A DNA stretch of 64,000 nt from Ruminococcus sp. HUN007 (GTDB taxonomy: Bacteria; Bacillota; Clostridia; Oscillospirales; Ruminococcaceae). Shown in pieces: positions 1 through 64,000 of this stretch (within the stretch, counting starts at the first letter, position 1; each line of letters begins with the position of its first letter). The translations under genes and the position numbers were made by a program. The notes beneath the pieces are model-generated. The model did not search any database. It was not told where the DNA came from and was given only the letters and a program-made list of their open reading frames with translations. The stretch covers positions 1,426,001 through 1,490,000 of the forward strand of contig NZ_JOOA01000002.1 in assembly GCF_000712055.1 (NCBI RefSeq). The letters run 5' to 3'.

Positions 1-31
1 TAAATTCATACTTCACCTCATACAAAAATAA

Positions 32-62
32 GCTCCTCCTGTCAGTAACGACAAGAGGAGCA
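32..62 (-). terminator. Rho-independent terminator of the helicase remnant
   Basis: An inverted repeat, GCTCCTC pairing with GAGGAGC and continuing into the loop as TGTC/GACA, lies just past the stop codon of the minus-strand remnant. Read on the minus strand it is followed by TTATTTTTG. Confidence 0.6.
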
Positions 63-66
63 TTTC

Positions 67-1293
67 TTAACTTATCTCATTGGTTTTGCTTTTTACTGTG
101 CTGAGTTCAGACTTCTTTGCCTGACATTCCTTGATATCCTTTATCCTGTCCAGTATCGAAGGCTTACGGTCACTGGCTTTATCATTGACCACCGCCTTTT
201 TCTCCGCAGCTATATCAGCATTTTCGACACCGTTTCCGTCAATATCGAGGATAGCGTTAAGCTCCGCCAGCCTTGCAAGCTTCTCCTGAAGTTCATCCTC
301 CTGAGGAAAAGGTTTGCCGAGTTCTGACTTTGCTGTTTCAAGCTGCTCATTCAGCGTAGCAAGCTGTTCCCTGCTGTTTTCAAGACGCTTTTCAATGCTG
401 TCAAGAGCATTGTCGATACGAAGGATATTGCCGGTTTCGGAAGTGCCGAGGGTGACGGTATAGGTCATTTCACGCTGGAGATCAAGGTGGAATTCCTGCG
501 TAAAGCTGTCGTATCTGAGCGACATATCGAATCCTTTATATGAACCGATATCAATGCTTTCCTTTGCCTTGACACTTTTGCAGGCGAGCAGAAGAGCTTT
601 GCCGGCATCTTCCTTGTCGGTATACGTCATGTTCATGACTGTCATCGGGGATATGCCTTCTGATACCACAGGCTGTGCTTTCATATGGGCAAGATCGTGT
701 TCAAGGCCTGTGATACGCTGTTCTGTCTTTGCTATCCTTTCCGGGAAATGCTTTCGCACACTGTCTTCAAGGTTGTACTGCTGTGATGTGTGGTTCGCCT
801 TGGATACTTTCAGTTTTGTCACCGCCACATCAAGATCCATCTTTTCCTTTATAAGCGGATTACCGGCACAGAGAGCCTTTACTTCCGCATAGGAAAGAGT
901 TGCTTCATCAACGTCCTCACATGAACGGACAGGCGATTTGCTTGACATTATCTGCGAAATGAAACGCTGCTTGTTTTCGATTGTCTGATACAGGTAAGCA
1001 TCAAATGTTGATTCAGTCATATATCTGAACACCTCAACCTTGCTGTTTTCATTGCCCTGACGTATGATTCTTCCTTCGCGCTGGGCAAGATCACTTGGTC
1101 TCCAGGGGCAATCCAGATGATGCAATGCGATAAGCTTGTCCTGAATGTTTGTACCGGCACCGCATTTCGCAGTTGAGCCGATAAGCACTCTGACCTGTCC
1201 CTTGCGTATTTTCGAGAAAAGTTCCTTCTTCTTTGTTTCACTGTCGGCTTCGTGAATGAAAACGACCTCTTCCTTCGGAACGCCGTTTGCCAC
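67..1293 (-). pseudogene. C-terminal fragment of a large conjugative-element SNF2-type helicase
   Basis: This open frame encodes only the second helicase lobe and coiled-coil tail of a protein that is normally several times longer in Firmicutes conjugative elements. The lobe is recognisable from IGSTAKCGAGTNIQ, the PWRPSDLAQREGRIIRQG motif VI (arginine finger) and the following RYMTESTFDAYLYQ. About 200 residues of helical, charged sequence follow. No ribosome binding site precedes the apparent GTG start, and the frame stays open upstream (NLYDDIRSKL) up to a junction with an N-terminal fragment of the same kind of protein. The RecA-like first lobe and the methyltransferase region are missing, so it cannot work as a helicase. 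Confidence 0.75.
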
Positions 1294-1309
1294 AAGCTTG
1301 CTTCTGATG

Positions 1310-1858
1310 TCATCGTAAAGATTGAAGGAACCGTATGCTCATATCATCAAGTCCGGCAAGAAAAGTATTATCCTTCTCTTCAAGCAGGCCGGAGAGATAT
1401 TCCTCCGAATGAAGCCTTACCAGTTCATCAGTCTTCACTCTGACAGCTTCACCAATATAATCCGCAGCTGGTGAAAGCCTCTTTATAACTGCATCTTCAT
1501 TCTCATGCGTTACCTTCCAGAAAAAAGGCGTCCTCGAACGTTCATCCTTCGCCGCGGTATCAGCAAAATCAAATACATATCTGAGCTTTGCTCTGCCGTT
1601 TTCCTCTTTGATAAGAGCGATACCCTTACTGCCACGCTTGATATACCTGTTCGTAATATCTTCACGTCCCCAGGTATCATACTCCGCACATGCTATGGCA
1701 TCAGGACGCTGTGCATGAATAAGGATCTGGTCTTTGAAACTGTACTTGTACAGTCTTGAAGCTGTTTCAAGGAAAGAAACATAATCCTCCGGGTTCTTCC
1801 AGAGTAAAGAAATACGTTCTTCCATAAGCTCCTGTACGTTTTGAAGTTTTCCAGGCAT
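1310..1858 (-). pseudogene. N-terminal ArdC-like fragment of the same conjugative-element protein
   Basis: The start used here is the ATG of MPGKLQNVQ, preceded by AAAGGAGAAG at good spacing. The sequence matches the ArdC/DUF1738-like N-terminal domain of large conjugative-element helicase/methylase proteins: YSFKDQILIHAQRPDA, a tryptophan-containing CAEYDTWGRE segment, RGSKGIALI and LRYVFDFADT. The frame ends abruptly at the join with the helicase C-terminus (67-1293). Together the two pieces are one gene that has lost its central part. It is probably the last trace of an integrated element whose other genes are not in this window. Confidence 0.7.
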
Positions 1859-2026
1859 TTTTCTTCTCCTTTCACATAGTATCACATTAAAGCGCTAAAG
1901 TCAATAGCTTTCTGATATTTTTATTTCATTTAATATGAACTCCTCGTGCAATGGCAATAAGAAGTTTTAATGAAATATTGCAATGACATATGGCAAGCTT
2001 CATTTATAAAAATAAGGGAGTATCTC

Positions 2027-2055
2027 TTGAAAAAGAAGCTCCTGTATGGTATAAT
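2027..2055 (+). promoter_or_regulatory. SigA-type promoter of the YhcG-family gene
   Basis: TTGAAA at 2027-2032 and TATAAT at 2050-2055 are separated by 17 bases, and TGG before the -10 gives an extended -10. The rest of 1859-2171 is AT-rich and shows no gene. Confidence 0.7.
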
Positions 2056-2171
2056 ATGTATATTATTCAAACGGAGCTATATCATAAACATGAGTGACAT
2101 TATTAATTATTAGTCGTATCATCATAAATGCCGAAATCACTTCATTTCTGGAATATTAGGAGTAAATTTGG

Positions 2172-3218
2172 ATGAGTAAAAAAATAACAGTACATGAAAA
2201 TCTCGAAGAAAATTATGCTAATAAGCTATATATTGATATTTCAAATGTACTTAATGAAAAGCGAAAACAAGCATATATAGCTGTTAGCCAGTCAATGCTG
2301 CAGGCCTACTGGCAAATCGGTAAGATCATAATAGAAGAAGAACAGAACGGTGAATTACGCTCAGAATACGGAAAAAATGTGCTTCAAAAACTTTCTGACA
2401 AGCTAACTGCAGAGTTTGGAAAAGGTTTTTCAGTAAGAACATTACAGCAGATGAAGAAGTTTTACACGTTATTTCCAATTGCGAACGCACTGCGTTCGCA
2501 ATTGACATGGACACACTATCGTTCTTTATTAAAAGTCAATAATGAAAGCGCCAGAAACTGGTATATTGAAGAGGCGATTAAAGGACAATGGTCAAGCAGA
2601 CAGCTTGAAAGACAGATAAACACTCTTTATTATGAACGGCTTCTTGGTAGTCAGAGCAAAGACGGCGTTATCGCAGAAGCAAATGCAAATATGTCAAAGC
2701 TTGCACCAGAGCAGTTTATAAAAGACCCGTATGTTCTTGAATTTTTGAATTTAAAAAATTATCCCGAATTGAGGGAAACAGAGCTTGAACAGGCCCTTAT
2801 TGACAATTTGCAGAATTTTCTGCTTGAACTCGGTAGAGGATTCTGCTTTGTTGCAAGGCAAAAACTGATGCGCTTCGACGATGATGATTTCTACCTTGAT
2901 CTCGTCTTTTATCATAGTATACTCAAATGTTATGTACTTATTGATTTGAAAATCGGGAAACTAACGCATCAGGATGTCGGGCAAATGGACAGCTATATCC
3001 GAATGTTCGATGCTTTGCAGAAAAATGAAGATGATAATCCTACTCTTGGTATTATACTATGTTCTGAGCCTAATGAAACGATAGCGAAATATTCTGTATT
3101 AAGTGACAACAAGCAGATATTCACATCAAAATATCTTTATAATCTGCCTACTGTCGAGGAATTACAGGATTATATTCAGTCTCAAAGACGTTTAATTGAA
3201 GAAAGAGACTGCGAATAA
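2172..3218 (+). CDS. YhcG-family PD-(D/E)XK nuclease (DUF1016)
   Basis: This 348-residue protein has the two-domain layout of the YhcG/DUF1016 family. Residues 15-170 form the helical N-terminal domain, with YWQIGKIIIEEE, GKGFSVRTLQQMKKFY and TWTHYRSLLKV. Residues 190-340 form a PD-(D/E)XK nuclease-like fold with FYLDLVFYH (Asp), LIDLKIG (the D/E-x-K element) and the GQMDSYIRMFD helix. The start is fixed by TTAGGAG nine bases upstream. Family members lie near restriction, toxin-antitoxin and mobile genes, as here, and some associate with type I restriction systems. No such partner is in the window, so its substrate is unknown. The gene carries a 29-base palindrome in its reading frame (2476-2504). 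Confidence 0.85.
   Translation: MSKKITVHENLEENYANKLYIDISNVLNEKRKQAYIAVSQSMLQAYWQIGKIIIEEEQNGELRSEYGKNVLQKLSDKLTAEFGKGFSVRTLQQMKKFYTLFPIANALRSQLTWTHYRSLLKVNNESARNWYIEEAIKGQWSSRQLERQINTLYYERLLGSQSKDGVIAEANANMSKLAPEQFIKDPYVLEFLNLKNYPELRETELEQALIDNLQNFLLELGRGFCFVARQKLMRFDDDDFYLDLVFYHSILKCYVLIDLKIGKLTHQDVGQMDSYIRMFDALQKNEDDNPTLGIILCSEPNETIAKYSVLSDNKQIFTSKYLYNLPTVEELQDYIQSQRRLIEERDCE
2476..2504. repeat. Perfect 14-bp-stem palindrome inside the YhcG-family gene
   Basis: CAATTGCGAACGCA, a single C, then the exact reverse complement. It lies in frame and encodes the residues around NALRSQL, just before the conserved TWTHYR motif. Confidence 0.9.
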
Positions 3219-3259
3219 TAACTTCACATATGTATCCGCCCTGAAACAGGGCGTGAGGA

Positions 3260-3445
3260 TTATTCCTCAAAGGTTGGATCAAAACTGATCTCGTTATAAG
3301 CCTCTTCGGTCATGCTTTCGAGCTTGCTGAGGAGGCTTTCTCCTATCTTGATCATGTCGTAGTTACCGATATACGGGATGATCCTGCGAACATTTCTTAT
3401 GCTGTCCTCCCGGCAGTCGCCTTTGAAGATGCAGAGAAAGTTCAT
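3260..3445 (-). CDS. Small protein of unknown function, possibly a C-terminal fragment
   Basis: A 61-residue open frame from ATG, with no clear ribosome binding site in front of it. It is charged, starts MNFLCIFKGDC and ends DPTFEE. I do not recognise a family. It lies in a region of gene fragments, between the YhcG-type nuclease and a truncated HipA-like gene, so it may be the end of a decayed gene. Coding status is uncertain. Confidence 0.3.
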   Translation of the reverse strand: MNFLCIFKGDCREDSIRNVRRIIPYIGNYDMIKIGESLLSKLESMTEEAYNEISFDPTFEE

Positions 3446-3501
3446 TTCTTGTCAATGCTGAGATCTTAGTTGACGGCAAGCCGCTCAAAACTTATATATG
3501 C

Positions 3502-4029
3502 ATGTCTGAAAACTTCAGAAACAAAAACGAATCAAAGATAGCGCTGGATGCATTCTACGATATGGAAAAAGCTAAAAACGAAAGTCCGCTTGAATTCTGC
3601 ATACGAAACGGATGGGAGAAATACATTTACGAAATGCTTGTCTTTGACTTTCTTATACTCAATCGTGACAGACACGGAGCGAATATTGAAGTTTTGCGTG
3701 ATACGAAAAGAAAAACAATACGGCTTGCTCCTTTGTTCGATCACGGACTTTCACTGCTTTCGCTTTGCCGTGATGAAAAAATGTACTCTGAATATGATGT
3801 TATGGCCGACAGACCGGTTCAGTGTTTTGTGGGTTCTCATTCGGCACTTGAAAATCTTAAACTTATCCCGAAAAACGCTTTCCCCGCCCTGACACCTCTA
3901 AAAGAATCTGACAAAGATAAAATCATGGACGGACTGGATGAAATAATACCGAAACAATTATCAGAAAAAATATGGGAAATGATATGGAACAGGTGGTGCT
4001 ATTATGAAAATATACGCAATAAGAAATGA
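3502..4029 (+). pseudogene. HipA-like kinase fragment, N-terminus missing
   Basis: The 175 residues contain the C-terminal signature of HipA-type Ser/Thr kinases: FLILNRDRHGANIEVL, which holds the catalytic Asp and Asn, and LAPLFDHGLSLL, which supplies the metal-binding Asp. HipA proteins are normally about twice this length or more, with the P-loop and N-subdomain before this part. The frame is open for about 75 bases upstream of the ATG (AEILVDGKPL) without a start codon or ribosome binding site, so the visible start is probably internal. The ATG of the downstream HTH gene lies inside its last codons (26-base overlap), which suggests an old toxin-antitoxin-like pair. It could also be a short HipA-like variant. 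Confidence 0.6.
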
Positions 4030-4825
4030 TAACTACTCCGAAGTGGCATCATATCTTATCTATTCAAAAGCAGAAAAACAATTTGCTATCGAGATAACCC
4101 AGGATGCTGATGAATGGAAAACACCTCTTCTTATCGCTTCTTTTCTAAAAAGAAATATAACTACGATCGATCCGTTTCACAGCAAAGAGTGGGTAAAGCA
4201 GCGTATTGTCCCGACTGACAGACAGAATTTAGGTCAGATACTTCGCGACAACGGTTTAAAAACATATGATGAATATGAACTTTTAATACTTGGAAACGGC
4301 CGCTGTGCTCAGGATGATCACTATATTGACGAAATAGACTTCGGCGAACTTCCGGCTGATATACAGGAGCGAATGAATAAACGCATCAAAGGTGCGGTAC
4401 CCCTCGGCAACGGCCAGTACCTTGTATGTTTTCTCGACGGATGCATTAAAAAATGCAATATATCCGAATTTTCCAGAGATAACGAACGTCTTGAAGGTGT
4501 GTTTCGGCTGTACCCTTCCGAAATGGATAACGCCAGACCTCTTACAGACGGATACGGCTTCGGCTGGGGTGATGATATGTGCATTCTGTATCCGTCACTT
4601 TACAGTAAAGGGACAGATCTGCCAATAAATTATTCCGAGCTGACATCAGCTATTAAGAACAGCCTCGTAAGTTCTGCCGAGGCCGGATATATACTCGATT
4701 GTTCAAGGCAGTATATAAACGAACTGGTCAGAAAAGGCAGACTGAAACCGATAAAGTTTTCAGGCAAAAATCCTCTTTTCCTGAAGAGTGATGTTATAAA
4801 TATACGATACACTCAAAAATCATAA
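4004..4825 (+). CDS. HTH-domain protein paired with the HipA-like gene
   Basis: This 273-residue protein overlaps the 3' end of the HipA-like fragment, with AGGTGG before its ATG. The last 55 residues look like a DNA-binding helix-turn-helix of the excisionase/MerR type: SSAEAGYILDCSRQYINELV followed by RKGRLKPIKFSGK and a short wing. Residues 100-160 contain DFGELPADIQERMNKR and a GNGQYLVCFLDG stretch that resembles DUF2442-like folds. The N-terminal 90 residues are unfamiliar. Position and overlap suggest a regulator or antitoxin for the kinase-like partner. That role is inferred from context only. Confidence 0.6.
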   Translation: MKIYAIRNDNYSEVASYLIYSKAEKQFAIEITQDADEWKTPLLIASFLKRNITTIDPFHSKEWVKQRIVPTDRQNLGQILRDNGLKTYDEYELLILGNGRCAQDDHYIDEIDFGELPADIQERMNKRIKGAVPLGNGQYLVCFLDGCIKKCNISEFSRDNERLEGVFRLYPSEMDNARPLTDGYGFGWGDDMCILYPSLYSKGTDLPINYSELTSAIKNSLVSSAEAGYILDCSRQYINELVRKGRLKPIKFSGKNPLFLKSDVINIRYTQKS

Positions 4826-4834
4826 GTACTCACT

Positions 4835-4911
4835 AAATCTGCACGCAACGTGCAGATTTTTCTATTGTGCCGCAGGCACCACATTTTCATCGGTACGCCT
4901 TCGGCGTGCTA
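4835..4911 (+). repeat. Composite palindromic repeat, copy 1 (terminator-like)
   Basis: Three hairpins in a row: AAATCTGCACG/CGTGCAGATTT (4835-4859) followed by TTTTCT, then GTGCCGCAGGCAC (4867-4879), then ACGCCTTCGGCGT (4895-4907). The same arrangement recurs at 9859 and 11282, with parts at 6698 and 8661. The first hairpin plus T-run would terminate the upstream HTH gene. Confidence 0.8.
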
Positions 4912-4950
4912 TTATAATAAACATTCCTGTTCATTACTAATTCCTCAAAA

Positions 4951-5003
4951 AAAGAAAAAGATATCCGATTCATTCACTAATCGGATATCTCTTTTTATTT
5001 TTA
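4951..5003. terminator. Bidirectional terminator before the AAA/PD-(D/E)XK gene stop
   Basis: AAAAGATATCCGATT pairs with AATCGGATATCTCTTTT around an 8-base loop. It has an A-run on the left and a T-run on the right, so it works in either direction. Confidence 0.8.
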
Positions 5004-5032
5004 GAAGCAGACTTCAGCAGTCATTCAACTAA

Positions 5033-6592
5033 TTAATCAGCAACAAGCCATTCTTCAACGGTTCTGCTCTCACTTGAAATATTAACACCTATCTTATGAA
5101 GTTTACGGGTGTCATCAAGATAAGGAAGATCATATTGCTTTTCTTCTATCTGCTTAAGTGCCTCTTCAGCGCTTCCATCAAGCTTGAATTCAAAGATAAA
5201 AACATCATTGTCCGTTTCAATTATTACATCCGCTCTTCCTTTACTGTTCTGCTTTTCTATAAGAGTAGTGTAACAGCTTAACAGTTTGAAGATTATATAG
5301 AACGTATATGAAAAATGCGTTTCAAAATCCTTCGCTCTCTCATCCTTGTTAGCCTCATAAGGTATCGATGAAAGGAAAGACGTAAATGCATCACGCACTC
5401 CGTCAAGATTGCTTTCTCTTAACATATCATCTACTTTAAAGATCCAGTTGTCATTTTCAGCCGACTGCTTATTAAAATAACTATTTGCTATAAGACTTAA
5501 AAATCCTTTTCTGACTTCAGAATTAGGAAAATCAAGTTTATACACTCTGCGGCGCCTGTCATATTCTTTTATCGTCAGATATCCGCTCTGATAAAGCATT
5601 GCCAGCGGATCCTCGGCATCAGCTCTGTAATCTACAAAATACCGGGATTCATATGCCTGTCCGGTCAGTTTCTGCATATTGATATTACGACCTTCAAGAA
5701 GCTCTGCAAGATATGTCGGTGTTCCTGTTTTATACCAGTAATCATCGATAAACATTTTTTTAAATGCATTTATTATACTGAAGGGATTATAGACTTCAGT
5801 ACTAAGGTTGCTGCTGAAATGATATCCGTCATACTGTTTTTTCAGTTCCTTTTTCATTTCATCTTCAGTATATTCGTTTTTAGTCGCAAGTTCTTTTATA
5901 GGTTCAGAAAAATATGAATACAATTCCTCTTCCGTAATACCGCATATTGCATCATAGCGTGTGTCCATACTGATGTCATCCGGCTGGTTAAATCCTGAAA
6001 AAACCGACACCTGACTGAACTTTGTAACTCCAGTAAGAAAAACAAAACGAAGATAAGCATCTGCATCTTTGAATGTGCCGTAAAAGCCTTTTAAAGTATC
6101 TCTGTTTTCCTGTTCAAGATCTTTTCCGAGAACATCAAGCATAGGTTTGTCATATTCATCGATCAGGACTACTACTTTGCGTCCTGTCTTTTCCTCTGCC
6201 GTTTTTATCAAATTAAGGAATCGTCCGCTGAGTGTTTTATAGTTTTCATCTCTGCCGTACAGTTTTTCATAATCATAAAGCTGTTCCTCAATTATCTGAT
6301 TCAGTTCTCCGGCTTTTTTATAATTGCCTCTGGCAAAATCGAATCTGAGTACAGGATACTCTGTCCAGTCATTTTCAAGTTTATCTATCTTAAGACCTTT
6401 GAACAGATCTTTCTTTCCTGAAAAATATGCTTCCAGAGTACTTATAAGAAGTGATTTACCAAATCGACGTGGTCTTGACAAAAAACAAACATTCTGCTGT
6501 GCCAGTCTGTATACAAGGTCTGTCTTATCCACGTACACATATTGCTCTGTTATTAACTTTTCAAAGTTCTGAACACCTACAGGGTACTTCAT
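5033..6592 (-). CDS. AAA-ATPase-like / PD-(D/E)XK nuclease-like protein
   Basis: A 519-residue protein of the AAA-ATPase_like (PF09820) plus PDDEXK_9 (PF08011) architecture, common in gut Firmicutes and Bacteroidetes and usually of unknown function. The N-terminal domain has MKYPVGVQNFEKLI, the VDKTDLVYRL segment, Walker A in RPRRFGKSLLISTL and Walker B in VVVLIDEYDKPML. The C-terminal domain ends with GRADVIIETDNDVFIFEFKL, which provides the D...ExK residues. GGAGG precedes the ATG. Length and motifs look intact. It stands alone with its own promoter and terminator, and such genes often occur in many copies per genome in mobile-rich regions. Activity is not established. Confidence 0.85.
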   Translation of the reverse strand: MKYPVGVQNFEKLITEQYVYVDKTDLVYRLAQQNVCFLSRPRRFGKSLLISTLEAYFSGKKDLFKGLKIDKLENDWTEYPVLRFDFARGNYKKAGELNQIIEEQLYDYEKLYGRDENYKTLSGRFLNLIKTAEEKTGRKVVVLIDEYDKPMLDVLGKDLEQENRDTLKGFYGTFKDADAYLRFVFLTGVTKFSQVSVFSGFNQPDDISMDTRYDAICGITEEELYSYFSEPIKELATKNEYTEDEMKKELKKQYDGYHFSSNLSTEVYNPFSIINAFKKMFIDDYWYKTGTPTYLAELLEGRNINMQKLTGQAYESRYFVDYRADAEDPLAMLYQSGYLTIKEYDRRRRVYKLDFPNSEVRKGFLSLIANSYFNKQSAENDNWIFKVDDMLRESNLDGVRDAFTSFLSSIPYEANKDERAKDFETHFSYTFYIIFKLLSCYTTLIEKQNSKGRADVIIETDNDVFIFEFKLDGSAEEALKQIEEKQYDLPYLDDTRKLHKIGVNISSESRTVEEWLVAD

Positions 6593-6629
6593 TCTGATTT
6601 TCCTCCGTTTCGCATCTGTTTGTTACTTT

Positions 6630-6658
6630 AGTATATCATAATTTCTGCGTTTATTCAA
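6630..6658 (-). promoter_or_regulatory. Promoter of the AAA/PD-(D/E)XK gene
   Basis: On the minus strand TTGAAT (6658-6653) and TATACT (6635-6630) are 17 bases apart, about 40 bases upstream of the start codon. Confidence 0.6.
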
Positions 6659-6853
6659 CCTGAGTCAGCAATGATGAGAATGGAGATTATTTTGATTGTG
6701 CCGCAGGCACCACATTTACACTTTACATACGCTAAACATTTTCGAGCTGTGCGGTTGAATTTTTTTTGATTCATCAGTAGCATCTACCAAGTGTCACGGA
6801 AATATGGTATGATATAAATATCATAATTTCAAAAGATAAGGTAGGAATCAACC

Positions 6854-7114
6854 ATGAGTGAATCATCTTCAAATAAAAGTAAAGTAGAATTTATCGCACG
6901 TATAGTTAATCCTGACGGTCAGGTTATCGAAAAAACAGTTACATCATACAACGAGCTGCCGTCACTTGAGGATTTTGACCTTGAAACCAAAGCCGGATTT
7001 CTCAAGGATTTTGATAAACTTGAAAAAGCGCTCCTTTCAGCGCGAAATGAAATCGGCGAAGCTATAGCAGAAGAATATCTTGATAAAGCCTATAAAAAAA
7101 ATCGCCAAAAATAA
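6854..7114 (+). CDS. Transposase, N-terminal frame
   Basis: This 86-residue acidic frame is the first part of the transposase of the surrounding insertion sequence, ending in AEEYLDKAYKKN. It overlaps the main frame (7080-8357) by 35 bases. At a run of eight A residues (7094-7101) the required continuation is the +1 frame. Removing one A would fuse the frames as AYKKIAKNKL. It may be an inactivating insertion, or a product made by transcriptional slippage on the A-run, which is documented for some insertion sequences. Confidence 0.7.
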   Translation: MSESSSNKSKVEFIARIVNPDGQVIEKTVTSYNELPSLEDFDLETKAGFLKDFDKLEKALLSARNEIGEAIAEEYLDKAYKKNRQK

Positions 7115-8357
7115 GTTAACTAAGGTTGATACTGAATTAGGTCAAGTTTCAGCACAAATAATAAATTCCGTTTTGTTTCCGTTGCAGCCAAAGGAACGAA
7201 TACAATCCATTGGCTGGACGATAATAGAAACTAAAATGTGCACTCAGCTCAGTTATCGCAGAGCAGCAGAAATGCTAAATCTCGTATATCATAAAAGTGA
7301 AAATGAAACTGTAAAACTTCGTACATTATCAGATAACGCAATTCGTATTGGCAAAGAAATCACAAACGAAGTAATGCGAAAATCAGAATCAGTTCTGAAA
7401 ATGTATGGTTTTAATGCCGAAACGGGGTTAGTCGAAAAAGGTGTTACCCTTTCTGAAAGCGTTACTCAGGTATACAACTCAAATGAAGATGCAGAAAATC
7501 GACTTGGCGAAATACAAAATACTATAAATGCAATCAATGATATCAGGGATGAAAAAATACCGTTCAAAAGTGAAGAGATTTACCTGGAATCAAAAGATAA
7601 CTGTGTCTATATATCTGTTGATGATGTAGGAGTGAAACATCAGAAAGATGTACGCAAGTCGGATGTAAACTATGAAAAAGACGGCAAATACGTCGAAAAT
7701 ACAGTAGCTCATATCCAAACCGGTGATGAAACATATATACTCACAGCCGTAGGAATGCGTAATCTTTTCAAGATCCTTTTAGCGTTTCTGCTAACACATG
7801 ATTTTCTTAGCAAAGAAATCATATTTTTCACAGACGGTGCTAAAAACATAAAAAGCAACATAAATGAAATGTTTGCGTTTCATAGTTATAGCATCGTTCT
7901 CGATTGGTTCCATTTGAAGAAACGGTGTCAGGAATACCTTAGCATGTCGATAAAAGGAAAGGATAAAAGAAATTCCTGCCTTGAAAAAACGCTTCGCTAT
8001 TTATGGGTTGGAGATGTTACATCTGCAATTTCATATCTCTCAAATATTCCTGAGGGCGATGTTAAAAAACAAAAATGGCTGGATGAACTCATTGCTTATC
8101 TTGAAAGAAAAAGAGAATGTATTGTATGCTATGCAGTGAGAGATAAACTTGATTTCAGAAATTCAAGCAATCCAGTAGAAAAAGCAAATGATATTATTGT
8201 CGCCAAGCGTCAGAAGCATAACGGAATGGCTTGGACTCCAAAAGGTAGTTCTTCGCTTGCTGCGATAGAATTTTTATATCATAACGATCAGGCATATGAA
8301 TGGTTTTTTAATCATTCTATTCCTATGTTAACTCCAAATTTAATAGCGTGCGCTTGA
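7080..8357 (+). CDS. DDE-type transposase, main frame
   Basis: The main transposase frame (425 residues from a TTG, but probably translated only as a fusion with the upstream frame) contains LSYRRAAEMLN, the first catalytic Asp in VYISVDDVGVKHQKD, the second in IIFFTDGAKNIK, the LDWFHLKKRCQEY helix and a C-terminal NPVEKANDIIVAKRQK segment likely to hold the catalytic Glu. This layout resembles ISKra4/ISLre2-type DDE transposases, and the family is not certain. The complete inverted repeats around it indicate a recent insertion. Whether it is active depends on how the A8 frame junction is read. Confidence 0.8.
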   Translation: MIKPIKKIAKNKLTKVDTELGQVSAQIINSVLFPLQPKERIQSIGWTIIETKMCTQLSYRRAAEMLNLVYHKSENETVKLRTLSDNAIRIGKEITNEVMRKSESVLKMYGFNAETGLVEKGVTLSESVTQVYNSNEDAENRLGEIQNTINAINDIRDEKIPFKSEEIYLESKDNCVYISVDDVGVKHQKDVRKSDVNYEKDGKYVENTVAHIQTGDETYILTAVGMRNLFKILLAFLLTHDFLSKEIIFFTDGAKNIKSNINEMFAFHSYSIVLDWFHLKKRCQEYLSMSIKGKDKRNSCLEKTLRYLWVGDVTSAISYLSNIPEGDVKKQKWLDELIAYLERKRECIVCYAVRDKLDFRNSSNPVEKANDIIVAKRQKHNGMAWTPKGSSSLAAIEFLYHNDQAYEWFFNHSIPMLTPNLIACA

Positions 8358-8442
8358 CAGAATAGCTATGTCTTTTGACACTGGAATATTATACCTCAGC
8401 CAATTCAACCGCACAGCTCGAACATTTTTCGAACCTTAACTA

Positions 8443-8651
8443 TCAAAGATCTGCATACTCTCCAACCTTATTTCTGATTCGTCTTATAATCTTATTTAAG
8501 CAATCAGAAAAAGTATTGAAATGCTTTTCTCTGCCCTCAAACAATGAGACATATTCCCGATTTTTCTTTGTATAGCATAACATCTCACCGTCTCCGATAA
8601 TTTCTCCAAGAATAATATAATCTTCAGTGAAAAGCTTTTCTTTTTCCTCCT
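8443..8651 (-). pseudogene. C-terminal fragment of a SMI1/KNR4 (SUKH) protein
   Basis: Reading the minus strand gives about 70 residues, EKLFTEDYIILGEIIGDGEM, CYTKKNREYVSLF, FNTFSDCLNKIIRRI, then stop. The ILGE, glycine/aspartate turn and C-terminal helix are typical of the end of SUKH-fold immunity proteins. There is no start codon. The frame runs into the palindromic GCCTTCGGCGTGC sequence at 8661, so the N-terminal half is gone. An intact SUKH gene follows directly upstream on the same strand. Confidence 0.6.
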
Positions 8652-8675
8652 CAAAAATATGCCTTCGGCGTGCTG

Positions 8676-9110
8676 TTACTCATCTTCCTCATCAACAACA
8701 TCGATGACAAAATCTAATACTTCACAAAAATCATCAAAGATTACGCATTCTTCTTTTATGCATTCATATTTTTCATCTCTGTAAAGAACATAGATATCAT
8801 CATGGTGATCATAACATATATGCGTATCGTTGTAATCCCCCAGTATCAATAATTCTTCCGGAACCGAGCCATCTGTAAAATCATAATTCAAATAATGATT
8901 TATATCTCCACTAACTCCGTATAAACACATATCAGAACCAAATATCCTTGCACCATTTGTCAGCATCAAAAATTCTTTATATGATTTCGGAATGATAATG
9001 TTATTGCTTTTCTCATATTCAGATATCTCACTCTCACTGGCTGGCGGAAAGAAATATGACTCCATCCATGAACCAGATAAACTCTTGATTTTTTCAATTC
9101 TACTTTTCAT
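8676..9110 (-). CDS. SMI1/KNR4 (SUKH) family protein
   Basis: The likely product is 144 residues from MKSRIEKIK, downstream of AGAAAGGAA. Longer starts up to 9179 are possible but have no better ribosome binding site. The SUKH core is visible: FPPASESEISEYEKSN, IIIPKSYKEFLMLTNGARIF, LYGVSG, ELLILGDYNDTHICYD and an acidic C-terminus FVIDVVDEEDE. SUKH proteins are usually immunity partners of polymorphic or contact-dependent toxins, and orphan arrays of them are common. No toxin gene is in the window and a second SUKH fragment lies beside it, so it may be an orphan immunity gene. It is acidic and cytoplasmic with no signal peptide. Confidence 0.8.
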   Translation of the reverse strand: MKSRIEKIKSLSGSWMESYFFPPASESEISEYEKSNNIIIPKSYKEFLMLTNGARIFGSDMCLYGVSGDINHYLNYDFTDGSVPEELLILGDYNDTHICYDHHDDIYVLYRDEKYECIKEECVIFDDFCEVLDFVIDVVDEEDE

Positions 9111-9275
9111 AACAACAATGTTTTTCCTTTCTCTTCTTTTATCATGTTTCATTAATAATTTGTGATAATATCTTACCATGAAAACAAGAAAATATCAAGT
9201 TGAAACTAACATAATTCAAAACGAAATTATCAGTTAATGTTCACTATGAAATCAGAGCAAATGTTAACTGTTACG

Positions 9276-9304
9276 TTGCATATTATCTGATTATATGCTA
9301 TACT
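9276..9304 (+). promoter_or_regulatory. Promoter of the DUF3592-like membrane protein gene
   Basis: TTGCAT (9276-9281) and TATACT (9299-9304) with a 17-base spacer. Confidence 0.55.
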
Positions 9305-9381
9305 ATTTAAAGCAACAGCCTGGAGATATATGCAGATGCTCAGTGAAACTGGCATGATAGAAAACAACGGAAACACCAATA

Positions 9382-9843
9382 ATGTCATATATAAGAAAAA
9401 GCAATTATAAATCGAAATACAAAATAATGTCTGCACTGGTTATTGAAATAGAAATCATTATTTGTTTGCTGATATGTCTGACAGATAATATTCACAAATA
9501 TGATTACTGGTCTGAAGATCAGGCAACGATTTCAGATATATCAATAGATAACTCGCCTAAGCCGCCTAAGAGCAGTCGAGGTACAGACTGCTTTATTATT
9601 GTTGATTACAATGGCGATAAAATTCTTATGCATTTTTCAGGTTATTCTCCTGAGCTTAATAAGGACGATATTATCACAATAAAATGCAATCCTGATAATA
9701 AATCTGAAATCGTATATCTTCCTTACGAGAAACACCGTATATTATTTAAGAGAATAAAAGCTTCTGTACTGTTTTTAGTTTTAATCATTGTATCTTTGTT
9801 TATTATACTCAATATAAAAGAAAAAGATCCGAATTATACTTGA
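9382..9843 (+). CDS. DUF3592-like membrane protein
   Basis: This 153-residue protein has a basic N-terminus, a first membrane helix (about residues 16-34, IMSALVIEIEIIICLLICL), a roughly 75-residue extracytoplasmic part and a second membrane helix (about 125-145, ASVLFLVLIIVSLFIIL) ending in a charged tail. The outer part has the DUF3592 pattern: TISDISI, IIVDYNGDKILMHF, DDIITIKCNPDN. Its role is unknown. A weak ACGGAA precedes the ATG. The gene has its own promoter and ends at a palindromic terminator-like repeat, so it seems to be a single-gene unit. Confidence 0.65.
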   Translation: MSYIRKSNYKSKYKIMSALVIEIEIIICLLICLTDNIHKYDYWSEDQATISDISIDNSPKPPKSSRGTDCFIIVDYNGDKILMHFSGYSPELNKDDIITIKCNPDNKSEIVYLPYEKHRILFKRIKASVLFLVLIIVSLFIILNIKEKDPNYT

Positions 9844-9858
9844 TGTATGGAATGTTTC

Positions 9859-9913
9859 AAATCAGTCGCACGCTATGTGCGGCTGATTTTTCTATTGTGC
9901 CGCAGGCACCACC
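9859..9913 (+). repeat. Composite palindromic repeat, copy 2
   Basis: A hairpin AAATCAGTCGCAC/GTGCGGCTGATTT followed by TTTTCT and then GTGCCGCAGGCAC (9897-9909). The third hairpin seen in copies 1 and 3 is absent, and the truncated cardiolipin synthase tail begins right after it. Confidence 0.8.
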
Positions 9914-9917
9914 ATGA

Positions 9918-10163
9918 TTACATCAGCGGAGCGATCACCTTGATTATACTTCCGAGCAGTTTGTAAAACAGTTTTTCATGTTTTATAGATTCCGCATCTA
10001 CCTTCCGGCATTTCGAAAGTGTGTTCTGAAAATCTGTTTCAATATCTGAAATGCACTTTGTTTTATAAAGATAGGTTGCACATTCAAAATGTTGATACAG
10101 GCTTCTGTAATCAAGATTGATAGTTCCGACAACAGCCTTTTCATCATCGCTTACAAAGACCAT
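9918..10163 (-). pseudogene. C-terminal fragment of a cardiolipin synthase (decayed duplicate)
   Basis: The 81 residues from VFVSDDEKAVVGTINLDYRS to VIAPLM are almost identical to the end of the complete cardiolipin synthase at 15495-17048; the visible differences are near residues 28 and 57. The fragment keeps the tail of the second phospholipase-D motif after its HxK and has lost the rest. The intact NADAR gene lies on the same side (11360) as the NADAR remnant does relative to the intact synthase. This indicates a duplicated two-gene block that decayed differently in each copy. Confidence 0.85.
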
Positions 10164-10221
10164 TACGCGATTAAATATACGTAAATACGCTGGATCAGTG
10201 AAGCATTAGACTAGTATATTA

Positions 10222-10250
10222 TTGACATTTCTTGTTCAGCATGGTATAAT
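10222..10250 (+). promoter_or_regulatory. Strong consensus promoter of the GNAT toxin-antitoxin operon
   Basis: Perfect TTGACA (10222-10227) and TATAAT (10245-10250) with a 17-base spacer and TGG extending the -10. Confidence 0.8.
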
Positions 10251-10316
10251 ACTTATAAAGATTATTCATCTTTTTAAATTCTTATAACAAACTAAAGACA
10301 AGGAGGAGGAAATATT

Positions 10317-10499
10317 ATGGCAACTTCAAGTATTACTCATAACTTTGTCATCACTGGCCAGGAAAAGATAGAAGCTTTTGCAGATGCGATTGAAAAATCA
10401 GCCACAAATCCTTCTTCTGAAACTTCAGAAATAAAATATACGGAAATCAAAACCATTGATGAACTTAAAGATTTACTGAGCAAAAGGAAAAAAGCATGA
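10317..10499 (+). CDS. Predicted antitoxin of a GNAT toxin-antitoxin pair
   Basis: A 60-residue protein behind a very strong AGGAGGAGG site. It starts MATSSITHNFVITGQEKIEAF, a pattern seen in small proteins encoded before GNAT-fold toxins in clostridia, and ends in a basic tail DLLSKRKKA that could contact DNA or the toxin. Its stop codon overlaps the start of the acetyltransferase gene (ATGA, 10496-10499), so the two are translationally coupled. The antitoxin role is inferred from gene order and length. No known DNA-binding fold is obvious. Confidence 0.65.
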   Translation: MATSSITHNFVITGQEKIEAFADAIEKSATNPSSETSEIKYTEIKTIDELKDLLSKRKKA

Positions 10500-11104
10500 A
10501 CAAAGATAACATCATTATATTAAATCTCAGCGAATTTGATGTTGAAAATATCGGAGATGATATAGCAGATATCATCTCCGATTTTACTTGCACATTAAAT
10601 AAAGATGTCGAATCATTTCTTCATAACAACGCTATAGAATTCACAAGGAAAAAGCAGTCGGTAACTTATCTGGTATTATCAGGTGAAAGTGCACAGCTGC
10701 TCGGTTATTTTTCACTTACTATTAAACCGATAACAATTACTATCGATGTAAACACAAGCATAAGCAATACCATGCGTAAGAAAATAGAAAGAGTTAGTAA
10801 ATTCGATGAAGAATCTCATTCTTACACACTTGCTGCTTACCTTATTGCACAGTTAGGAAAAAACTTCTCTGAAAATGTCGATATTCTTATTGATGGCAGT
10901 GATTTATTGAATCTTGCGGTTGAAAAAATTAAAGAAGCTCAGAATATTGTCGGTGGTCTTGCCGTTTTTCTGGAAGCAGAGGATAATGAAAAACTTCTTG
11001 AATTTTATAAATCTAAAAATGGATTTGTTGAATTTGGTTCACGTATGTCTGAATCCAGCAGCGAACCACACAAACTAATTCAAATGATCAAACTTCTCAA
11101 ATAA
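10496..11104 (+). CDS. GNAT-family acetyltransferase, predicted toxin
   Basis: This 202-residue protein has the features of GNAT-type toxins: a YLVLSGESAQLLGYFSLTIK strand pair, a central HSYTLAAYLIAQLGKNFSEN segment corresponding to the acetyl-CoA binding region (the usual Gly-rich RGxGxG loop is poorly kept), AVEKIKEAQNIVGGLAVFLE and a C-terminal LLEFYKSKNGFVEFG. It is co-expressed with the small upstream gene through a 4-base overlap. Toxins of this family typically acetylate aminoacyl-tRNA. That substrate is a family inference and not visible here. A strong terminator follows. Confidence 0.7.
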   Translation: MNKDNIIILNLSEFDVENIGDDIADIISDFTCTLNKDVESFLHNNAIEFTRKKQSVTYLVLSGESAQLLGYFSLTIKPITITIDVNTSISNTMRKKIERVSKFDEESHSYTLAAYLIAQLGKNFSENVDILIDGSDLLNLAVEKIKEAQNIVGGLAVFLEAEDNEKLLEFYKSKNGFVEFGSRMSESSSEPHKLIQMIKLLK

Positions 11105-11112
11105 ACAAATAT

Positions 11113-11152
11113 TAAGAGCTATCTGATTTAATTACGAATCAGATAGCTCTTA
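11113..11152. terminator. Terminator of the GNAT operon
   Basis: A perfect 16-bp stem, TAAGAGCTATCTGATT against AATCAGATAGCTCTTA, with an 8-base loop. Confidence 0.8.
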
Positions 11153-11169
11153 TTGCTCTGTTCAGAAAG

Positions 11170-11196
11170 GTATCAGGCATCGCTGATGCCTGATAC
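11170..11196. repeat. Palindrome with 12-bp stem
   Basis: GTATCAGGCATC, a 3-base GCT loop, then GATGCCTGATAC. It lies between the GNAT terminator and the next composite repeat. Apart from these hairpins, 11105-11359 holds no gene. Confidence 0.7.
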
Positions 11197-11281
11197 TATC
11201 AATAAGTTGCCTTAAGGCAGGTCTCGTTTTGTTTGAATTCCAATTTGCCCGCAATTAAACGCGCAAGCTTAATGTTTTCAG

Positions 11282-11361
11282 AATTCAGATGCGCTCTGTG
11301 CATCTGAATTTTCTATTGTGCCGCAGGCACCACCTTTTCATCGGTACGCCTTCGGCGTGCT
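11282..11361 (+). repeat. Composite palindromic repeat, copy 3
   Basis: AATTCAGATGC/GCATCTGAATT (11282-11310) with TTTTCT, GTGCCGCAGGCAC (11318-11330) and GTACGCCTTCGGCGTGC (11344-11360). Its right end touches the stop codon of the NADAR gene. Confidence 0.85.
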
Positions 11362-11896
11362 ATCTCAGCATATCTCTTACTTCCATAAGTGCAAATCCAA
11401 GAAGATTTTCGCCTTTCCATTTGCCCGGATCAGTTATTCCGGCTGCACTGGCTTCCATACCGATGCCCCATATTTTATCATACGGACTTGCTTCGACAAG
11501 TATCTTGTCTCCGGTAGAAATAAGAAACTCCTTAAGCTTCGGATTCTGACTGAATTTAAGCATATTCCCCTTTATCACGATACCGGATTTTACATCGTTC
11601 CACACTGCCTCATCAAAATTACGTATCTTTCGTCCGAACCCCTTGATCTCCTTCTGATCGCGTGATCCAAGTATCTTCTTTGCATATTCTTCGTCAGAAA
11701 ATGCAAGTGCCTTGTGATACATCATGTACTGTTCCGCACAGCAGAAATCTATTCCGTCATCATTAAAATCACAAAGCCACCACTGGCTGAAGCACGCTTT
11801 TGTTATCTTCCCGTCTGCAGCAGGAGTGTGTCCCCAGAAGAATACAAAATCTTCTGCATTGTAGCTTCCAGTGTACATAGATCTGTTATATTTCAT
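11360..11896 (-). CDS. NADAR family N-glycosidase-like protein (YbiA-like)
   Basis: A complete 178-residue NADAR (DUF1768) protein: FVFFWGHTP near the N-terminus, SQWWLCDF, the CCAEQYMMYHKALAF motif with the family's conserved Glu, KIRNFDEAVWNDVKSGIV, KFSQNPKLKEFLISTGD, LVEASPYDKIWGIGM and NLLGFALMEVRDMLR. YbiA, a characterised member, cleaves N-glycosidic bonds in riboflavin-pathway intermediates; others occur near ADP-ribose systems. GGAATGAC precedes the ATG. A 31-residue remnant of a sister copy lies at 17076-17171. The gene is flanked by a truncated cardiolipin synthase, so it belongs to a duplicated block. Confidence 0.85.
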   Translation of the reverse strand: MKYNRSMYTGSYNAEDFVFFWGHTPAADGKITKACFSQWWLCDFNDDGIDFCCAEQYMMYHKALAFSDEEYAKKILGSRDQKEIKGFGRKIRNFDEAVWNDVKSGIVIKGNMLKFSQNPKLKEFLISTGDKILVEASPYDKIWGIGMEASAAGITDPGKWKGENLLGFALMEVRDMLR

Positions 11897-12097
11897 TTTT
11901 TGTCATTCCTTTCCCAGGTTCAAATGATCTGTAATCTCATATTCTTATTGTATTTTGCTGCCGGAAGATTGTCAAGGGATAATCACTAAAACCATGTGCC
12001 TGGCGTTTTTTATGTCTAAAAAATAAAGCTATGCATATTAACTGAAATATATTGTAAATATTTAATTTATTTCTGCGCATAAAAGCGAACAATATAA

Positions 12098-13108
12098 GTG
12101 GAAGACGGTGTTCTTGTAGATGCAAGTCAATGCGAAGGCGATATTGTTATTCCTGATTACGTTACCGCTATAGATCATGAGGCGTTTAAAGATAACGAAA
12201 AACTTACATCAGTGATCATACCTGATTCAGTAACCAGAATAGATTCATCTGCATTCTATGGGTGTTCAAATCTGAAATCAGTCGTAATTTTCGGTCCGAT
12301 AACAAGTATAGATTACCAGACATTTCGTGAGTGTTCAGCTCTTGAATCTGTAACCCTCCCCGATTCAGTAATCAAAATTGATGAAAAAGTATTTTGGGGC
12401 TGTCCGAATCTCAAATCAATAAATCTTCCTGATTCACTGATTAGTATTGGAGCGCAGGCATTTTGGTACTGTGAAAGTCTTGAATCCTTAACAATTCCTG
12501 AATCTTTAACCAGTATAGGTACATCTGCATTTTCGGGTACGCCATGGCTGGATAAACAAATGACTGAAAAAAATCCGTTCGCAATAGTAAATGGTATACT
12601 TATAGCCGCAAACTGCAATCTGTGCAGTGAAGAGGTTATTATTCCGAATTCTGTAGAGAGTATAGCAAAGGACGCATTAATTGGTTATGGTTCTGATAAG
12701 ATAAAATCAATAACAGTTCCTTCTTCAGTTACCAGCATAGGCATGTGGGCTTTTGATAGCCCAAGTTCACTGACCATTCTTAATCCTGACTGTAAAATCA
12801 GAAGAAAATTTCTCTGGACTGAAGACGTGACAGTCATCTCAGGATTTGCCGGTTCGACAGCTCAGAAATATGCCGAAAAATACAGACTTAAATTCGAAAC
12901 GCTTCCTGATGATTACGGTACCGAACCTGAGCCTGATCTTACCCGTGATGTAAACGAAGACGGTGTAGTTAATATGGCAGACGTAATATGTCTCACAAAG
13001 AATCTTCTCGCATTTTCAGGATCATCCGATTTTACTGCTTATGACGTAAACGGAGACGGACAGTTTAATATAATGGATCTTTTAGCTGTAAAGAGAGCGT
13101 TTTTATAA
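12098..13108 (+). CDS. BspA-like leucine-rich repeat protein with C-terminal dockerin, 5' end missing
   Basis: Residues 10-250 are LRR_5 (BspA/TpLRR) repeats, with units such as IPDSVTRIDSSAFYGCSNLK and LPDSLISIGAQAFWYCESL. The last 60 residues are a dockerin with two calcium loops: DVNEDGVVNMADVICL and DVNGDGQFNIMDLLAV. A dockerin implies export and attachment to a cohesin. However, the frame opens with a GTG that directly follows TAA, has no ribosome binding site and has no signal peptide, and the first residues (EDGVLVDASQC) normally lie inside such proteins. I read it as a 5'-truncated gene that probably is not secreted as it stands. The cohesin proteins at 43-57 kb could have been its binding partners. 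Confidence 0.75.
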   Translation: MEDGVLVDASQCEGDIVIPDYVTAIDHEAFKDNEKLTSVIIPDSVTRIDSSAFYGCSNLKSVVIFGPITSIDYQTFRECSALESVTLPDSVIKIDEKVFWGCPNLKSINLPDSLISIGAQAFWYCESLESLTIPESLTSIGTSAFSGTPWLDKQMTEKNPFAIVNGILIAANCNLCSEEVIIPNSVESIAKDALIGYGSDKIKSITVPSSVTSIGMWAFDSPSSLTILNPDCKIRRKFLWTEDVTVISGFAGSTAQKYAEKYRLKFETLPDDYGTEPEPDLTRDVNEDGVVNMADVICLTKNLLAFSGSSDFTAYDVNGDGQFNIMDLLAVKRAFL

Positions 13109-13126
13109 TTCGCGGGCTCAAAGCAT

Positions 13127-13173
13127 ACACCGCATCACTAGCCGAAATACCCGGCTGATGATGCGGTGTTTTG
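13127..13173 (+). terminator. Terminator of the LRR-dockerin gene
   Basis: ACACCGCATCA pairs with TGATGCGGTGT, with inner pairing of AGCCG/CGGCT, followed by TTTTGGTTT. A similar stem recurs at 15435. Confidence 0.75.
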
Positions 13174-13199
13174 GTTTCAATATTTTTAAAAATTCTCTG

Positions 13200-13228
13200 T
13201 TGAAATTCCGGCGTTTAATTGCTATAAT
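13200..13228 (+). promoter_or_regulatory. Promoter of the VbhA-like/Fic operon
   Basis: TTGAAA (13200-13205), 17-base spacer, TATAAT (13223-13228). Confidence 0.7.
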
Positions 13229-13299
13229 AAGAAATAACGACAGGGACTCTGTTACATTTTTTCTAAGCATACATAGAAACCCAAAAGGAGTTTATATAA

Positions 13300-13470
13300 A
13301 TGGAAAACATCACAACTGATAAGGCATTTGAAAACCAGCTTGCCTCCATCAAAATGGAAGGTTACAAATTTTCAGCAGCCGAAATAGAAAACGTAAAGAA
13401 ATGTCTGAACGGTGAGATCTCATTCATACAGTTCAAAGACACTATTCTCAAAGAGATTCGTAACGCTTAA
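13300..13470 (+). CDS. VbhA-like antitoxin of a Fic toxin
   Basis: A 56-residue protein with AAAAGGAG nine bases before its ATG. It matches the VbhA antitoxin pattern: NQLASIKMEGYKFSAAEIEN, in which SIKMEG fits the Fic-inhibitory motif [S/T]xxxE[G/N] whose Glu blocks the ATP site of the partner. A short helical C-terminus with NGEISFIQFKDTIL follows. Its stop codon overlaps the start of the Fic gene by one base (TAATG), the usual antitoxin-first arrangement. It appears intact although its toxin does not. Confidence 0.75.
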   Translation: MENITTDKAFENQLASIKMEGYKFSAAEIENVKKCLNGEISFIQFKDTILKEIRNA

Positions 13471-13931
13471 TGGCTGTATATTCAATGGATAGCTGCTCAG
13501 ACAACTGCTATCCGGGAACAACTGTTCTCGTAAACAAACTGGACATTCATGAGCAGAAAGAACTTGATATCGCCGAAAAACAGATTACACTGCTCCGTGC
13601 AATTCAGGCTGAACAAAGTATGTCATTCGACAACCCGGATTTGAATTTCTACCTGTCAATACACCGGTTTCTATTTGAGGATATTTACGAATGGGCTGGA
13701 ATGTTCAGAAACGTTAATATTTCAAAAAAAGGTACTGTGTTCTGCAAGGCTGACCAGATAAAAGGAAACGGCAGAACGCTTCGCCTTTTCATCACCCTTC
13801 TCGTGAGAAATACCAAAAGAAATATCAGTTTTGCAGATATAGATCCGGATATACTTATGATTGCAACAATACAAGCAGCACATGGTGATATTTCAATGCT
13901 GAAAAATGTGTTTGAAGATATCATACACTAA
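13470..13931 (+). CDS. Fic-domain protein with internal deletion of the catalytic motif
   Basis: At 153 residues this is shorter than usual class I Fic toxins. The N-terminal part is normal: YPGTTVLVNKLDI, FDNPDLNFYLSIHRFLFEDI and YEWAGMFRNVNISKKGT. After VFCKADQIK the sequence jumps straight to GNGRTLRLFITLLV. The usual 40-50 residues in between, ending in HPF of HPFx[D/E]GNGR, are absent, so the catalytic His is missing while the anion-binding GNGR remains. The frame is kept, which suggests an in-frame deletion. It should be unable to transfer AMP. It may be tolerated because the antitoxin is still made, or it may be on its way to loss. Confidence 0.7.
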   Translation: MAVYSMDSCSDNCYPGTTVLVNKLDIHEQKELDIAEKQITLLRAIQAEQSMSFDNPDLNFYLSIHRFLFEDIYEWAGMFRNVNISKKGTVFCKADQIKGNGRTLRLFITLLVRNTKRNISFADIDPDILMIATIQAAHGDISMLKNVFEDIIH

Positions 13932-14129
13932 TATATGCGTAATTTAAACAGCACCGAATTCTCGCCTTTTTTTCTTAGGTTTGAGAATGTAGTGCTTTTA
14001 TTGTTTTATATACAATTAACTGATTTGCTACTCTAACCGCTTGGTACAGTCAAAGGAATCCGAGTTTTACACAGCTTTCAAGAATGTTGTCGATAAGATC
14101 GCGTTCCATTCTTTCATACCTGCCTTGAC

Positions 14130-14190
14130 AAAATCATAAATCTCGGCTAAAATAAGATTGAATCGAATTTTAGCCGAGAGGAATGATTTT
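14130..14190 (+). promoter_or_regulatory. Long hairpin covering the ribosome binding site of the DUF4143 ATPase
   Basis: CTCGGCTAAAAT pairs perfectly with ATTTTAGCCGAG around a 13-base loop, and the pairing resumes outside as AAAATCAT/ATGATTTT. The AGAGGA Shine-Dalgarno lies in the 4x4 internal loop and the start ATG is just outside. The preceding 200 bases (13932-14129) show no convincing gene. Confidence 0.65.
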
Positions 14191-15414
14191 ATGATTTATA
14201 TAGACAGAGATCTTTCAGATAAAATTTCTTCGCTTTCAGAAGAATATTCATGTATTATTGTCACCGGACCGAGGCAGGTAGGCAAGACGACAGCTCTTAA
14301 AAAAATCATGCCGGAAAATATGTCTTATGTGACTTTAGATGATCTTGAAGAACGAAGGCTCGCCAAGAATGATCCTGCTATGTTTCTTCAGCTGCATCCT
14401 CTTCCGGTTCTGATAGATGAAGTACAGTATGCTCCGGAATTATTTTCTTATATCAAAATTGCAGTCGATAACGGTGCCGAACCGGGATCTTTCTGGCTTT
14501 CAGGATCACAGGCATTTGGTCTTATGAAACTTGCCAGAGAATCACTCGCAGGAAGAGCAGCTATACTGCATATGTCATCCATATCTCAGCATGAAGCGTA
14601 TGGATCAGGAAAGACAGAACCGTTTGCTGTAGATCTTCAGAAACTTAATCTCCGAAAGAAAACAAATACCCCTGCTGATATTAATGAGATCTACCGACGA
14701 ATCTGGAACGGATCGATGCCGGGACTGCTGAGCGGCAGATATAAAGATCGTGATGTTTTTTACAGCAGTTATATTCAGACCTATATCGAACGCGATGTCA
14801 GCGCTCTTGTTGATGTAAAAGATCCGCTGGTGTTTTCAGATTTTATCAGGGCGGCTGCATGCAGAGTCGGTCAGCTTCTCAATGTTCATGATATTGCATC
14901 CGATGCCGGAATATCTGATGAGACAGCAAAAAGATGGCTTTCAGTGCTTGAAAAATCGGATATCATTTTTTATCTGCATCCGTATTCAAATAATCTTCTT
15001 AAACGCAGCGTAAAAACGCCGAAGATGTATTTCTTTGATACCGGACTTGTGGCGTATCTAACACGTTACAGCTCGCCTGAAATACTGGCAAACGGTGCGA
15101 TCAACGGAGCGATACTTGAAAACTATGTCGTAGCTGAAATACGTAAAACATATATCAACTGCGCCAAAGCCTGTCTTCTCTGGTATTACCGCGACCGCGA
15201 TGCCCGTGAGATCGATATGGTAATAGAATCCGACGGCAAACTTCATCCGCTTGAATTAAAGCGTTCAGCAAATCCTTCTTCTGATATTGTAAAGGCATTT
15301 GAGATACTTGACAAAGGAAACGTTCCCCGCGGAACCGGCGCCGTAATTTGTATGAGAACTGAACTTTCTGCAGTTAATTCACAGAATCTTATTGTTCCGG
15401 TCTGGATGATATAA
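14191..15414 (+). CDS. AAA_14 / DUF4143 family ATPase
   Basis: The start chosen is the ATG of MIYIDRDLSDK after GAGAGGAATG; an upstream TTG at 14158 lies inside the hairpin stem region and is less likely. The protein (407 residues) has Walker A in VTGPRQVGKTTALKK, Walker B in LPVLIDEVQYAPEL, sensor-like WLSGSQAFGLM and AGRAAIL, then the DUF4143 part with YIQTYIERDVSAL, an embedded winged helix (DIASDAGISDETAKRWLSVL), MYFFDTGLVAYL and an ENYVVAEI to WYYRDRDAREIDMVIE segment that resembles a PD-(D/E)XK core ending in LHPLELKRS. Such ATPases are abundant and uncharacterised, and are often found in mobile regions. Confidence 0.85.
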   Translation: MIYIDRDLSDKISSLSEEYSCIIVTGPRQVGKTTALKKIMPENMSYVTLDDLEERRLAKNDPAMFLQLHPLPVLIDEVQYAPELFSYIKIAVDNGAEPGSFWLSGSQAFGLMKLARESLAGRAAILHMSSISQHEAYGSGKTEPFAVDLQKLNLRKKTNTPADINEIYRRIWNGSMPGLLSGRYKDRDVFYSSYIQTYIERDVSALVDVKDPLVFSDFIRAAACRVGQLLNVHDIASDAGISDETAKRWLSVLEKSDIIFYLHPYSNNLLKRSVKTPKMYFFDTGLVAYLTRYSSPEILANGAINGAILENYVVAEIRKTYINCAKACLLWYYRDRDAREIDMVIESDGKLHPLELKRSANPSSDIVKAFEILDKGNVPRGTGAVICMRTELSAVNSQNLIVPVWMI

Positions 15415-15434
15415 CATCTAAAAATATAATCAAA

Positions 15435-15483
15435 CACCGCATCACAAACCGTAATAACCGGCTGATGATGCGGTGGTTTTTAT
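15435..15483. terminator. Terminator between the DUF4143 ATPase and cardiolipin synthase genes
   Basis: CACCGCATCA pairs with TGATGCGGTG, with inner CCGG sequences, followed by GTTTTTA. It lies between convergent genes. Confidence 0.75.
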
Positions 15484-15494
15484 CTTCTGTCGCT

Positions 15495-17048
15495 TTACAT
15501 CAGAGGCGCTATCACCTTAATAATACTGCCGAGCAGTTTGTAAAACAGTTTTTCGTGCTTTATAGATTCGCCATCCACCTTCCGGCATTTTGAAAGAGTG
15601 TTCTGAAAATCTGTTTCAATGTCCGAAATGCATTTCGTTTTATAAAGATAGGTCGCACATTCAAAATGATGATAAAGACTTCTGTAATCAAGATTGATAG
15701 TTCCGACAACTGCCTTTTCATCATCGCTTACAAATACTTTTGCATGGACAAATCCGGGAGCGTATTCATATATTCCGACTCCCGCTCCGGTAAGCGACTG
15801 GTAATGCGTTTTGGCAAGTGCATACGCTGACTTTTTATCCGGAATACCCGGTAAAATGATCTTTACATCCACTCCGCGCTGTGCAGCATATTTCAGGGCT
15901 GTTTCGAGTTCATTGTCAAGTATGAGATAAGGCGTCATAATATGCACATACGTTTTTGCACGGTAAAGAATATCAATGTACACGCTTTCTCCGACTTTTT
16001 CACCGTCAAGAGGGCAGTCACAGTAAGGCATGACAAAACCGTCATTCTTCGCCTGAACGCTGGTGTGTGCCGGTTCCCACACGGGCTCGTGTTCGGTCAT
16101 ATTCCACATCTGCAGGAACATAAGTGTAAAACTCTGCACCGCTTCGCCTTCAAGCATGACCGCTGTATCTTTCCAGTGTCCGAAACGGGAGCCGATGTTT
16201 ATGTATTCATCGGAAAGATTGACCCCGCCGTTGAATGCGACCCGGCCGTCGATCACAAGTATCTTCCGGTGATCACGGTAATTGTAATGCGTTGAGATGA
16301 ACGGAGTTATCGGAGCAACGGGTTTGCAGCTGATACCCGCCTTTTTCAGTTTTTCAGGATAGTTGTGAGGCAAGAGACTTACCTCGCACATTCCGTCATA
16401 CATCAGCCTTACGTCCACACCTTCGGCTGCCTTGTCTGCCAGTATCTTAAGAATGCTTCCCCACATATGTCCTTCATTGACTATAAAATATTCAAGGAAG
16501 ATGAATTTTTCCGCTTTTTTCAGTTCTTCAAGCAGTGTCACGAACATATCATCCCCGAGAGGAAAATAACGGACTTCCGTGTTCTCGTACAATGGAAAGC
16601 ACCCGCTCCTGTTGAGATAGCGGCAGAGATCATCCATGGCGGAATCAACGATCTCCGGCTTTGTTATCGTCTGCTCATTCTGCTTTAAGTACTGCTTTGT
16701 TTCCGTTATCATTTCCCGGCTTCGTTCCTTTACAAGCCTGTGACCGATATTTTTCTTCGTATACCACAGAAATATTGTAGACGGAAACGGAAATATCATA
16801 ATAAGAAACAGCCAGGTCAGCTTTGCTGAATAATCCATTGTATCGTTGAACAGATAGAACACCATCCCGATGGAAAACACAAGCTGAAAAGCGGAAAACC
16901 ACTTGAAATAATCAGTAAACCAGTTGTAAAGCGAATAGAAGATCGCTATCTGGACAGCAACAAACAGCAGAACTATACCTGTTCTGCTGAATATAAAATG
17001 AAGGATCCCCTTTTTTCTTCGCGGGATCAGATACAGTTCTTCGTTCAT
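15495..17048 (-). CDS. cls: Cardiolipin synthase (phospholipase D family)
   Basis: The start is the ATG of MNEELYLIPRRKKG with GATGAGG six bases upstream, giving 517 residues. Two or three N-terminal membrane helices (about residues 20-95, including LTWLFLIMIFPFPSTIFLW) are followed by the linker KKNIGHRLVKERS and two phospholipase-D domains. The first catalytic HxKxxxxD is in YRDHRKILVIDGRVAFNGG and the second in FVHAKVFVSDDEKAVVGT. The enzyme joins two phosphatidylglycerols into cardiolipin at the membrane. A nearly identical C-terminal piece at 9918-10163 shows the gene was duplicated. A NADAR remnant lies 27 bases upstream of this start. Confidence 0.93.
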   Translation of the reverse strand: MNEELYLIPRRKKGILHFIFSRTGIVLLFVAVQIAIFYSLYNWFTDYFKWFSAFQLVFSIGMVFYLFNDTMDYSAKLTWLFLIMIFPFPSTIFLWYTKKNIGHRLVKERSREMITETKQYLKQNEQTITKPEIVDSAMDDLCRYLNRSGCFPLYENTEVRYFPLGDDMFVTLLEELKKAEKFIFLEYFIVNEGHMWGSILKILADKAAEGVDVRLMYDGMCEVSLLPHNYPEKLKKAGISCKPVAPITPFISTHYNYRDHRKILVIDGRVAFNGGVNLSDEYINIGSRFGHWKDTAVMLEGEAVQSFTLMFLQMWNMTEHEPVWEPAHTSVQAKNDGFVMPYCDCPLDGEKVGESVYIDILYRAKTYVHIMTPYLILDNELETALKYAAQRGVDVKIILPGIPDKKSAYALAKTHYQSLTGAGVGIYEYAPGFVHAKVFVSDDEKAVVGTINLDYRSLYHHFECATYLYKTKCISDIETDFQNTLSKCRKVDGESIKHEKLFYKLLGSIIKVIAPLM

Positions 17049-17075
17049 AATTACCTCATCGAAAATCTGCAATCG

Positions 17076-17171
17076 TTATCTCAGCATATCTCTTACTTCC
17101 ATGTGTCCCCAGAAGAACACAAAATCGTCCGGACTGTAGCTTCCGGTGTACATAGATCTGTTATATTTCAT
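17076..17171 (-). pseudogene. NADAR gene remnant with in-frame internal deletion
   Basis: A 31-codon frame reads MKYNRSMYTGSYSPDDFVFF, then WGHMEVRDMLR and stop. The first 23 residues match the start of the NADAR protein at 11360-11896 and the last eight match its end, so about 147 residues including the active site have been removed in frame. The upstream GGAATGA site is still present. It is the counterpart of the truncated cardiolipin synthase beside the intact NADAR gene. Confidence 0.85.
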
Positions 17172-17186
17172 TCTTCATCATTCCTT

Positions 17187-18995
17187 TCAATCATTTATAT
17201 ACTCACTAAGATATCTGGTTATCAGTTCACGGCGATTTAAATAGAAATCCTTCAGAACAGCTATATTATCGTCATAGTTAAACTGCACACTATCCATGTC
17301 ATCTGCGCCGCCCCAGAACCTGTATATGGTCTCTGTCGCAAAATCGTGATACTCATTTTCAAGTCTTTCTATCTCAGCTAATACACGTTCATCAGAAAAA
17401 TCATTTTCCGCAACATCTGTAAATGTACTCGTAAACTCTTTCTTAAAGTTTTCATTTTTTAGAGCTGCGTTGAAAAGAACCCCGGCAAATCCTTTGCTTT
17501 TTAAAAGATATGCAAAGCTGTCCCTGTAGGCCTGAGTGTCAACATAAACAGCGGAACTGTATTCCGTATCGAACATGATAAAACGCCATCTACCGTCAGC
17601 ATAAGGATTGCTCTCATCAGTTTTCTCCGCCTTCCACATCGATACGTTACTTGCTCCCCAGCTTACATTGTCAATATAGATCTCGGCACTTACATATTCC
17701 ATAAAGCCCTGCATGTCAACACGTTCGCACAGCTTTTCATAGTTACTCTGATCTGAAAAATCTGTCACACTGATCCACTGTTTCAGCTCTTCCCACTCTG
17801 CAAATGTTTCTTCAGATCCTTTATCGAGTGACTCATTTTTGATTATGCAGATATACTTTTTCGGCACACCGTAATGAGCACTTACAAAATCCCTGTCAAG
17901 CTTTTCGGTTATTTCATAGTGTCCCCAGAATTCGCCGTTGAGATACACTATGCACGGCTCCATCCTTTGAGTAAGAAAACTGCGGTGACTGACAAGCGAC
18001 TGAACAAGTCTGTCACGGAACCGGACAGAATCTGCGTCATTACCGCCGTTACGGAGCATGAATGTGTCAAACTTCGTGATTGCACTGCCGTCTGACTGAC
18101 TTTTCACATTTCCTGAAAACAGATCATAGTCCAGTTTGGATGAACCGTATTGTTTTCGGAAATAGATATTAAAACTTTTCTGCGGATATGATCTGGTAGC
18201 ACTGCCGTGTATCCTTATTCCCGCATCTTCAGCGACCGCCGGCTTTCCGTCCTCAAATATCTGTACAGAAACAGGTTTTTCCCACTCCCTGCCTTTCTGT
18301 TTGTAGTTTGCAGGAATATCCCACTCCTCTGTCATGGAATCATGATCCGGACCGTTTTTCCATTCATCATATGTCTTTCCCAGAACATATATACCATTAT
18401 CATGATCGAAAAAATCATTTTCCGAAGTCACAAGTGAAATTATCTTAATTCCTTTATATTTCTCTGCACTCAGAGCATCGCCGATAAAATATGTGTCAGT
18501 GACAACATTACTCTTGTTTCCGTCTTTATCTACTGCAATTGCTCTGATAACTGTCGCTTTTTCGTTCTTAATTTCCGGAAGCACATATTTACCGTTTATA
18601 TCTTCAGGAACTATTTCGGTGTGAGCACTTAATACTGCAGGTTCATCAGATCTGTCAGTGATCAGTATCGGTTCGTTATATCTGTTGCTTCCGGTATCAG
18701 GTATGCTTCCGTCAAGTGTGTAATACACGGTATTTCCTTCACCGGCGGATATTTCAAGATAAAACGGTGAGCTGTAAAATCCGCTTTTTACTGAAAAATT
18801 CATCCCTTCCGCTTCATACGGATCTCTGATATAGACGACTTCTGCCTTAACATCTTCCTCTCCGTTCTGCTTTGTATCAGAAAAAGAACTGTTTCCGGAA
18901 TTCTGTCCGTTACATGAAGAAAATATACATGCCGTTCCGGATAAAAGCACTGCGAGAGCAAGTTTAACTGCAATTTGTCTGTAATATTTTTTCAT
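17187..18995 (-). CDS. CotH-kinase family lipoprotein
   Basis: The start MKKYYRQIAVKLALA follows AAAAGGAATATAAAT. A lipoprotein signal ends at ACIFSSC, so the protein (602 residues) should be anchored on the outer membrane face. Residues 60-190 form a chitobiase/CHB_HEX-like beta domain (GNTVYYTLDGSIPD, RAIAVDKDGNKSNV). Residues 200-590 form the CotH domain: IHGSATRSYPQKSFNIYF, MLRNGGNDADSVRFRDRL, YLNGEFWGHYEITEKLDRDF and WRFIMFDTEYSSAVY with its Asp. CotH proteins phosphorylate spore-coat proteins in Bacillus. In Ruminococcus, CotH modules are found in cell-surface and cellulosome-associated proteins, where the role is unclear. Confidence 0.85.
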   Translation of the reverse strand: MKKYYRQIAVKLALAVLLSGTACIFSSCNGQNSGNSSFSDTKQNGEEDVKAEVVYIRDPYEAEGMNFSVKSGFYSSPFYLEISAGEGNTVYYTLDGSIPDTGSNRYNEPILITDRSDEPAVLSAHTEIVPEDINGKYVLPEIKNEKATVIRAIAVDKDGNKSNVVTDTYFIGDALSAEKYKGIKIISLVTSENDFFDHDNGIYVLGKTYDEWKNGPDHDSMTEEWDIPANYKQKGREWEKPVSVQIFEDGKPAVAEDAGIRIHGSATRSYPQKSFNIYFRKQYGSSKLDYDLFSGNVKSQSDGSAITKFDTFMLRNGGNDADSVRFRDRLVQSLVSHRSFLTQRMEPCIVYLNGEFWGHYEITEKLDRDFVSAHYGVPKKYICIIKNESLDKGSEETFAEWEELKQWISVTDFSDQSNYEKLCERVDMQGFMEYVSAEIYIDNVSWGASNVSMWKAEKTDESNPYADGRWRFIMFDTEYSSAVYVDTQAYRDSFAYLLKSKGFAGVLFNAALKNENFKKEFTSTFTDVAENDFSDERVLAEIERLENEYHDFATETIYRFWGGADDMDSVQFNYDDNIAVLKDFYLNRRELITRYLSEYIND

Positions 18996-19025
18996 ATTTA
19001 TATTCCTTTTCCATGTCAAAATCAT

Positions 19026-19196
19026 TTATTCCGTCTTAACCGGATCCTCGTTCTCCATCATATTCCTGTAAGCAGCCTTTGTAAACCGGTGATATTCCAG
19101 TCCGAATACATTCTGCTCTATATGATAAATATACGGATCAACGTTATCATCGCCGAAAGAAAGCGCCCATTCATCCGGACTGTTTTTGCTGATCAC
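19026..19196 (-). CDS. Small protein of unknown function upstream of the CotH gene
   Basis: The likely start is the GTG of MISKNSPDEWALSFG, nine bases after GAAAGGA, which gives 56 residues. It is hydrophilic and contains DDNVDPYIYHIEQNVFGLEY. It is 30 bases upstream of the CotH start on the same strand and shares the promoter at 19246-19274. I do not recognise it. It could be a small partner, or the end of a once longer protein. Confidence 0.45.
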   Translation of the reverse strand: MISKNSPDEWALSFGDDNVDPYIYHIEQNVFGLEYHRFTKAAYRNMMENEDPVKTE

Positions 19197-19245
19197 TGGT
19201 GATTTCCTTTCTGTCTGAATTCTTACTAAGTGTATTCTTTTACTT

Positions 19246-19274
19246 ACGATAACACAAGCGAAAGAAAAAGTCAA
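19246..19274 (-). promoter_or_regulatory. Promoter of the CotH operon
   Basis: Minus strand TTGACT (19274-19269), 17-base spacer, TATCGT (19251-19246). Confidence 0.55.
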
Positions 19275-19400
19275 ATTTATCTGTAGTTTTTTTCACAAAA
19301 TTCATGCCGTTTACTTCTGAATATTTTACCGATGAAGAAATTACGGAAGCAATTTATTATTCAAAATTGTACTGCCCAAATTGCTATTGTTTTTTTAGAT

Positions 19401-19447
19401 TTAATTATAGTGAACGCAAAAAAGATTTTTACGTTCACTATAATTAA
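19401..19447. repeat. Inverted repeat with AGTGAACG arms
   Basis: AATTATAGTGAACG and its exact complement CGTTCACTATAATT flank a 15-base A/T-rich centre. The stretch 19275-19590 has no gene and holds this and the next hairpin. Confidence 0.7.
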
Positions 19448-19504
19448 TTTATTTATATTGCCTTGCAGATCCGCAAACTACGTTTGCTCCCTGCATATCG
19501 GCTA

Positions 19505-19538
19505 ATAGTAAACGAAAAATGAATTTTTCGTTTACTAT
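19505..19538. repeat. Perfect 16-bp inverted repeat with AGTAAACG arms
   Basis: ATAGTAAACGAAAAAT, a 2-base loop, then ATTTTTCGTTTACTAT. It resembles the hairpin at 19401 in arm sequence (AGTgAACG versus AGTaAACG) and lies about 100 bases away. Confidence 0.75.
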
Positions 19539-19590
19539 ATATGGGGTCCACTTCAATAAGTGTCCGCAAAAATATTTTAATAGAATAGTG

Positions 19591-19619
19591 TTGATTTTTT
19601 CTTCCGCATGTATTATAAT
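19591..19619 (+). promoter_or_regulatory. Promoter of the TetR-family gene
   Basis: TTGATT (19591-19596), 17-base spacer, TATAAT (19614-19619). The leader to the ATG at 19777 is about 150 bases. Confidence 0.65.
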
Positions 19620-19776
19620 ATTGTGTAGAATAAAAAGCATACGGCATATTTCATGTCCTTTAAAAGACACATGTATCATGTAGAGTAAACGACAGAGTAT
19701 TCAGCAGATATGCCCGGAGCTAACGAAGCATGCGGATGTTGGGGGAAATATTAATACTTAGGAAAGGATAATTCAA

Positions 19777-20379
19777 ATGGTAAATCCGCGCGACAGACGT
19801 GTCAGAAAGACTGAAGAGCAGCTTGTAAAGGGACTTACAAAGCTCATGAAAAACAAGAGCATCAAAAACATCACAGTAAGGGAACTCGCTGACGAAGTCG
19901 ACATCAACCGTTCGACATTCTATCTTCACTACAAGGACATTTTCGACATGGTTGAAAAAATCGAAAACGAACTCGCGGCAAATCTTATCAGCACACTCGA
20001 TGAACTCAACAACAACCACATAACACAGAATATACTTCTCGATTTTCTGAACGACACATTCGAAACCATTTATCTGAATTCAGAACTCTGCGCTGTTCTG
20101 TTAAGCAGCAACGGCGACATAAGCTTCCAGAAAAAACTGCGTGACATTATTGACACCAAGACACTGGAAATCGTAAACACCTACCTTGCCGGAAAAGCTA
20201 CCAAAGATGAAACACTTCTCATCACAAGCTTCATCATAAACGGTATTCTCGGTATCATCTCCACCTGGCTGCAGAATATTTCGCTCGGAACTCCTGAAAA
20301 GATGGCAGCTACTGCATGCAGTCTTATCGAAAGCGGCATCAACGACTTCTATACCAAAAATCCGTCAGTTCCAAACTGA
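19777..20379 (+). CDS. TetR/AcrR-family transcriptional regulator
   Basis: A 200-residue regulator with AGGAAAGGA before its ATG. The N-terminal helix-turn-helix is clear: SIKNITVRELADEVDINRST then FYLHYKDIFDMVEKIE. The C-terminal ligand domain (residues 65-190) has the TetR_C_7-like pattern, with FIINGILGIISTWLQ near the end. No divergent or adjacent transporter or enzyme gene is present: the next gene converges on it and the upstream region is repeats. It may therefore regulate itself or distant genes. Ligand is unknown. Confidence 0.88.
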   Translation: MVNPRDRRVRKTEEQLVKGLTKLMKNKSIKNITVRELADEVDINRSTFYLHYKDIFDMVEKIENELAANLISTLDELNNNHITQNILLDFLNDTFETIYLNSELCAVLLSSNGDISFQKKLRDIIDTKTLEIVNTYLAGKATKDETLLITSFIINGILGIISTWLQNISLGTPEKMAATACSLIESGINDFYTKNPSVPN

Positions 20380-20477
20380 TACCATTACCTGATTGAAATG
20401 CTTCGCAGACCGGTCTCGTTTTATACCGAAATCCCGTCTGAACACAAAAACTACGCGTCACAGGCGCTGTAAGAATC

Positions 20478-20530
20478 AAAAAGCGTATGTATCAAAGATT
20501 TTTTTCTTTGTACATACGCTTTTGTTTTTA
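20478..20530. terminator. Bidirectional terminator between the tetR and yerB-like genes
   Basis: AAAAGCGTATGTA pairs with TACATACGCTTTT, with an inner CAAAGA/TCTTTG stem and T-runs on both sides. Confidence 0.8.
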
Positions 20531-21646
20531 TCAGAACGAAACGTTCGGAGTAATTCCTATATAGCACTTGCCGCGGTTTACCGTGAGCTCTTCGCCTGTC
20601 TCGCTGTCGGTGAATCTGAAGTTGCTGTTGTCGTCCGCTTTGCTCCAGTTTATAGACTTTACTTTTCCGCCTGAGAAGTAGTAGCCTTCACCGCCGTTAA
20701 GCTCAACATCCATTCTGTAGCCGTCATCACGAAGTGAAACATCCGTCTTGAGAGCAAATACATTGGTAAATGCAAGCTGTTTATCGTTTGACGCATCCAT
20801 GTGAGGTGATCCTGAATGCTGCTTGAGATATGTTTTTGACTCGCCGTCATAGGTAAATGTACTGAAGTAGGAACCGGAGAAGGTTATTACCATGCTCTCG
20901 CATTCCTCATCTGAAATATCCACAGGCTCAGTACCATCCGCAAATTTCATGTAATCGGCTCCGCCGTTCTTTACCTCAGTACGGAATCCGGCGTTTTCAA
21001 TATTCTCAGGAAGTTTGCTTCCGTCAAGACATCCGGTATGTTCCTTTGCATAGTACTCGAGTCTGTTTTCATCATTATAGAAAAGACCGCTGTTTGAATT
21101 GTCACCGTCAAATCTGTCAATGCCGAGACGTTCAAGTGTCTCCTTTGCTATTGTCATATCCATGCCCCAGTGACAGTAAATTGCATCAAGTCCGTTTGCA
21201 ATGAGCGGGTAATAGTAGCGGCAGCTTCTTATGGAGCAGAGTGTCGGAACGTTTGTGTAGTCACCGAACACTGCCATAAGTCTTGTTATGCCGCCTTCAA
21301 CAACTATCTCATAAATGTAGTCCGCTGAACTTATACCGTACTGCGGCAGTGACTGATCGATATTGTTTATCATAACAGCAACCGGTCTTTTTCCCACTGC
21401 ATCAGGATTATATCCGTACTCACCTGTAAGAGGATTGTGGACAAGCGATGCCGGTTCCTCGCTGTCCGTTACTTCTGTGACAGCTGTTTCCGTTACTGCT
21501 GCCGCTTCTGTTTCGGCAGCCTTTTCAGTAGTTACTTTTGTACCGGTCTGCTCCGGTATTACCGGTGCTTTTTCCCCTGCACAAGACCCAAGCATTGCGG
21601 CAAGTATCAGAGCTGATGCCGCAGTCATGACTTTTCTCATCTTCAT
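20531..21646 (-). CDS. YerB-like lipoprotein (DUF3048)
   Basis: A 371-residue lipoprotein: the signal peptide MRKVMTAASALILAAMLGSC ends at a lipobox Cys, followed by a Thr/Glu/Ala-rich spacer (residues 26-65) and the DUF3048 domain, with RPVAVMINNIDQSLPQYGIS, IYEIVVEGGITRLMAVF, SIRSCRYYYPLIANGLDAIY, YCHWGMD and LEYYAKEH. The C-terminal half (FTNVFALKTDV, FRFTDSETGEELTVNRGKCY) matches DUF3048_C. It follows the second PASTA kinase by about 40 bases and is the last gene of the long minus-strand run. Its function is not known. Location on the cell envelope is predicted. Confidence 0.85.
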   Translation of the reverse strand: MKMRKVMTAASALILAAMLGSCAGEKAPVIPEQTGTKVTTEKAAETEAAAVTETAVTEVTDSEEPASLVHNPLTGEYGYNPDAVGKRPVAVMINNIDQSLPQYGISSADYIYEIVVEGGITRLMAVFGDYTNVPTLCSIRSCRYYYPLIANGLDAIYCHWGMDMTIAKETLERLGIDRFDGDNSNSGLFYNDENRLEYYAKEHTGCLDGSKLPENIENAGFRTEVKNGGADYMKFADGTEPVDISDEECESMVITFSGSYFSTFTYDGESKTYLKQHSGSPHMDASNDKQLAFTNVFALKTDVSLRDDGYRMDVELNGGEGYYFSGGKVKSINWSKADDNSNFRFTDSETGEELTVNRGKCYIGITPNVSF

Positions 21647-21686
21647 CTTGAATTATATTTTTCCTTTCCAATCGCTAATCATAAAT

Positions 21687-24038
21687 TTATTCTTCAGGCG
21701 ATGCCGGCTCTTCAGCCGGATCGTCAGGAACATTCTCATGCTCTGTTACCACAGGTTCTTCTGTAACTACGGCAGGTTCAGTGTGAACAGGTTCCGGAGA
21801 AGTTACCGGCACCACCGGTGACGGTGATGGTGACGGAGACGGTGAAGGACTGTGCGCTGAAGGTGACGGTGAATGGTGCTGTGAAGGTGAAGGAGACGGT
21901 GTTGTTACCGCAGCTGTTGTTTCAGCCGGGTTAAGTGAACCGATCTTTTCAAGAGCTTCCTTCATGCTGTCCTTTACCGTGTCATATTTATCAGCTGCAA
22001 AGTCTACCTTGTATTCGCCTATAACTGCATTTTCACCGGTGAATATGTTCATCAGTTCAATTCTTACTGTCTTCTTTTCAGAACCCGTAACATCGATACT
22101 GTATTCATCGAAGCCTTCGATGTTGATATCCTCGATCGCATCAGTCTGTTCATTGTCAACAAATATTCTGAACGTACATACACCGTATGCGCCTTCAGGG
22201 AATTTAAGACTGATCGTAACATCACTCTCAGGCAGTTTTCCTGTACTTACGTAAATAACGATTTTTTCATTCGGATTTACCAGCGTGTCAGGCGGGAAGT
22301 TCTGGCTGATGACTTCACCCTCAGGCGCCTTGTCATCCTTTTCCTCGATCTCAACACTGAATCCGGCGTCCTTCAGGATCTTTTCAGCTTCATCTTTCTT
22401 CTTTCCGACAACATTCGGAACTATCTGGGAATCATCCTGTGCTCCCTTGCTTACATAAAGCGTTACATCCTTGGTTACTTCCATGTTAGTGCCTGATTCA
22501 GGCGAAATACGTATTACCTTGTCATAGTCGACCTTGTCATTGAAAATAGGTTTCAGTATTACCTTGAATCCGGCATTGTTGATCTTTTCGCACGCTTCAG
22601 TTGCGTCAAGGCCGTTTACTTCGGGAACGATATTTCTGCCGTTTGCTATACCGACATAGACCTTCGCGCCTTTATCGACCTGTGCTCCCTGCTCGATGCT
22701 CTGTTCGATAATGGTATCCGCTTCGTACTGCGAAAGCTGAGGTTCTCCCTTGATCGTTATTTCAAGATCTCCGGAATACCTTTTCACCATCTCGCTGTAG
22801 TTCTTCTGTACCAGTTCCGGCATGATGAACTTGTCATCTTCCTTTTTGCCGAGAATGCCGGAAATAAAGCCGGCTATACAAGCTACTCCGAGTACCATTC
22901 CGAGAACAGTTGCAATTGTTGCAAGTTTCATGCCGATACCGCTTCCCGGAGTTTCATACTCAGGCGGCTCCTCGTTTACTGGTTCAGCCCTGCGTCTGGC
23001 AATACGTTTTCTTCTTGATTCGCTTTCATATTTCCTGTCAATGTAATAGTTCGGCGTTGCCTCTTCAGGATCATAGTCCATCGGATCCGTTTCCTCTTCC
23101 GCTTTTTCCCCGGAAGTATTCTGCACATCTTCAGTGTCCTTTTTCTCTTCTTCGGATTCCTCAAAATGTTTTTCCGGTGCGCCCTTGTATACATAGCCGA
23201 AAACATGATCAGGATCACTTCGCAGAAGTTCAATGTCCCTTATCATCTCGCGGGCATTGTGGTATCTCTCAGCAGGATCCTTTTCCATCGCTTTCAGTAT
23301 TACTTCCTGCTGTCCTATGCTTATGTCCGGATTGATGCTGCGCGGCATCTTCGGATCATCATTCATCTGCATGAGTGCAACTGTCAGCGGATTATCCGTA
23401 TCGAACGGCTTGATACCGGTAAGCATTTCATAAAGTATTATACCTGCCGAGTAAATATCACTTGCTCCGTCGGTCTGCTTGCCGCCTGCCTGTTCCGGAC
23501 TAATATAGTGGACTGAACCGATAGTCTGTGCTGTTGCAGTTATGCCTATTTCATAAGTGAACTTGGCAATGCCGAAGTCCATGACTTTTATCGTTCCGTC
23601 CTCAAACATCATAATATTCTGAGGCTTGATGTCCCTGTGTATTATTCCCCTGTCATGAGCATGTCCGAGGGCACGGAGTATCTGGATAATAAAGTGTGAT
23701 GCTTCCTTCCAGTCCAGTTTCTGCTGGGACTCCATATATTCCTTCAGAGTTATGCCGTCAATATATTCCATAACGATGAAACGCATCTCGTCATTGAATC
23801 CAACATCAAGCACCTTTACGATGTTCGGATGAGAAAGCATTGAAACAGCCTTGGATTCATTCTTGAAACGCTGCAGGAACTCATCGTTTTTTGTATATTC
23901 ATTTTTAAGGATCTTTACAGCAACATCCCGGTTTTCCAGCCGGTCAAACGCTCTGTACACATCAGCCATTCCGCCGACACCGATACGTTTTTTAACTTCG
24001 TATCTGCCGTCGAGAATAACCCCGATATTCTTATCCAT
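21687..24038 (-). CDS. Second PASTA-domain Ser/Thr kinase (PrkC/StkP-like)
   Basis: This 783-residue membrane kinase has an N-terminal kinase domain (MDKNIGVILDGRYEVKKRIG, GVGGMADVYRAFDR, VAVKILKNEY, catalytic HRDIKPQNIMM, DFGIAKF, SVHYISPEQAGG), a charged juxtamembrane region, one membrane helix (about 370-395, IATVLGMVLGVACIAGFISG), three PASTA repeats (about 400-600; IVPEVNGLDATEACEKI and IVPNVVGKKKDEAEKIL mark two), a beta-rich domain of about 100 residues and a low-complexity Ser/Pro/His tail rich in PSPSP. PASTA repeats bind muropeptides or lipid II. It lies just downstream of rsgA. A paralogue lies just upstream, which is unusual. Confidence 0.92.
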   Translation of the reverse strand: MDKNIGVILDGRYEVKKRIGVGGMADVYRAFDRLENRDVAVKILKNEYTKNDEFLQRFKNESKAVSMLSHPNIVKVLDVGFNDEMRFIVMEYIDGITLKEYMESQQKLDWKEASHFIIQILRALGHAHDRGIIHRDIKPQNIMMFEDGTIKVMDFGIAKFTYEIGITATAQTIGSVHYISPEQAGGKQTDGASDIYSAGIILYEMLTGIKPFDTDNPLTVALMQMNDDPKMPRSINPDISIGQQEVILKAMEKDPAERYHNAREMIRDIELLRSDPDHVFGYVYKGAPEKHFEESEEEKKDTEDVQNTSGEKAEEETDPMDYDPEEATPNYYIDRKYESESRRKRIARRRAEPVNEEPPEYETPGSGIGMKLATIATVLGMVLGVACIAGFISGILGKKEDDKFIMPELVQKNYSEMVKRYSGDLEITIKGEPQLSQYEADTIIEQSIEQGAQVDKGAKVYVGIANGRNIVPEVNGLDATEACEKINNAGFKVILKPIFNDKVDYDKVIRISPESGTNMEVTKDVTLYVSKGAQDDSQIVPNVVGKKKDEAEKILKDAGFSVEIEEKDDKAPEGEVISQNFPPDTLVNPNEKIVIYVSTGKLPESDVTISLKFPEGAYGVCTFRIFVDNEQTDAIEDINIEGFDEYSIDVTGSEKKTVRIELMNIFTGENAVIGEYKVDFAADKYDTVKDSMKEALEKIGSLNPAETTAAVTTPSPSPSQHHSPSPSAHSPSPSPSPSPSPVVPVTSPEPVHTEPAVVTEEPVVTEHENVPDDPAEEPASPEE

Positions 24039-24068
24039 AAAGCTTATTTTCTCCTTCTTCTATGAAAG

Positions 24069-24944
24069 CTAAAGTTCCCAATCCTTAATAGCCTTAGCCT
24101 CTTCATACATCTGACAATAACTCTCATGCCTGCTTTCAGGTATCAGACCGTCTTTCACTGCCTGTATAACAGCGCACCCCTTTTCACAGGTGTGTGAGCA
24201 GTCACTGAAGCGACAGTTCCCTGAAAAGTCGGAAAACTCAGTAAAACATGAACTGAGCTCCTCCTTTTTTATTATTTCATACTTGTTTGTCTCAAAAGTC
24301 GAAAATCCCGGAGTGTCAGCAATGTAACCACCGCTCTCCAGCCTGTACAGCTGCGAATCTCTGGTGGTGTGTCTGCCTCGTCCGAGTTTTTTGCTTATCT
24401 CACCGGTCTTTATTTCAAGTGTACTGTCTATGGCATTCAGGAGAGTTGATTTTCCAACTCCGCTGTTACCTGTAAACGCACTTATTTTTCCGGCAAGCAT
24501 CGATTTCAGTCTCTGTACTGTATCCGGATCGGAATAGTCTATGACAACGACATCAATTCCGACTCTGGTATAGACAGAAAAGATATTGTCAGATCTATCA
24601 AGATCTACTTTGGTTATTACCACAACAGGCTTTATATTCTTATACTCCGCAATGGCAATAAATTTATCAAGAAGTAAAAGATTCGGTGCCGGCTCACATA
24701 CGCTCACTACAAAAATGAGCTGATCCATATTGGCCAGCGGCGGTCTTATAATGTGATTTCTGCGCGGCAGTATATCAGTAATGACTTTTTCATCTGAAAA
24801 AGTTACCCTGTCGCCCACACACGGGCTGCGGCCTTCTTTCCTGAATATTCCGCGCGGAACACATTCATAAATGCCATCAGGAGACTCTACGGTATAGAGT
24901 CCCCCGATGGACCTGATTATCAGTCCTGTTTTATCTGATGACAT
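24069..24944 (-). CDS. rsgA: Ribosome small subunit-dependent GTPase A
   Basis: A 291-residue circularly permuted GTPase that helps 30S maturation. It has an OB-fold start (IIRSIGGLYTVESPDG), VITKVDL (G4) before SAFTGNSGVGKSTLLNAI (G1), the GRGRHTTRD switch, YIADTPGFSTFE (G3) and a C-terminal zinc knuckle CRFSDCSHTCEKGC. Order and length are those of RsgA/YloQ. It is usually directly after prkC in Firmicutes. Here it starts one base after the stop of one PASTA kinase gene and is followed 30 bases later by another. Confidence 0.96.
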   Translation of the reverse strand: MSSDKTGLIIRSIGGLYTVESPDGIYECVPRGIFRKEGRSPCVGDRVTFSDEKVITDILPRRNHIIRPPLANMDQLIFVVSVCEPAPNLLLLDKFIAIAEYKNIKPVVVITKVDLDRSDNIFSVYTRVGIDVVVIDYSDPDTVQRLKSMLAGKISAFTGNSGVGKSTLLNAIDSTLEIKTGEISKKLGRGRHTTRDSQLYRLESGGYIADTPGFSTFETNKYEIIKKEELSSCFTEFSDFSGNCRFSDCSHTCEKGCAVIQAVKDGLIPESRHESYCQMYEEAKAIKDWEL

Positions 24945-27185
24945 TTACTGTTCTCCGTCATTGCCGGCATCTTCTTCGCTGCCGTCAGATGGTTCCTGAT
25001 TTTCCGGTTCTGAATCCTCCGGAGCAGCTGACGGTGATGGTGAAGGAGAAGGTGACGGTGATGGTGACGGTGATGGTGAAGGAGAAGGTGATGGTGATTC
25101 CTTCTGCTGATTTGCCTTGATACCGTCTACTTCCTTGAATGCCTTGTTGATATCTTCCGAAATAGTCTGTCTTGTTCTTGACTCGTCAAATGAGAACTGG
25201 TATCTTCCTATTTCAAATTCCTTGTTGTTGCCCTGGTTTACAAGATAAATTGTGATCTCCTTCTTTGCGCCTGAAGCACTGATCGCAATGTTCTTGCTTG
25301 AAGTGTACTTGGCATCAACGTCCCTGTGTTCGCTGTTGAGTGTACCGTCAACGAATACCTTGAATGCGAATGTACCGTATGCATCCTGAGGGAAGTTGAT
25401 CGTGATCTCCTGAGTTGAAACTGCAGGAAGACCTGTACTTACGAAAACTGTTATCTGAGTGCCTGTTTCAACTACAGTATTTGGTGAGAAGTCCATACCT
25501 ACTACTGTACCTTCAGGCATTTCTGAGTTTCTTGTTGCTGTCTTAACTACAAGGTCAAGGTCCTCGAGCATCTTCTTTGCTTCAGCTTCCTTTTTACCGT
25601 TGATATCAGGAAGCTTTACCTGTGTGGTCATCTTTCCTCGGCTGATGTAGATAAGAACTGTTGATCCTTCCTTGCATGCTGTGTTTGCTGCAGGTTCGGT
25701 CTTGATAACATAGCCTTCCTGAACTGTATCACTGTATACGAGTTTTACCTGTGATGAGAATTTCTTTTCTTCAAGAATTGCCTTCGCCTGTGATTCTGTA
25801 AATCCGTTGTCGAGAGCAGGTACATCGATCATCTTAGGTCCCTTGCTGAGAACTACGTGAATCTTGTGACCCGGCTTTACAACTGAATTCGGCTCAAGAT
25901 CCTGTTCAAGGATCGTATTGACAGGCATCTGTGAGTAAACTGTATCCTTTACTTCAAAAACAAGATATTTGCTGTAAAGCTTCTTGGCATTTTCGTATTC
26001 CTGACCAACGAAGTTGTTTACTGTAAATTCCTTGAAATCTGATTCGCCGCCGAAGTAATTGAGCAGGAGACCAGCAAGGAAGATCGTCGCAATTATTATT
26101 ACAACTATGACAATACCTGAAAGCATCGGTATGAAAAGTGATCTCTTTTCAACATATTCCTCCTCCACTACAGGTGTATCGGAATAGCTGTAAGGCATTT
26201 CAGCCGGTGCGTCACTGTAGAGACTGTCAGAACTTTTGTCAGATTCAAGAGACTTGAACGACCTTGTTGAATTAATATCGTTTGTCTGCTTATCTTTTTC
26301 CATAATATTACCTTTCTCCTCTTTACTGTATCCTGAACCTCGGCCCGGATTCAGTTTAAACTTTTCAATATCTGCGATCATTTCCTCGGCACTGGCGTAA
26401 CGCCTGTCCGGATCCTTTTCGATCGCTTTCATTATAATATTCTCAAGCCCTTCAGGAACTTTCGGATTAACATCCGAAGGGCGCTTTGCCTTGGCCTGCA
26501 TATGCATGAGCGCAACAGATATCGGGTTTTCATTGTCAAACGGCTTGATGCCGGTCAGCATTTCATAGAATACCACACCAGCCGAGTAAATGTCACTCCG
26601 CTCGTCTGTCTCGCCTCCGCGCGCCTGTTCAGGGCTTATGTAATGCACGGAACCGATAGCCTGCGCTGTAGTTGTGAGTCCTTCATCCTTTGCAAATTTT
26701 GCAATTCCGAAGTCCATGACTTTTATGTTGGCGTCTTCAAGCACCATTATATTCTGGGGCTTTATGTCCCTGTGGAAAATCCCCTTTGAATGTGCATGTC
26801 CGATCGCTCTGAGGATCTGCAGCATGAAATATGAAGCAGTCTGCCAGTCGAGCACCTTTTCGATCTCCATGTATTTTTTCAGAGTTATTCCCTCTATGTA
26901 TTCCATGGCGATGTACTGGGTATCCGAATTGTTTCTGAATCCGACATCTATTATTTTCACTATGTTCGGATGAAACAGCTGGGCAATTGCAAGCGATTCA
27001 TTCCTGAAACGTCTGAGGAACTCCTCATTTTCAGCATACTCTCTTTTCAGGATCTTTACTGCAACAATGGTCCCGTTATCGTCGAGTCTGTCCCTGGCTC
27101 TGTAAACGTTGGCCATGCCGCCGGATCCTATAAGTTTCTGAATCTCAAAACGTCCGTCGAGCTTTTTTCCAATATATTTATCCAT
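24945..27185 (-). CDS. prkC: PASTA-domain Ser/Thr kinase PrkC
   Basis: A 746-residue membrane kinase. Kinase domain: MDKYIGKKLDGRFEIQKLIG, GSGGMANVYRARDR, VAVKIL, HRDIKPQNIMV, DFGIAKFA, SVHYISPEQARGG, ending about residue 270. A Ser/Asp-rich linker leads to one membrane helix (about 350-375, MLSGIVIVVIIIATIFLAGL), three PASTA repeats (FTVNNFVGQEYENAKKL, IDVPALDNGFTESQAKAIL, VKLPDINGKKEAEAKKML), a beta-rich domain and a long PSPSPSP tail probably spanning cell wall. It follows the phosphatase gene stp, the classical pair, and probably controls growth and cell-wall responses. The gap to stp is about 160 bases, so there may be an internal promoter. Confidence 0.94.
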   Translation of the reverse strand: MDKYIGKKLDGRFEIQKLIGSGGMANVYRARDRLDDNGTIVAVKILKREYAENEEFLRRFRNESLAIAQLFHPNIVKIIDVGFRNNSDTQYIAMEYIEGITLKKYMEIEKVLDWQTASYFMLQILRAIGHAHSKGIFHRDIKPQNIMVLEDANIKVMDFGIAKFAKDEGLTTTAQAIGSVHYISPEQARGGETDERSDIYSAGVVFYEMLTGIKPFDNENPISVALMHMQAKAKRPSDVNPKVPEGLENIIMKAIEKDPDRRYASAEEMIADIEKFKLNPGRGSGYSKEEKGNIMEKDKQTNDINSTRSFKSLESDKSSDSLYSDAPAEMPYSYSDTPVVEEEYVEKRSLFIPMLSGIVIVVIIIATIFLAGLLLNYFGGESDFKEFTVNNFVGQEYENAKKLYSKYLVFEVKDTVYSQMPVNTILEQDLEPNSVVKPGHKIHVVLSKGPKMIDVPALDNGFTESQAKAILEEKKFSSQVKLVYSDTVQEGYVIKTEPAANTACKEGSTVLIYISRGKMTTQVKLPDINGKKEAEAKKMLEDLDLVVKTATRNSEMPEGTVVGMDFSPNTVVETGTQITVFVSTGLPAVSTQEITINFPQDAYGTFAFKVFVDGTLNSEHRDVDAKYTSSKNIAISASGAKKEITIYLVNQGNNKEFEIGRYQFSFDESRTRQTISEDINKAFKEVDGIKANQQKESPSPSPSPSPSPSPSPSPSPSPSAAPEDSEPENQEPSDGSEEDAGNDGEQ

Positions 27186-27345
27186 GTATCAAACACTCCT
27201 GATCATATTTCTGGAAAACACTGACTGATTCCGTGATCCTGCACGGACCGGATTTTTATGTGAAGGCATTAGGAGTTTTCAGGATGCCGCCCGCACATTA
27301 ACATAATCAGCGTTTACGCAGGATTTCCGTCTAATCATATTCGCT

Positions 27346-28065
27346 TCAGCTGTTTTCAGCCACGGCAAGCGTTATGTTATCCGGACCTCCTTTTTCAAGA
27401 GCCATATCCACAAGCTTCTTTGCTGCTTCTTCTATGTCACAGCCGGAAAGCACATTTTTTATCTCCTCGTCAGTACAGCAGCCGTGCAGGCCGTCAGTAC
27501 ATATGAGCAGCTTTGCTCCCTGAAGCTCTGTTTCAAAATAATCAACTTCGATCTCCCTGTCTACCCCGACTGCCCTTATGAGCATATTCTTCTTGGGGTG
27601 GTTGACCGTTTCCTCCTCAGTGATCTTTCCCTGATCCTTAAGGAGCTGTACAAATGAGTGATCCCTGGTTATCTGCTCCAGAGTATCGCCTCTGCAGAGA
27701 TACGCTCTGCTGTCGCCGACATTTACAATGTGTACCGTGTCGGATTTTGCATCTATAAATGCAGCAACGCATGTTGACCCCATTCCTGATTTTTCAGGCT
27801 CTGCGTGGGATGTATTGAATATTACTGAATTAGCCACTGTAACTGTTGAGACCAGCAGATTTTTCAGGGTTTTGGACGCAAATGACCGGTCATATCCGGC
27901 AATAAACTTGCTTCTTACCACCTCTGACGCAATGGTACTGGCGTATTTTCCGTGGTTTTCCCCGCCCATACCGTCGCAGACTATTATCAGGGCCGCATCG
28001 TCGAATATTTCACAGACGACCATATCCTGATTTTTCATTTCTGCATAAGCCAATATCCGATTCAC
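27346..28065 (-). CDS. stp: PP2C-type Ser/Thr phosphatase Stp/PrpC
   Basis: A 239-residue PP2C phosphatase that removes phosphates placed by PASTA kinases. Metal-binding and core motifs are present: VCDGMGGENHGKYAS, MGSTCVAAFI, VNVGDSRAYLCRGD, ITRDHSFVQLL, HPKKNMLIRAVG, LLICTDGLHGC (usually DGL-T/S) and GPDNITLAV. The N-terminus (MNRILAYAEMKNQD) has Gln in place of the Glu of the usual RxxNED. It overlaps rlmN by four bases (ATGA), so the two are translated together. Confidence 0.93.
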   Translation of the reverse strand: MNRILAYAEMKNQDMVVCEIFDDAALIIVCDGMGGENHGKYASTIASEVVRSKFIAGYDRSFASKTLKNLLVSTVTVANSVIFNTSHAEPEKSGMGSTCVAAFIDAKSDTVHIVNVGDSRAYLCRGDTLEQITRDHSFVQLLKDQGKITEEETVNHPKKNMLIRAVGVDREIEVDYFETELQGAKLLICTDGLHGCCTDEEIKNVLSGCDIEEAAKKLVDMALEKGGPDNITLAVAENS

Positions 28066-29132
28066 TGGCTATTTTCAATCATCTCACCCCTTGACCTTTC
28101 ATATTCACGTCTGAGCTGACCGCATGCCGCCTCGATATCTGTGCCGAGCTTACGGCGCACAGTTGCGTTGACTCCGAGCTTTACCAGCTCGTTCCTGAAC
28201 TTTTCAACATGTGATAAGGAAGAGGAATAGTCCCTTTCCTTAACATTGTTTACTCCGATAAGATTTATATGACTTATCATTCCGCTGAAAAGTGAAGCAA
28301 GCTTCTTTGCATCAGCGGATGAAGAGTTGACATTTTCAATGACAGCATATTCGAAGGTTATCCTTCGTCCTGTCTTTTCCGTATAGTATCTGCACGCTGA
28401 CATGAGCGAAGCCAGATCATACTTTCTGTTCACAGGCATTATTCTGCTTCGTGAAACATCGTCAGGACTGTGAAGCGACACAGCAAGATTTATTGAAAGA
28501 TCCTCACCGGCAAGGTCACGTATCCGCGGAACTATTCCGCAGGTCGACAGGGTAACATGTCTCATGCTGATCCCGTCGGACTCCGGTGCTGTAACAAGTC
28601 TGATGAACCGCAGAACATTGTCATAATTATCAAGCGGTTCTCCTATTCCCATAAGCACAACACGTGATATCTTTTTTCCGAGATCACGTTCGGCTTCGTA
28701 CTTCTGGAGAAGTATTTCGGAAGCCGTAAGGTTTCTTACAAACCCGGCTATGGCTGAAGCACAGAAATCGCAGCCCATTTTACAGCCTATCTGCGTGGAT
28801 ACACATAGGGATAGTCCGAAGCTGTACTCCATCACTACAGACTCGACAATATTGCCGTCGTTAAGTCCATAAAGATATTTTACAGTATTATCTATAGCTG
28901 ATTCAAGCTTTCGGACGATATTTAGGCGTTTTATACAAAACGTATCATTTAGTTTTAGTCTTAAACTGGCTGATAAGTTAGTCATTTCATCAAAACTGAC
29001 CGCTTTTTTTATGTGCAGCCATTCATAGATCTGTCCGGCCCTGAATTTTTTCTCACCCAGTTCACCGGTGACTGTCTCTGTCAGCTCTGCAAGGCTCATG
29101 GAAAGTATGTCTTTTTTCTCTGCCATGATCAT
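28062..29132 (-). CDS. rlmN: 23S rRNA (adenine-2503-C2)-methyltransferase
   Basis: A 356-residue radical-SAM methyltransferase modifying A2503 of 23S rRNA and A37 of some tRNAs. It has the N-terminal helical domain, the radical-SAM CxxxCxxC in QIGCKMGCDFCAS, VLMGIGEPLDNYDNVLRFI, the STCGIVPRI segment with the Cys-containing motif, VSLHSPDD, and the C-terminal TVRRKLGTDIEAACGQL with its methyl-carrying Cys. It is four bases overlapped with both rsmB (upstream) and stp (downstream) in a tight operon. Confidence 0.96.
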   Translation of the reverse strand: MIMAEKKDILSMSLAELTETVTGELGEKKFRAGQIYEWLHIKKAVSFDEMTNLSASLRLKLNDTFCIKRLNIVRKLESAIDNTVKYLYGLNDGNIVESVVMEYSFGLSLCVSTQIGCKMGCDFCASAIAGFVRNLTASEILLQKYEAERDLGKKISRVVLMGIGEPLDNYDNVLRFIRLVTAPESDGISMRHVTLSTCGIVPRIRDLAGEDLSINLAVSLHSPDDVSRSRIMPVNRKYDLASLMSACRYYTEKTGRRITFEYAVIENVNSSSADAKKLASLFSGMISHINLIGVNNVKERDYSSSLSHVEKFRNELVKLGVNATVRRKLGTDIEAACGQLRREYERSRGEMIENSQ

Positions 29133-30433
29133 TTCCTTCTTATCTTTGAAATAAAGAAACCATCGCTGTCAGGACCTGAAGCACCAAGAACAGCCTTGTA
29201 CCCGCCGAACGGTTCGCCGGCATCTTCAAGGAAGCTCACGCCCTCGTAGTCTTCATGCTCGCGAAGGAAACGGTCAATTATACCGTCATTTTCATTCCGG
29301 TTGAGCGTACATGTGGAATACACGAGCTCACCGCCTTTTCTGAGATAAGCTGCACCGTTGCAGAGGATCCTGTACTGAATATCATAAAGTTCCTCAAGAT
29401 CACAGGTAAGCTTGTATCTTATTTCAGGCTTTTTTCCCATAACTCCGAATCCGGAGCACGGTACATCACACAGCACCTTGTCCGCCCCCTCAAGTGAAGG
29501 ATCATATTCCAGTGCGTCATGAGTGAAAGCTGATATATTTCCGAGGTGAAGCCTTTCGGCACCGTCTTCAATGAGACGTACGCGGTGGCTGTACAGATCA
29601 AATGCGATCACCTTTCCCCCACCGTGCATCATTTCAGCCATGGTAAAAGACTTGCCTCCCGGTGCGGAACAGAGATCAAGGACCTTGTCTCCGGGTTCAG
29701 GTGCGAGCGCCGCACAGGCAAGCTGTGATGAAATATCCTGAACATGAAAATAGCCTTTTCTGAATGCGGGTGTATGCGTGAGCACGCCCGCTCCGACACT
29801 GTAGCAGTCAGGCAGAATATCTGACTTTACAGGATCTGTTTTCGACATCGCTTCCCTCAGCATCTTTTCATCCGCGACCGTACTGTTAAGACGTATGTAA
29901 ACAGGAGGTTTTCCGGTAAGACGTTCAAGAAACGATTCGGTAAACTCTCTTCCGTAACCTGAGATCACCGCCGAGATTATATCCGGCGATACAGAGTAAC
30001 GTACTGAAAGCGCCTCAAGTTCATCCCCGGGTTCCTTCACAGCAGACGGATCCCTGAGGTAGTTTCTCAGCACCGCATTGACAAATCCGGATGCGCTGGA
30101 AATACGGAAACCTCTTGTAAGTTTCACCGATTCATTAACAGCTGCATTGTCCGGCACACTGTCCATATATCTGATCTGGTATATCCCCGTCCTGAGTATA
30201 TTCAGAACAGTAGGATCAAGCCTTTCCGGCCTTCTGGTGCTGAAGCACGATATTATGTGATCAAGAGTAATTTTTCTTTCAAGGACACCGTAATAAAGTG
30301 TAGTTATGAATTTTCTCTCCTGAAGCGTCATCTCGCCGGACGAGAGCACACTGTCAAGCAGAATGTTTGAGTAACTGTCTTCACTGAAAGTCTTTGAAAG
30401 AAGTTTTACCGTTTCTTTTCTGCAGTTTACCAT
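29129..30433 (-). CDS. rsmB: 16S rRNA (cytosine-967-C5)-methyltransferase
   Basis: A 434-residue RsmB/Sun protein. An N-terminal NusB-like RNA-binding domain (residues 1-135) precedes the SAM methyltransferase domain: HVQDISSQLACAALAPEPGD, VLDLCSAPGGKSF, the Pro-Cys motif CDVPCSGFGVMGKKPEIRYK and the catalytic Cys motif VYSTCTLNRNEND. It is in the conserved fmt-rsmB-rlmN order, starting one base after the fmt stop and overlapping rlmN by four bases. Confidence 0.96.
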   Translation of the reverse strand: MVNCRKETVKLLSKTFSEDSYSNILLDSVLSSGEMTLQERKFITTLYYGVLERKITLDHIISCFSTRRPERLDPTVLNILRTGIYQIRYMDSVPDNAAVNESVKLTRGFRISSASGFVNAVLRNYLRDPSAVKEPGDELEALSVRYSVSPDIISAVISGYGREFTESFLERLTGKPPVYIRLNSTVADEKMLREAMSKTDPVKSDILPDCYSVGAGVLTHTPAFRKGYFHVQDISSQLACAALAPEPGDKVLDLCSAPGGKSFTMAEMMHGGGKVIAFDLYSHRVRLIEDGAERLHLGNISAFTHDALEYDPSLEGADKVLCDVPCSGFGVMGKKPEIRYKLTCDLEELYDIQYRILCNGAAYLRKGGELVYSTCTLNRNENDGIIDRFLREHEDYEGVSFLEDAGEPFGGYKAVLGASGPDSDGFFISKIRRK

Positions 30434-30434
30434 A

Positions 30435-31373
30435 CTATTCTCCGGTAGTGAATTTTATTCCTGCCTGAAGCTTGCTGCCTCTGAGATAATCAGCAGCCTT
30501 CATTCTTTTGCTTCCTTCAGGCTGTACTTCTGTAAATTCTATTACCCCGCCGTCTCCGCAGACCACAAGGAATTCAGAAGAAGTCCCGGTAACAGTACCC
30601 GGTTCACAGTCTGATTTTTTTCCGGTAAGCACTGAACGGAAGAACTTTATTCTCTTTCCTTCAAGAAAAGCATATCCGGTTATCGCCCTTACCGTATTGT
30701 GTATTTTACATGCCGGCTCTTTAAAATCAATAAGCGACATGTTTTTGGTTATCATAGGTGAGTATGTCGAAAGACTGTCGTCCTGAGGCGTACGTTCAAG
30801 AGTGCCGTTTTTAAGTGACGTGATGGTTTCTATAAGTGTTTCAGCACCGCATACGGCAAGTCTGTCGTGAAGTTCAGCGAATGTCTCGTTTTCGCCTACC
30901 GGTATTTCAGACTTTATGAGCATGTCTCCGGTGTCAAGTCCCCTGTCCATCATCATCGTGGTAACACCTGTCTTCTTTTCGCCGTTCAGGAGACACCACT
31001 GCATCGGAGCAGCACCTCTGTATTCCGGCAGCAGAGAACCGTGAACATTGATACATCCGTGTTTCGGAAGTGTAAGTATCGCCTCCGGAAGTATCTGGCC
31101 GTACGCTACTACAACTATAAGGTCAGGAGCGTTTTCCTTCAGTATGTTCAGCGCAGTTTCTGCATCTTCACCCTTTCTGAGTGAAAGCGGCTGATAAACA
31201 GGAATGTTCATTTCAAGAGCTGCTTCCTTGACCGGCGTAGGGATCATTTTATAGCCGCGGCCCTTCGGTTTGTCAGGCTGTGTGAAAACAGCTGTAACAT
31301 TTTCACCTGCATTTACAAGAGCCTTCAGCGAAGGAACTGCAAAATCAGGCGTACCCATAAAAACTATATTCAA
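30435..31373 (-). CDS. fmt: Methionyl-tRNA formyltransferase
   Basis: A 312-residue enzyme that formylates Met-tRNAfMet for initiation. MNIVFMGTPDFAVPSLKALV at the start, TQPDKPKGRG, the catalytic stretch INVHGSLLPEYRGAAPMQW (Asn, His) with TTMMMDRGLDTGDM (Asp), and a C-terminal beta-barrel (residues 210-312, IKFFRSVL, VQPEGSKRMKAADYLRG). It lies directly after def, its functional partner, with a 2-base gap. Confidence 0.97.
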   Translation of the reverse strand: MNIVFMGTPDFAVPSLKALVNAGENVTAVFTQPDKPKGRGYKMIPTPVKEAALEMNIPVYQPLSLRKGEDAETALNILKENAPDLIVVVAYGQILPEAILTLPKHGCINVHGSLLPEYRGAAPMQWCLLNGEKKTGVTTMMMDRGLDTGDMLIKSEIPVGENETFAELHDRLAVCGAETLIETITSLKNGTLERTPQDDSLSTYSPMITKNMSLIDFKEPACKIHNTVRAITGYAFLEGKRIKFFRSVLTGKKSDCEPGTVTGTSSEFLVVCGDGGVIEFTEVQPEGSKRMKAADYLRGSKLQAGIKFTTGE

Positions 31374-31375
31374 AC

Positions 31376-31834
31376 TTATTCCTCCGGTTCAACAAACTCG
31401 TCAACAAGGTCAATGAATAATTTTCCGTCAAGATGATCTGTCTCGTGGCATGCACATCTGCAGAAAATGCCTTCAAGTCTCTTTTCGTAGTAGTTGCCGT
31501 TTCTGTCCTGTGCCCTGAGTGTGCAGCTGTACGGCCTTTTTACATATCCCCATACATCCGGGCAGGAAAGGCAGCCTTCAACGTCGCGCTGTTCTCCCTC
31601 AGGATCAAGTATTTCAGGATTGATAAGTTCTATGAGACCTTCGCCGACATCGATAACAGCGATTCTTCTGAGAATTCCCACCTGAGGAGCTGCAAGACCG
31701 TAGCCCTGTGCTTTGTAAAGGGTTTCTTTCATATCGTCAAGCAGTGTCCAGAGGCGTTCATCGAACTTTTCAACTGTTCTGCATTTTTTATAAAGTATAT
31801 CATTTTCCTTTGTAACAATGTTTCTTAATGCCAT
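31376..31834 (-). CDS. def: Peptide deformylase
   Basis: A 152-residue type 1 deformylase that removes the formyl group from new proteins. All three motifs are present: GYGLAAPQVGI, EGCLSCPDVWG (with the metal Cys) and CACHETDHLDGKLF (HExDH). The start is the ATG of MALRNIVTKENDIL with AAAAGGTGG upstream. It sits between priA and fmt in the usual Firmicutes order. Confidence 0.97.
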   Translation of the reverse strand: MALRNIVTKENDILYKKCRTVEKFDERLWTLLDDMKETLYKAQGYGLAAPQVGILRRIAVIDVGEGLIELINPEILDPEGEQRDVEGCLSCPDVWGYVKRPYSCTLRAQDRNGNYYEKRLEGIFCRCACHETDHLDGKLFIDLVDEFVEPEE

Positions 31835-31847
31835 GTTCTACCACCTT

Positions 31848-34310
31848 TTAAACTATGTCGCCGTTCATGTCAGCATAAATATTAACGTTCGAATATTCGC
31901 GGTATTCTGCAGTTTTCAGAAGTATCCTGCGAATAAAGCTTCTTGTTTCCTTGTTGTTTTTGCATTTAATGATCAGACGGTACCGGAACTTTCCGTTCAG
32001 TTTTGCAATGCCTGACTGAACAGGTCCCAGGACCCTGAGAGGAAATTTTATTTTTTCCTCAGCGATTATATCCTTTATTATCTTAAGTGTGACTGCTGCG
32101 GCCGCGGCTGCAGCTGCATCTGACACAGACGAAATACCGATAACGCAGATGTCACACACCGGAGGAAAGATAAGTGTTTTTCTTAATGCTATCTCTTCCT
32201 CGTAGAAACCAGTGTAATTCTGTGCGGCAGCAAGACCAAGAACATAATGATCAGGCATAAAGGTCTGAAGATAGGCCCTTCCTTTTTTTCCGCCGCGTCC
32301 GCTGCGTCCTGCCACCTGCGTGATCAGCGAAAATGTTCTTTCGTAGCTTCTGAAGTCACCTGAAAAAAGTGACTTGTCCGCAGAGACAACTCCGACAAGG
32401 GTAACGTCAGGGAAGTCGAGTCCCTTGCCTATCATTTGGGTACCTACCATTATGTCATACTTTTTCTCAGCAAAATCCTTAAAGTTTTTTTCGTATGCAT
32501 AGCGTGAAAATGTGGTGTCTGCATCCATACGCAGGATACGTGCCCCAGGAAAAAGAGCTTCAAGCTGTTCTTCCATCTTCTGAGTGCCGAATCCTATCTG
32601 TCTGAACACCGTACCGCCGCATTCCGGACATTTTTCCGGAAGCTCTGCAATACTGCCGCAGTAATGACATACCAGCGAATCATTCGCTTTATGGTAAGTA
32701 TACGGTATGCTGCAGTTCGGACAGTAAAGCGGTCTGCTGCATCCGGCGCATGATATTACAGTATGATAGCCCCTGCGGTTGAGTAAAAGTATCGTCTGTT
32801 CTCCTGCCTCAAGGTTATGCTTTATTTCGTGCACGAGAACTTCTGAAAACTCTCCGGTATTCCCGTTTGCCCTTTCCGCATTCATGTCGACTATTTCAAC
32901 GTGCGGAAGTTCACTCTTGTTATAGCGCTCTTTGAGTTCGAGCAGTTCATACACGCCTTTGCGTGCATAGTAATAGCTCTCGACCGACGGTGTTGCCGAT
33001 CCGAGCAGAAGAACTGCCCCGTGTGTTCTGCAGCGTTCCTTTGCAACGGCCGAAGTAGTGTAACGCGGAGCACTGTCTGATTTATAGGATCTTTCCCCTT
33101 CTTCGTCCATGATGATGAGTCCGATCCTTTCAAGAGGTGCAAACACTGCACTTCTTGTGCCTATAACTATTCTGGAAAGGCCTGCTTCAATACGTCTGTA
33201 CTCCTCGAGACGCTGCCCGAGTGAAAGATTGCTGTGTATGACCGAAACGGTGCCGCCGAACAGCCTGCAGAAATTTTCAACTATCTGCGGTGTCAGCGAG
33301 ATCTCCGGTATGAGAAGCATCGCGGTTTTACCGTCAGCAAGTGTTTTTTCTATGAGCTTTATGAACACGGATGTCTTTCCGCTGCCGGTAACACCGTGAA
33401 GCAGAAAGCAGTGCGGCTTTCCTTCATCAATAACTTCCGATACTCTTGCAAATACCCTGTTCTGTTCTTCGGAAAGGATGATCTTTCCCAGAGCATCCGG
33501 TTCGTATTTTTCTTCGCCCGGAAGACGGTAGTCAGGAACATCAAATTCCTCACACACACCGTTTTTAACAAGATTCTTTACAACCGCATCTGTAATTCCG
33601 CATATGTAGCAGACTTCCTTAACAGATGCCGAACCGTTTTCAGAAAGAAGCTTTATGACCTGTTTCTGTTTTGCAGTGGAACGAAACGCTGCCGGCTCAT
33701 TTACGTAATTCTCCGTGAGTTTTATCATGCGCATGGTCCTGTCCTTTATGCGCTGACTCGCCTCACTTACACGTCTTATTACGCCCTTTGCAGCAAGAGA
33801 TTCCACGACCTGCCTTTTGCCTGTATCTGAGGACACGTCAAGCAGTTCGTCAAACTCACGTTCCGATGAAGCGTTCTCCAGAAAACCTGCAAGATTACGT
33901 TCTTCATCAGTAAGATCATCAGGATCCCAGCCGCTGCACAGCTCATACTTTTCATTTACACTGACATTCATTCCTGAAGGCAGAATGGTTCTTACCGCTT
34001 CATAAAATGTACAGAAAGTATTTTCCTTAAGCCAGAGGATCATCCGCATCATTTCAGGCTTTATGACCGGTTCACGGTCAACGACTGACACAACGGACTT
34101 CAGCTTCATTGAAGGGACTTCATCAGTCACACTGAGTATAAGTCCGATACGCTTTCTGCCGCCTCTGCCGAAAGGAACAATTACCCTTACTCCGCAGACA
34201 GCCGCCCCATACATATCCTCAGGGATAAGATATGAGAACGGCCTGTCAGCTGTATATGCAATATTGTAAACAGCAATTCTTGCCGTTCGCACCGCAGAAA
34301 CGGTCTGCAT
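31848..34310 (-). CDS. priA: Primosomal protein N' (replication restart helicase PriA)
   Basis: An 820-residue PriA with the N-terminal 3'-OH DNA-binding domain, a winged helix (residues 200-255), Walker A in LLHGVTGSGKTSVF, IPEISLTPQIVENF, the VIHSNLSLGQR and IVIGTRSAVFAPL helicase motifs, zinc-binding cysteines (CAGCSRPLYCPNCS, CHYCG, CPECGG) and the C-terminal helicase lobe MVGTQMIGKGLDFPDV and TQVAGRSGRGGKKGRAYLQT. The Walker B box reads DEEG where PriA proteins normally have DEEH, and the aromatic-rich loop after it (SYKSDSAPRY) is close to normal. The ATG overlaps the rpoZ stop by one base. coaBC, often between rpoZ and priA, is absent. Confidence 0.95.
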   Translation of the reverse strand: MQTVSAVRTARIAVYNIAYTADRPFSYLIPEDMYGAAVCGVRVIVPFGRGGRKRIGLILSVTDEVPSMKLKSVVSVVDREPVIKPEMMRMILWLKENTFCTFYEAVRTILPSGMNVSVNEKYELCSGWDPDDLTDEERNLAGFLENASSEREFDELLDVSSDTGKRQVVESLAAKGVIRRVSEASQRIKDRTMRMIKLTENYVNEPAAFRSTAKQKQVIKLLSENGSASVKEVCYICGITDAVVKNLVKNGVCEEFDVPDYRLPGEEKYEPDALGKIILSEEQNRVFARVSEVIDEGKPHCFLLHGVTGSGKTSVFIKLIEKTLADGKTAMLLIPEISLTPQIVENFCRLFGGTVSVIHSNLSLGQRLEEYRRIEAGLSRIVIGTRSAVFAPLERIGLIIMDEEGERSYKSDSAPRYTTSAVAKERCRTHGAVLLLGSATPSVESYYYARKGVYELLELKERYNKSELPHVEIVDMNAERANGNTGEFSEVLVHEIKHNLEAGEQTILLLNRRGYHTVISCAGCSRPLYCPNCSIPYTYHKANDSLVCHYCGSIAELPEKCPECGGTVFRQIGFGTQKMEEQLEALFPGARILRMDADTTFSRYAYEKNFKDFAEKKYDIMVGTQMIGKGLDFPDVTLVGVVSADKSLFSGDFRSYERTFSLITQVAGRSGRGGKKGRAYLQTFMPDHYVLGLAAAQNYTGFYEEEIALRKTLIFPPVCDICVIGISSVSDAAAAAAAAVTLKIIKDIIAEEKIKFPLRVLGPVQSGIAKLNGKFRYRLIIKCKNNKETRSFIRRILLKTAEYREYSNVNIYADMNGDIV

Positions 34311-34525
34311 CAGTTTTTATCAGAGTCCGGTTCATGATATTCAACTATCCTGTACTTGCCGCTTGCAAATTCTTCAACGGCAGTCTTAACAGGCTTTTCC
34401 TTGAGGATCTCGCCCTTTTCGTAGAGCTCGTCAGCGATCTGTCTTGCTCTCTTTGCAACTCCGATAACCAGAGAATAGTAGCTTTCGTTCTTTGTAATGA
34501 TCTGTGAAATTGCTGGTCTAAGCAT
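34310..34525 (-). CDS. rpoZ: DNA-directed RNA polymerase omega subunit
   Basis: A 71-residue omega subunit: [36 protein letters not shown] and KPVKTAVEEFASGKYRI, the length and pattern found in clostridia. It assists RNA polymerase assembly. It overlaps gmk by eight bases upstream and priA by one base downstream. Confidence 0.93.
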   Translation of the reverse strand: MLRPAISQIITKNESYYSLVIGVAKRARQIADELYEKGEILKEKPVKTAVEEFASGKYRIVEYHEPDSDKN

Positions 34526-35126
34526 TTTTAAGCACCTCGTCTATAATATTTTTCTGGTTTACTGATTTAAGTTCTTCAGCACGGACTACCGTTCTGAAAT
34601 CTTCTATTGCATCTTCAAGTCTGTCATTTACGATAACATAATCGTACCTGTCAGCAAAGCTGATCTCATGAGCAGCCTCGGAAACTCTCTTTTCGATGAC
34701 ATCGGCAGTCTCTGTTCCGCGGCCTGAGAGTCTGTTTCTCAGTTCTTCCACCGAAGGAGGAGCGATGAAGATGAACACTGCATCAGGACATTTTTCCCTT
34801 ATCTGCATAGCACCCTGTACCTCGATCTCGAGGATAACGTGCTTTCCTTCAGCGAGTTTCTCCATTACCTTTTCCCTTGGAGTGCCGTAGTAATTGTCGC
34901 AGTACTGTGCGTATTCGAGCATGCCGCCTGAAGCGATGAGCTCCTCGAACTGTTCCTTTTTCAGAAAATGATAATTCACTCCGTCAGTCTCGCCCGGTCT
35001 TGGTGATCTTGTTGTGGCAGAAACGGAGTAAAAGAATTTTTCGTCCTTTAATATCTCTGCAAGTATCGTTCCCTTTCCGCATCCGGAAGGAGCGGAAACA
35101 ACGATAAGTATGCCCTTATCCATCAT
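34518..35126 (-). CDS. gmk: Guanylate kinase
   Basis: About 202 residues, starting at [16 protein letters not shown] or two codons earlier; AAGGAAATG lies just before these ATGs. P-loop [15 protein letters not shown], the GMP-binding [39 protein letters not shown] and [14 protein letters not shown] are all present. It phosphorylates GMP to GDP. Its 5' end overlaps the end of remA. Confidence 0.96.
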
Positions 35127-35373
35127 TTTCATTTCCTTTCTCGCCGCTGCATCTGAGCGCCATGGTCTCCGGCTGAACTGCCGAAAGTATTATATGCCCG
35201 CTGTCCATAACAAGAACTGCACGGGTCCTTCGTCCGCACGTCGCATCGATCAGTACACTGCTGTCACGGGAATCCTGTATCATTCTTTTCACAGGAGCCG
35301 ATTCAGGACTTACTATTGCGATAAGACGGTCAGATGAGATCATGTTTCCGTAGCCGACATTTATAAGTTTCAT
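35116..35373 (-). CDS. remA: Extracellular matrix regulator RemA (DUF370)
   Basis: An 85-residue RemA/DUF370 protein: [60 protein letters not shown]. In Bacillus subtilis RemA is a DNA-binding activator of matrix genes; the gene order yicC-remA-gmk is widely conserved. The last 13 residues are variable and overlap the gmk start region. Confidence 0.93.
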
Positions 35374-35381
35374 ATGAAGAC

Positions 35382-36260
35382 CTACTCTATGTTCTGGATC
35401 TGTTCACGTATCTTTTCTATTTCAGACTTGATACTGATAACAGTCTTCGTAATATCAATATTCTGTGCCTTGGATCCTGTAGTGTTGGCTTCTCTGTTCA
35501 TTTCCTGAACAAGGAAATCAAGCTTTCTTCCGACGATGTTTTCCTTTTCCATGATCGAACGGAATTCCTCTATGTGACTTCTGAGTCTTACAGTTTCTTC
35601 GTCGACTGCGATCTTTTCCGCATAGATCGCTGCCTCGGTAAGGATCCTCTGTTCATCGACAGCCTTATCGGCAAGCACTTCCGAAAGCTTTGCAAAAAGC
35701 TTTTCTCTGTAAGCTGCAACCGTTTCAGGCGCCTTCTCTTCGATCACTCCTACCATCTGTTCGATGGCATCAAGCCTTCCGAGAACATCCTCTTTCATTC
35801 TTGTGCCTTCGTTTTCGCGCATTGCAACAAATTTTGCAAGAGCGGCTGACGCAACGGTTTTCACGTCGTTCCACATCTGATCCTCGTCATCAGCAGCCTT
35901 CACTATCGTGAAAATATCCTGAAAATGTGTGATCCTTGAAAGCGAAAGATCATCCATAAGTCCGAGTTCCTCGTTTGCTCTGCGCAGAGCATCAACATAT
36001 CCCTTCGCCACGGATGTGTTCACTGCAATGGACGTGTCCGGTGCGGAAATATTTGTTATGGTAACTGAGAGCTCGGCCTTTCCGCGTGAAATATATTCCT
36101 GAACAAGTTTTTTCAGCGGTTCTTCAAGGTACAGATAAGCTCTGGAAAGTCTGATGCTGAGTTCGTTGTATCTGTTATTGACCGAACGGATCTCGACAAG
36201 GATGTCACGGCCGTTCAGCACCATTCTTTCGCGTCCGAAGCCAGTCATGCTTCTTATCAT
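35382..36260 (-). CDS. yicC: YicC-family endoribonuclease
   Basis: A 292-residue protein with YicC_N ([45 protein letters not shown]) and C-terminal DUF1732 ([53 protein letters not shown]). Members act on RNA; E. coli YicC affects small-RNA stability. It opens the long minus-strand operon, with GAGGTG before the ATG and a structured leader of about 180 bases. Confidence 0.94.
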
Positions 36261-36289
36261 GCTTTGTTCACCTCAGTTCATTTATTCAT

Positions 36290-36376
36290 GAAAATGCTGT
36301 CCCGGCAAAAGGCGGGCAAAACAGGATATGCGGACCGGCTGTTCTCCGGCGGCAGCTTTCTGCTTTCAGCATTTTC
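36290..36376 (-). promoter_or_regulatory. Structured 5' leader of the yicC operon
   Basis: On the minus strand GAAAATGCTG (36376-36367) pairs with CAGCATTTTC (36299-36290), closing a 67-base GC-rich inner region with further CCGG pairing. There is no open frame in 36261-36438. Confidence 0.45.
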
Positions 36377-36446
36377 CTTGAATGAGAGCACTGTCCTGTG
36401 ACTTTTCCGTCAAATAACAATACATCTCCAATATACTCATTATTTA

Positions 36447-36475
36447 AGTATACCACTTTCGTCTGAATAAATCAA
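36447..36475 (-). promoter_or_regulatory. Promoter of the yicC operon
   Basis: Minus strand TTGATT (36475-36470), 17-base spacer, TATACT (36452-36447). An exact copy lies at 38854-38882 in the right repeat, where it points into the insertion sequence. Confidence 0.65.
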
Positions 36476-36558
36476 GGGAAACAGCGACAATTGTTTATTT
36501 ACACAATTCACGTACATTTATGCATTTGCTGTCTGTCACAGTCATCGTCCATTATCAA

Positions 36559-36587
36559 TTGACTTTATAATGCATTTATAGTATAAT
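36559..36587 (+). promoter_or_regulatory. aroB promoter, left copy (now drives a truncated aroB)
   Basis: TTGACT (36559-36564), 17-base spacer, TATAAT (36582-36587). Confidence 0.75.
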
Positions 36588-36622
36588 TTTAATGTATGTA
36601 TAAAAATGAAAGGAAAATTCCA

Positions 36623-36880
36623 ATGAAAAAAATATCCGTTAAAGCCTCAAAGCCCTATGAAGTGCTGATCGAACAGGGAATTCTTTCCCGGTGCGGAAAA
36701 CTTGTGTCCGAAGTGACAAAGACAAGGTTTGCCGCTCTTGTAACAGATGACGGCACTTTAACACTTCCAAATCAATATAACCAATTCAAACCGCATAATT
36801 GCGGCTTTTTTTGTGTCAAATTTTCTGAATTTTTTCGTTGTATGGTGTTGTATTTTTATTTCAAATATGGTATAATATAA
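36623..36880 (+). pseudogene. Truncated aroB 5' end left of the insertion sequence
   Basis: MKKISVKASKPYEVLIEQGI and the following residues up to AALVTDD repeat the first 43 residues of the complete aroB at 39030. From 36752 the frame enters the insertion sequence (GTLTLPNQYNQF) and stops. It has the original promoter and ribosome binding site, so a short useless peptide may be made. Confidence 0.9.
36848..36876 (+). promoter_or_regulatory. Transposase promoter, apparently leaderless
   Basis: TTGTAT (36848-36853), 17-base spacer, TATAAT (36871-36876) with TGG extension. The ATG at 36883 is at the expected transcription start, and no ribosome binding site is present. Confidence 0.6.
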
Positions 36881-36882
36881 AT

Positions 36883-37236
36883 ATGAAGCTTAATTACGAT
36901 AAAAAATCCAAAGATCCCACCTATTTTATCCAGATGGGAATCAGAAACGGTAAAAAGACAACAACCAAAAATGTAGCTCGTATCGGTAAGCATTCAGAAC
37001 TTCTTAAGATTACAGACGATCCTCTTTCATATGCGAAAGAACAGGTCAGAATATATAACGAGGAGCATAAGAAAAATAAAACACTTGCACTTGATCTGAA
37101 AATCGACTTTAATGAGAAGATCAAAGCTACCGATGCTGTTACTTCATTATCCACAGACAAAAATATAGGCTATTTCTTTCTTCAGTATATCTACGGAAAA
37201 CTTGAAATAAGTTCATTTTTCAAAAAACATCACTGA
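36883..37236 (+). CDS. IS1634-family transposase, N-terminal frame
   Basis: A 117-residue frame from the ATG of MKLNYDKKSKDPTYFIQMG. It is the N-terminal part of IS1634/IS4-group transposases: SYAKEQVRIYNEEHKK and NIGYFFLQYIYGKLEISSFF. It stops just after a run of six A residues (SFFKKHH). With one A fewer it would continue as SFFKNITEDRKIEF into the main frame. The start is not preceded by a ribosome binding site and coincides with the predicted transcription start. Confidence 0.75.
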   Translation: MKLNYDKKSKDPTYFIQMGIRNGKKTTTKNVARIGKHSELLKITDDPLSYAKEQVRIYNEEHKKNKTLALDLKIDFNEKIKATDAVTSLSTDKNIGYFFLQYIYGKLEISSFFKKHH

Positions 37237-37333
37237 AGACAGAAAAATTGAATTCAACCCTAATCTTGTAAACAGATTTATTACGTTTTCAAGAATTATT
37301 GATCCGGATTCAAAACTCGGTTCGTTCCAGAAA

Positions 37334-38746
37334 ATGAGTAACTATTACGAACAGCCTGATTTTGATTACATGCATATAATGCGTACCATGGATCTGATGA
37401 AAGACCATTACGACGAATATATCAGCTACCTGTATGAAAAAAGCTGCAGTATTATCAAAAGGAATACATCGGTGTGCTATTACGACTGTACAAATTATTA
37501 CTTTGAAACCGAATGTGAAGACGAAGACTATGTTGATGAAGTAACAGGAGAATTCATCAAAGGGCTTCGTAAATATGGTCCTTCAAAAGAACATCGTCCA
37601 AATCCTATCTGCGAAATGGGACTGTTCATGGATGCAGAAGGTATCCCTTTATCCATGTGTATTTCATCAGGTTCTGATAATGAGCAGACTACTGCTATTC
37701 CGCTGGAAAAGAAACTTACTAAAATGCTCCAGGGGAAAAAGTTCATATACTGTGCCGATGCAGGTCTTGGATCTTTGAATATCCGTAATTTCAATTCTAT
37801 GGGTGGTCGTGCGTTTATCGTTACACAGTCCGTAAAGAAACTTTCCTCAATGTTACAGGAGGCGGTTTTTAACGATTGTGATTACAAGCTGCTTTCCAGC
37901 AATAAGCATATTTCACTAAACTATATGAAGACATTCGACAGAAAAAATCCTGATAATCTGAGTCTTTACAACGATCATGCCTACAAAATAATTGACGCGG
38001 ATAAAGCGTTCGATGTAGGACTTTACGAAGAAAAAATCTGCAAAAACGGAAAGGTAAAAAAAGTTAAATCCAAAGCAACGCTTAAACAGAAAATCATTAT
38101 CTCATTTTCAAGAAAAATGATGGAATATCAGCGTTACATACGCAACAGGCAAATTGAAAGAGCGAAAAAGCTGCTTGAAAATATCGATCCTGAAACTTAC
38201 AAAAAGGGGCCGCATGATGTTACCAGATTCATCAAAAGAATCTCTAAGTCCAAAGCTGAAGAGAACGGTTCCGACACCTACATTCTTGACAAAGAAGCAA
38301 TTGAAAAAGAAGAAAAATACGATGGCTTTTATGCCGTAGCAACCAATCTTGATGATGACGCAAAATCTATTCTTGAAATCAGCATGAACCGCTACAAAAT
38401 AGAGGACTGTTTTCGAATCATGAAAACCAATTTTGACGCAAGACCTGTTTACCATAGTACCCTGAACAGAATTATTGCTCATTTTATGATATGCTATACT
38501 GCGCTTTTGATTTATCGTATTCTTGAAAAACTGCTTGAAGAAAAAGGATATCATTTTTCAGTATACAATATCATTGAAACAATCCGGAATATGAACGTTT
38601 CAAATATCCAGGATATGTGCTACATGTCCAATTATACTTGCTCTCAGGTGTGTACTGCTTTGAACGAAATTACGGGACTTGAGTTAGACAAACAATACTA
38701 TCTGCCAAAGACTTTGAATGGAAAAATAAAATTAATTTCCAAATAA
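37334..38746 (+). CDS. IS1634-family transposase, main frame
   Basis: The open frame begins near 37230 (ITEDRKIEFNPNLVNRFITF) and no start codon fits well; 37334 is only the first ATG. It has the IS4-group DDE features: VCYYDCTNYYFET (first Asp), KFIYCADAGLGSLNIRNF (second Asp), KADEtype positions with FIVTQSV, and the Y(2)R(3)E(6)K-like stretch YDGFYAVATNLDDDA with MNRYKIEDCFRIMKTNFDAR (Glu), then RIIAHFMICYTALLIYRILE. It needs the +1 frame after the A6 run to be joined to the N-terminal part, so it is either inactive or made by slippage. Confidence 0.82.
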   Translation: MSNYYEQPDFDYMHIMRTMDLMKDHYDEYISYLYEKSCSIIKRNTSVCYYDCTNYYFETECEDEDYVDEVTGEFIKGLRKYGPSKEHRPNPICEMGLFMDAEGIPLSMCISSGSDNEQTTAIPLEKKLTKMLQGKKFIYCADAGLGSLNIRNFNSMGGRAFIVTQSVKKLSSMLQEAVFNDCDYKLLSSNKHISLNYMKTFDRKNPDNLSLYNDHAYKIIDADKAFDVGLYEEKICKNGKVKKVKSKATLKQKIIISFSRKMMEYQRYIRNRQIERAKKLLENIDPETYKKGPHDVTRFIKRISKSKAEENGSDTYILDKEAIEKEEKYDGFYAVATNLDDDAKSILEISMNRYKIEDCFRIMKTNFDARPVYHSTLNRIIAHFMICYTALLIYRILEKLLEEKGYHFSVYNIIETIRNMNVSNIQDMCYMSNYTCSQVCTALNEITGLELDKQYYLPKTLNGKIKLISK

Positions 38747-38780
38747 TTGCTCATACAACATTTTTGAAAAACGAAAAAAA

Positions 38781-38816
38781 GAGGCGTAATCAACGCATTT
38801 GCGTTAGTTACGCCTC
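38781..38816 (+). terminator. Terminator of the IS1634-type transposase
   Basis: GAGGCGTAA pairs with TTACGCCTC, and inner AACGC with GCGTT, followed by GATTGTTTTC. Confidence 0.75.
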
Positions 38817-38845
38817 GATTGTTTTCTTGAAGTGTTAAAGTCGGG

Positions 38846-39158
38846 ATTATTTAAGTATACCACTTTCGTCTGAATAAATCAAGGGAAACAGCGACAATTG
38901 TTTATTTACACAATTCACGTACATTTATGCATTTGCTGTCTGTCACAGTCATCGTCCATTATCAATTGACTTTATAATGCATTTATAGTATAATTTTAAT
39001 GTATGTATAAAAATGAAAGGAAAATTCCAATGAAAAAAATATCCGTTAAAGCCTCAAAGCCCTATGAAGTGCTGATCGAACAGGGAATTCTTTCCCGGTG
39101 CGGAAAACTTGTGTCCGAAGTGACAAAGACAAGGTTTGCCGCTCTTGTAACAGATGAC
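38846..39158. repeat. Right 313-bp direct repeat flanking the IS1634-type element
   Basis: Second copy of 36439-36751. It supplies the promoter, ribosome binding site and first codons of the functional aroB. Confidence 0.95.
38966..38994 (+). promoter_or_regulatory. aroB promoter, right (active) copy
   Basis: TTGACT (38966-38971), 17-base spacer, TATAAT (38989-38994), created by the direct repeat. Confidence 0.75.
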
Positions 39159-40088
39159 ACAGTAGACAGTCTCTACTCCGGAAAGGTCATCGGTTCACTT
39201 GAAGAAGCCGGATTCAGAGTCGTGAAATTTGTTTTTAAAAGCGGTGAAAAATCCAAATGCTCCGAAACACTTAACCGCATTTACAGCTTCCTCGCAGAAA
39301 ACAGCATCACACGTTCTGACTGCCTCATAGCCCTCGGCGGCGGCGTTGTCGGCGACATTACCGGATATGCTGCGGCAACATATCTGCGCGGACTTGCCTA
39401 CATCCAGATCCCTACCACACTTTTAGCGCAGATAGACAGTTCCGTAGGCGGAAAAACTGCCATCGACCTTCCGTGCGGCAAAAACCTTGTCGGCGCATTC
39501 AAGCAGCCTGAACTTGTTATCTGCGATCCGCTCACCCTTAAGACACTTTCTCCGGAGATCGTATCGGACGGAATGGCTGAGGCAATAAAATACGGCATGA
39601 TAAGAAGCCGCGAACTTTTTGACATTATCGCTTCGCACACCATCGATGACTACTTCGATGATATTGATGACATCATATTCAGGTGCGTATCGATCAAACG
39701 TGACGTGGTTGAAAACGATGAATTCGACAAGGGTGAAAGAATGCTTCTCAACTTCGGACACACCATGGGACATGCGATCGAAAGCTTTTTCCACTACGAA
39801 ACATACACTCACGGAAATGCTGTCGCAGCAGGCATGCACATCATAACAGAACAGGCCGTAAAGCACTCCGAATGCAAAGCGGAGGCACTGGAAGCACTCG
39901 ACAGAGTCATCACTTCATACAGACTTCCGCTGAATACTGAAGCGAAGATATCTGACCTCATTCCGCTCTGTGCCAACGACAAGAAGTGTGAATCCTCATC
40001 CATCAACGCCATAATCTGCAGCGACATCGGCACCTCATCGATAAAGAAGATGCCTTTTGAAGAGTTCAGGGCCTACATGGAAGCTTAA
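39030..40088 (+). CDS. aroB: 3-dehydroquinate synthase
   Basis: 352 residues from MKKISVKASKPYEVLIEQG, with GAAAGGAAAATTCCA before the ATG. It converts DAHP to 3-dehydroquinate, the second shikimate-pathway step, with NAD and a divalent metal. SGEKSKCSETLNRI, ALGGGVVGDITGYAAATYLR, QIPTTLLAQIDSSVGGKTAI, CGKNLVGAFKQPELVI and the metal-binding GHTMGHAIE are all present. It is first in an aroB-aroA-aroC operon. Its first 43 codons are duplicated left of an insertion sequence. Confidence 0.97.
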   Translation: MKKISVKASKPYEVLIEQGILSRCGKLVSEVTKTRFAALVTDDTVDSLYSGKVIGSLEEAGFRVVKFVFKSGEKSKCSETLNRIYSFLAENSITRSDCLIALGGGVVGDITGYAAATYLRGLAYIQIPTTLLAQIDSSVGGKTAIDLPCGKNLVGAFKQPELVICDPLTLKTLSPEIVSDGMAEAIKYGMIRSRELFDIIASHTIDDYFDDIDDIIFRCVSIKRDVVENDEFDKGERMLLNFGHTMGHAIESFFHYETYTHGNAVAAGMHIITEQAVKHSECKAEALEALDRVITSYRLPLNTEAKISDLIPLCANDKKCESSSINAIICSDIGTSSIKKMPFEEFRAYMEA

Positions 40089-40099
40089 GAGGTGGACCT

Positions 40100-41347
40100 A
40101 TGGATATAACTTTTTTACCTTCGAAACTTAACGGCACTGTCCGCATACCATCCTCAAAAAGCGTTTCACACAGAGCCCTTATCTGCGCTGCACTCGCTGA
40201 AGGAACTTCTTATGTACGCGACATAAGCATCTCACAGGACATTCTTGCAACGATGGATACCCTTACGGAACTCGGCGCATCATTCGAAACCGAAGGAAAC
40301 GTGATAAAGGTCAGCGGCATAAGCAGACCTTCCGAAAAAGCCGAACTCCGCTGCTGCGAAAGCGGTTCCACACTCAGGTTCATCATTCCTGTGGCATGCG
40401 CTCTCGGAACATTTTCAACTTATCACGGAAAAGGACGTCTTCCGGAAAGACCGATCGACATCTACACAAGGGAACTTTCGGAAAAAGGGATCACCTTCGA
40501 CTACCACAACACCATGCCTTTCACAACTTCGGGAAAACTGAAGGGCGGTGTTTTCCATATTGAAGGAAACGTATCATCACAGTTTATCACGGGACTTCTG
40601 CTGGCGCTTCCGCTCTGCGAAGCTGACTCCGAGATAATACTCACGTCCCCGCTCCAGTCCGAGCCTTACGTAAACATCACGATTGAATGTATGAAGGCCT
40701 TCGGGGTAAAAGCTGAAAGAACTCCGGAAGGATACCGTGTAAAGGGAGGACAGAAATACTCTCCGGCCGACTACACATCGGAAGCGGATTTCTCACAGGC
40801 GGCCTTCTTCGTTACAGCCAACAGCATCGGAAGCAGTGTCACGATAGAAAACCTTCCTGATCCCGTTCACTCGGCCCAGGGAGACAAGAAAATAATTGAA
40901 ATAGCGGAACGCTTATGCTATAATAAAAAGGCAGGCGTGTCCGGAGAATATCAGATAAACGCTTCAGACATTCCTGATCTTGTACCAACTCTTGCTGTTC
41001 TCTGCTCGCTTTCCGGAAATACAGTCCGCATTACAAACGCAGAACGTCTTAAAATAAAGGAAAGCGACCGCCTCGATACAACAGCACGAATGATCAGCGG
41101 AATAGGCGGTAAGATAGAAAAAACCGATGACGGACTTATAATCACACCGGTACCTCACTTTACCGGCGGCACGGTAGACAGTTTCAACGATCACCGCATC
41201 GCAATGGCTGCTGCCATCGCTGCGACGGCAGCAACAGGAAACGTCACTGTCAGAGGCTTTGAATCCATCAGAAAATCCTATCCTGATTTTCTGAATGACT
41301 ATATAAAATTAGGAGGAAAAACAGAGAATGGCATCACTTTGGAATGA
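40100..41347 (+). CDS. aroA: 3-phosphoshikimate 1-carboxyvinyltransferase (EPSP synthase)
   Basis: A 415-residue EPSP synthase joining phosphoenolpyruvate to shikimate-3-phosphate. SSKSVSHRALICAALAEG, CGSTLRFIIPVACA (as ESGSTLRFIIPVACA), GRLPERPIDIYTREL, SSQFITGLLLALPL, ADFSQAAFF, the catalytic RLKIKESDRLDTTARMI and NDHRIAMAAAIAA are present. It begins 11 bases after aroB with AGAGGTGG and ends overlapping aroC by 20 bases. Confidence 0.97.
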   Translation: MDITFLPSKLNGTVRIPSSKSVSHRALICAALAEGTSYVRDISISQDILATMDTLTELGASFETEGNVIKVSGISRPSEKAELRCCESGSTLRFIIPVACALGTFSTYHGKGRLPERPIDIYTRELSEKGITFDYHNTMPFTTSGKLKGGVFHIEGNVSSQFITGLLLALPLCEADSEIILTSPLQSEPYVNITIECMKAFGVKAERTPEGYRVKGGQKYSPADYTSEADFSQAAFFVTANSIGSSVTIENLPDPVHSAQGDKKIIEIAERLCYNKKAGVSGEYQINASDIPDLVPTLAVLCSLSGNTVRITNAERLKIKESDRLDTTARMISGIGGKIEKTDDGLIITPVPHFTGGTVDSFNDHRIAMAAAIAATAATGNVTVRGFESIRKSYPDFLNDYIKLGGKTENGITLE

Positions 41348-42422
41348 TCGTATCTCGATATCAATATTCGGCGAATCTCACGGCACAGGAATAGGTGTTG
41401 TAATGGATAATCTTCCTCCGGGAGAATACATTCGCATGGAGGAAGTTCTCGCTTTCATGTCACGCCGTGCTCCGAAAAAGAACAAGACATCGACTCCGCG
41501 TGCTGAAAAGGACATACCGGAGATCATGTCCGGACTTTACAACAACAGAACCACCGGCACTCCGCTTTGTGCAGTTATAAGAAACACGGATCAGCATTCA
41601 GCTGACTACGGCAACGTACAGACTCTTGCAAGACCGGGTCATGCAGACTACACAGGAGCAAGAAGATATCAGGGATTCAACGATGTACGCGGCGGCGGAC
41701 ATTTCTCAGGCAGACTCACAGCTCCGCTCGTATTTGCAGGTGCTGTCTGCGCTCAGATACTTGAAAGGCGCGGCATTTACACAGGCGCTCATATCTCCGC
41801 GATACACGGAATAAAGGACAAGGAATTCAGTTTTACAGGCGTTTCACGTGAAGACATACTTGATATAAGAAAAAAAGAATTTCCTGTTATCGACGACGAA
41901 GCAGGAAAGAAAATGATTGAAGACGTCGACAAAGCAAGAAGATCACTCGACTCTCTCGGCGGTGTTATTGAGTGCGCTGCAGTAAACATCCCTGCAGGCA
42001 TCGGATCACCGATGTTTGACGGCCTTGAAAACACTATTTCAAGACTCGTTTTCGGCATTCCTGCCGTAAAGGGCATTGAGTTCGGTATCGGATTCAAAGC
42101 TGCAGAACTTCTCGGCAGCCAGAACAACGACGAATTCTACGTTGATGATCACGGTCATGTTCTTACAAAAACAAACAACCACGGCGGAATACTCGGAGGA
42201 ATATCATCAGGCATGCCTGTTATACTGCGTGTTGCCATCAAACCGACACCTTCGATCTCACAGCCTCAGAAGACCATCAACTACACAAGCCTTTCAAACG
42301 ATGTTATAACCATAAAGGGCAGACACGACCCGTGCATTGTTCCGAGAGCAGTACCGTGCGTTGAAGCTGCTGTAAACATTGCAGTTCTCAACCACATGCT
42401 TGACTATCCCAATTTCAGATAA
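41328..42422 (+). CDS. aroC: Chorismate synthase
   Basis: A 364-residue FMN-dependent enzyme converting EPSP to chorismate. ISIFGESHGTGIGVVMDNLP, RRAPKKNKTSTPRAEKD, RPGHADYTGARRYQGF, VRGGGHFSGRLTAPLV, GVIECAAVNIPAGIGSPMFD, HGGILGGISSGMPVILRVAI and GRHDPCIVPRAVPCVEA are the family signatures. The AGGAGG site lies inside the end of aroA, so the two are coupled. Confidence 0.97.
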   Translation: MASLWNDRISISIFGESHGTGIGVVMDNLPPGEYIRMEEVLAFMSRRAPKKNKTSTPRAEKDIPEIMSGLYNNRTTGTPLCAVIRNTDQHSADYGNVQTLARPGHADYTGARRYQGFNDVRGGGHFSGRLTAPLVFAGAVCAQILERRGIYTGAHISAIHGIKDKEFSFTGVSREDILDIRKKEFPVIDDEAGKKMIEDVDKARRSLDSLGGVIECAAVNIPAGIGSPMFDGLENTISRLVFGIPAVKGIEFGIGFKAAELLGSQNNDEFYVDDHGHVLTKTNNHGGILGGISSGMPVILRVAIKPTPSISQPQKTINYTSLSNDVITIKGRHDPCIVPRAVPCVEAAVNIAVLNHMLDYPNFR

Positions 42423-42477
42423 GAAAAAGGATCAGACAGAACAGGCCTTCCTGTGAACGCGGAAAGGAGAAGATAAG

Positions 42478-43035
42478 ATGGATACAGCTGAATACAAACC
42501 TGATGACATAAACTCTGTCAAGATACTTCTGTGCTGTCTTATGCACAGCCTTGATTCTCCGGTTGATTCAGAAGAGCTTTATGACATCGCAGTAGATTCT
42601 GGCATAATAAACTATTTTTACTACAACGAGGCGATCGAAGAACTGCTGAAAAACGACACGATAATCTCCGCTCTTGATGACAACGGAAAAACCTGTTTTT
42701 CACTCGGAGAAAAAGGTGAACTCTTCGTTAAGGAATTTGCAAGCTACGTTGAGCTTTCGCTTCGCAAAAGACTTGTATATGAAGCTTTCAGGTACAGAGC
42801 CAAAAAAATGCAGAACGCCAGCCTTTCTCTGGATTACCGTGACTGTGATGAAGGATGCAGACTCGTATGCGGTATTTCAGACGGAGAGACCCAGGTCATG
42901 GAGCTGAGCCTGCTCACACGCAGCCGTACACAGGCGGAACTTATCGGAGAGCGCATCAGTGACAATCCATTATCCTTCTATAATGACATTATTAATTACT
43001 CGATCCAGAAAAGACTTGAACCTGATAAGGAATGA
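42478..43035 (+). CDS. DUF4364 family protein
   Basis: A 185-residue protein with GGAAAGGAG before its ATG. It matches DUF4364, a Firmicutes family with a winged-helix-like N-terminus: SVKILLCCLMHSLDSPVDSE, YFYYNEAIEELLKNDTI and FSLGEKGELFVKEFASYVE. The C-terminal half (CRLVCGISDGETQVMELSLL) is a small alpha/beta domain. It lies 55 bases after aroC and is probably the last gene of the aro operon. No function is known. Confidence 0.85.
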   Translation: MDTAEYKPDDINSVKILLCCLMHSLDSPVDSEELYDIAVDSGIINYFYYNEAIEELLKNDTIISALDDNGKTCFSLGEKGELFVKEFASYVELSLRKRLVYEAFRYRAKKMQNASLSLDYRDCDEGCRLVCGISDGETQVMELSLLTRSRTQAELIGERISDNPLSFYNDIINYSIQKRLEPDKE

Positions 43036-43079
43036 TAATAAAACCAGGACGGTCCACACCGAAATTCAATAAAAATATA

Positions 43080-43130
43080 AACAGCGCATCAGGACTGCAC
43101 TTATCTGCAGTTATGATGCGCTGTTCTGTT
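43080..43130 (+). terminator. Terminator of the aro/DUF4364 operon
   Basis: AACAGCGCATCA pairs with TGATGCGCTGTT, with inner ACTGCA/TGCAGT pairing, then CTGTT. Confidence 0.75.
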
Positions 43131-43142
43131 ACCTGAGGGATC

Positions 43143-43216
43143 GCTGATTAATTTCGTAAATCAGCACGGGAGAGCCCGGGCGAAGCCACGCAAATTCACC
43201 GTTCCCTGGTTTTATC
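43143..43216. repeat. Short intergenic repeat with CACTGAT-type ends, copy 1
   Basis: Starts with CGCTGATTAA and ends with TTATCAGTG, so the ends are imperfect inverted repeats; inside is GAGAGCCCGGGCGAAGCC. It resembles the elements at 46256, 46594 and 58004. Confidence 0.45.
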
Positions 43217-43237
43217 AGTGTTTTTCTGAAACAAAAC

Positions 43238-43286
43238 AGACTCCGGGTCTCTGAATGCAGAGACTGCGGAGTCTGAATTTTTTTAT
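43238..43286. terminator. Bidirectional terminator after scaffoldin A
   Basis: CAGACTCCG pairs with CGGAGTCTG, and inner GTCTCTG with CAGAGAC. T-runs occur on both sides. Confidence 0.75.
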
Positions 43287-43312
43287 TTAACCAACTTTTC
43301 CGGTCGTCTTAA

Positions 43313-46207
43313 TTACTTAAGAAGGATCTTAACGAGACGAATAAGGTCAAGAGAGTTGATAACCTTGTCGCCGTTTACGTCGCCGTTAACCGGAGCTGTC
43401 TTGTCAGCTAAGAGTAAATATCTCTTGAGAGCAATGAGGTCTCTTGTGTTTACAACGCCGTTGTCATCAACGTCACCAACTGCAGCTTCTGTCGGATCTG
43501 TAGGCTTTACAGTAGGAGGTGTAGTAGGTTCAGCCTTTGTTTCTGCCGGTGTTGTTTCTGCTGGTTCAGCCTTTGTCTCTGCCGGTGTTGTTTCTGCTGG
43601 TTCAGCCTTTGTTTCTGCCGGTGTTGTCTTAGCTGGTTCAGCCTTTGTTTCTGCCGGTGTTGTTTCTGCCGGTTCAGCCTTTGTTTCTGCTGGTGTTGTT
43701 TCCGGAGCAGGTGTACCCTTGTTTACGATGATCTTACCTGCAATACCTTCAAAGTTTTCACCCTTGAGTATATTCTGCTTGTTAGTAGCCTTGTCAACCT
43801 GTGAACCTTCGAAGTTAGAGAGCTTGAATTCGTATTCGCCGTCCTTTGCATCAGCAGGGATCTCGATTTCGATCTTACCGATGACACCGTCCTTTGTGAT
43901 GTTCATACCATCTGCTTCAAGGAACTGAAGTGACTTGGACTTCTTACCTACTGTCCATGAGCAGCCGAAGTCGCCCTTGATACCTCTTGATACCTTGAAC
44001 TGGTCATCAAGTTCATAGTCAAACTGAAGTGCTGAGAAGCCGGCACCAATGTTCTTGGCTGAAATTTCAACCTTGATCTTTTCGCCTGGCTTACCTGAAG
44101 CTTCGCCAACCTGGATCTGGATCGCATCAGACTTTGCAGTAGGAGCTGCTGTAGGGTCAGCCTTTGTTACTGCCGGTGTTGTTTCTGCTGGTTCAGCCTT
44201 TGTCTCTGCCGGTGTTGTCTTAGCTGGTTCAGCCTTTGTCTCTGCCGGTGTTGTCTTAGCTGGTTCAGCCTTTGTCTCTGCCGGTGTTGTCTTAGCTGGT
44301 TCAGCCTTTGTTTCTGCTGGTGTTGTTTCTGCTGGTTCAGCCTTTGTTACTGCCGGTGTTGTAACTGCAGGTTCAACCTCACCTACCTGTACGATAGCAC
44401 CGAGGAATGTAGGGTTGAGAACTACCGGCTTTCTGTCGCCGCCATTTTCAGTTATACGGTTGGACATTGCACCGCCGTCACCCTTTGCATCGAACGGAAG
44501 TGAATAGAAGCCATCCTTAACGCCTGCCTTAACCTTAAGAGGGATAGTTGCGATAACAGTATCACCTTCAAGGTTTTCTGTATCACTGAAGAGAGCGAGA
44601 ACAGTCTCAATGTTTTCAGCTGCATCCTTCTTCTTGAATACGTTTGTTGTAGTCTTGTTGTAAGCAACGCTGTCTTCATTTTCAGGATCGTCAACGTCAC
44701 CGGCTTCAAATGCCTTTTCGTCGATCTCGAAGATGTTTGTATCAACGTCGAGCCATGCATTGAGAGCGTTGAAACCGCCGTCGTTGTTGTCTGTAACCTT
44801 GATCTTGATCTTTACAGTTTCGCCGGCCTTTGAAACCTTGTATACACCAGCGTCAACCTTAGGTCCCTTGAGACCGCCTGCAATTTCAGACTTTGAAACT
44901 TCCTGTTCCTTAAGTTCAGGAGCCTTTGTAGGTGTAACTGATGTAGGAATAGTTGTAGGTTCTGTTACAGCTGCTGTAGCTGATACTGTAGGTTCTACTG
45001 TAGGAACATCGCCAACGATGATCTTACCTGTAACTGCAGCAAACTTTCCTGATTCGATCTTAACCTGCTTGCCTGTAGTCTTGTCAACTGTTGAGCCTTC
45101 GATGTTGCTGAACTTAACTTCATAAACGCCGTCCTTTGTACCTGCAGGGATCTCGATTTCGAGTCTGCCGATAACGCCGTCGCCTGTGATGTTCATACCT
45201 TCATTTTCAAGGAACTGAGCTGACTTTTCAGTTTTACCGATTGTCCATGAGCAGCCGAAGTCACCCTTGAGACCTCTGCCGATCTTCATGTTGCCTTCGA
45301 TATCGTAGTCGAACTGGAGTGCTGAGAAACCGCTGCCTACGTTCTTGGCTGTTACAGGGATCTTAACCTTATCGCCGGCATTGCCTGAGATCTCGCCTGC
45401 TTCGATAATGATAGCATCAGCAGCAGGTGTAGCTGTAGGAGCTGTTGTAGGCTTGTCTGTTGCTGTTGTTACAGCCGGTGTTGAAGTAGCCTTTGTTACT
45501 TCAGGTGTTGATGTAGCCTTAGTTACTTCAGGTGTTGAAGTAGCCTTTGTTACTTCAGCTGTAGGAGCTGGAGAAGCAGCTTCTGAACCTACCTTGATAG
45601 TAAGAGACTTATAGTTAGGAGCAAGTTCAAGAGGAGTCTTTTCACCGTTTGCTTCAACTATTCTGTTCTGGTCAGCAACCTTCTTGCCATTCTGGAGAAC
45701 AGGGTCGCCGCCGATCTCAATCTTGTAATCGCCTGAAGCACCGTCGAGTACCTTGAATGTTAACTTTGATAACTTCTGGTCACCCGTGAGGTTTGTGGCA
45801 CTCTGGTCAACGTAGAGCTGAACAAGTGTTGAGAGATTAGCATCAGGATTCTGATACTTTGTGTTTGACTTTGTAGGATCGTTGATGTTCTGGTGAATTT
45901 GATCATCTTCATCTGTTGTTGCGTATTCCCACTTTTCAAGGCTGAGTGCCTTCTTGTTGTATGTAACATATGCATTAAGTGCTGAAAAACCATCAGCGTT
46001 GTCAGTTACATCACATGTAACACTGAATGTGTCACCAGGCTTGAAAGTAGTCTTGGACGCATCTGTTAAATTAACTGATACAGTTGCACCAGCGTCAGCA
46101 GCCTGTACTACTGATGAAAACTGTAATTCCGGCATTACGCCTACTGTACCTGCCATCATAGCAAGAGCTAATGTACTGGCAACTGTTCTTCTGAATTTTC
46201 TTGACAA
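43313..46207 (-). CDS. Scaffoldin-like protein A: four cohesin-like modules and a dockerin
   Basis: The start is a TTG (LSRKFRRTV) placed nine bases after GGAGG, as in the two paralogues; it gives 964 residues. A signal peptide (VASTLALAMMAGTV) is followed by a divergent cohesin-like module D (about 43-210), an EVTKATSTP repeat linker, module type B (266-402; GFSALQFDYDI), module type A (445-613; GFNALNAWLDV), a linker of about eight TTPAETKAEPA repeats, a second B module (696-835), another such linker and a C-terminal dockerin (912-967) with loops DVDDNGVVNTRDLIAL and DVNGDKVINSLDLIRL. The modules fit the cohesin pattern (pGexvkvpv-tAkNvg-gFsAlqFdy). There is no LPxTG or membrane anchor. It should be secreted, bind dockerin proteins and dock on another scaffoldin. 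Confidence 0.82.
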   Translation of the reverse strand: MSRKFRRTVASTLALAMMAGTVGVMPELQFSSVVQAADAGATVSVNLTDASKTTFKPGDTFSVTCDVTDNADGFSALNAYVTYNKKALSLEKWEYATTDEDDQIHQNINDPTKSNTKYQNPDANLSTLVQLYVDQSATNLTGDQKLSKLTFKVLDGASGDYKIEIGGDPVLQNGKKVADQNRIVEANGEKTPLELAPNYKSLTIKVGSEAASPAPTAEVTKATSTPEVTKATSTPEVTKATSTPAVTTATDKPTTAPTATPAADAIIIEAGEISGNAGDKVKIPVTAKNVGSGFSALQFDYDIEGNMKIGRGLKGDFGCSWTIGKTEKSAQFLENEGMNITGDGVIGRLEIEIPAGTKDGVYEVKFSNIEGSTVDKTTGKQVKIESGKFAAVTGKIIVGDVPTVEPTVSATAAVTEPTTIPTSVTPTKAPELKEQEVSKSEIAGGLKGPKVDAGVYKVSKAGETVKIKIKVTDNNDGGFNALNAWLDVDTNIFEIDEKAFEAGDVDDPENEDSVAYNKTTTNVFKKKDAAENIETVLALFSDTENLEGDTVIATIPLKVKAGVKDGFYSLPFDAKGDGGAMSNRITENGGDRKPVVLNPTFLGAIVQVGEVEPAVTTPAVTKAEPAETTPAETKAEPAKTTPAETKAEPAKTTPAETKAEPAKTTPAETKAEPAETTPAVTKADPTAAPTAKSDAIQIQVGEASGKPGEKIKVEISAKNIGAGFSALQFDYELDDQFKVSRGIKGDFGCSWTVGKKSKSLQFLEADGMNITKDGVIGKIEIEIPADAKDGEYEFKLSNFEGSQVDKATNKQNILKGENFEGIAGKIIVNKGTPAPETTPAETKAEPAETTPAETKAEPAKTTPAETKAEPAETTPAETKAEPAETTPAETKAEPTTPPTVKPTDPTEAAVGDVDDNGVVNTRDLIALKRYLLLADKTAPVNGDVNGDKVINSLDLIRLVKILLK

Positions 46208-46255
46208 TTTTAACACCCTCCATGTTTAAAATTTCATGACAGCTGTTTTAAAAAC

Positions 46256-46345
46256 ACCGATCAGACCGGATATCCGGCATTGCCTGATTTCCGGTCAGCG
46301 GTCACAGGACTCTGCCCTGCAGCCGGTGCCTGTTTACTGATCCGG
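46256..46345. repeat. Short intergenic repeat, copy 2, in the scaffoldin A leader
   Basis: ACCGATCAGACCGGATATCCGG at the left (with inner CCGG palindromes) matches the layout at 46704 (GCGCTGATCAGACCGG); the right end is TTTACTGATCCGGT. It lies between promoter and start codon of scaffoldin A, so it is transcribed as leader RNA. Confidence 0.45.
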
Positions 46346-46406
46346 TATCTGTTTTTGCAGCCGTCAGATTTTCGGATAAATCTCAAAAAAATTTACTCTT
46401 AAACCT

Positions 46407-46436
46407 ATTATACATCATCTCGCGAAAAATGTATAG
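46407..46436 (-). promoter_or_regulatory. Scaffoldin A promoter (shared CTATAC-N18-TATAAT design)
   Basis: Minus strand CTATAC (46436-46431), 18 bases, TATAAT (46412-46407). The bases before the -10 are TGATG in this and the scaffoldin B promoter. The leader to the start codon is about 190 bases. Confidence 0.7.
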
Positions 46437-46593
46437 CTATTTTTTAATCTTTTTTTTGAATTTTTTTTTGAAGTTGTATTGTGCACAGATTCAAAAACAG
46501 CAATTTGTAGTCTTTAACCCGCAATATTCGCCTTATTTCACACCAGAACTTATATCGTTCCGGCGTGCCGCTTCGTTTCAGACGTATATTAAA

Positions 46594-46812
46594 GAAACAC
46601 TGATTTATGAACAGACCAGCATTTTCCTGGAAAATTAGATCAGCACACCCTCAGTTCCCATGAAAACGTGAGTTGAGGATATGCTGATCTGTTTTATCCT
46701 GAGAAAGCGCTGATCAGACCGGAAATCCGGCTTTGACGGATCTCCGGAGCACGAAGGTCACGGGATTTTGTCCCGGACCCCGCGCTGAATAATGAACTGT
46801 TCAGCGTTTCTG
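46594..46812. repeat. Compound intergenic repeat, copy 3, with terminator of scaffoldin B
   Basis: It opens with GAAACACTGATTTATGAACAG and closes with CTGTTCAGCGTTTCTG, an imperfect inverted pair. Inside are a stem AGATCAGCA/TGCTGATCT (46637-46690), probably the terminator of scaffoldin B, and a nested unit from 46704 (GCGCTGATCAGACCGG). The 46208-46831 region has no gene. Confidence 0.5.
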
Positions 46813-46831
46813 CAGCATTCTGGTTTCTTTA

Positions 46832-49800
46832 TTATTTGGTTACCTTGTTCCAGATTTCTTCTGAGATATTGGTTTCACCCTTAATACCTGCTTCGAGAAG
46901 TGCTCTGAGGATGAAGGTTGCGTCTGTCTGACGGAATCCTGTACCCTTGTCAGAACCATCAACGTCACCGTTGCGGTGTGACATTTCAATGTAATTGTCA
47001 GGATACTTCTTCTTGCCTTCTTCGCTGATAAGATCTTCAAGTATCGACTTTCTTTCAACTGAGAGTGAAAGTACTTCACGGAGAAGTATTGTAGCGTCGA
47101 TCTGTGTTACCTTACCGTCGAGGTTTACGTCACCTCTGAGTCCTTCAGCAGGAGTCTTTGTAGGTTCAGGTGAAACTGTCGGTGAAGGTGATACTGTTGG
47201 TGAAGGTGACGGTGTTTCTGTACCGCCTGTAACCTTGATCTTTCCTGTTACGCCTTCAAACTGGCTGCTGTCAAGCTTAACCTGCTTGCCTGTTGCCGGA
47301 TCAACCTTTGAGCCTTCGAAGTTGGAGATCTTTATCTCGTATGTTCCGCTTGCATCTGCAGGAAGTTCTACTTCAAGCTTACCGATCACGCCGTCGCCTG
47401 AAATGTTCTCTCCGTCGCCTTCAAGGAACTGAGCTGACTTTTCAGTTCTGCCGATAGTCCATGAGCCGCTGAAGTCGCCCTTGATACCTCTGCCGATCCT
47501 GAGGCCGCCTGTGATGTCATAGTCGAACTGGAGTGCTGAGAAGCCTTCTCCTACGTTCTTTGCTGTTACTGGGATCTTTACCTTTTCGCCCGGCTTGCCT
47601 TCGATCTCTCCGAGTTCGATCTGGATCTTGCCTGCTGACGGTGTTACTGTCGGTGACGGTTTAACTGTAGGTGAAGGTGATACTGTAGGTGTAACTGTCG
47701 GAACAGGTGATGGTTTTACTTCTTCTCCTACTACGACGAGTGCTCCGCGGAATGTCGGATTAATAACTACAGGTGATCTGTCTCCGTCCTTGGTTACAAC
47801 ACGGTTTGCCATTGCGCCGCCGTCGCCGTTTGCGTCAAACGGAAGTGCGTAGCCGCCGTCCTTTGTACCGTTCTTGACCTTAAGTTCAACTGTTGCAATA
47901 ACTGTGTCGCCCTTGAGGTTTTCTGTATCGCTGAACAGTGCAAGGATCGTTGTTATATTGCCAGCCGCACCTTCCTTATGGAACTCGTTGAGAGTTACTG
48001 CTGAGTATGCAACTGAATCTTCGTTATCAGGATCATCCGTGTCGCCTGCTTCCATGCTTACGATCTCAAACATGTCTGTATTTACATCGAGCCATGAGTT
48101 GAGTGCATTGAAGCCCTCGCTGTTGTCAGTAACCTTTATCTTCAGCTTGAATGTTTCTCCGGCCTTTACGTTATACTTGCCCGCATCTACTGTAGGTCCT
48201 TCAAGTCCGTTTGCCACCTGTGTCTTTGATTCAGGCTGTTCGTTTGCGGACTGTACAGGGGTGGATGTAGGAGTTACTTCTGTAGGAACAACAGTCGGCT
48301 TCGGTGATACTGTCGGTGAAGGTGACGGTGTTTCTGTACCGCCTGTAACCTTGATCTTTCCTGTTACACCTTCGAACTGGCTGCCTTCGAGTCTTACCTG
48401 CTTGCCTGTTGCGGAATCAACCTTTGAACCTTCGAAGTTGGAAATCTTTATCTCGTATGTTCCGCTTGCGTCTGCAGGAAGTTCTACTTCAAGCTTACCG
48501 ATCACGCCGTCGCCTGAAATGTTCATTCCGTCGCCTTCAAGGAACTGTACTGACTTTTCTGTTCCGCCTACTGTCCATGAGCATGCAAAGTCGCCCTTGA
48601 TACCTCTGCCGATCCTGAGGCCGCCTGTGATGTCATAGTCGAACTGGAGTGCTGAGAAGCCTTCTCCTACGTTCTTTGCTGTTACAGGGATCTTTACCTT
48701 TTCGCCCGGCTTGCCTTCGATCTCACCAAGTGCGATCTGGATCTTGCCTGCTGCCGGTGTTACTGTCGGTGACGGTTTAACTGTAGGCGAAGGTGATACT
48801 GTAGGTGAAGGTGATACTGTCGGCTTCGGTGATGCTGTTTCTGTACCGCCTGAAACCCTGATCTTTCCTGTTACACCTTCGAACTGGCTGCCTTCGAGTC
48901 TTACCTGCTTGCCAGTTGCAGAGTCTACCTTTGAACCTTCGAAGTTGGAGATCTTTATCTCGTATGTTCCGCTTGCGTCTGCAGGAAGTTCTACTTCAAG
49001 CTTACCGATAACACCGTCGCCTGAAATGTTCATTCCGTCGCCTTCAAGGAACTGAGCTGAATTTTCTGTTCCGCCTACTGTCCATGAGCATGCGAAGTCG
49101 CCCTTGATACCTCTGCCGATCCTGAGACCGCCTGTGATGTCATAGTCGAACTGGAGTGCTGAGAAGCCTTCTCCTACGTTCTTTGCTGTTACTGGGATCT
49201 TTACCTTTTCGCCCGGCTTGCCTTCGATCTCTCCGAGTTCGATCTGGATCTTGCCTGCTGCCGGTGTTGTAGATGTCGGCTTTACTGTTGGTGTTTCTTC
49301 TGTCGGTTTTACTGTAGGAACCGGTGATGGCTGTACTGCACCTTCACCCACCTGAACAAGTGCTCCGAGGAATGTAGGGTTAAGAACTACAGGTGATCTG
49401 TCTCCGTCCCTGGTTACTACACGGTTTGCCATTGCACCGCCGTCACCCTTTGCATCGAACGGAAGTGTATAGTTAGCGTCCTTTGTTCCGGTCTTTACCT
49501 TAAGTTCAATTGTTGCAACAACTGCGTCGCCCTTGAGGTTTTCTGTATCACTGAACAGTGCAAGGATCGTTGTTATATTTTCAGCAGCATTTTCCTTATG
49601 GAACTTGTTGAGTGTTACTGCTGAATATGCTACTGAATCTTCGTTGTCAGGATCATCAGTGTCTCCGGCTTCCATGCTTACGATCTCAAATACGTCTGTA
49701 TTTACATCGAGCCATGAGTTAAGTGCGTTGAAGCCTTCGCTGTTGTTCACTGCCTTTATCTTCAGCTTGAATGTTTCTCCGGCCTTTACGTTATACTTGC

Positions 49801-52800
49801 CTGCATCTACTGTAGGTCCTTCAAGTCCGTTTGCTATCTGTGTCTTTGATTCAGGCTGCTCGTTTGCGGACTGTGCAGGTGAGGATGCAGATGCTGTAGG
49901 TGAAGGTGATACTGTAGGCTTCGGTGATGCTGTTTCTGTACCGCCTGAAACCCTGATCTTTCCTGTTACACCTTCGAACTGGCTGCCTTCGAGCTTGACC
50001 TGCTTGCCTGTTGCAGAATCCACCTTTGAACCTTCGAAGTTGGAGATCTTTATCTCGTATGTTCCGCTTGCGTCTGCAGGAAGTTCTACTTCAAGCTTAC
50101 CGATCACGCCGTCGCCTGAAATGTTCATTCCGTCGCCTTCAAGGAACTGAGCTGACTTTTCTGTTCCGCCCACTGTCCATGAGCATGCGAAGTCGCCCTT
50201 GATACCTCTGCCGATCCTGAGGCCGCCTGTGATGTCATAGTCGAACTGGAGTGCTGAGAAGCCTTCTCCTACGTTCTTTGCTGTTACAGGGATCTTTACC
50301 TTTTCACCCGGCTTGCCTTCAATCTCTCCGAGTTCGATCTGAATCTTGCCTGCTGCCGGTGTTGTAGATGTCGGCTTTACTGTTGGTGTTTCTTCTGTCG
50401 GCTTTACTGTAGGAACCGGTGATGGCTGTACTGCACCTTCACCCACCTGAACAAGTGCTCCGAGGAATGTAGGGTTAAGAACTACAGGTGATCTGTCTCC
50501 GTCCCTGGTTACTACACGGTTTGCCATTGCACCGCCGTCACCCTTTGCATCGAACGGAAGTGTATAGTTAGCGTCCTTTGTTCCGGTCTTTACCTTAAGT
50601 TCAATTGTTGCAACAACTGCGTCGCCCTTGAGGTTTTCTGTATCACTGAACAGTGCAAGGATCGTTGTTATATTTTCAGCAGCATTTTCCTTATGGAACT
50701 TGTTGAGTGTTACTGCTGAATATGCTACTGAATCTTCGTTGTCAGGATCATCAGTGTCTCCGGCTTCCATGCTTACGATCTCAAATACGTCTGTATTTAC
50801 ATCGAGCCATGAGTTAAGTGCGTTGAAGCCTTCGCTGTTGTTCACTGCCTTTATCTTCAGCTTGAATGTTTCTCCGGCCTTTACGTTATACTTGCCCGCA
50901 TCTACTGTAGGTCCTTCAAGTCCGTTTGCTATCTGTGTCTTTGATTCAGGCTGCTCGTTTGCGGACTGTGCAGGTGAGGATGCAGATGCTGTAGGTGAAG
51001 GTGATACTGTCGGCTTCGGTGATGCTGTTTCTGTACCGCCTGAAACCCTGATCTTTCCTGTTACACCTTCGAACTGGCTGCCTTCGAGCTTGACCTGCTT
51101 GCCTGTTGCAGAATCCACTTTTGAACCTTCGAAGTTGGAGATCTTTATCTCGTATGTTCCGCTTGCGTCTGCAGGAAGTTCTACTTCAAGCTTACCGATC
51201 ACGCCGTCGCCTGAAATGTTCATTCCGTCGCCTTCAAGGAACTGAGCTGACTTTTCTGTTCCGCCTACTGTCCATGAGCATGCGAAGTCGCCCTTGATAC
51301 CTCTGCCGATTCTGAGGCCGCCTGTGATGTCATAGTCGAACTGGAGTGCTGAGAAGCCTTCTCCTACGTTCTTTGCTGTTACTGGGATCTTTACCTTTTC
51401 ACCCGGCTTGCCTTCGATCTCTCCGAGTTCGATCTGAATCTTGCCTGCTGCCGGTGTTGTAGATGTCGGCTTTACTGTTGGTGTTTCAGATGATCCCGGT
51501 GTAGTCGGTTCAGGTGATGCTGTGCTTCCGGATACCTTGATCTTTCCGGATACAGCCTTGAACATACTGCCGTCCATCTTGACCTGCTTGCCTGTTGAAG
51601 GATCTACAGTTGAACCTTCAAAGTTTGAGATCTTTATATCATAAGTTCCGCTTGCATCTGAAGGAAGTTCAATTTCAAGTTTGCCGATAACGCCGTCGCC
51701 TGAAATGTTCATTCCGTCGCCTTCGAGGAACTGTGCTGAATTTTCCGTTCCGCCTACAGTCCATGAACATGCAAAGTCGCCCTTGATGCCTCTGCCTACT
51801 CTGAGGCCGCCTGTGATGTCGTAGTCAAACTGGAGTGCTGAGAAACCGTTTCCTACGTTCTTGGCTGTTACAGGAACCTTTACCTTTTCGCCCGGCTTGC
51901 CTTCAACTTCACCGATGCTGATCTCGATTCCGCCTGATGAAGGAGGTGCAGATGACGGAGCAGATGTCGGAGTCTGTGATCCTCCGTTTACTGAAACTGT
52001 ACCCTTTGAAATGTTACCGCTGAATTCCTTTTCAGTAGTTTTTTGATGCTGCTGTAAGAGATGAACCGGAAACATCGTAGTTACCGTTTGCAGAAGATGC
52101 AGCCTTGAATTCAAGCTTTACAGAAGCGCTTGAGAGATCCTTGTACGGATCAGCAAGACCTACGATCTTCTTTCCTTCAACATCTACTGTAAATCCGTCA
52201 GCTGATGCCTTTGTAAGTTCAAGAGCCTGGCTGTCAAAATTAAGTTCAGCAGCAAATCCTGCAAAATCTGTTCCTGAAATAGTAAGTGTTGTTGAGAAAG
52301 TTCCGCCTGCACTTGCAGAAGCATCAGCGATTTTGCCTGATAATGTACCTGACTGGGCAGGAGTCTGAGATGCAGGAGTCTGAGATGCAGGAGTCTGAGA
52401 TGCAGGTGCCTGTGAAGCAGGTGTCTGTGTTGAAGGATTTCCGACAGTTACAGCAGCTCCGCGGAATGTCGGATTAAGAACGATCGGCTTTCTTTCACCG
52501 TTTTCGGTAATTATACGGTTACCCATTGCACCGTCATCACCCTTCGCATCAAACGGAAGTGAATAATTACCGTCCTTAACGCCGTCCTTCGCCTTAAGTG
52601 TTATTGTTGCAATAACAGTATCACCTGTAAGATTATTGGCATCACTGTAAAGTGCAAGTACTGTCTTGACACCTGCTGCAGCGCCGTTTTTCTGGAATGT
52701 ATTTACTGTTGTATTTGAATAAGCATAGCTGTCTCCATTTTCAGGATCATCGGTATCTCCGGCTTCCATGCTTACGATCTCGAATACATTAGTATCCACG

Positions 52801-53072
52801 TCGAGCCATGAGTTAAGAGCATTGAAGCCTTCTCCGTTGTTTGTTACCTTAAGCTTGATCTTGAATGTTTCTCCGGCCTTTACACTGTAAACACCGGCAT
52901 CAACTGTAGGGCCTGCGATACCGCCAGCGGCACTTGTCGTTGATACTACCTGTTCTGCTGAAGCAGCACTTATTGTCTGTGTGACCTGTAATGCAGGAAA
53001 ACTGCCTGCAGGTCCGGTCATCATAGTGAGTGCTAAAGTACTCGCTACTACTTTTCTGAGTTTTCTTGACAC
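46832..53072 (-). pseudogene. Scaffoldin-like protein B: eleven cohesin-like modules and a divergent dockerin, with one frameshift
   Basis: Start GTG (MSRKLRKVVASTLAL) after GGAGG. The first frame (53072-52032, 346 residues) has a signal peptide, an A module (about 49-213) and most of a C module (about 241-346; FAGFAAELNF). It stops at AASKNY because of an extra A in TCAAAAAACTAC at 52040-52045; with one A fewer it reads AASKTTEKEF and continues in the second frame (to 46832). The second frame has B, B, A, B, A, B, B, A, B modules and a terminal dockerin. The joined product would be about 2075 residues: A-C-B-B-A-B-A-B-B-A-B-doc. The dockerin has loops DVNLDGKVTQIDATIL and DVDGSDKGTGFRQTDA with an unusually long insert between them. 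Whether the frameshift is real, slippage-bridged or a sequence error is open. Confidence 0.75.
49250..51440 (-). repeat. 1095-bp tandem duplication inside scaffoldin B
   Basis: Two nearly identical units of 1095 bp (365 codons), each one B module plus linker plus one A module plus linker. Landmarks at 49261 and 50356, 49533 and 50628, and 50011 and 51106 are all 1095 bases apart with only occasional single-base differences. A third, more divergent B module precedes them. Confidence 0.9.
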
Positions 53073-53203
53073 TTGAACAAAACCTCCGTTTATAGATTTT
53101 CCTGCTCACGGAACCACAGATATGATATATCTGTTATTTCATGATCCCGGTCATATTTTGCAGGATTGGTCGGTTGATCTGAAAAAAAACCACGTTGTAA
53201 TCT

Positions 53204-53233
53204 ATTATACATCAAAATTTCAAAAATGTATAG
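53204..53233 (-). promoter_or_regulatory. Scaffoldin B promoter (shared design)
   Basis: Minus strand CTATAC (53233-53228), 18 bases, TATAAT (53209-53204). The leader is about 125 bases. Confidence 0.7.
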
Positions 53234-53331
53234 TATATTTTTTTCTTCTGTGTTATGAATTATGCACTCATTTTTGCACGCATAAATCAAAAAATTGTAG
53301 TTATAGTAAATGAATCAGGCTTATTCAGAAA

Positions 53332-53380
53332 AAAAGACCGGAACAGCCCCTTTTAAAGTAACTATTCCGGTCTTAAAATG
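53332..53380. terminator. Terminator of scaffoldin C
   Basis: AAGACCGGAA pairs with TTCCGGTCTT, with an inner AG/CT, flanked by A- and T-runs on both sides. Confidence 0.75.
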
Positions 53381-53408
53381 TTTATTTAAGATTTACCATT
53401 TTCGGATA

Positions 53409-56400
53409 TCAGCCGAGTAACTTATTAACGAGACGGACCATATCCATTGAGTTGATAATGCCGTCACCGTTGATGTCGCCGTTTACAACCTTTGCATCCT
53501 TAACAAGGAGTAAGTACTTCTTGAGTGCGATGATATCAGCTGTATTAACTGAGCCGTCACCGTTTACATCATAAGCTGTATTTTCCGCTGTTGGTTCAGT
53601 TGTAGGTGCTTCCTTACCAACTATGATCTTGCCGGCAACAGCTGTAAACTTGTCAGCGTCAAGCTTAACCTGCTTGTTTGTAGCACTGTCAACCATTGCG
53701 CCTTCGAAGTTAGAGATCTTGATGTTGTATACTGTGCCGTCCTTAGCATCCTTAGGAATTTCGATTTCAAACTTACCGATTACACCGTCGCCTGAGATGT
53801 TCATTCCGTCTGCTTCAAGGAACTGTGCTGACTTTTCTGTCTTGCCGATCGTCCATGAGCAGCCGAAGTCGCCCTTGATACCTCTGCCGATTGTGAGATC
53901 ACCGTCGATATCGTAGTCGAACTGGAGTGCTGAGAAGCCGTTTCCTACGTTCTTGGCTGTTACAGGAACCTTAACCTTTTCGCCTGCTGCGCCGTATACA
54001 GTACCGATTTCGATTGAAATAGCGTCGCTCTTTGGAGCATCTGTAGCAGGTGCTGTCGGAGATGGTTCTGTTGTCTTCTGAGTCGGTGCTGGTGATGGTG
54101 ATGGTGATTCTGATGCCGGTGTAACTTCACCCACTGTGATCTTACCAGCTACGCCTTCAAACTTGCTGCTTTCAAGCTTAACCTGCTTGTTTGTAGCACT
54201 GTCAACCATTGCACCTTCGAAGTTAGAGATCTTGATGTTGTATACTGTGCCGTCCTTAGCATCCTTAGGGATCTCGATTTCGAACTTACCAATGCAGCCG
54301 TCGCCTGAAATGTTCATTCCGTCGCCTTCAAGGAACTGTGCTGACTTTTCTGTCTTGCCGATTGTCCATGAGCATGCGAAGTCGCCCTTGATACCTCTGC
54401 CGATCGTGAGACCGCCGTCGATGTCGTAGTCAAACTGGAGTGCTGAGAAACCGCCGCCTACGTTCTCTGCGTATACAGGAACCTTAACCTTTTCACCGGC
54501 ATTGCCGTTTATTTCACCGATCTTGATCTTGATAGCATCACCTGCAGGTGGCTCTTCAGATGGTTTTTCTGTAGTTGCTGTCGGCTGTGCTGTTGCTGGT
54601 GTAGGCTTAACTGTTGGTACTTCAGTTGGTGTTTCCGTTGCAGGTGCAGGATCGCCAACTGTTACAAGTGCACCAACAAATGTAGGGTTAAGAACAACAG
54701 GTGATCTGTCTCCGTCCTTAACTACAACACGGTTAGCCATTGCACCGCCGTCGCCCTTTGCATCAAACGGAAGTGTATAGTAGCCGTCCTTAACTCCGGC
54801 CTTAACTGTAAGTGTGATTGTAGCGATTACCTGATCGTCTGCAGCGTTTTCTGTATCACTGAAGAGAGCAAGGATCGTTGTGATATTGTCAGGTGCACCA
54901 TCCTTATGGAACTTGTTAAGAGTTACAGCTGAGTATGCAACTGAATCTTCGTTTTCAGGATCTGAAGTGTCGCCTGCTTCCATAGCTGTGATCTCGAATA
55001 CGTCAGTATCAACATCGAGCCATGCATTGAGAGCGTTGAAGCCGTCCTTATTGTCTGTTACCTTGATCTGAACGTCAAATTTATCGCCAGCCTTAACCTT
55101 GTATGTACCAGCGTCAACCTTAGGACCTGCAATACCGCCCTGAACGTCAGTCTTTGATACAGGCTGTTCTGCCTTTGCAGAATTTGAAGGAGCTGTTGTA
55201 GGGATCTCTGTAGGCTTTGCTGTTTCAGTAGGCTTAACTGAAACTGTAGGTTCAACTGTCGGATCTGATGAAACCGGCTTGTCACCTACTGTAATAGTAC
55301 CTGCAACACCTGCAAACTTGCTGCCGTCAAGCTTAACCTGCTTGCCTGTTGACTTGTCTACTACTGCGCCTTCAAAGTTAGAGATCTTGAATTTATATAC
55401 TGTACCTTCCTTAGCGTCTGCAGGAATTTCAACTTCGAGCTTACCGATAACGCCGTCGCCTGAAATGTTCATTCCGTCGCCTTCAAGGAACTGTGCTGAC
55501 TTTTCTGTCTTGCCGATTGTCCATGAGCATGCGAAGTCGCCCTTGATACCTCTGCCGACCTTGAGATCGCCGTCGATGTCATAGTCGAACTGAAGTGCTG
55601 AGAAACCGTCGCCTACGTTCTTGGCTGTTACAGGGATCTTAACCTTTTCGCCTGCCTTGCCTGCTACATTGTCAATTACGATCTGGATAGCATCGCTGTT
55701 AGGTGTCTCTGAAGGTGTAGTTGCCGGAGTCTGAGATGCAGGTGTCTGAGATGCAGGTGTCTGAGATGCAGGTGTCTGAGATGCAGGTGCCTCTGAAGGT
55801 AATTCGCCTACTGCGATATAGCCTGCTGTGCCTGCAAACTTTGCTGCTGCAAGTTTAACCTGCTTGCCTGTTGACTTGTCTACCATTGCGCCTTCAAAGT
55901 TGGAGATCTTGAAGTTATATACTGTACCTTCCTTAGCGTCTGCAGGAATTTCAACTTCGAGCTTACCGATAACGCCTTCGCCTGAAATGTTCATTCCGTC
56001 GCCTTCAAGGAACTGTGCTGACTTTTCTGTCTTACCGATTGTCCATGAGCATGCGAAGTCGCCCTTGATACCTCTGCCGATCATGAGATCGCCGTCGATA
56101 GCATAGTCAAACTGGAGAGCTGAGAAGCCGTCGCCTACGTTCTTGACTGTTACAGGAACCTTTACCTTTTCGCCTGGCTTGCCTGCTACTTTACCGATCT
56201 CGATCTGGATAGCATCGCTTGAAGGTGCCTGAGATGCAGGAGTCTGTGAAGGTGTCTGTGTAGCCGGTGTCTGTGATGTCGGATTTGATGAAGCACCGCT
56301 TACTGTTACAGTACCCTTTGTAACTGAGCCCTTGAATTCCTTTTCCTTATCCTTTGAAGCTGCTTCAAGTGATGAAGCTGATACTTCGTAGCTGCCTGCT

Positions 56401-57386
56401 GCTGAAGTCTTGAATTCGAGGTTTACTGTAGCTGATGAAACATCCTTGTACGGATTAGCAAGACCAACGATCTTTTTGCCCTGGATCTCAACGTCGAATC
56501 CGTCAGCTGTTGCCTTTGTAAGTTCAAGGCCGCTGAAGCTGAGTTCAGCTGCAAATCCTGCAAAATCAACGCCTGAAATTGAAAGAGTTGTCTTTACTGT
56601 TTCGCCTGCCTTGGCAGAAGCGTCAGCGATCTTGCCTGATAATGTGCCTGACTGAGCAGGAGTCTGTGAAGCTGGTGTCTGTGAAGCCGGTGTCTGTGAT
56701 GCCGGTGCCTGTGATGCAGGAGCCTGTGATGCAGGTGTCTGAGCAGTCGGCTGTGATGAAGGGTTGCCTACTGTTATTGAAGCGCCCTTGAATGTCGGGT
56801 TGATTACCAGCGGTGTTCTGTCTGAGTTGATACGGTTACCCATAGCGCCGCCATCGCCCTTTGCGTCAAACGGAAGTGAATAGTAGCCGTCCTTAGCTCC
56901 GTCCTTTACCTTAAGAGTATAGGTAGCAATAACCATGTCGCCCTTTGCATTGTCTGTGTCACTGTAAAGTGCGAGAAGAGTTTCTACGCCTGCTGCAGCT
57001 CCGCTCTTCTTGAATGTGTTGACTGTAACGTTTGAGTAAGCATAGCTGTCTTCGTTTTCAGGATCATCGATGTCGCCTGCTTCCTTTCCAACGATCTCAA
57101 ATACGTTTGTGTCAACGTCAAGCCATGTGTTCAGGGCATTGAAACCGTCTGTGTTTCCTGTAGCCTTGATCTTGACTTTGAATGTTTCGCCTGCCTTGAC
57201 TTCATAGGTACCTGCATCGATAGTAGGACCAGCAAGTCCGCCGGCAACGTTTGAAGTGGATACTGCCTGTTCTGCTGTAGCTGCATTGAGAACTGCGAAC
57301 TGTCCTGCAGGGAAGTTAGCAGCTGTACCAGTCATCATAGCAAGTGCTAAAGTACTTGCAACTACTTTTCTGATTTTTCTTGACAC
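53409..57386 (-). CDS. Scaffoldin-like protein C: seven cohesin-like modules and a dockerin
   Basis: A complete 1325-residue protein from a GTG ten bases after GGAGG. Signal peptide (VASTLALAMMTGTAANFPA, cleaved about residue 37), then A (50-207; GFNALNTWLDV), a TPASQ-repeat linker, C (247-364; FAGFAAELSF), B (391-527), TPASQ linker, B (563-702), A (749-912), B (949-1087), B (1119-1258) and a canonical dockerin (1271-1325; DVNGDGSVNTADIIAL and DINGDGIINSMDMVRL). B modules share GRGIKGDFACSWTIGKTEKS; A modules share LPFDAKGDGGAM. No anchor is present. It should be exported, hold up to seven dockerin partners and bind a further cohesin through its own dockerin. Module-partner specificity is unknown. 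Confidence 0.85.
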   Translation of the reverse strand: MSRKIRKVVASTLALAMMTGTAANFPAGQFAVLNAATAEQAVSTSNVAGGLAGPTIDAGTYEVKAGETFKVKIKATGNTDGFNALNTWLDVDTNVFEIVGKEAGDIDDPENEDSYAYSNVTVNTFKKSGAAAGVETLLALYSDTDNAKGDMVIATYTLKVKDGAKDGYYSLPFDAKGDGGAMGNRINSDRTPLVINPTFKGASITVGNPSSQPTAQTPASQAPASQAPASQTPASQTPASQTPAQSGTLSGKIADASAKAGETVKTTLSISGVDFAGFAAELSFSGLELTKATADGFDVEIQGKKIVGLANPYKDVSSATVNLEFKTSAAGSYEVSASSLEAASKDKEKEFKGSVTKGTVTVSGASSNPTSQTPATQTPSQTPASQAPSSDAIQIEIGKVAGKPGEKVKVPVTVKNVGDGFSALQFDYAIDGDLMIGRGIKGDFACSWTIGKTEKSAQFLEGDGMNISGEGVIGKLEVEIPADAKEGTVYNFKISNFEGAMVDKSTGKQVKLAAAKFAGTAGYIAVGELPSEAPASQTPASQTPASQTPASQTPATTPSETPNSDAIQIVIDNVAGKAGEKVKIPVTAKNVGDGFSALQFDYDIDGDLKVGRGIKGDFACSWTIGKTEKSAQFLEGDGMNISGDGVIGKLEVEIPADAKEGTVYKFKISNFEGAVVDKSTGKQVKLDGSKFAGVAGTITVGDKPVSSDPTVEPTVSVKPTETAKPTEIPTTAPSNSAKAEQPVSKTDVQGGIAGPKVDAGTYKVKAGDKFDVQIKVTDNKDGFNALNAWLDVDTDVFEITAMEAGDTSDPENEDSVAYSAVTLNKFHKDGAPDNITTILALFSDTENAADDQVIATITLTVKAGVKDGYYTLPFDAKGDGGAMANRVVVKDGDRSPVVLNPTFVGALVTVGDPAPATETPTEVPTVKPTPATAQPTATTEKPSEEPPAGDAIKIKIGEINGNAGEKVKVPVYAENVGGGFSALQFDYDIDGGLTIGRGIKGDFACSWTIGKTEKSAQFLEGDGMNISGDGCIGKFEIEIPKDAKDGTVYNIKISNFEGAMVDSATNKQVKLESSKFEGVAGKITVGEVTPASESPSPSPAPTQKTTEPSPTAPATDAPKSDAISIEIGTVYGAAGEKVKVPVTAKNVGNGFSALQFDYDIDGDLTIGRGIKGDFGCSWTIGKTEKSAQFLEADGMNISGDGVIGKFEIEIPKDAKDGTVYNIKISNFEGAMVDSATNKQVKLDADKFTAVAGKIIVGKEAPTTEPTAENTAYDVNGDGSVNTADIIALKKYLLLVKDAKVVNGDINGDGIINSMDMVRLVNKLLG

Positions 57387-57540
57387 TTCTAAACAACCTC
57401 CATTTTAAAATTTGTTCTGACCTTCCGGGACATCCCGCAGAGAAGATCATGAGTGTTCACGTTTGTAATTTGCTGTAAAACAGCGATCGTATTATGTTGC
57501 GGATAAATCTCAACAAAAACTTATAATCAAGCTTAATAAT

Positions 57541-57570
57541 ATTATACATCATGCAACATCAAAAGTATAG
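57541..57570 (-). promoter_or_regulatory. Scaffoldin C promoter (shared design)
   Basis: Minus strand CTATAC (57570-57565), 18 bases, TATAAT (57546-57541). The leader is about 150 bases. The rest of 57387-57957 is AT-rich and without genes. Confidence 0.7.
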
Positions 57571-57957
57571 TGCTATTTTAAAGTTTATAACAAAAATATT
57601 GCACAATATATTCAATGCCTCTTTTGCTATTTGACATAAATATTGTATTAATTTAATAAAAAGAAGGTATTTTTAATTGATTTCAGAGAAATCCCGTCAT
57701 AAAAATACCATAATTTCGTATTATTAAAATTCAATACCGATGTCAGATATCAAGCCCTTGATCATAAACCCTGCGGAGCACAACACTGATCACAATATAT
57801 CAGTTCACATCAATTATATCATATTTGTTTTTTAAAATCAATATTTCTATGCAAAATCTTCAAAACTACGGTTGAGAGATCCCAAAAATTATTTATGTTA
57901 CACATACAACTTTATCTTTTTTTGTGAATAGTGCATTATTCAAATACAAATCTGCTG

Positions 57958-57986
57958 TTGCCTGAAACCGGATACTGTGATATAAT
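57958..57986 (+). promoter_or_regulatory. pyrE promoter
   Basis: TTGCCT (57958-57963), 17-base spacer, TATAAT (57981-57986) with a TGA extended -10. Confidence 0.65.
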
Positions 57987-58003
57987 GATAGTATAGGAAA
58001 CAC

Positions 58004-58098
58004 TGATTTAATGTCAGATCCGGCTTCGCCGGTTCTGACAGAGACGGTAGAACGGGGCTTCGCCCTGCACTGATTTGTGAATAATTCAGCGCTTCCTG
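58004..58098. repeat. Short intergenic repeat, copy 4, in the pyrE leader
   Basis: Ends AGGAAACACTGATTTA and TAATTCAGCGCTTCCT are imperfect inverted repeats. Inside are hairpins CCGGCTTCGCCGG and GGGCTTCGCCC. It lies between the pyrE promoter and its ribosome binding site. Confidence 0.6.
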
Positions 58099-58125
58099 TA
58101 TTATTTTATCGGAGGATGACTTACA

Positions 58126-58782
58126 ATGAGTTACAAAAACGACTTTATAAAGTTCATGACAGAATGCGGTGTTCTCACTTTCGGTGACTTCACTTTAAAG
58201 AGTGGAAGAAAGGCCCCTTATTTCGTAAACACAGGAAACTACAAGACCGGTAAGCAGCTTGCAAAGCTCGGTGAATTCTATGCTGAATGCATAAAAGATC
58301 ATGGCATTTCACCTGACACTCTTTTCGGACCTGCCTACAAGGGCATCCCGCTTGCGGTAAGCTGCAGCGTTGCACTTTTCAACAAGTACGGCATGGATGT
58401 CAATTACTGCTTCGACCGCAAGGAAGCCAAGGATCACGGTGAAGGCGGCGTTATCGTCGGCAAGCAGCTCACAGACGGTGAAAAGGTAGTTATCATCGAA
58501 GATGTTATCACAGCCGGAACAGCTATCAGACAGGTCATCCCGGTCCTTAAGAATGCTGCTGATGTAAAGATCGAAGCTATGGTCATTTCCGTTGACAGAA
58601 TGGAAAAGGGCAAGGAAGGCGATCTTTCAGCCGTTCAGGAAGTAAAGAGAGATTTCGGCATTGAGGTATTCTCTATCGTTACTATCGAAGATATCATAAA
58701 GGCTATTGAAGACGGTGTTATCAAAGGCAAGGAATACCTCGACAAGATGCTCGAATACAGAAAGACATACGGAATTAAATAA
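58126..58782 (+). CDS. pyrE: Orotate phosphoribosyltransferase
   Basis: A 218-residue enzyme making OMP from orotate and PRPP. FGDFTLKSGRKAPYFVNTGN, FGPAYKGIPLAVSCSVAL, CFDRKEAKDHGEGGVIVGK and the PRPP-binding VVIIEDVITAGTAIRQV are all typical. TCGGAGG precedes the ATG. It stands alone with its own promoter and a GC-rich terminator; no other pyrimidine gene is in the window. Confidence 0.97.
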   Translation: MSYKNDFIKFMTECGVLTFGDFTLKSGRKAPYFVNTGNYKTGKQLAKLGEFYAECIKDHGISPDTLFGPAYKGIPLAVSCSVALFNKYGMDVNYCFDRKEAKDHGEGGVIVGKQLTDGEKVVIIEDVITAGTAIRQVIPVLKNAADVKIEAMVISVDRMEKGKEGDLSAVQEVKRDFGIEVFSIVTIEDIIKAIEDGVIKGKEYLDKMLEYRKTYGIK

Positions 58783-58808
58783 TGTTGGGGTTTATCCCCC
58801 ACCCCCAA

Positions 58809-58841
58809 CCCCCTCCCCGTCGGGGAGGGGGCTTTCTTTTT
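58809..58841 (+). terminator. pyrE terminator
   Basis: CCCCCTCCCCG pairs with CGGGGAGGGGG, followed by CTTTCTTTTT. Confidence 0.8.
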
Positions 58842-58848
58842 GAGGGGG

Positions 58849-59043
58849 CTCCGCCCCCTCACCCCCGGAGATTAGCAGTCTACCCAATATGCTGCGCATG
58901 TTCCTCGGGCTCCGCCCCCTCACCCCCGGAGATTAGCAGTCTGCCCAATATGCTGCGCATGTTCCTCGGGCTCCGCCCCCTCACCCCCGGAGATTAGCAG
59001 TCTGCCCAATATGCTGCGCATGTTCCTCGGGCTCCGCCCCTCG
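58849..59043. repeat. 61-bp tandem repeat, three copies
   Basis: The unit contains CTCCGCCCCCTCACCCCCGG, AGATTAGCAGTCTGCCCAAT and ATGCTGCGCATGTTCCTCGG. Unit starts are 61 bases apart (58861, 58922, 58983 for ACCCCCGGA). A fourth start at 59043 is degenerate. No coding sense is apparent. Confidence 0.9.
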
Positions 59044-59112
59044 CCCTCGAAGATTAGACAGACAGTGCCTGGCAGGATAAGCTTCTACGCGAAACTCCGA
59101 CCCAGAACTAAA

Positions 59113-59150
59113 CAAAAAACTCAGAGTTTTCGGACTCTGAGTTTTTTGTT
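59113..59150. terminator. Terminator of the surface O-acetylation operon
   Basis: AAAAAACTCAGAG pairs with CTCTGAGTTTTTT; it works in either direction. Confidence 0.8.
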
Positions 59151-60290
59151 TTAGTATGCTATTTTTTTGATGTTGTCATCCGAACTGAACGTCGTGCTGT
59201 TGTAGAGGAAGAGGATGTGGGTGTAGTCTTCCGGGTCGGCGTAGTCGCGGAAATTGTTTATGTAGCGCATGTCGAGTACCGTGATCTCGTTGTAGTGCTG
59301 GGTGAGGAACGGCACGAAGGAGTTTGCGTAGGAATCCTTGAAGATAAGGATCTTCTTGTCGCTCTGAAGATTTGTTTTTATTTTTATACACGGCTGATTG
59401 GTGCCGAGATAAACGCTGTACTTGTCCTTTACATCAAGGAACTCCCTGAAGTAGATGCTGTCGTAGGTTTTTTCCTCTATCGCGTTCGATACCGTACAGG
59501 AAACTACTTTTTCGCCTTCCTTGCTCGAATATATATCAATAGTATCAGGCTGAATATCGTCACAGAGCGTTTTCGAATAATAAGTTCCGCGGAAACCGCT
59601 TCCTGCATGCTCAATATCGTAGCGGCTGAACGGGACTGCCGAAAAGCCGAGCTTTGAGATAGCCGTGCTGTATGCATAATATGCGCCAAGGGAAGTCCAG
59701 TGATGATCCGTTCTGTAATAGATGTAGTCTTCCCTGGAAGCATTGAGAATATCGTAGACATTGATGGTAATGACTCTCGGATCAAGGTTTCCGTACACGT
59801 AGTCGATTATAGCGTGCTGATCAAGCTGAGGTGCATTTTCAGGGATCGAATCAGTATAGATACCTGCCGAAGTCGGCGCCAGCATAACATACACCGGCGT
59901 GCTGACAGATGCCGCCAGTTTGCTGATCGCATCTGTGGATTTGTCTATCGTTTCGTAGTCAGGTTCCGGAGTCCTTTCGATAAGTCTTCCGTCTGAAATA
60001 TAAATGCCGTTTATCTCCCTGCGTCCCAGAGCAAGTTCAGTCCTGAGCTTGAGTTTCATCCATTTGTTTCTTCCGGCAAAGTGATCGGAAACATAAGCTT
60101 CAGCTTCATCCATGAAGCTTCCGTCAAACCAGCTGTCAAAGGAAAGTTCCGGCTTTTTCTGAAGAGTTCTGTTTTCAAGTTCCGAAAAGCTCTCTTTGTG
60201 TGAAAAGAGCGTAACGACTGCAAAAAAGCAAAGTACTGCAGGAAAGGCTGCCGCCTGTATCCTGTTCTTGAATTCTTTCAACTGATCCAC
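59151..60290 (-). CDS. DHHW-family protein (AlgX/AlgJ-like, SGNH-hydrolase fold)
   Basis: About 376-379 residues; the start may be the GTG at 60290 or a TTG at 60281, which is better spaced from GGGGGTGG. One N-terminal membrane helix (about 12-28, AAAFPAVLCFFAVVTLF) leads to an extracytoplasmic domain with NRTLQKKPELSF, FSDH-like YVSDHFAGRNKWMKL, and the family motif YRTDHHWTSLGAYYAY. ILIFKDSYANSFVPFLTQHY provides the Ser of the SGNH-like site. Such proteins work with MBOAT acyltransferases to O-acetylate surface polysaccharides, and the MBOAT gene lies directly upstream on the same strand. Confidence 0.85.
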   Translation of the reverse strand: MDQLKEFKNRIQAAAFPAVLCFFAVVTLFSHKESFSELENRTLQKKPELSFDSWFDGSFMDEAEAYVSDHFAGRNKWMKLKLRTELALGRREINGIYISDGRLIERTPEPDYETIDKSTDAISKLAASVSTPVYVMLAPTSAGIYTDSIPENAPQLDQHAIIDYVYGNLDPRVITINVYDILNASREDYIYYRTDHHWTSLGAYYAYSTAISKLGFSAVPFSRYDIEHAGSGFRGTYYSKTLCDDIQPDTIDIYSSKEGEKVVSCTVSNAIEEKTYDSIYFREFLDVKDKYSVYLGTNQPCIKIKTNLQSDKKILIFKDSYANSFVPFLTQHYNEITVLDMRYINNFRDYADPEDYTHILFLYNSTTFSSDDNIKKIAY

Positions 60291-60296
60291 CCCCTG

Positions 60297-61700
60297 TCAG
60301 AATCTGAAATAAAGAAACGGATTATATGTTGCGTCAACAAGATAGCAGGTACTGAATACAAGAAGTATGAGCTGTACAGCAGGTGAGACTGCTGCAAGCA
60401 CTTTTCCGTACTTTTCGTTGTCTGAAATCCTGTCGAAGATCTTCTTCCGCCAATCTGCCGAAGCAAAAATACATACGGCAAAAATGATGCCGAATGACGT
60501 GAGCTGATAGACTGAAAGCGGATCAACAAGCTTTTTCGCTGCAAACATCGCTTTAAGATAATGCAGGAAATCTCCGGCTGTATCGAGGTCGAACATTGCC
60601 CATCCTATTACTGTCACAATGAAAGTATAAAGCGTACTCAGAATGGTAGGCATCTTTTCGAGCACTTTTGAAAATCCTGCTCTTTCAATGATTATCAGGA
60701 ATCCGTAAAAGGCACCCCAGAGAATGAAATTGAAACTTGCTCCGTGCCAGAATCCTGTCAGTATCCATACTACCGCGAGATTAAAAAATGTACGTGCCGT
60801 GCCGTGACGATTGCCGCCAAGCGGTATGTAAAGATATTCACGGAACCATGAACCAAGTGTGATATGCCATCTTCTCCAGAATTCCGTAACGCTCTTTGAC
60901 TGGTAAGGATGATCAAAGTTCACCGGGAATTCAAATCCGAACATTTTGCCAAGACCGCGGGCCATGTCTGAATAGCCGGAAAAATCAAAGTAGATCTGAT
61001 ATGTGAACGCAAGTATTCCGAGCCATGCGCTCAGAGCTGACAGTCCGGCATAATCCATACCCTTTATCTCTGTCCAGAGCGCTCCTATGTTGTTGGCTAT
61101 AAGTACTTTTTTGGCAAGTCCCTTTATAAAAAGAGCTGTTCCTTCGCCGAATTTGTCAGCAGTAACTGTTCTTTCATCAATTGAATCCGCCACTTCATTG
61201 TACCGGACGATAGGGCCGGCAACAAGCTGCGGGAACAGAGAAACATAAGTCAGATAATTGATGAAATTCTTCTGAACCTTTGTCTGTCTGCGGTAAATGT
61301 CTATCGTGTACGACATACTCTGGAATGTGTAGAATGAGATGCCTATCGGAAGCGGCAGATCCGGCCGCGGAATATTCGTTCCGAAGGCTTTGTTTATAAC
61401 ATCCACAGCAAAGCCGCTGTACTTGAACACAAAAAGGAACCCAAGGTCAGCGACCATGGAAACAATGAGTGCCGCACGCCGTTTTCCCGTGCTTTCCGTC
61501 TTCGTCATGTAAATGCCTGCTGCGTAGTCCACAAGAGACGACACTATCATCACCCAGAAATACGCCGGCTCGCCCCAGGAATAAAACAGCAGCCCGGCTG
61601 CAAGCAGTATGATATTTTTATACTTTTTTGGCACCAGCACGTAAAGAATAAGAACTGCCGGCAGGAAAAAATATAAAAATGTTATACTTGAAAATACCAT
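60297..61700 (-). CDS. MBOAT-family O-acyltransferase (AlgI-like)
   Basis: A 467-residue polytopic membrane protein with AAGGGGGAG before its ATG. About ten membrane helices; hallmarks are LLFYSWGEPAYFW near the N-terminus, PLPIGISFYTFQSMSYTIDI, FPQLVAGPIVRYNEV, FWRRWHITLGSWFREYLYIP and the catalytic His in GFWHGASFNFILWGAFYG. It is similar to AlgI/PatA and DltB, passing acetyl groups across the membrane to an outer partner, here the DHHW protein six bases downstream. Its start overlaps the end of the RNase M5-like gene by 19 bases. The acetylated polymer is unknown. Confidence 0.92.
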   Translation of the reverse strand: MVFSSITFLYFFLPAVLILYVLVPKKYKNIILLAAGLLFYSWGEPAYFWVMIVSSLVDYAAGIYMTKTESTGKRRAALIVSMVADLGFLFVFKYSGFAVDVINKAFGTNIPRPDLPLPIGISFYTFQSMSYTIDIYRRQTKVQKNFINYLTYVSLFPQLVAGPIVRYNEVADSIDERTVTADKFGEGTALFIKGLAKKVLIANNIGALWTEIKGMDYAGLSALSAWLGILAFTYQIYFDFSGYSDMARGLGKMFGFEFPVNFDHPYQSKSVTEFWRRWHITLGSWFREYLYIPLGGNRHGTARTFFNLAVVWILTGFWHGASFNFILWGAFYGFLIIIERAGFSKVLEKMPTILSTLYTFIVTVIGWAMFDLDTAGDFLHYLKAMFAAKKLVDPLSVYQLTSFGIIFAVCIFASADWRKKIFDRISDNEKYGKVLAAVSPAVQLILLVFSTCYLVDATYNPFLYFRF

Positions 61701-62314
61701 TTATCGTCTCCCCCTTTATCATCTGTCATTTCTCTGAATTCTTCCCTTGTCATCATGGTATTGAATGCCTCAAGCATACCGGTTGTCGAAAGTCTTTCCG
61801 GCAGTCCGAGCTTTTTCAGGATCTTTCTGCGTCTTTCAGCACTGTCCTGCATTCCGGTAAGCCCCGCCTCGTAGAGGTCAGTCCTCGTTATAAGATCCCT
61901 TGGCTGCTTAGTGTCACTGCCGTCATCGGTAAAACTTATTCCGGCTTTGCGGAAGGCCTCGATTATGAGTTCCTTTTTGATTCCCTCGACACCGAGTTTA
62001 CCTTCACACGACGGCTTTTCCTTTCTTTTTTCCTTGCCGAAGACATCGGGAATATACACATTTGTTATCTTCCCCTCCGGTACAGATCCTTTGAGATATC
62101 CTCTTATTTTGAATCCGGCACCGTCCGGATCTGTCAGAATGATTATTCCTTTGTGCCTTGCATAGAATCTTATAAGTTCAAGTTTTTCCTTATCTTTAAA
62201 AATGCCGTATCCGTTGGTCACTATTATGGTGGCATCTATTATCGACTCCAGCTTTATCTTGTCGTACTTTCCTTCTACAATTACAGCCTGCTCTGTTTTA
62301 AGCAAACCATTCAC
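61682..62314 (-). CDS. Toprim-domain protein, RNase M5-like
   Basis: A 210-residue protein with the Toprim domain at the front: VIVEGKYDKIKLE (catalytic Glu), IIVTNGYGIF and GIIILTDPDGAGFKIRGYL (DxD). The C-terminal part (FVSDDGSD-like FTDDGSDTKQPRDLITRTDL, RRRKILKKLGLPERLSTTGM) matches DUF4093 of ribonuclease M5, which matures 5S rRNA. Canonical RnmV is of similar length, so rnmV is a reasonable name, but distant members are called only Toprim/DUF4093. It overlaps holA by four bases. Confidence 0.82.
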   Translation of the reverse strand: MNGLLKTEQAVIVEGKYDKIKLESIIDATIIVTNGYGIFKDKEKLELIRFYARHKGIIILTDPDGAGFKIRGYLKGSVPEGKITNVYIPDVFGKEKRKEKPSCEGKLGVEGIKKELIIEAFRKAGISFTDDGSDTKQPRDLITRTDLYEAGLTGMQDSAERRRKILKKLGLPERLSTTGMLEAFNTMMTREEFREMTDDKGGDDKWYFQV

Positions 62315-63375
62315 GCTCCGTTTCCTGCTGCAAGCATCTGTGCCACAGACTGCTCGATGATTATTTTCTGGTCAAGTCTCGTGGACTTGCATTCAAGATC
62401 AGCCTTTTCAAGTATTTCAAGGCACTTTCTTAAGTGTGCAGTACTTGTTTTCGCAGCGTCACGGAAAGCATTGCGCACTACGAACCCACGTCCGTGGTAT
62501 CCGAAATCTGCCTCAACTTCAGCCTCTTTCACGCCCGAAGCTCTTGCCGCCGACGCCCTGTAAAGATCCATGAAAGCGGATGCCAGGGCGGATATAATAA
62601 GCACGGCTTCAGTCTTTCCTGCTGTAAGGTCCTCAAGTATCGTAAAGGCTGCCGCTGAATTTCCTGATGTTACGGCTGATGCCATGGCAAACGCCGTGGT
62701 GTCTATGCCGACGGCTACCATTTCATCTATCATTTCTGCCGTTATCTCATCGCTCCCGGCAAATGAGGAGAGCTTGTTTATTTCGTTTGTGACCCTTAAC
62801 GTATCGCCGAGACAGATAAGTGCAAGCTTTTCAGCGTTCTGCTTCGAGATTGACGAACCGTTTTCCGATGCGAGCTTCATTATCCCGCCGGCCATGTCAG
62901 CCGGTTTTCTGAGATCTGCTTCGGATACGGAACCCGCCTTTGTGCAGGCATCGATTATCTTTTTGTTTTTCGCTGTCGGTACCTTTTTTCCGCCCTTTAC
63001 ATCAAATCCTGTAACGGAAAACAGAAGCACGGTCTGGTCAGGCACATCCGCAATGAAAGCTGTCAGAGCCTTCAGGTCATCTGCATTCAGCGATTCACCG
63101 TTTAAGTCATTTACCTCGACGAAATTCCAGTCGGTAAACATAGGACAGATCTCAGCAGTATCAAGGAAACCGCTGATTTTCATATCATCACCGGTAAACC
63201 TGCTGTAATCTGATGCGGAATATCCCTTCCCAAGATACTTTCTCCGGACAAGCTCCGCCAGAGCCGAGACACGTCCGGCATCTTTTCCGTAAATATAATA
63301 GACTTTCCTTGTAACTGCTGACTTTAGTTCCTTTTCCAGTTCAGCCGGTGTGATAAGTGCCATTGTCCACCTCAT
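62311..63375 (-). CDS. holA: DNA polymerase III subunit delta
   Basis: A 354-residue clamp-loader delta subunit that opens the beta clamp. YIYGKDAGRVSALAELVRRK at the start, the ADVPDQTVLLFSVTGFDVKG segment, AEKLALICLGDTLRVTNEIN and LSSFAGSDEITAEMIDEMV, and AVLIISALASAFMDLYRA to QMLAAGN at the end match the YqeN/HolA pattern. Its start overlaps the end of the comEC-like gene by four bases, the common comEC-holA order. Confidence 0.9.
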   Translation of the reverse strand: MRWTMALITPAELEKELKSAVTRKVYYIYGKDAGRVSALAELVRRKYLGKGYSASDYSRFTGDDMKISGFLDTAEICPMFTDWNFVEVNDLNGESLNADDLKALTAFIADVPDQTVLLFSVTGFDVKGGKKVPTAKNKKIIDACTKAGSVSEADLRKPADMAGGIMKLASENGSSISKQNAEKLALICLGDTLRVTNEINKLSSFAGSDEITAEMIDEMVAVGIDTTAFAMASAVTSGNSAAAFTILEDLTAGKTEAVLIISALASAFMDLYRASAARASGVKEAEVEADFGYHGRGFVVRNAFRDAAKTSTAHLRKCLEILEKADLECKSTRLDQKIIIEQSVAQMLAAGNGA

Positions 63376-64000
63376 TCAAGTCTGTAGACTTTAACCTTTC
63401 CTGATTCTGATTGTCTGACCGCAACGTTCTGTTCCGTAACCGCACCTTCACCGGTGCTGATCCCGGAATCATCTATTTTAATGATATTTCCGCAGTATTC
63501 CACTGTTACTCCGCCCTCCGGAACTGCTCTGACCGTGTATTTTCCCCTGTCGAGGAAAAGTCCCTCACTGTCAAAATGCTCCGGATCGCATCCGCATATT
63601 TCCGCACCGTACTGAGTGTAGACATCTTCCGGCACATAAACGTGGTCAACATCGTTAAGCACGAGCCTGCGCGAGTAGGAGGCCATGCTCTGGTACGGAT
63701 CCTTCAGAAAGGCTACCGAGTCGATATGATGAACGCCGCGTATATCCGCAAGCTTTGAAATGTAACGGGAAGAAGTCTGCTTTCCGGTAAGATCGATAAC
63801 GTCATTGTATTTTCCCATCGAGATCATCACAGCGGATGAACGTGAGGTACCGGTACGGCATACTGAAAGGATGTTTCTGTTCATCTGACCGTTTATGGCC
63901 GACGAAGCAATGAAAACCGCCGCCGATATACCCATTGCCGCAAGGGTGCTTTTTCCGCTTCTGTATCTGAACGCCGTAAAGGCAACGAAAACAGTAAGAA
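63372..64000 (-). CDS. ComEC/Rec2-like protein, C-terminal part (cut by the window edge)
   Basis: The frame is open to the window edge, beginning VFVAFTAFRYRSGKSTLAAM, so the gene continues beyond 64000. A hydrophobic segment (GISAAVFIASSAI) ends the membrane part and is followed by about 165 residues corresponding in position to the metallo-beta-lactamase domain of ComEC. In this stretch CRTGTSRSSAVMISMGKYND and VIDLTGKQTSSRYISKL are recognisable, but the HxHxDH motif is not, so the hydrolase site seems degenerate. The identification rests mostly on the conserved comEC-holA order and the membrane-to-soluble layout. Confidence is therefore moderate. Confidence 0.55.
   Translation of the reverse strand, partial: LTVFVAFTAFRYRSGKSTLAAMGISAAVFIASSAINGQMNRNILSVCRTGTSRSSAVMISMGKYNDVIDLTGKQTSSRYISKLADIRGVHHIDSVAFLKDPYQSMASYSRRLVLNDVDHVYVPEDVYTQYGAEICGCDPEHFDSEGLFLDRGKYTVRAVPEGGVTVEYCGNIIKIDDSGISTGEGAVTEQNVAVRQSESGKVKVYRLE

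Follow-up and report, generated by a model that had tools for sequence, protein, structure and literature searches.

Three paralogous multi-cohesin scaffoldin genes with two kinds of terminal dockerin lie apart from a scaB-less sca-type cluster in Ruminococcus sp. HUN007

The adaptor scaffoldins of Acetivibrio carry cohesins and a dockerin on one chain without an anchor of their own, as do the genes described here, but they belong to another genus, have type II dyads, and attach to the cell in another way. Rumen cellulosomes have mostly been read through a single model, the sca cluster of Ruminococcus flavefaciens FD-1. In the accessible text of the papers on this species, the sca genes are ordered scaC-scaA-scaB-cttA-scaE (PMC4081043), and FD-1 ScaB carries cohesins of two subtypes on one chain (PMC4081043, PMC5934362). 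Group 4 dockerins, which occur on ScaB, CttA, ScaF, ScaH, ScaI, and a peptidase, bind the sortase-anchored ScaE and do so also without an X module (PMC5301203); they have internal symmetry (PMC2930009). The group 5 dockerin of FD-1 ScaA is kept for one scaffoldin (PMC2930009, PMC5934362).

A further system is that of ERACg_42, a Ruminococcus MAG from a rumen consortium described in 2020. The accessible part of that paper reports a "6x cohesin_I-CttA" scaffoldin detected by metaproteomics, at least 11 cellulosomal loci, cohesins and dockerins that are mainly of type I, LRR_5-dockerin_I proteins, and scaffoldins that were not classifiable (PMC7480376). Since that scaffoldin is in print, the kind of system is already known. 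Compared by description, the ERACg_42 system is probably of the same kind as the locus presented here, but we found neither a three-paralog locus nor its position described in the accessible part of PMC7480376. Ruminococcal scaffoldins are reported to be undercounted because genomes are fragmented and cohesins divergent (PMC11557425, accessible text). We found no published description of the present locus in the literature searched, outside of which subscription papers mostly lay. What we add is the locus, its genus-wide position, and the split between its dockerins.

The window analyzed here is a 64,000-nucleotide stretch of the Ruminococcus sp. HUN007 genome. From 43313 to 57386 its minus strand carries three adjacent paralogous scaffoldin genes, SX1, SX2, and SX3, which are listed here with their neighbors:

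42478..43035, plus strand, DUF4364 gene (Pfam), conserved neighbor on the dockerin side, followed by aroC, aroA, and aroB
43313..46216, minus strand, SX1, modules D-B-A-B and a scaffoldin-clade dockerin, 967 aa from GTG or 964 aa from an inner TTG
46832..52114, minus strand, second part of SX2, modules B-B-A-B-A-B-B-A-B and a group-4-like dockerin, 1760-aa frame
52032..53072, minus strand, first part of SX2, N-terminus and modules A-C, frame lost inside C
53409..57386, minus strand, SX3, modules A-C-B-B-A-B-B and a scaffoldin-clade dockerin, 1325 aa
58126..58782, plus strand, phosphoribosyltransferase gene, neighbor on the N-terminal side, which in genome G003 (L183) also adjoins a scaffoldin piece

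The three products have a common, signal-peptide-like N-terminus, and a GGAGG site lies ahead of each gene. GTG is the start of SX2 and SX3. SX1 itself probably starts at a TTG three codons further in than the listed GTG, because the database copy of the protein (P0013) is 964 aa long and the ribosome site abuts the GTG. A preliminary description of this DNA had named three adjacent minus-strand genes with a shared N-terminus, and its coordinates and strand hold. The module orders that it gave, D-B-A-B, A-C-B-B-A-B-A-B-B-A-B, and A-C-B-B-A-B-B, proved exact on recheck, PF00404 exceeds its cut-off at all three C-termini where it had placed dockerins, and inspection by eye agrees that no product has a sortase signal or membrane anchor, each chain ending at its dockerin. 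It had treated all three genes as whole units, which is correct for SX1 and SX3; SX2 is split by a frameshift in the assembly. An adaptor-scaffoldin architecture, meaning cohesins and a dockerin on one chain without a surface anchor, is thus present in SX1 and SX3, and it is present in SX2 only if both frames make one protein.

We searched the modules with the cohesin profile PF00963. Their positions are as follows:

45584..46105, minus strand, SX1 module D, PF00963 match
45008..45421, minus strand, SX1 module B, predicted cohesin fold
44405..44896, minus strand, SX1 module A
43718..44131, minus strand, SX1 module B
52458..52949, minus strand, SX2 module A
52035..52361, minus strand, SX2 module C, interrupted by the frameshift
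51524..51937, minus strand, SX2 module B
51035..51448, minus strand, SX2 module B
50459..50950, minus strand, SX2 module A
49940..50353, minus strand, SX2 module B
49364..49855, minus strand, SX2 module A
48845..49258, minus strand, SX2 module B
48338..48751, minus strand, SX2 module B
47744..48235, minus strand, SX2 module A
47222..47635, minus strand, SX2 module B
56775..57266, minus strand, SX3 module A
56274..56660, minus strand, SX3 module C
55806..56219, minus strand, SX3 module B
55284..55697, minus strand, SX3 module B
54672..55163, minus strand, SX3 module A
54129..54542, minus strand, SX3 module B
53616..54029, minus strand, SX3 module B

The profile is above its cut-off in all four coding pieces: SX1 (E 2.3e-25, 89.9 bits, 4 stretches for 4 modules), 46832-52114 (E 1.8e-57, 193.9 bits, 9 for 9), 52032-53072 (E 2.2e-12, 47.8 bits, 2 for 2), and SX3 (E 1.4e-43, 148.9 bits, 6 for 7). 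Matched stretches therefore account for 21 of the 22 modules, and the locus supplies 20 of the 31 PF00963 matches listed for the genome, where module D scores 35.2 bits. The predicted fold of A, B, and C is the cohesin beta-sandwich, as the preliminary description had proposed, and their top-ranked structural matches by Z are cohesins, on which ground we rejected generic Ig domains as the identity of these modules. Among the single-domain rows of a Foldseek search with the SX1 model, 5n5p (E 3.8e-12, TM 0.76 on the target) and further cohesins rank best. The first rows of that search, multi-domain Ig-like proteins such as PrgB (E 1.2e-16), were taken as strings of unrelated sandwiches and discounted because their rmsd is 37.7 Å and their TM at most 0.14. 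Modules A, B, and C are thus cohesins by profile and predicted fold, and module D is a cohesin by profile only.

Modules A and B form distinct families, with identities of 64-100% among A modules, 60-100% among B modules, and 21-31% between the two. Module B is nearest to cohesin 5 of FD-1 ScaB, marginally so (37.2 bits against 34.5 bits for a type I cohesin, 2.7 apart), and a sequence search of the PDB with module A gave no significant match (best E 0.045). It is plausible from these sequences that the dockerin classes recognized by A and B differ. The idea of two specificities fits both the distance between A and B and the two cohesin subtypes in the accessible descriptions of FD-1 ScaB. Alternatively, A and B may be two families with one dockerin specificity on a homogeneous enzyme carrier, their difference reflecting an old divergence. 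Both families are present in all three genes, and dockerin groups of different sequence can share a partner, as groups 3 and 6 of FD-1 do with one ScaC cohesin (PMC5301203, accessible text). Nevertheless, we consider a single specificity rather unlikely: identity between the families is far below the 60% or more seen within each, A and B are recognized apart in the scaffoldins of relatives as well, and a large dockerin class I coexists in the genome with many other dockerins. We count at least 151 dockerin matches in the genome, 150 of the 309 candidates for PF00404 having been scored; class I comprises 61 of 147 rows by motif, a rough measure, and 87 rows in a wider class I clade by tree. The one GH48 of the genome has its dockerin (L115) inside this large clade.

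The dockerins at the ends of the three chains are of two kinds:

43319..43477, minus strand, SX1 dockerin, scaffoldin clade
46835..47143, minus strand, SX2 dockerin, group-4-like (the CttA/ScaB kind), with no X module before it
53415..53573, minus strand, SX3 dockerin, scaffoldin clade

The PF00404 scores are 38.3 bits for SX1 and 40.8 for SX3, while SX2 barely passes at 23.8 (cut-off 22.9). The difference in kind is absent from the preliminary description. The SX2 tail, which follows a PT-rich linker and repeats Q-x-D-A-T twice, is 46% identical to the tail of a CttA-like protein of this genome and 69% identical to that of P0028 (L035), a protein made up of one A module and a group-4-like tail. 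A profile of these three tails finds seven in the genome in all, the four others being two in L190, one in L189, and P0029. Compared with solved structures, the match of the group-4-like profile to the FD-1 CttA XDoc is weak (4iu2_B, E 0.0068) and ranks behind three clostridial dockerins; those three match over one repeat only, and 4iu2_B and 4wkz_A are the longest matches in the list. A PDB sequence search with the C-terminal 182 residues of SX2 returned just weak dockerin-repeat matches and chance ones. Likewise, NCBIfam gave just weak dockerin matches to a cellobiohydrolase model for the scaffoldins.

Together with 12 scaffoldin dockerins from other genomes, those of SX1 and SX3 make up a single clade of 14 rows (support 99/89), separate from 142 further dockerins in this genome. 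The tree, built on 64 columns with a bootstrap that had not settled, holds 144 of 162 extracted matches and the 12 additions, several of which are near-copies; matches under 40 bits or 50 residues and duplicates were left out, and the dockerin of P0024, the group-4-like tails, and enzyme dockerins of other genomes lie outside it. Among this genome's dockerins and the 12 from elsewhere, the clade is seen, by sequence, only on scaffoldins. The nearest other dockerins in the genome are at most 47% identical to this kind. No partner for it was found in this analysis. In ending with a dockerin kept for scaffoldins, SX1 and SX3 resemble R. flavefaciens ScaA; however, the FD-1 ScaA dockerin (5n5p_B) is not among the PDB matches of the SX3 dockerin at E <= 0.01. 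Since this clade differs from the SX2 kind, the three scaffoldins are not equivalent.

A sca-type cluster lies about 198 kb from the scaffoldin locus in the same genome (C2:1681496-1686899, L031). In transcription order it encodes a ScaC-like protein (P0027, whose cohesin best matches 5lxv, E 9.9e-16), P0024 in the scaA slot, a CttA-like protein (P0025), and a ScaE-like protein (P0026), with intergenic gaps of 106, 157, and 176 nt. This is the R. flavefaciens order without scaB. The best solved match of the P0024 dockerin is the FD-1 ScaA dockerin (5n5p_B, E 5.2e-6), so the group-5-like dockerin of this genome sits in the scaA slot. P0026 passes both PF00746 (20.5, cut-off 20) and TIGR01167 (20.1, cut-off 15.9). 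PDB sequence searches with the CttA-like and ScaE-like proteins returned nothing, and their names therefore rest on position, tail, and conservation. The scaB slot is empty in all five clusters that span it (this genome, G002, G003, G004, and G008); those of G001 and G005 are incomplete over the slot and were not counted, and the comparison leaves aside the other four genomes of the genus. The CttA-like gene of G002 is named by position, its tail being unrecognized. The preliminary description had set the locus against the R. flavefaciens layout. The locus is indeed separate, but the genome contains a sca-type cluster as well.

From the module orders, the cohesin assignment, the two kinds of dockerin, the scaB-less cluster, and the conserved position in the genus, all of which are observed, we favor, with a probability of about two in three, the reading that the scaffoldin locus was relocated throughout the genus and that its middle product would take on the role of ScaB, likely holding enzymes on A and B and inserting a CttA-type dockerin into the ScaE-like protein. 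Plant-fiber-degrading enzymes with dockerins of the large classes are predicted to load on A and B. Given that the SX2 dockerin is of the CttA type (group-4-like), its predicted anchored partner is the sortase-tailed ScaE-like P0026; this contact would place SX2 on the cell wall, and SX2, so linked to ScaE, would fill ScaB's place. SX1 and SX3 would dock onto another cohesin through their scaffoldin-clade dockerins. Candidate receptors are the B or C modules of SX2, their own B modules, and three sets of cohesin proteins encoded elsewhere: a surface-type protein (L037:5848-7014) that has a B-like cohesin, scoring 169 bits against the B profile and 20.4 bits against PF00963, which is below cut-off, and by eye an apparent membrane helix at its C-terminus; a second (L034:4710-6365) that combines two A-like cohesins with a tail of amphipathic appearance; and, in L032, A-like cohesins whose N-termini look lipoprotein-like by eye.

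The ScaB of R. flavefaciens FD-1 and 17 combines many cohesins with a C-terminal group 4 dockerin meant for ScaE (PMC5301203, PMC4081043, accessible text); SX2 likewise has many cohesins, 11 modules when both frames are counted and 9 in the downstream frame, and ends in a group-4-like dockerin. We nevertheless rejected the view that SX2 simply is ScaB, because two defining features are lacking. One is the X module that directly precedes the dockerin in FD-1 ScaB, as described in the accessible text of PMC5301203. The other is the position between scaA and cttA, SX2 lying outside the sca cluster altogether. In addition, its cohesin sequences have diverged far from those of ScaB, and two paralogs with another dockerin stand alongside. 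Counted against a ScaB role are the SX2 frameshift, the missing X module, the weak 4iu2_B match, the 2.7-bit margin of module B, and genome G002.

The locus is conserved within the genus. Each of the 11 genus genomes examined has at least a partial match to A1 (E <= 1e-10), and in 9 of them (G000-G005, G007, G008, and G010) the DUF4364 gene adjoins the dockerin end of a scaffoldin, with aroC beyond it in 7. The scaffoldin pieces in G005, G007, and G010 are short (327, 80, and 116 aa) because, it seems, the contig ends there. Twelve relatives in A1 are 67-91% identical to SX1, 10 of them 87-91%; this homologue search scored the 7995 candidates sharing most words. Of 197 genomes sampled across the family, each with no more than 4 scored candidates, 3 have an A1 match at E <= 1e-30, and these three belong to this genus; no relative was found in the viral contigs searched with A1. 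A scan of genome contigs gave two loci. L038 (goat omasum MAG RGIG2815) and L039 (uncultured Ruminococcus sp. RUG13497) preserve both the SX2-SX1 order and a group-4-like tail on SX2, the gene inside which their contigs begin. G002 has a single 2353-aa gene, A-B-B-C-B-A-B-A-B-B-A-B by module profiles, with an SX1-type dockerin; no group-4-like tail was found in this genome at E <= 1e-4, and L196 gave one 10-bit match. Thus, neither ScaE anchoring of a scaffoldin nor the three-gene state is genus-wide.

SX2 consists of two overlapping open reading frames in different frames (overlap 52032-52114) that meet within module C, close to a short run of A. The preliminary description does not mention this split. 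The A run resembles a slippery site; programmed -1 slippage was rejected as the joining mechanism, as by eye a -1 shift does not reach the downstream frame. Two neighboring A-B units of SX2 are identical at 1052 of 1095 nt, which suggests recent growth of the array. Because of the frameshift in the assembled sequence, SX2 could have its proposed role only if the living strain has an intact copy. SX2 might instead be a decaying pseudogene, with a working system of SX1 and SX3 that reaches the cell by its own dockerin clade and not by ScaE. The frameshift and the lack of a group-4-like scaffoldin tail in G002 are in keeping with this, as are other broken frames in the genome, namely a dockerin gene (L161) and one of the three sortase matches, which has an internal stop. 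Such scattered breaks could equally be assembly indels, however, and with a downstream frame that is otherwise open for 1760 aa and SX2-type tails that are intact in L038 and L039, we regard decay as improbable.

The preliminary description had proposed a separate locus of adaptor scaffoldins, unconnected with any anchored component; its cohesins, its separation from the sca cluster, and the lack of an anchor on any of the three proteins stand, and the SX1 and SX3 dockerins are unlike the CttA-type tail, but the SX2 dockerin groups with CttA-type tails and a gene for a sortase-tailed ScaE-like protein, the predicted partner, is present in the same genome, which makes the absence of such a link very doubtful.

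On the favored reading of a relocated locus, a bolder and distinctly speculative extension is that the cellulosome extends itself, the SX1 and SX3 dockerins binding B or C so that scaffoldins would stack into branched, open-ended trees, with SX2 ending at ScaE. If this were true, each chain would hold enzyme slots (A and B) and growth slots in a fixed order, and a genus-wide locus would have replaced the scaB of the sca cluster.

In this genus, large scaffoldins are kept away from a scaB-less sca cluster, carry a dockerin reserved for scaffoldins, and line up cohesins of at least two families in ordered arrays. Should the pairing be confirmed, the locus would supply designer cellulosomes with new cohesin-dockerin pairs that form a natural set. 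Annotating ruminococcal cellulosomes through the sca cluster alone can miss the main scaffolds.

At the same DUF4364-aroC locus at which HUN007 carries its three paralogous scaffoldin genes (SX1, SX2 and SX3), another genome of the genus, G002, carries one scaffoldin of 2353 amino acids (L197:882-7940) with a dockerin of the SX1 type, and we counted 12 modules in this protein using module profiles built in this analysis. In the HUN007 window, a DDE transposase gene (37334-38746, plus strand) adjoins aroB and lies near the scaffoldin locus.

The proteins at loci L034 and L208 each contain two cohesins resembling module family A of the SX scaffoldins, a His-rich stretch, and a C-terminal tail common to both loci. 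Genes encoding an N-terminal dockerin lie near these two-cohesin proteins, and a similar arrangement is found in a further genome, G004. Elsewhere on the HUN007 contig (L190, G000:C2:2704500-2723500), two long proteins have identical group-4-like tails, the CttA/ScaB kind of dockerin, spaced approximately 13 kb apart.

The window also encodes a BspA-type leucine-rich repeat protein (12098-13108, plus strand; LRR_5 and PF00404 matches) with a C-terminal dockerin. LRR_5-dockerin_I proteins of this kind are likewise mentioned in the account of ERACg_42, a Ruminococcus MAG from a rumen consortium (PMC7480376).

A dockerin gene at L161 (G000:C2:2132500-2134300) is seemingly broken over two frames, and one sortase match in the HUN007 genome has an internal stop. 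Together with the frameshift that splits SX2, these observations suggest assembly indels or decay in the HUN007 genome.
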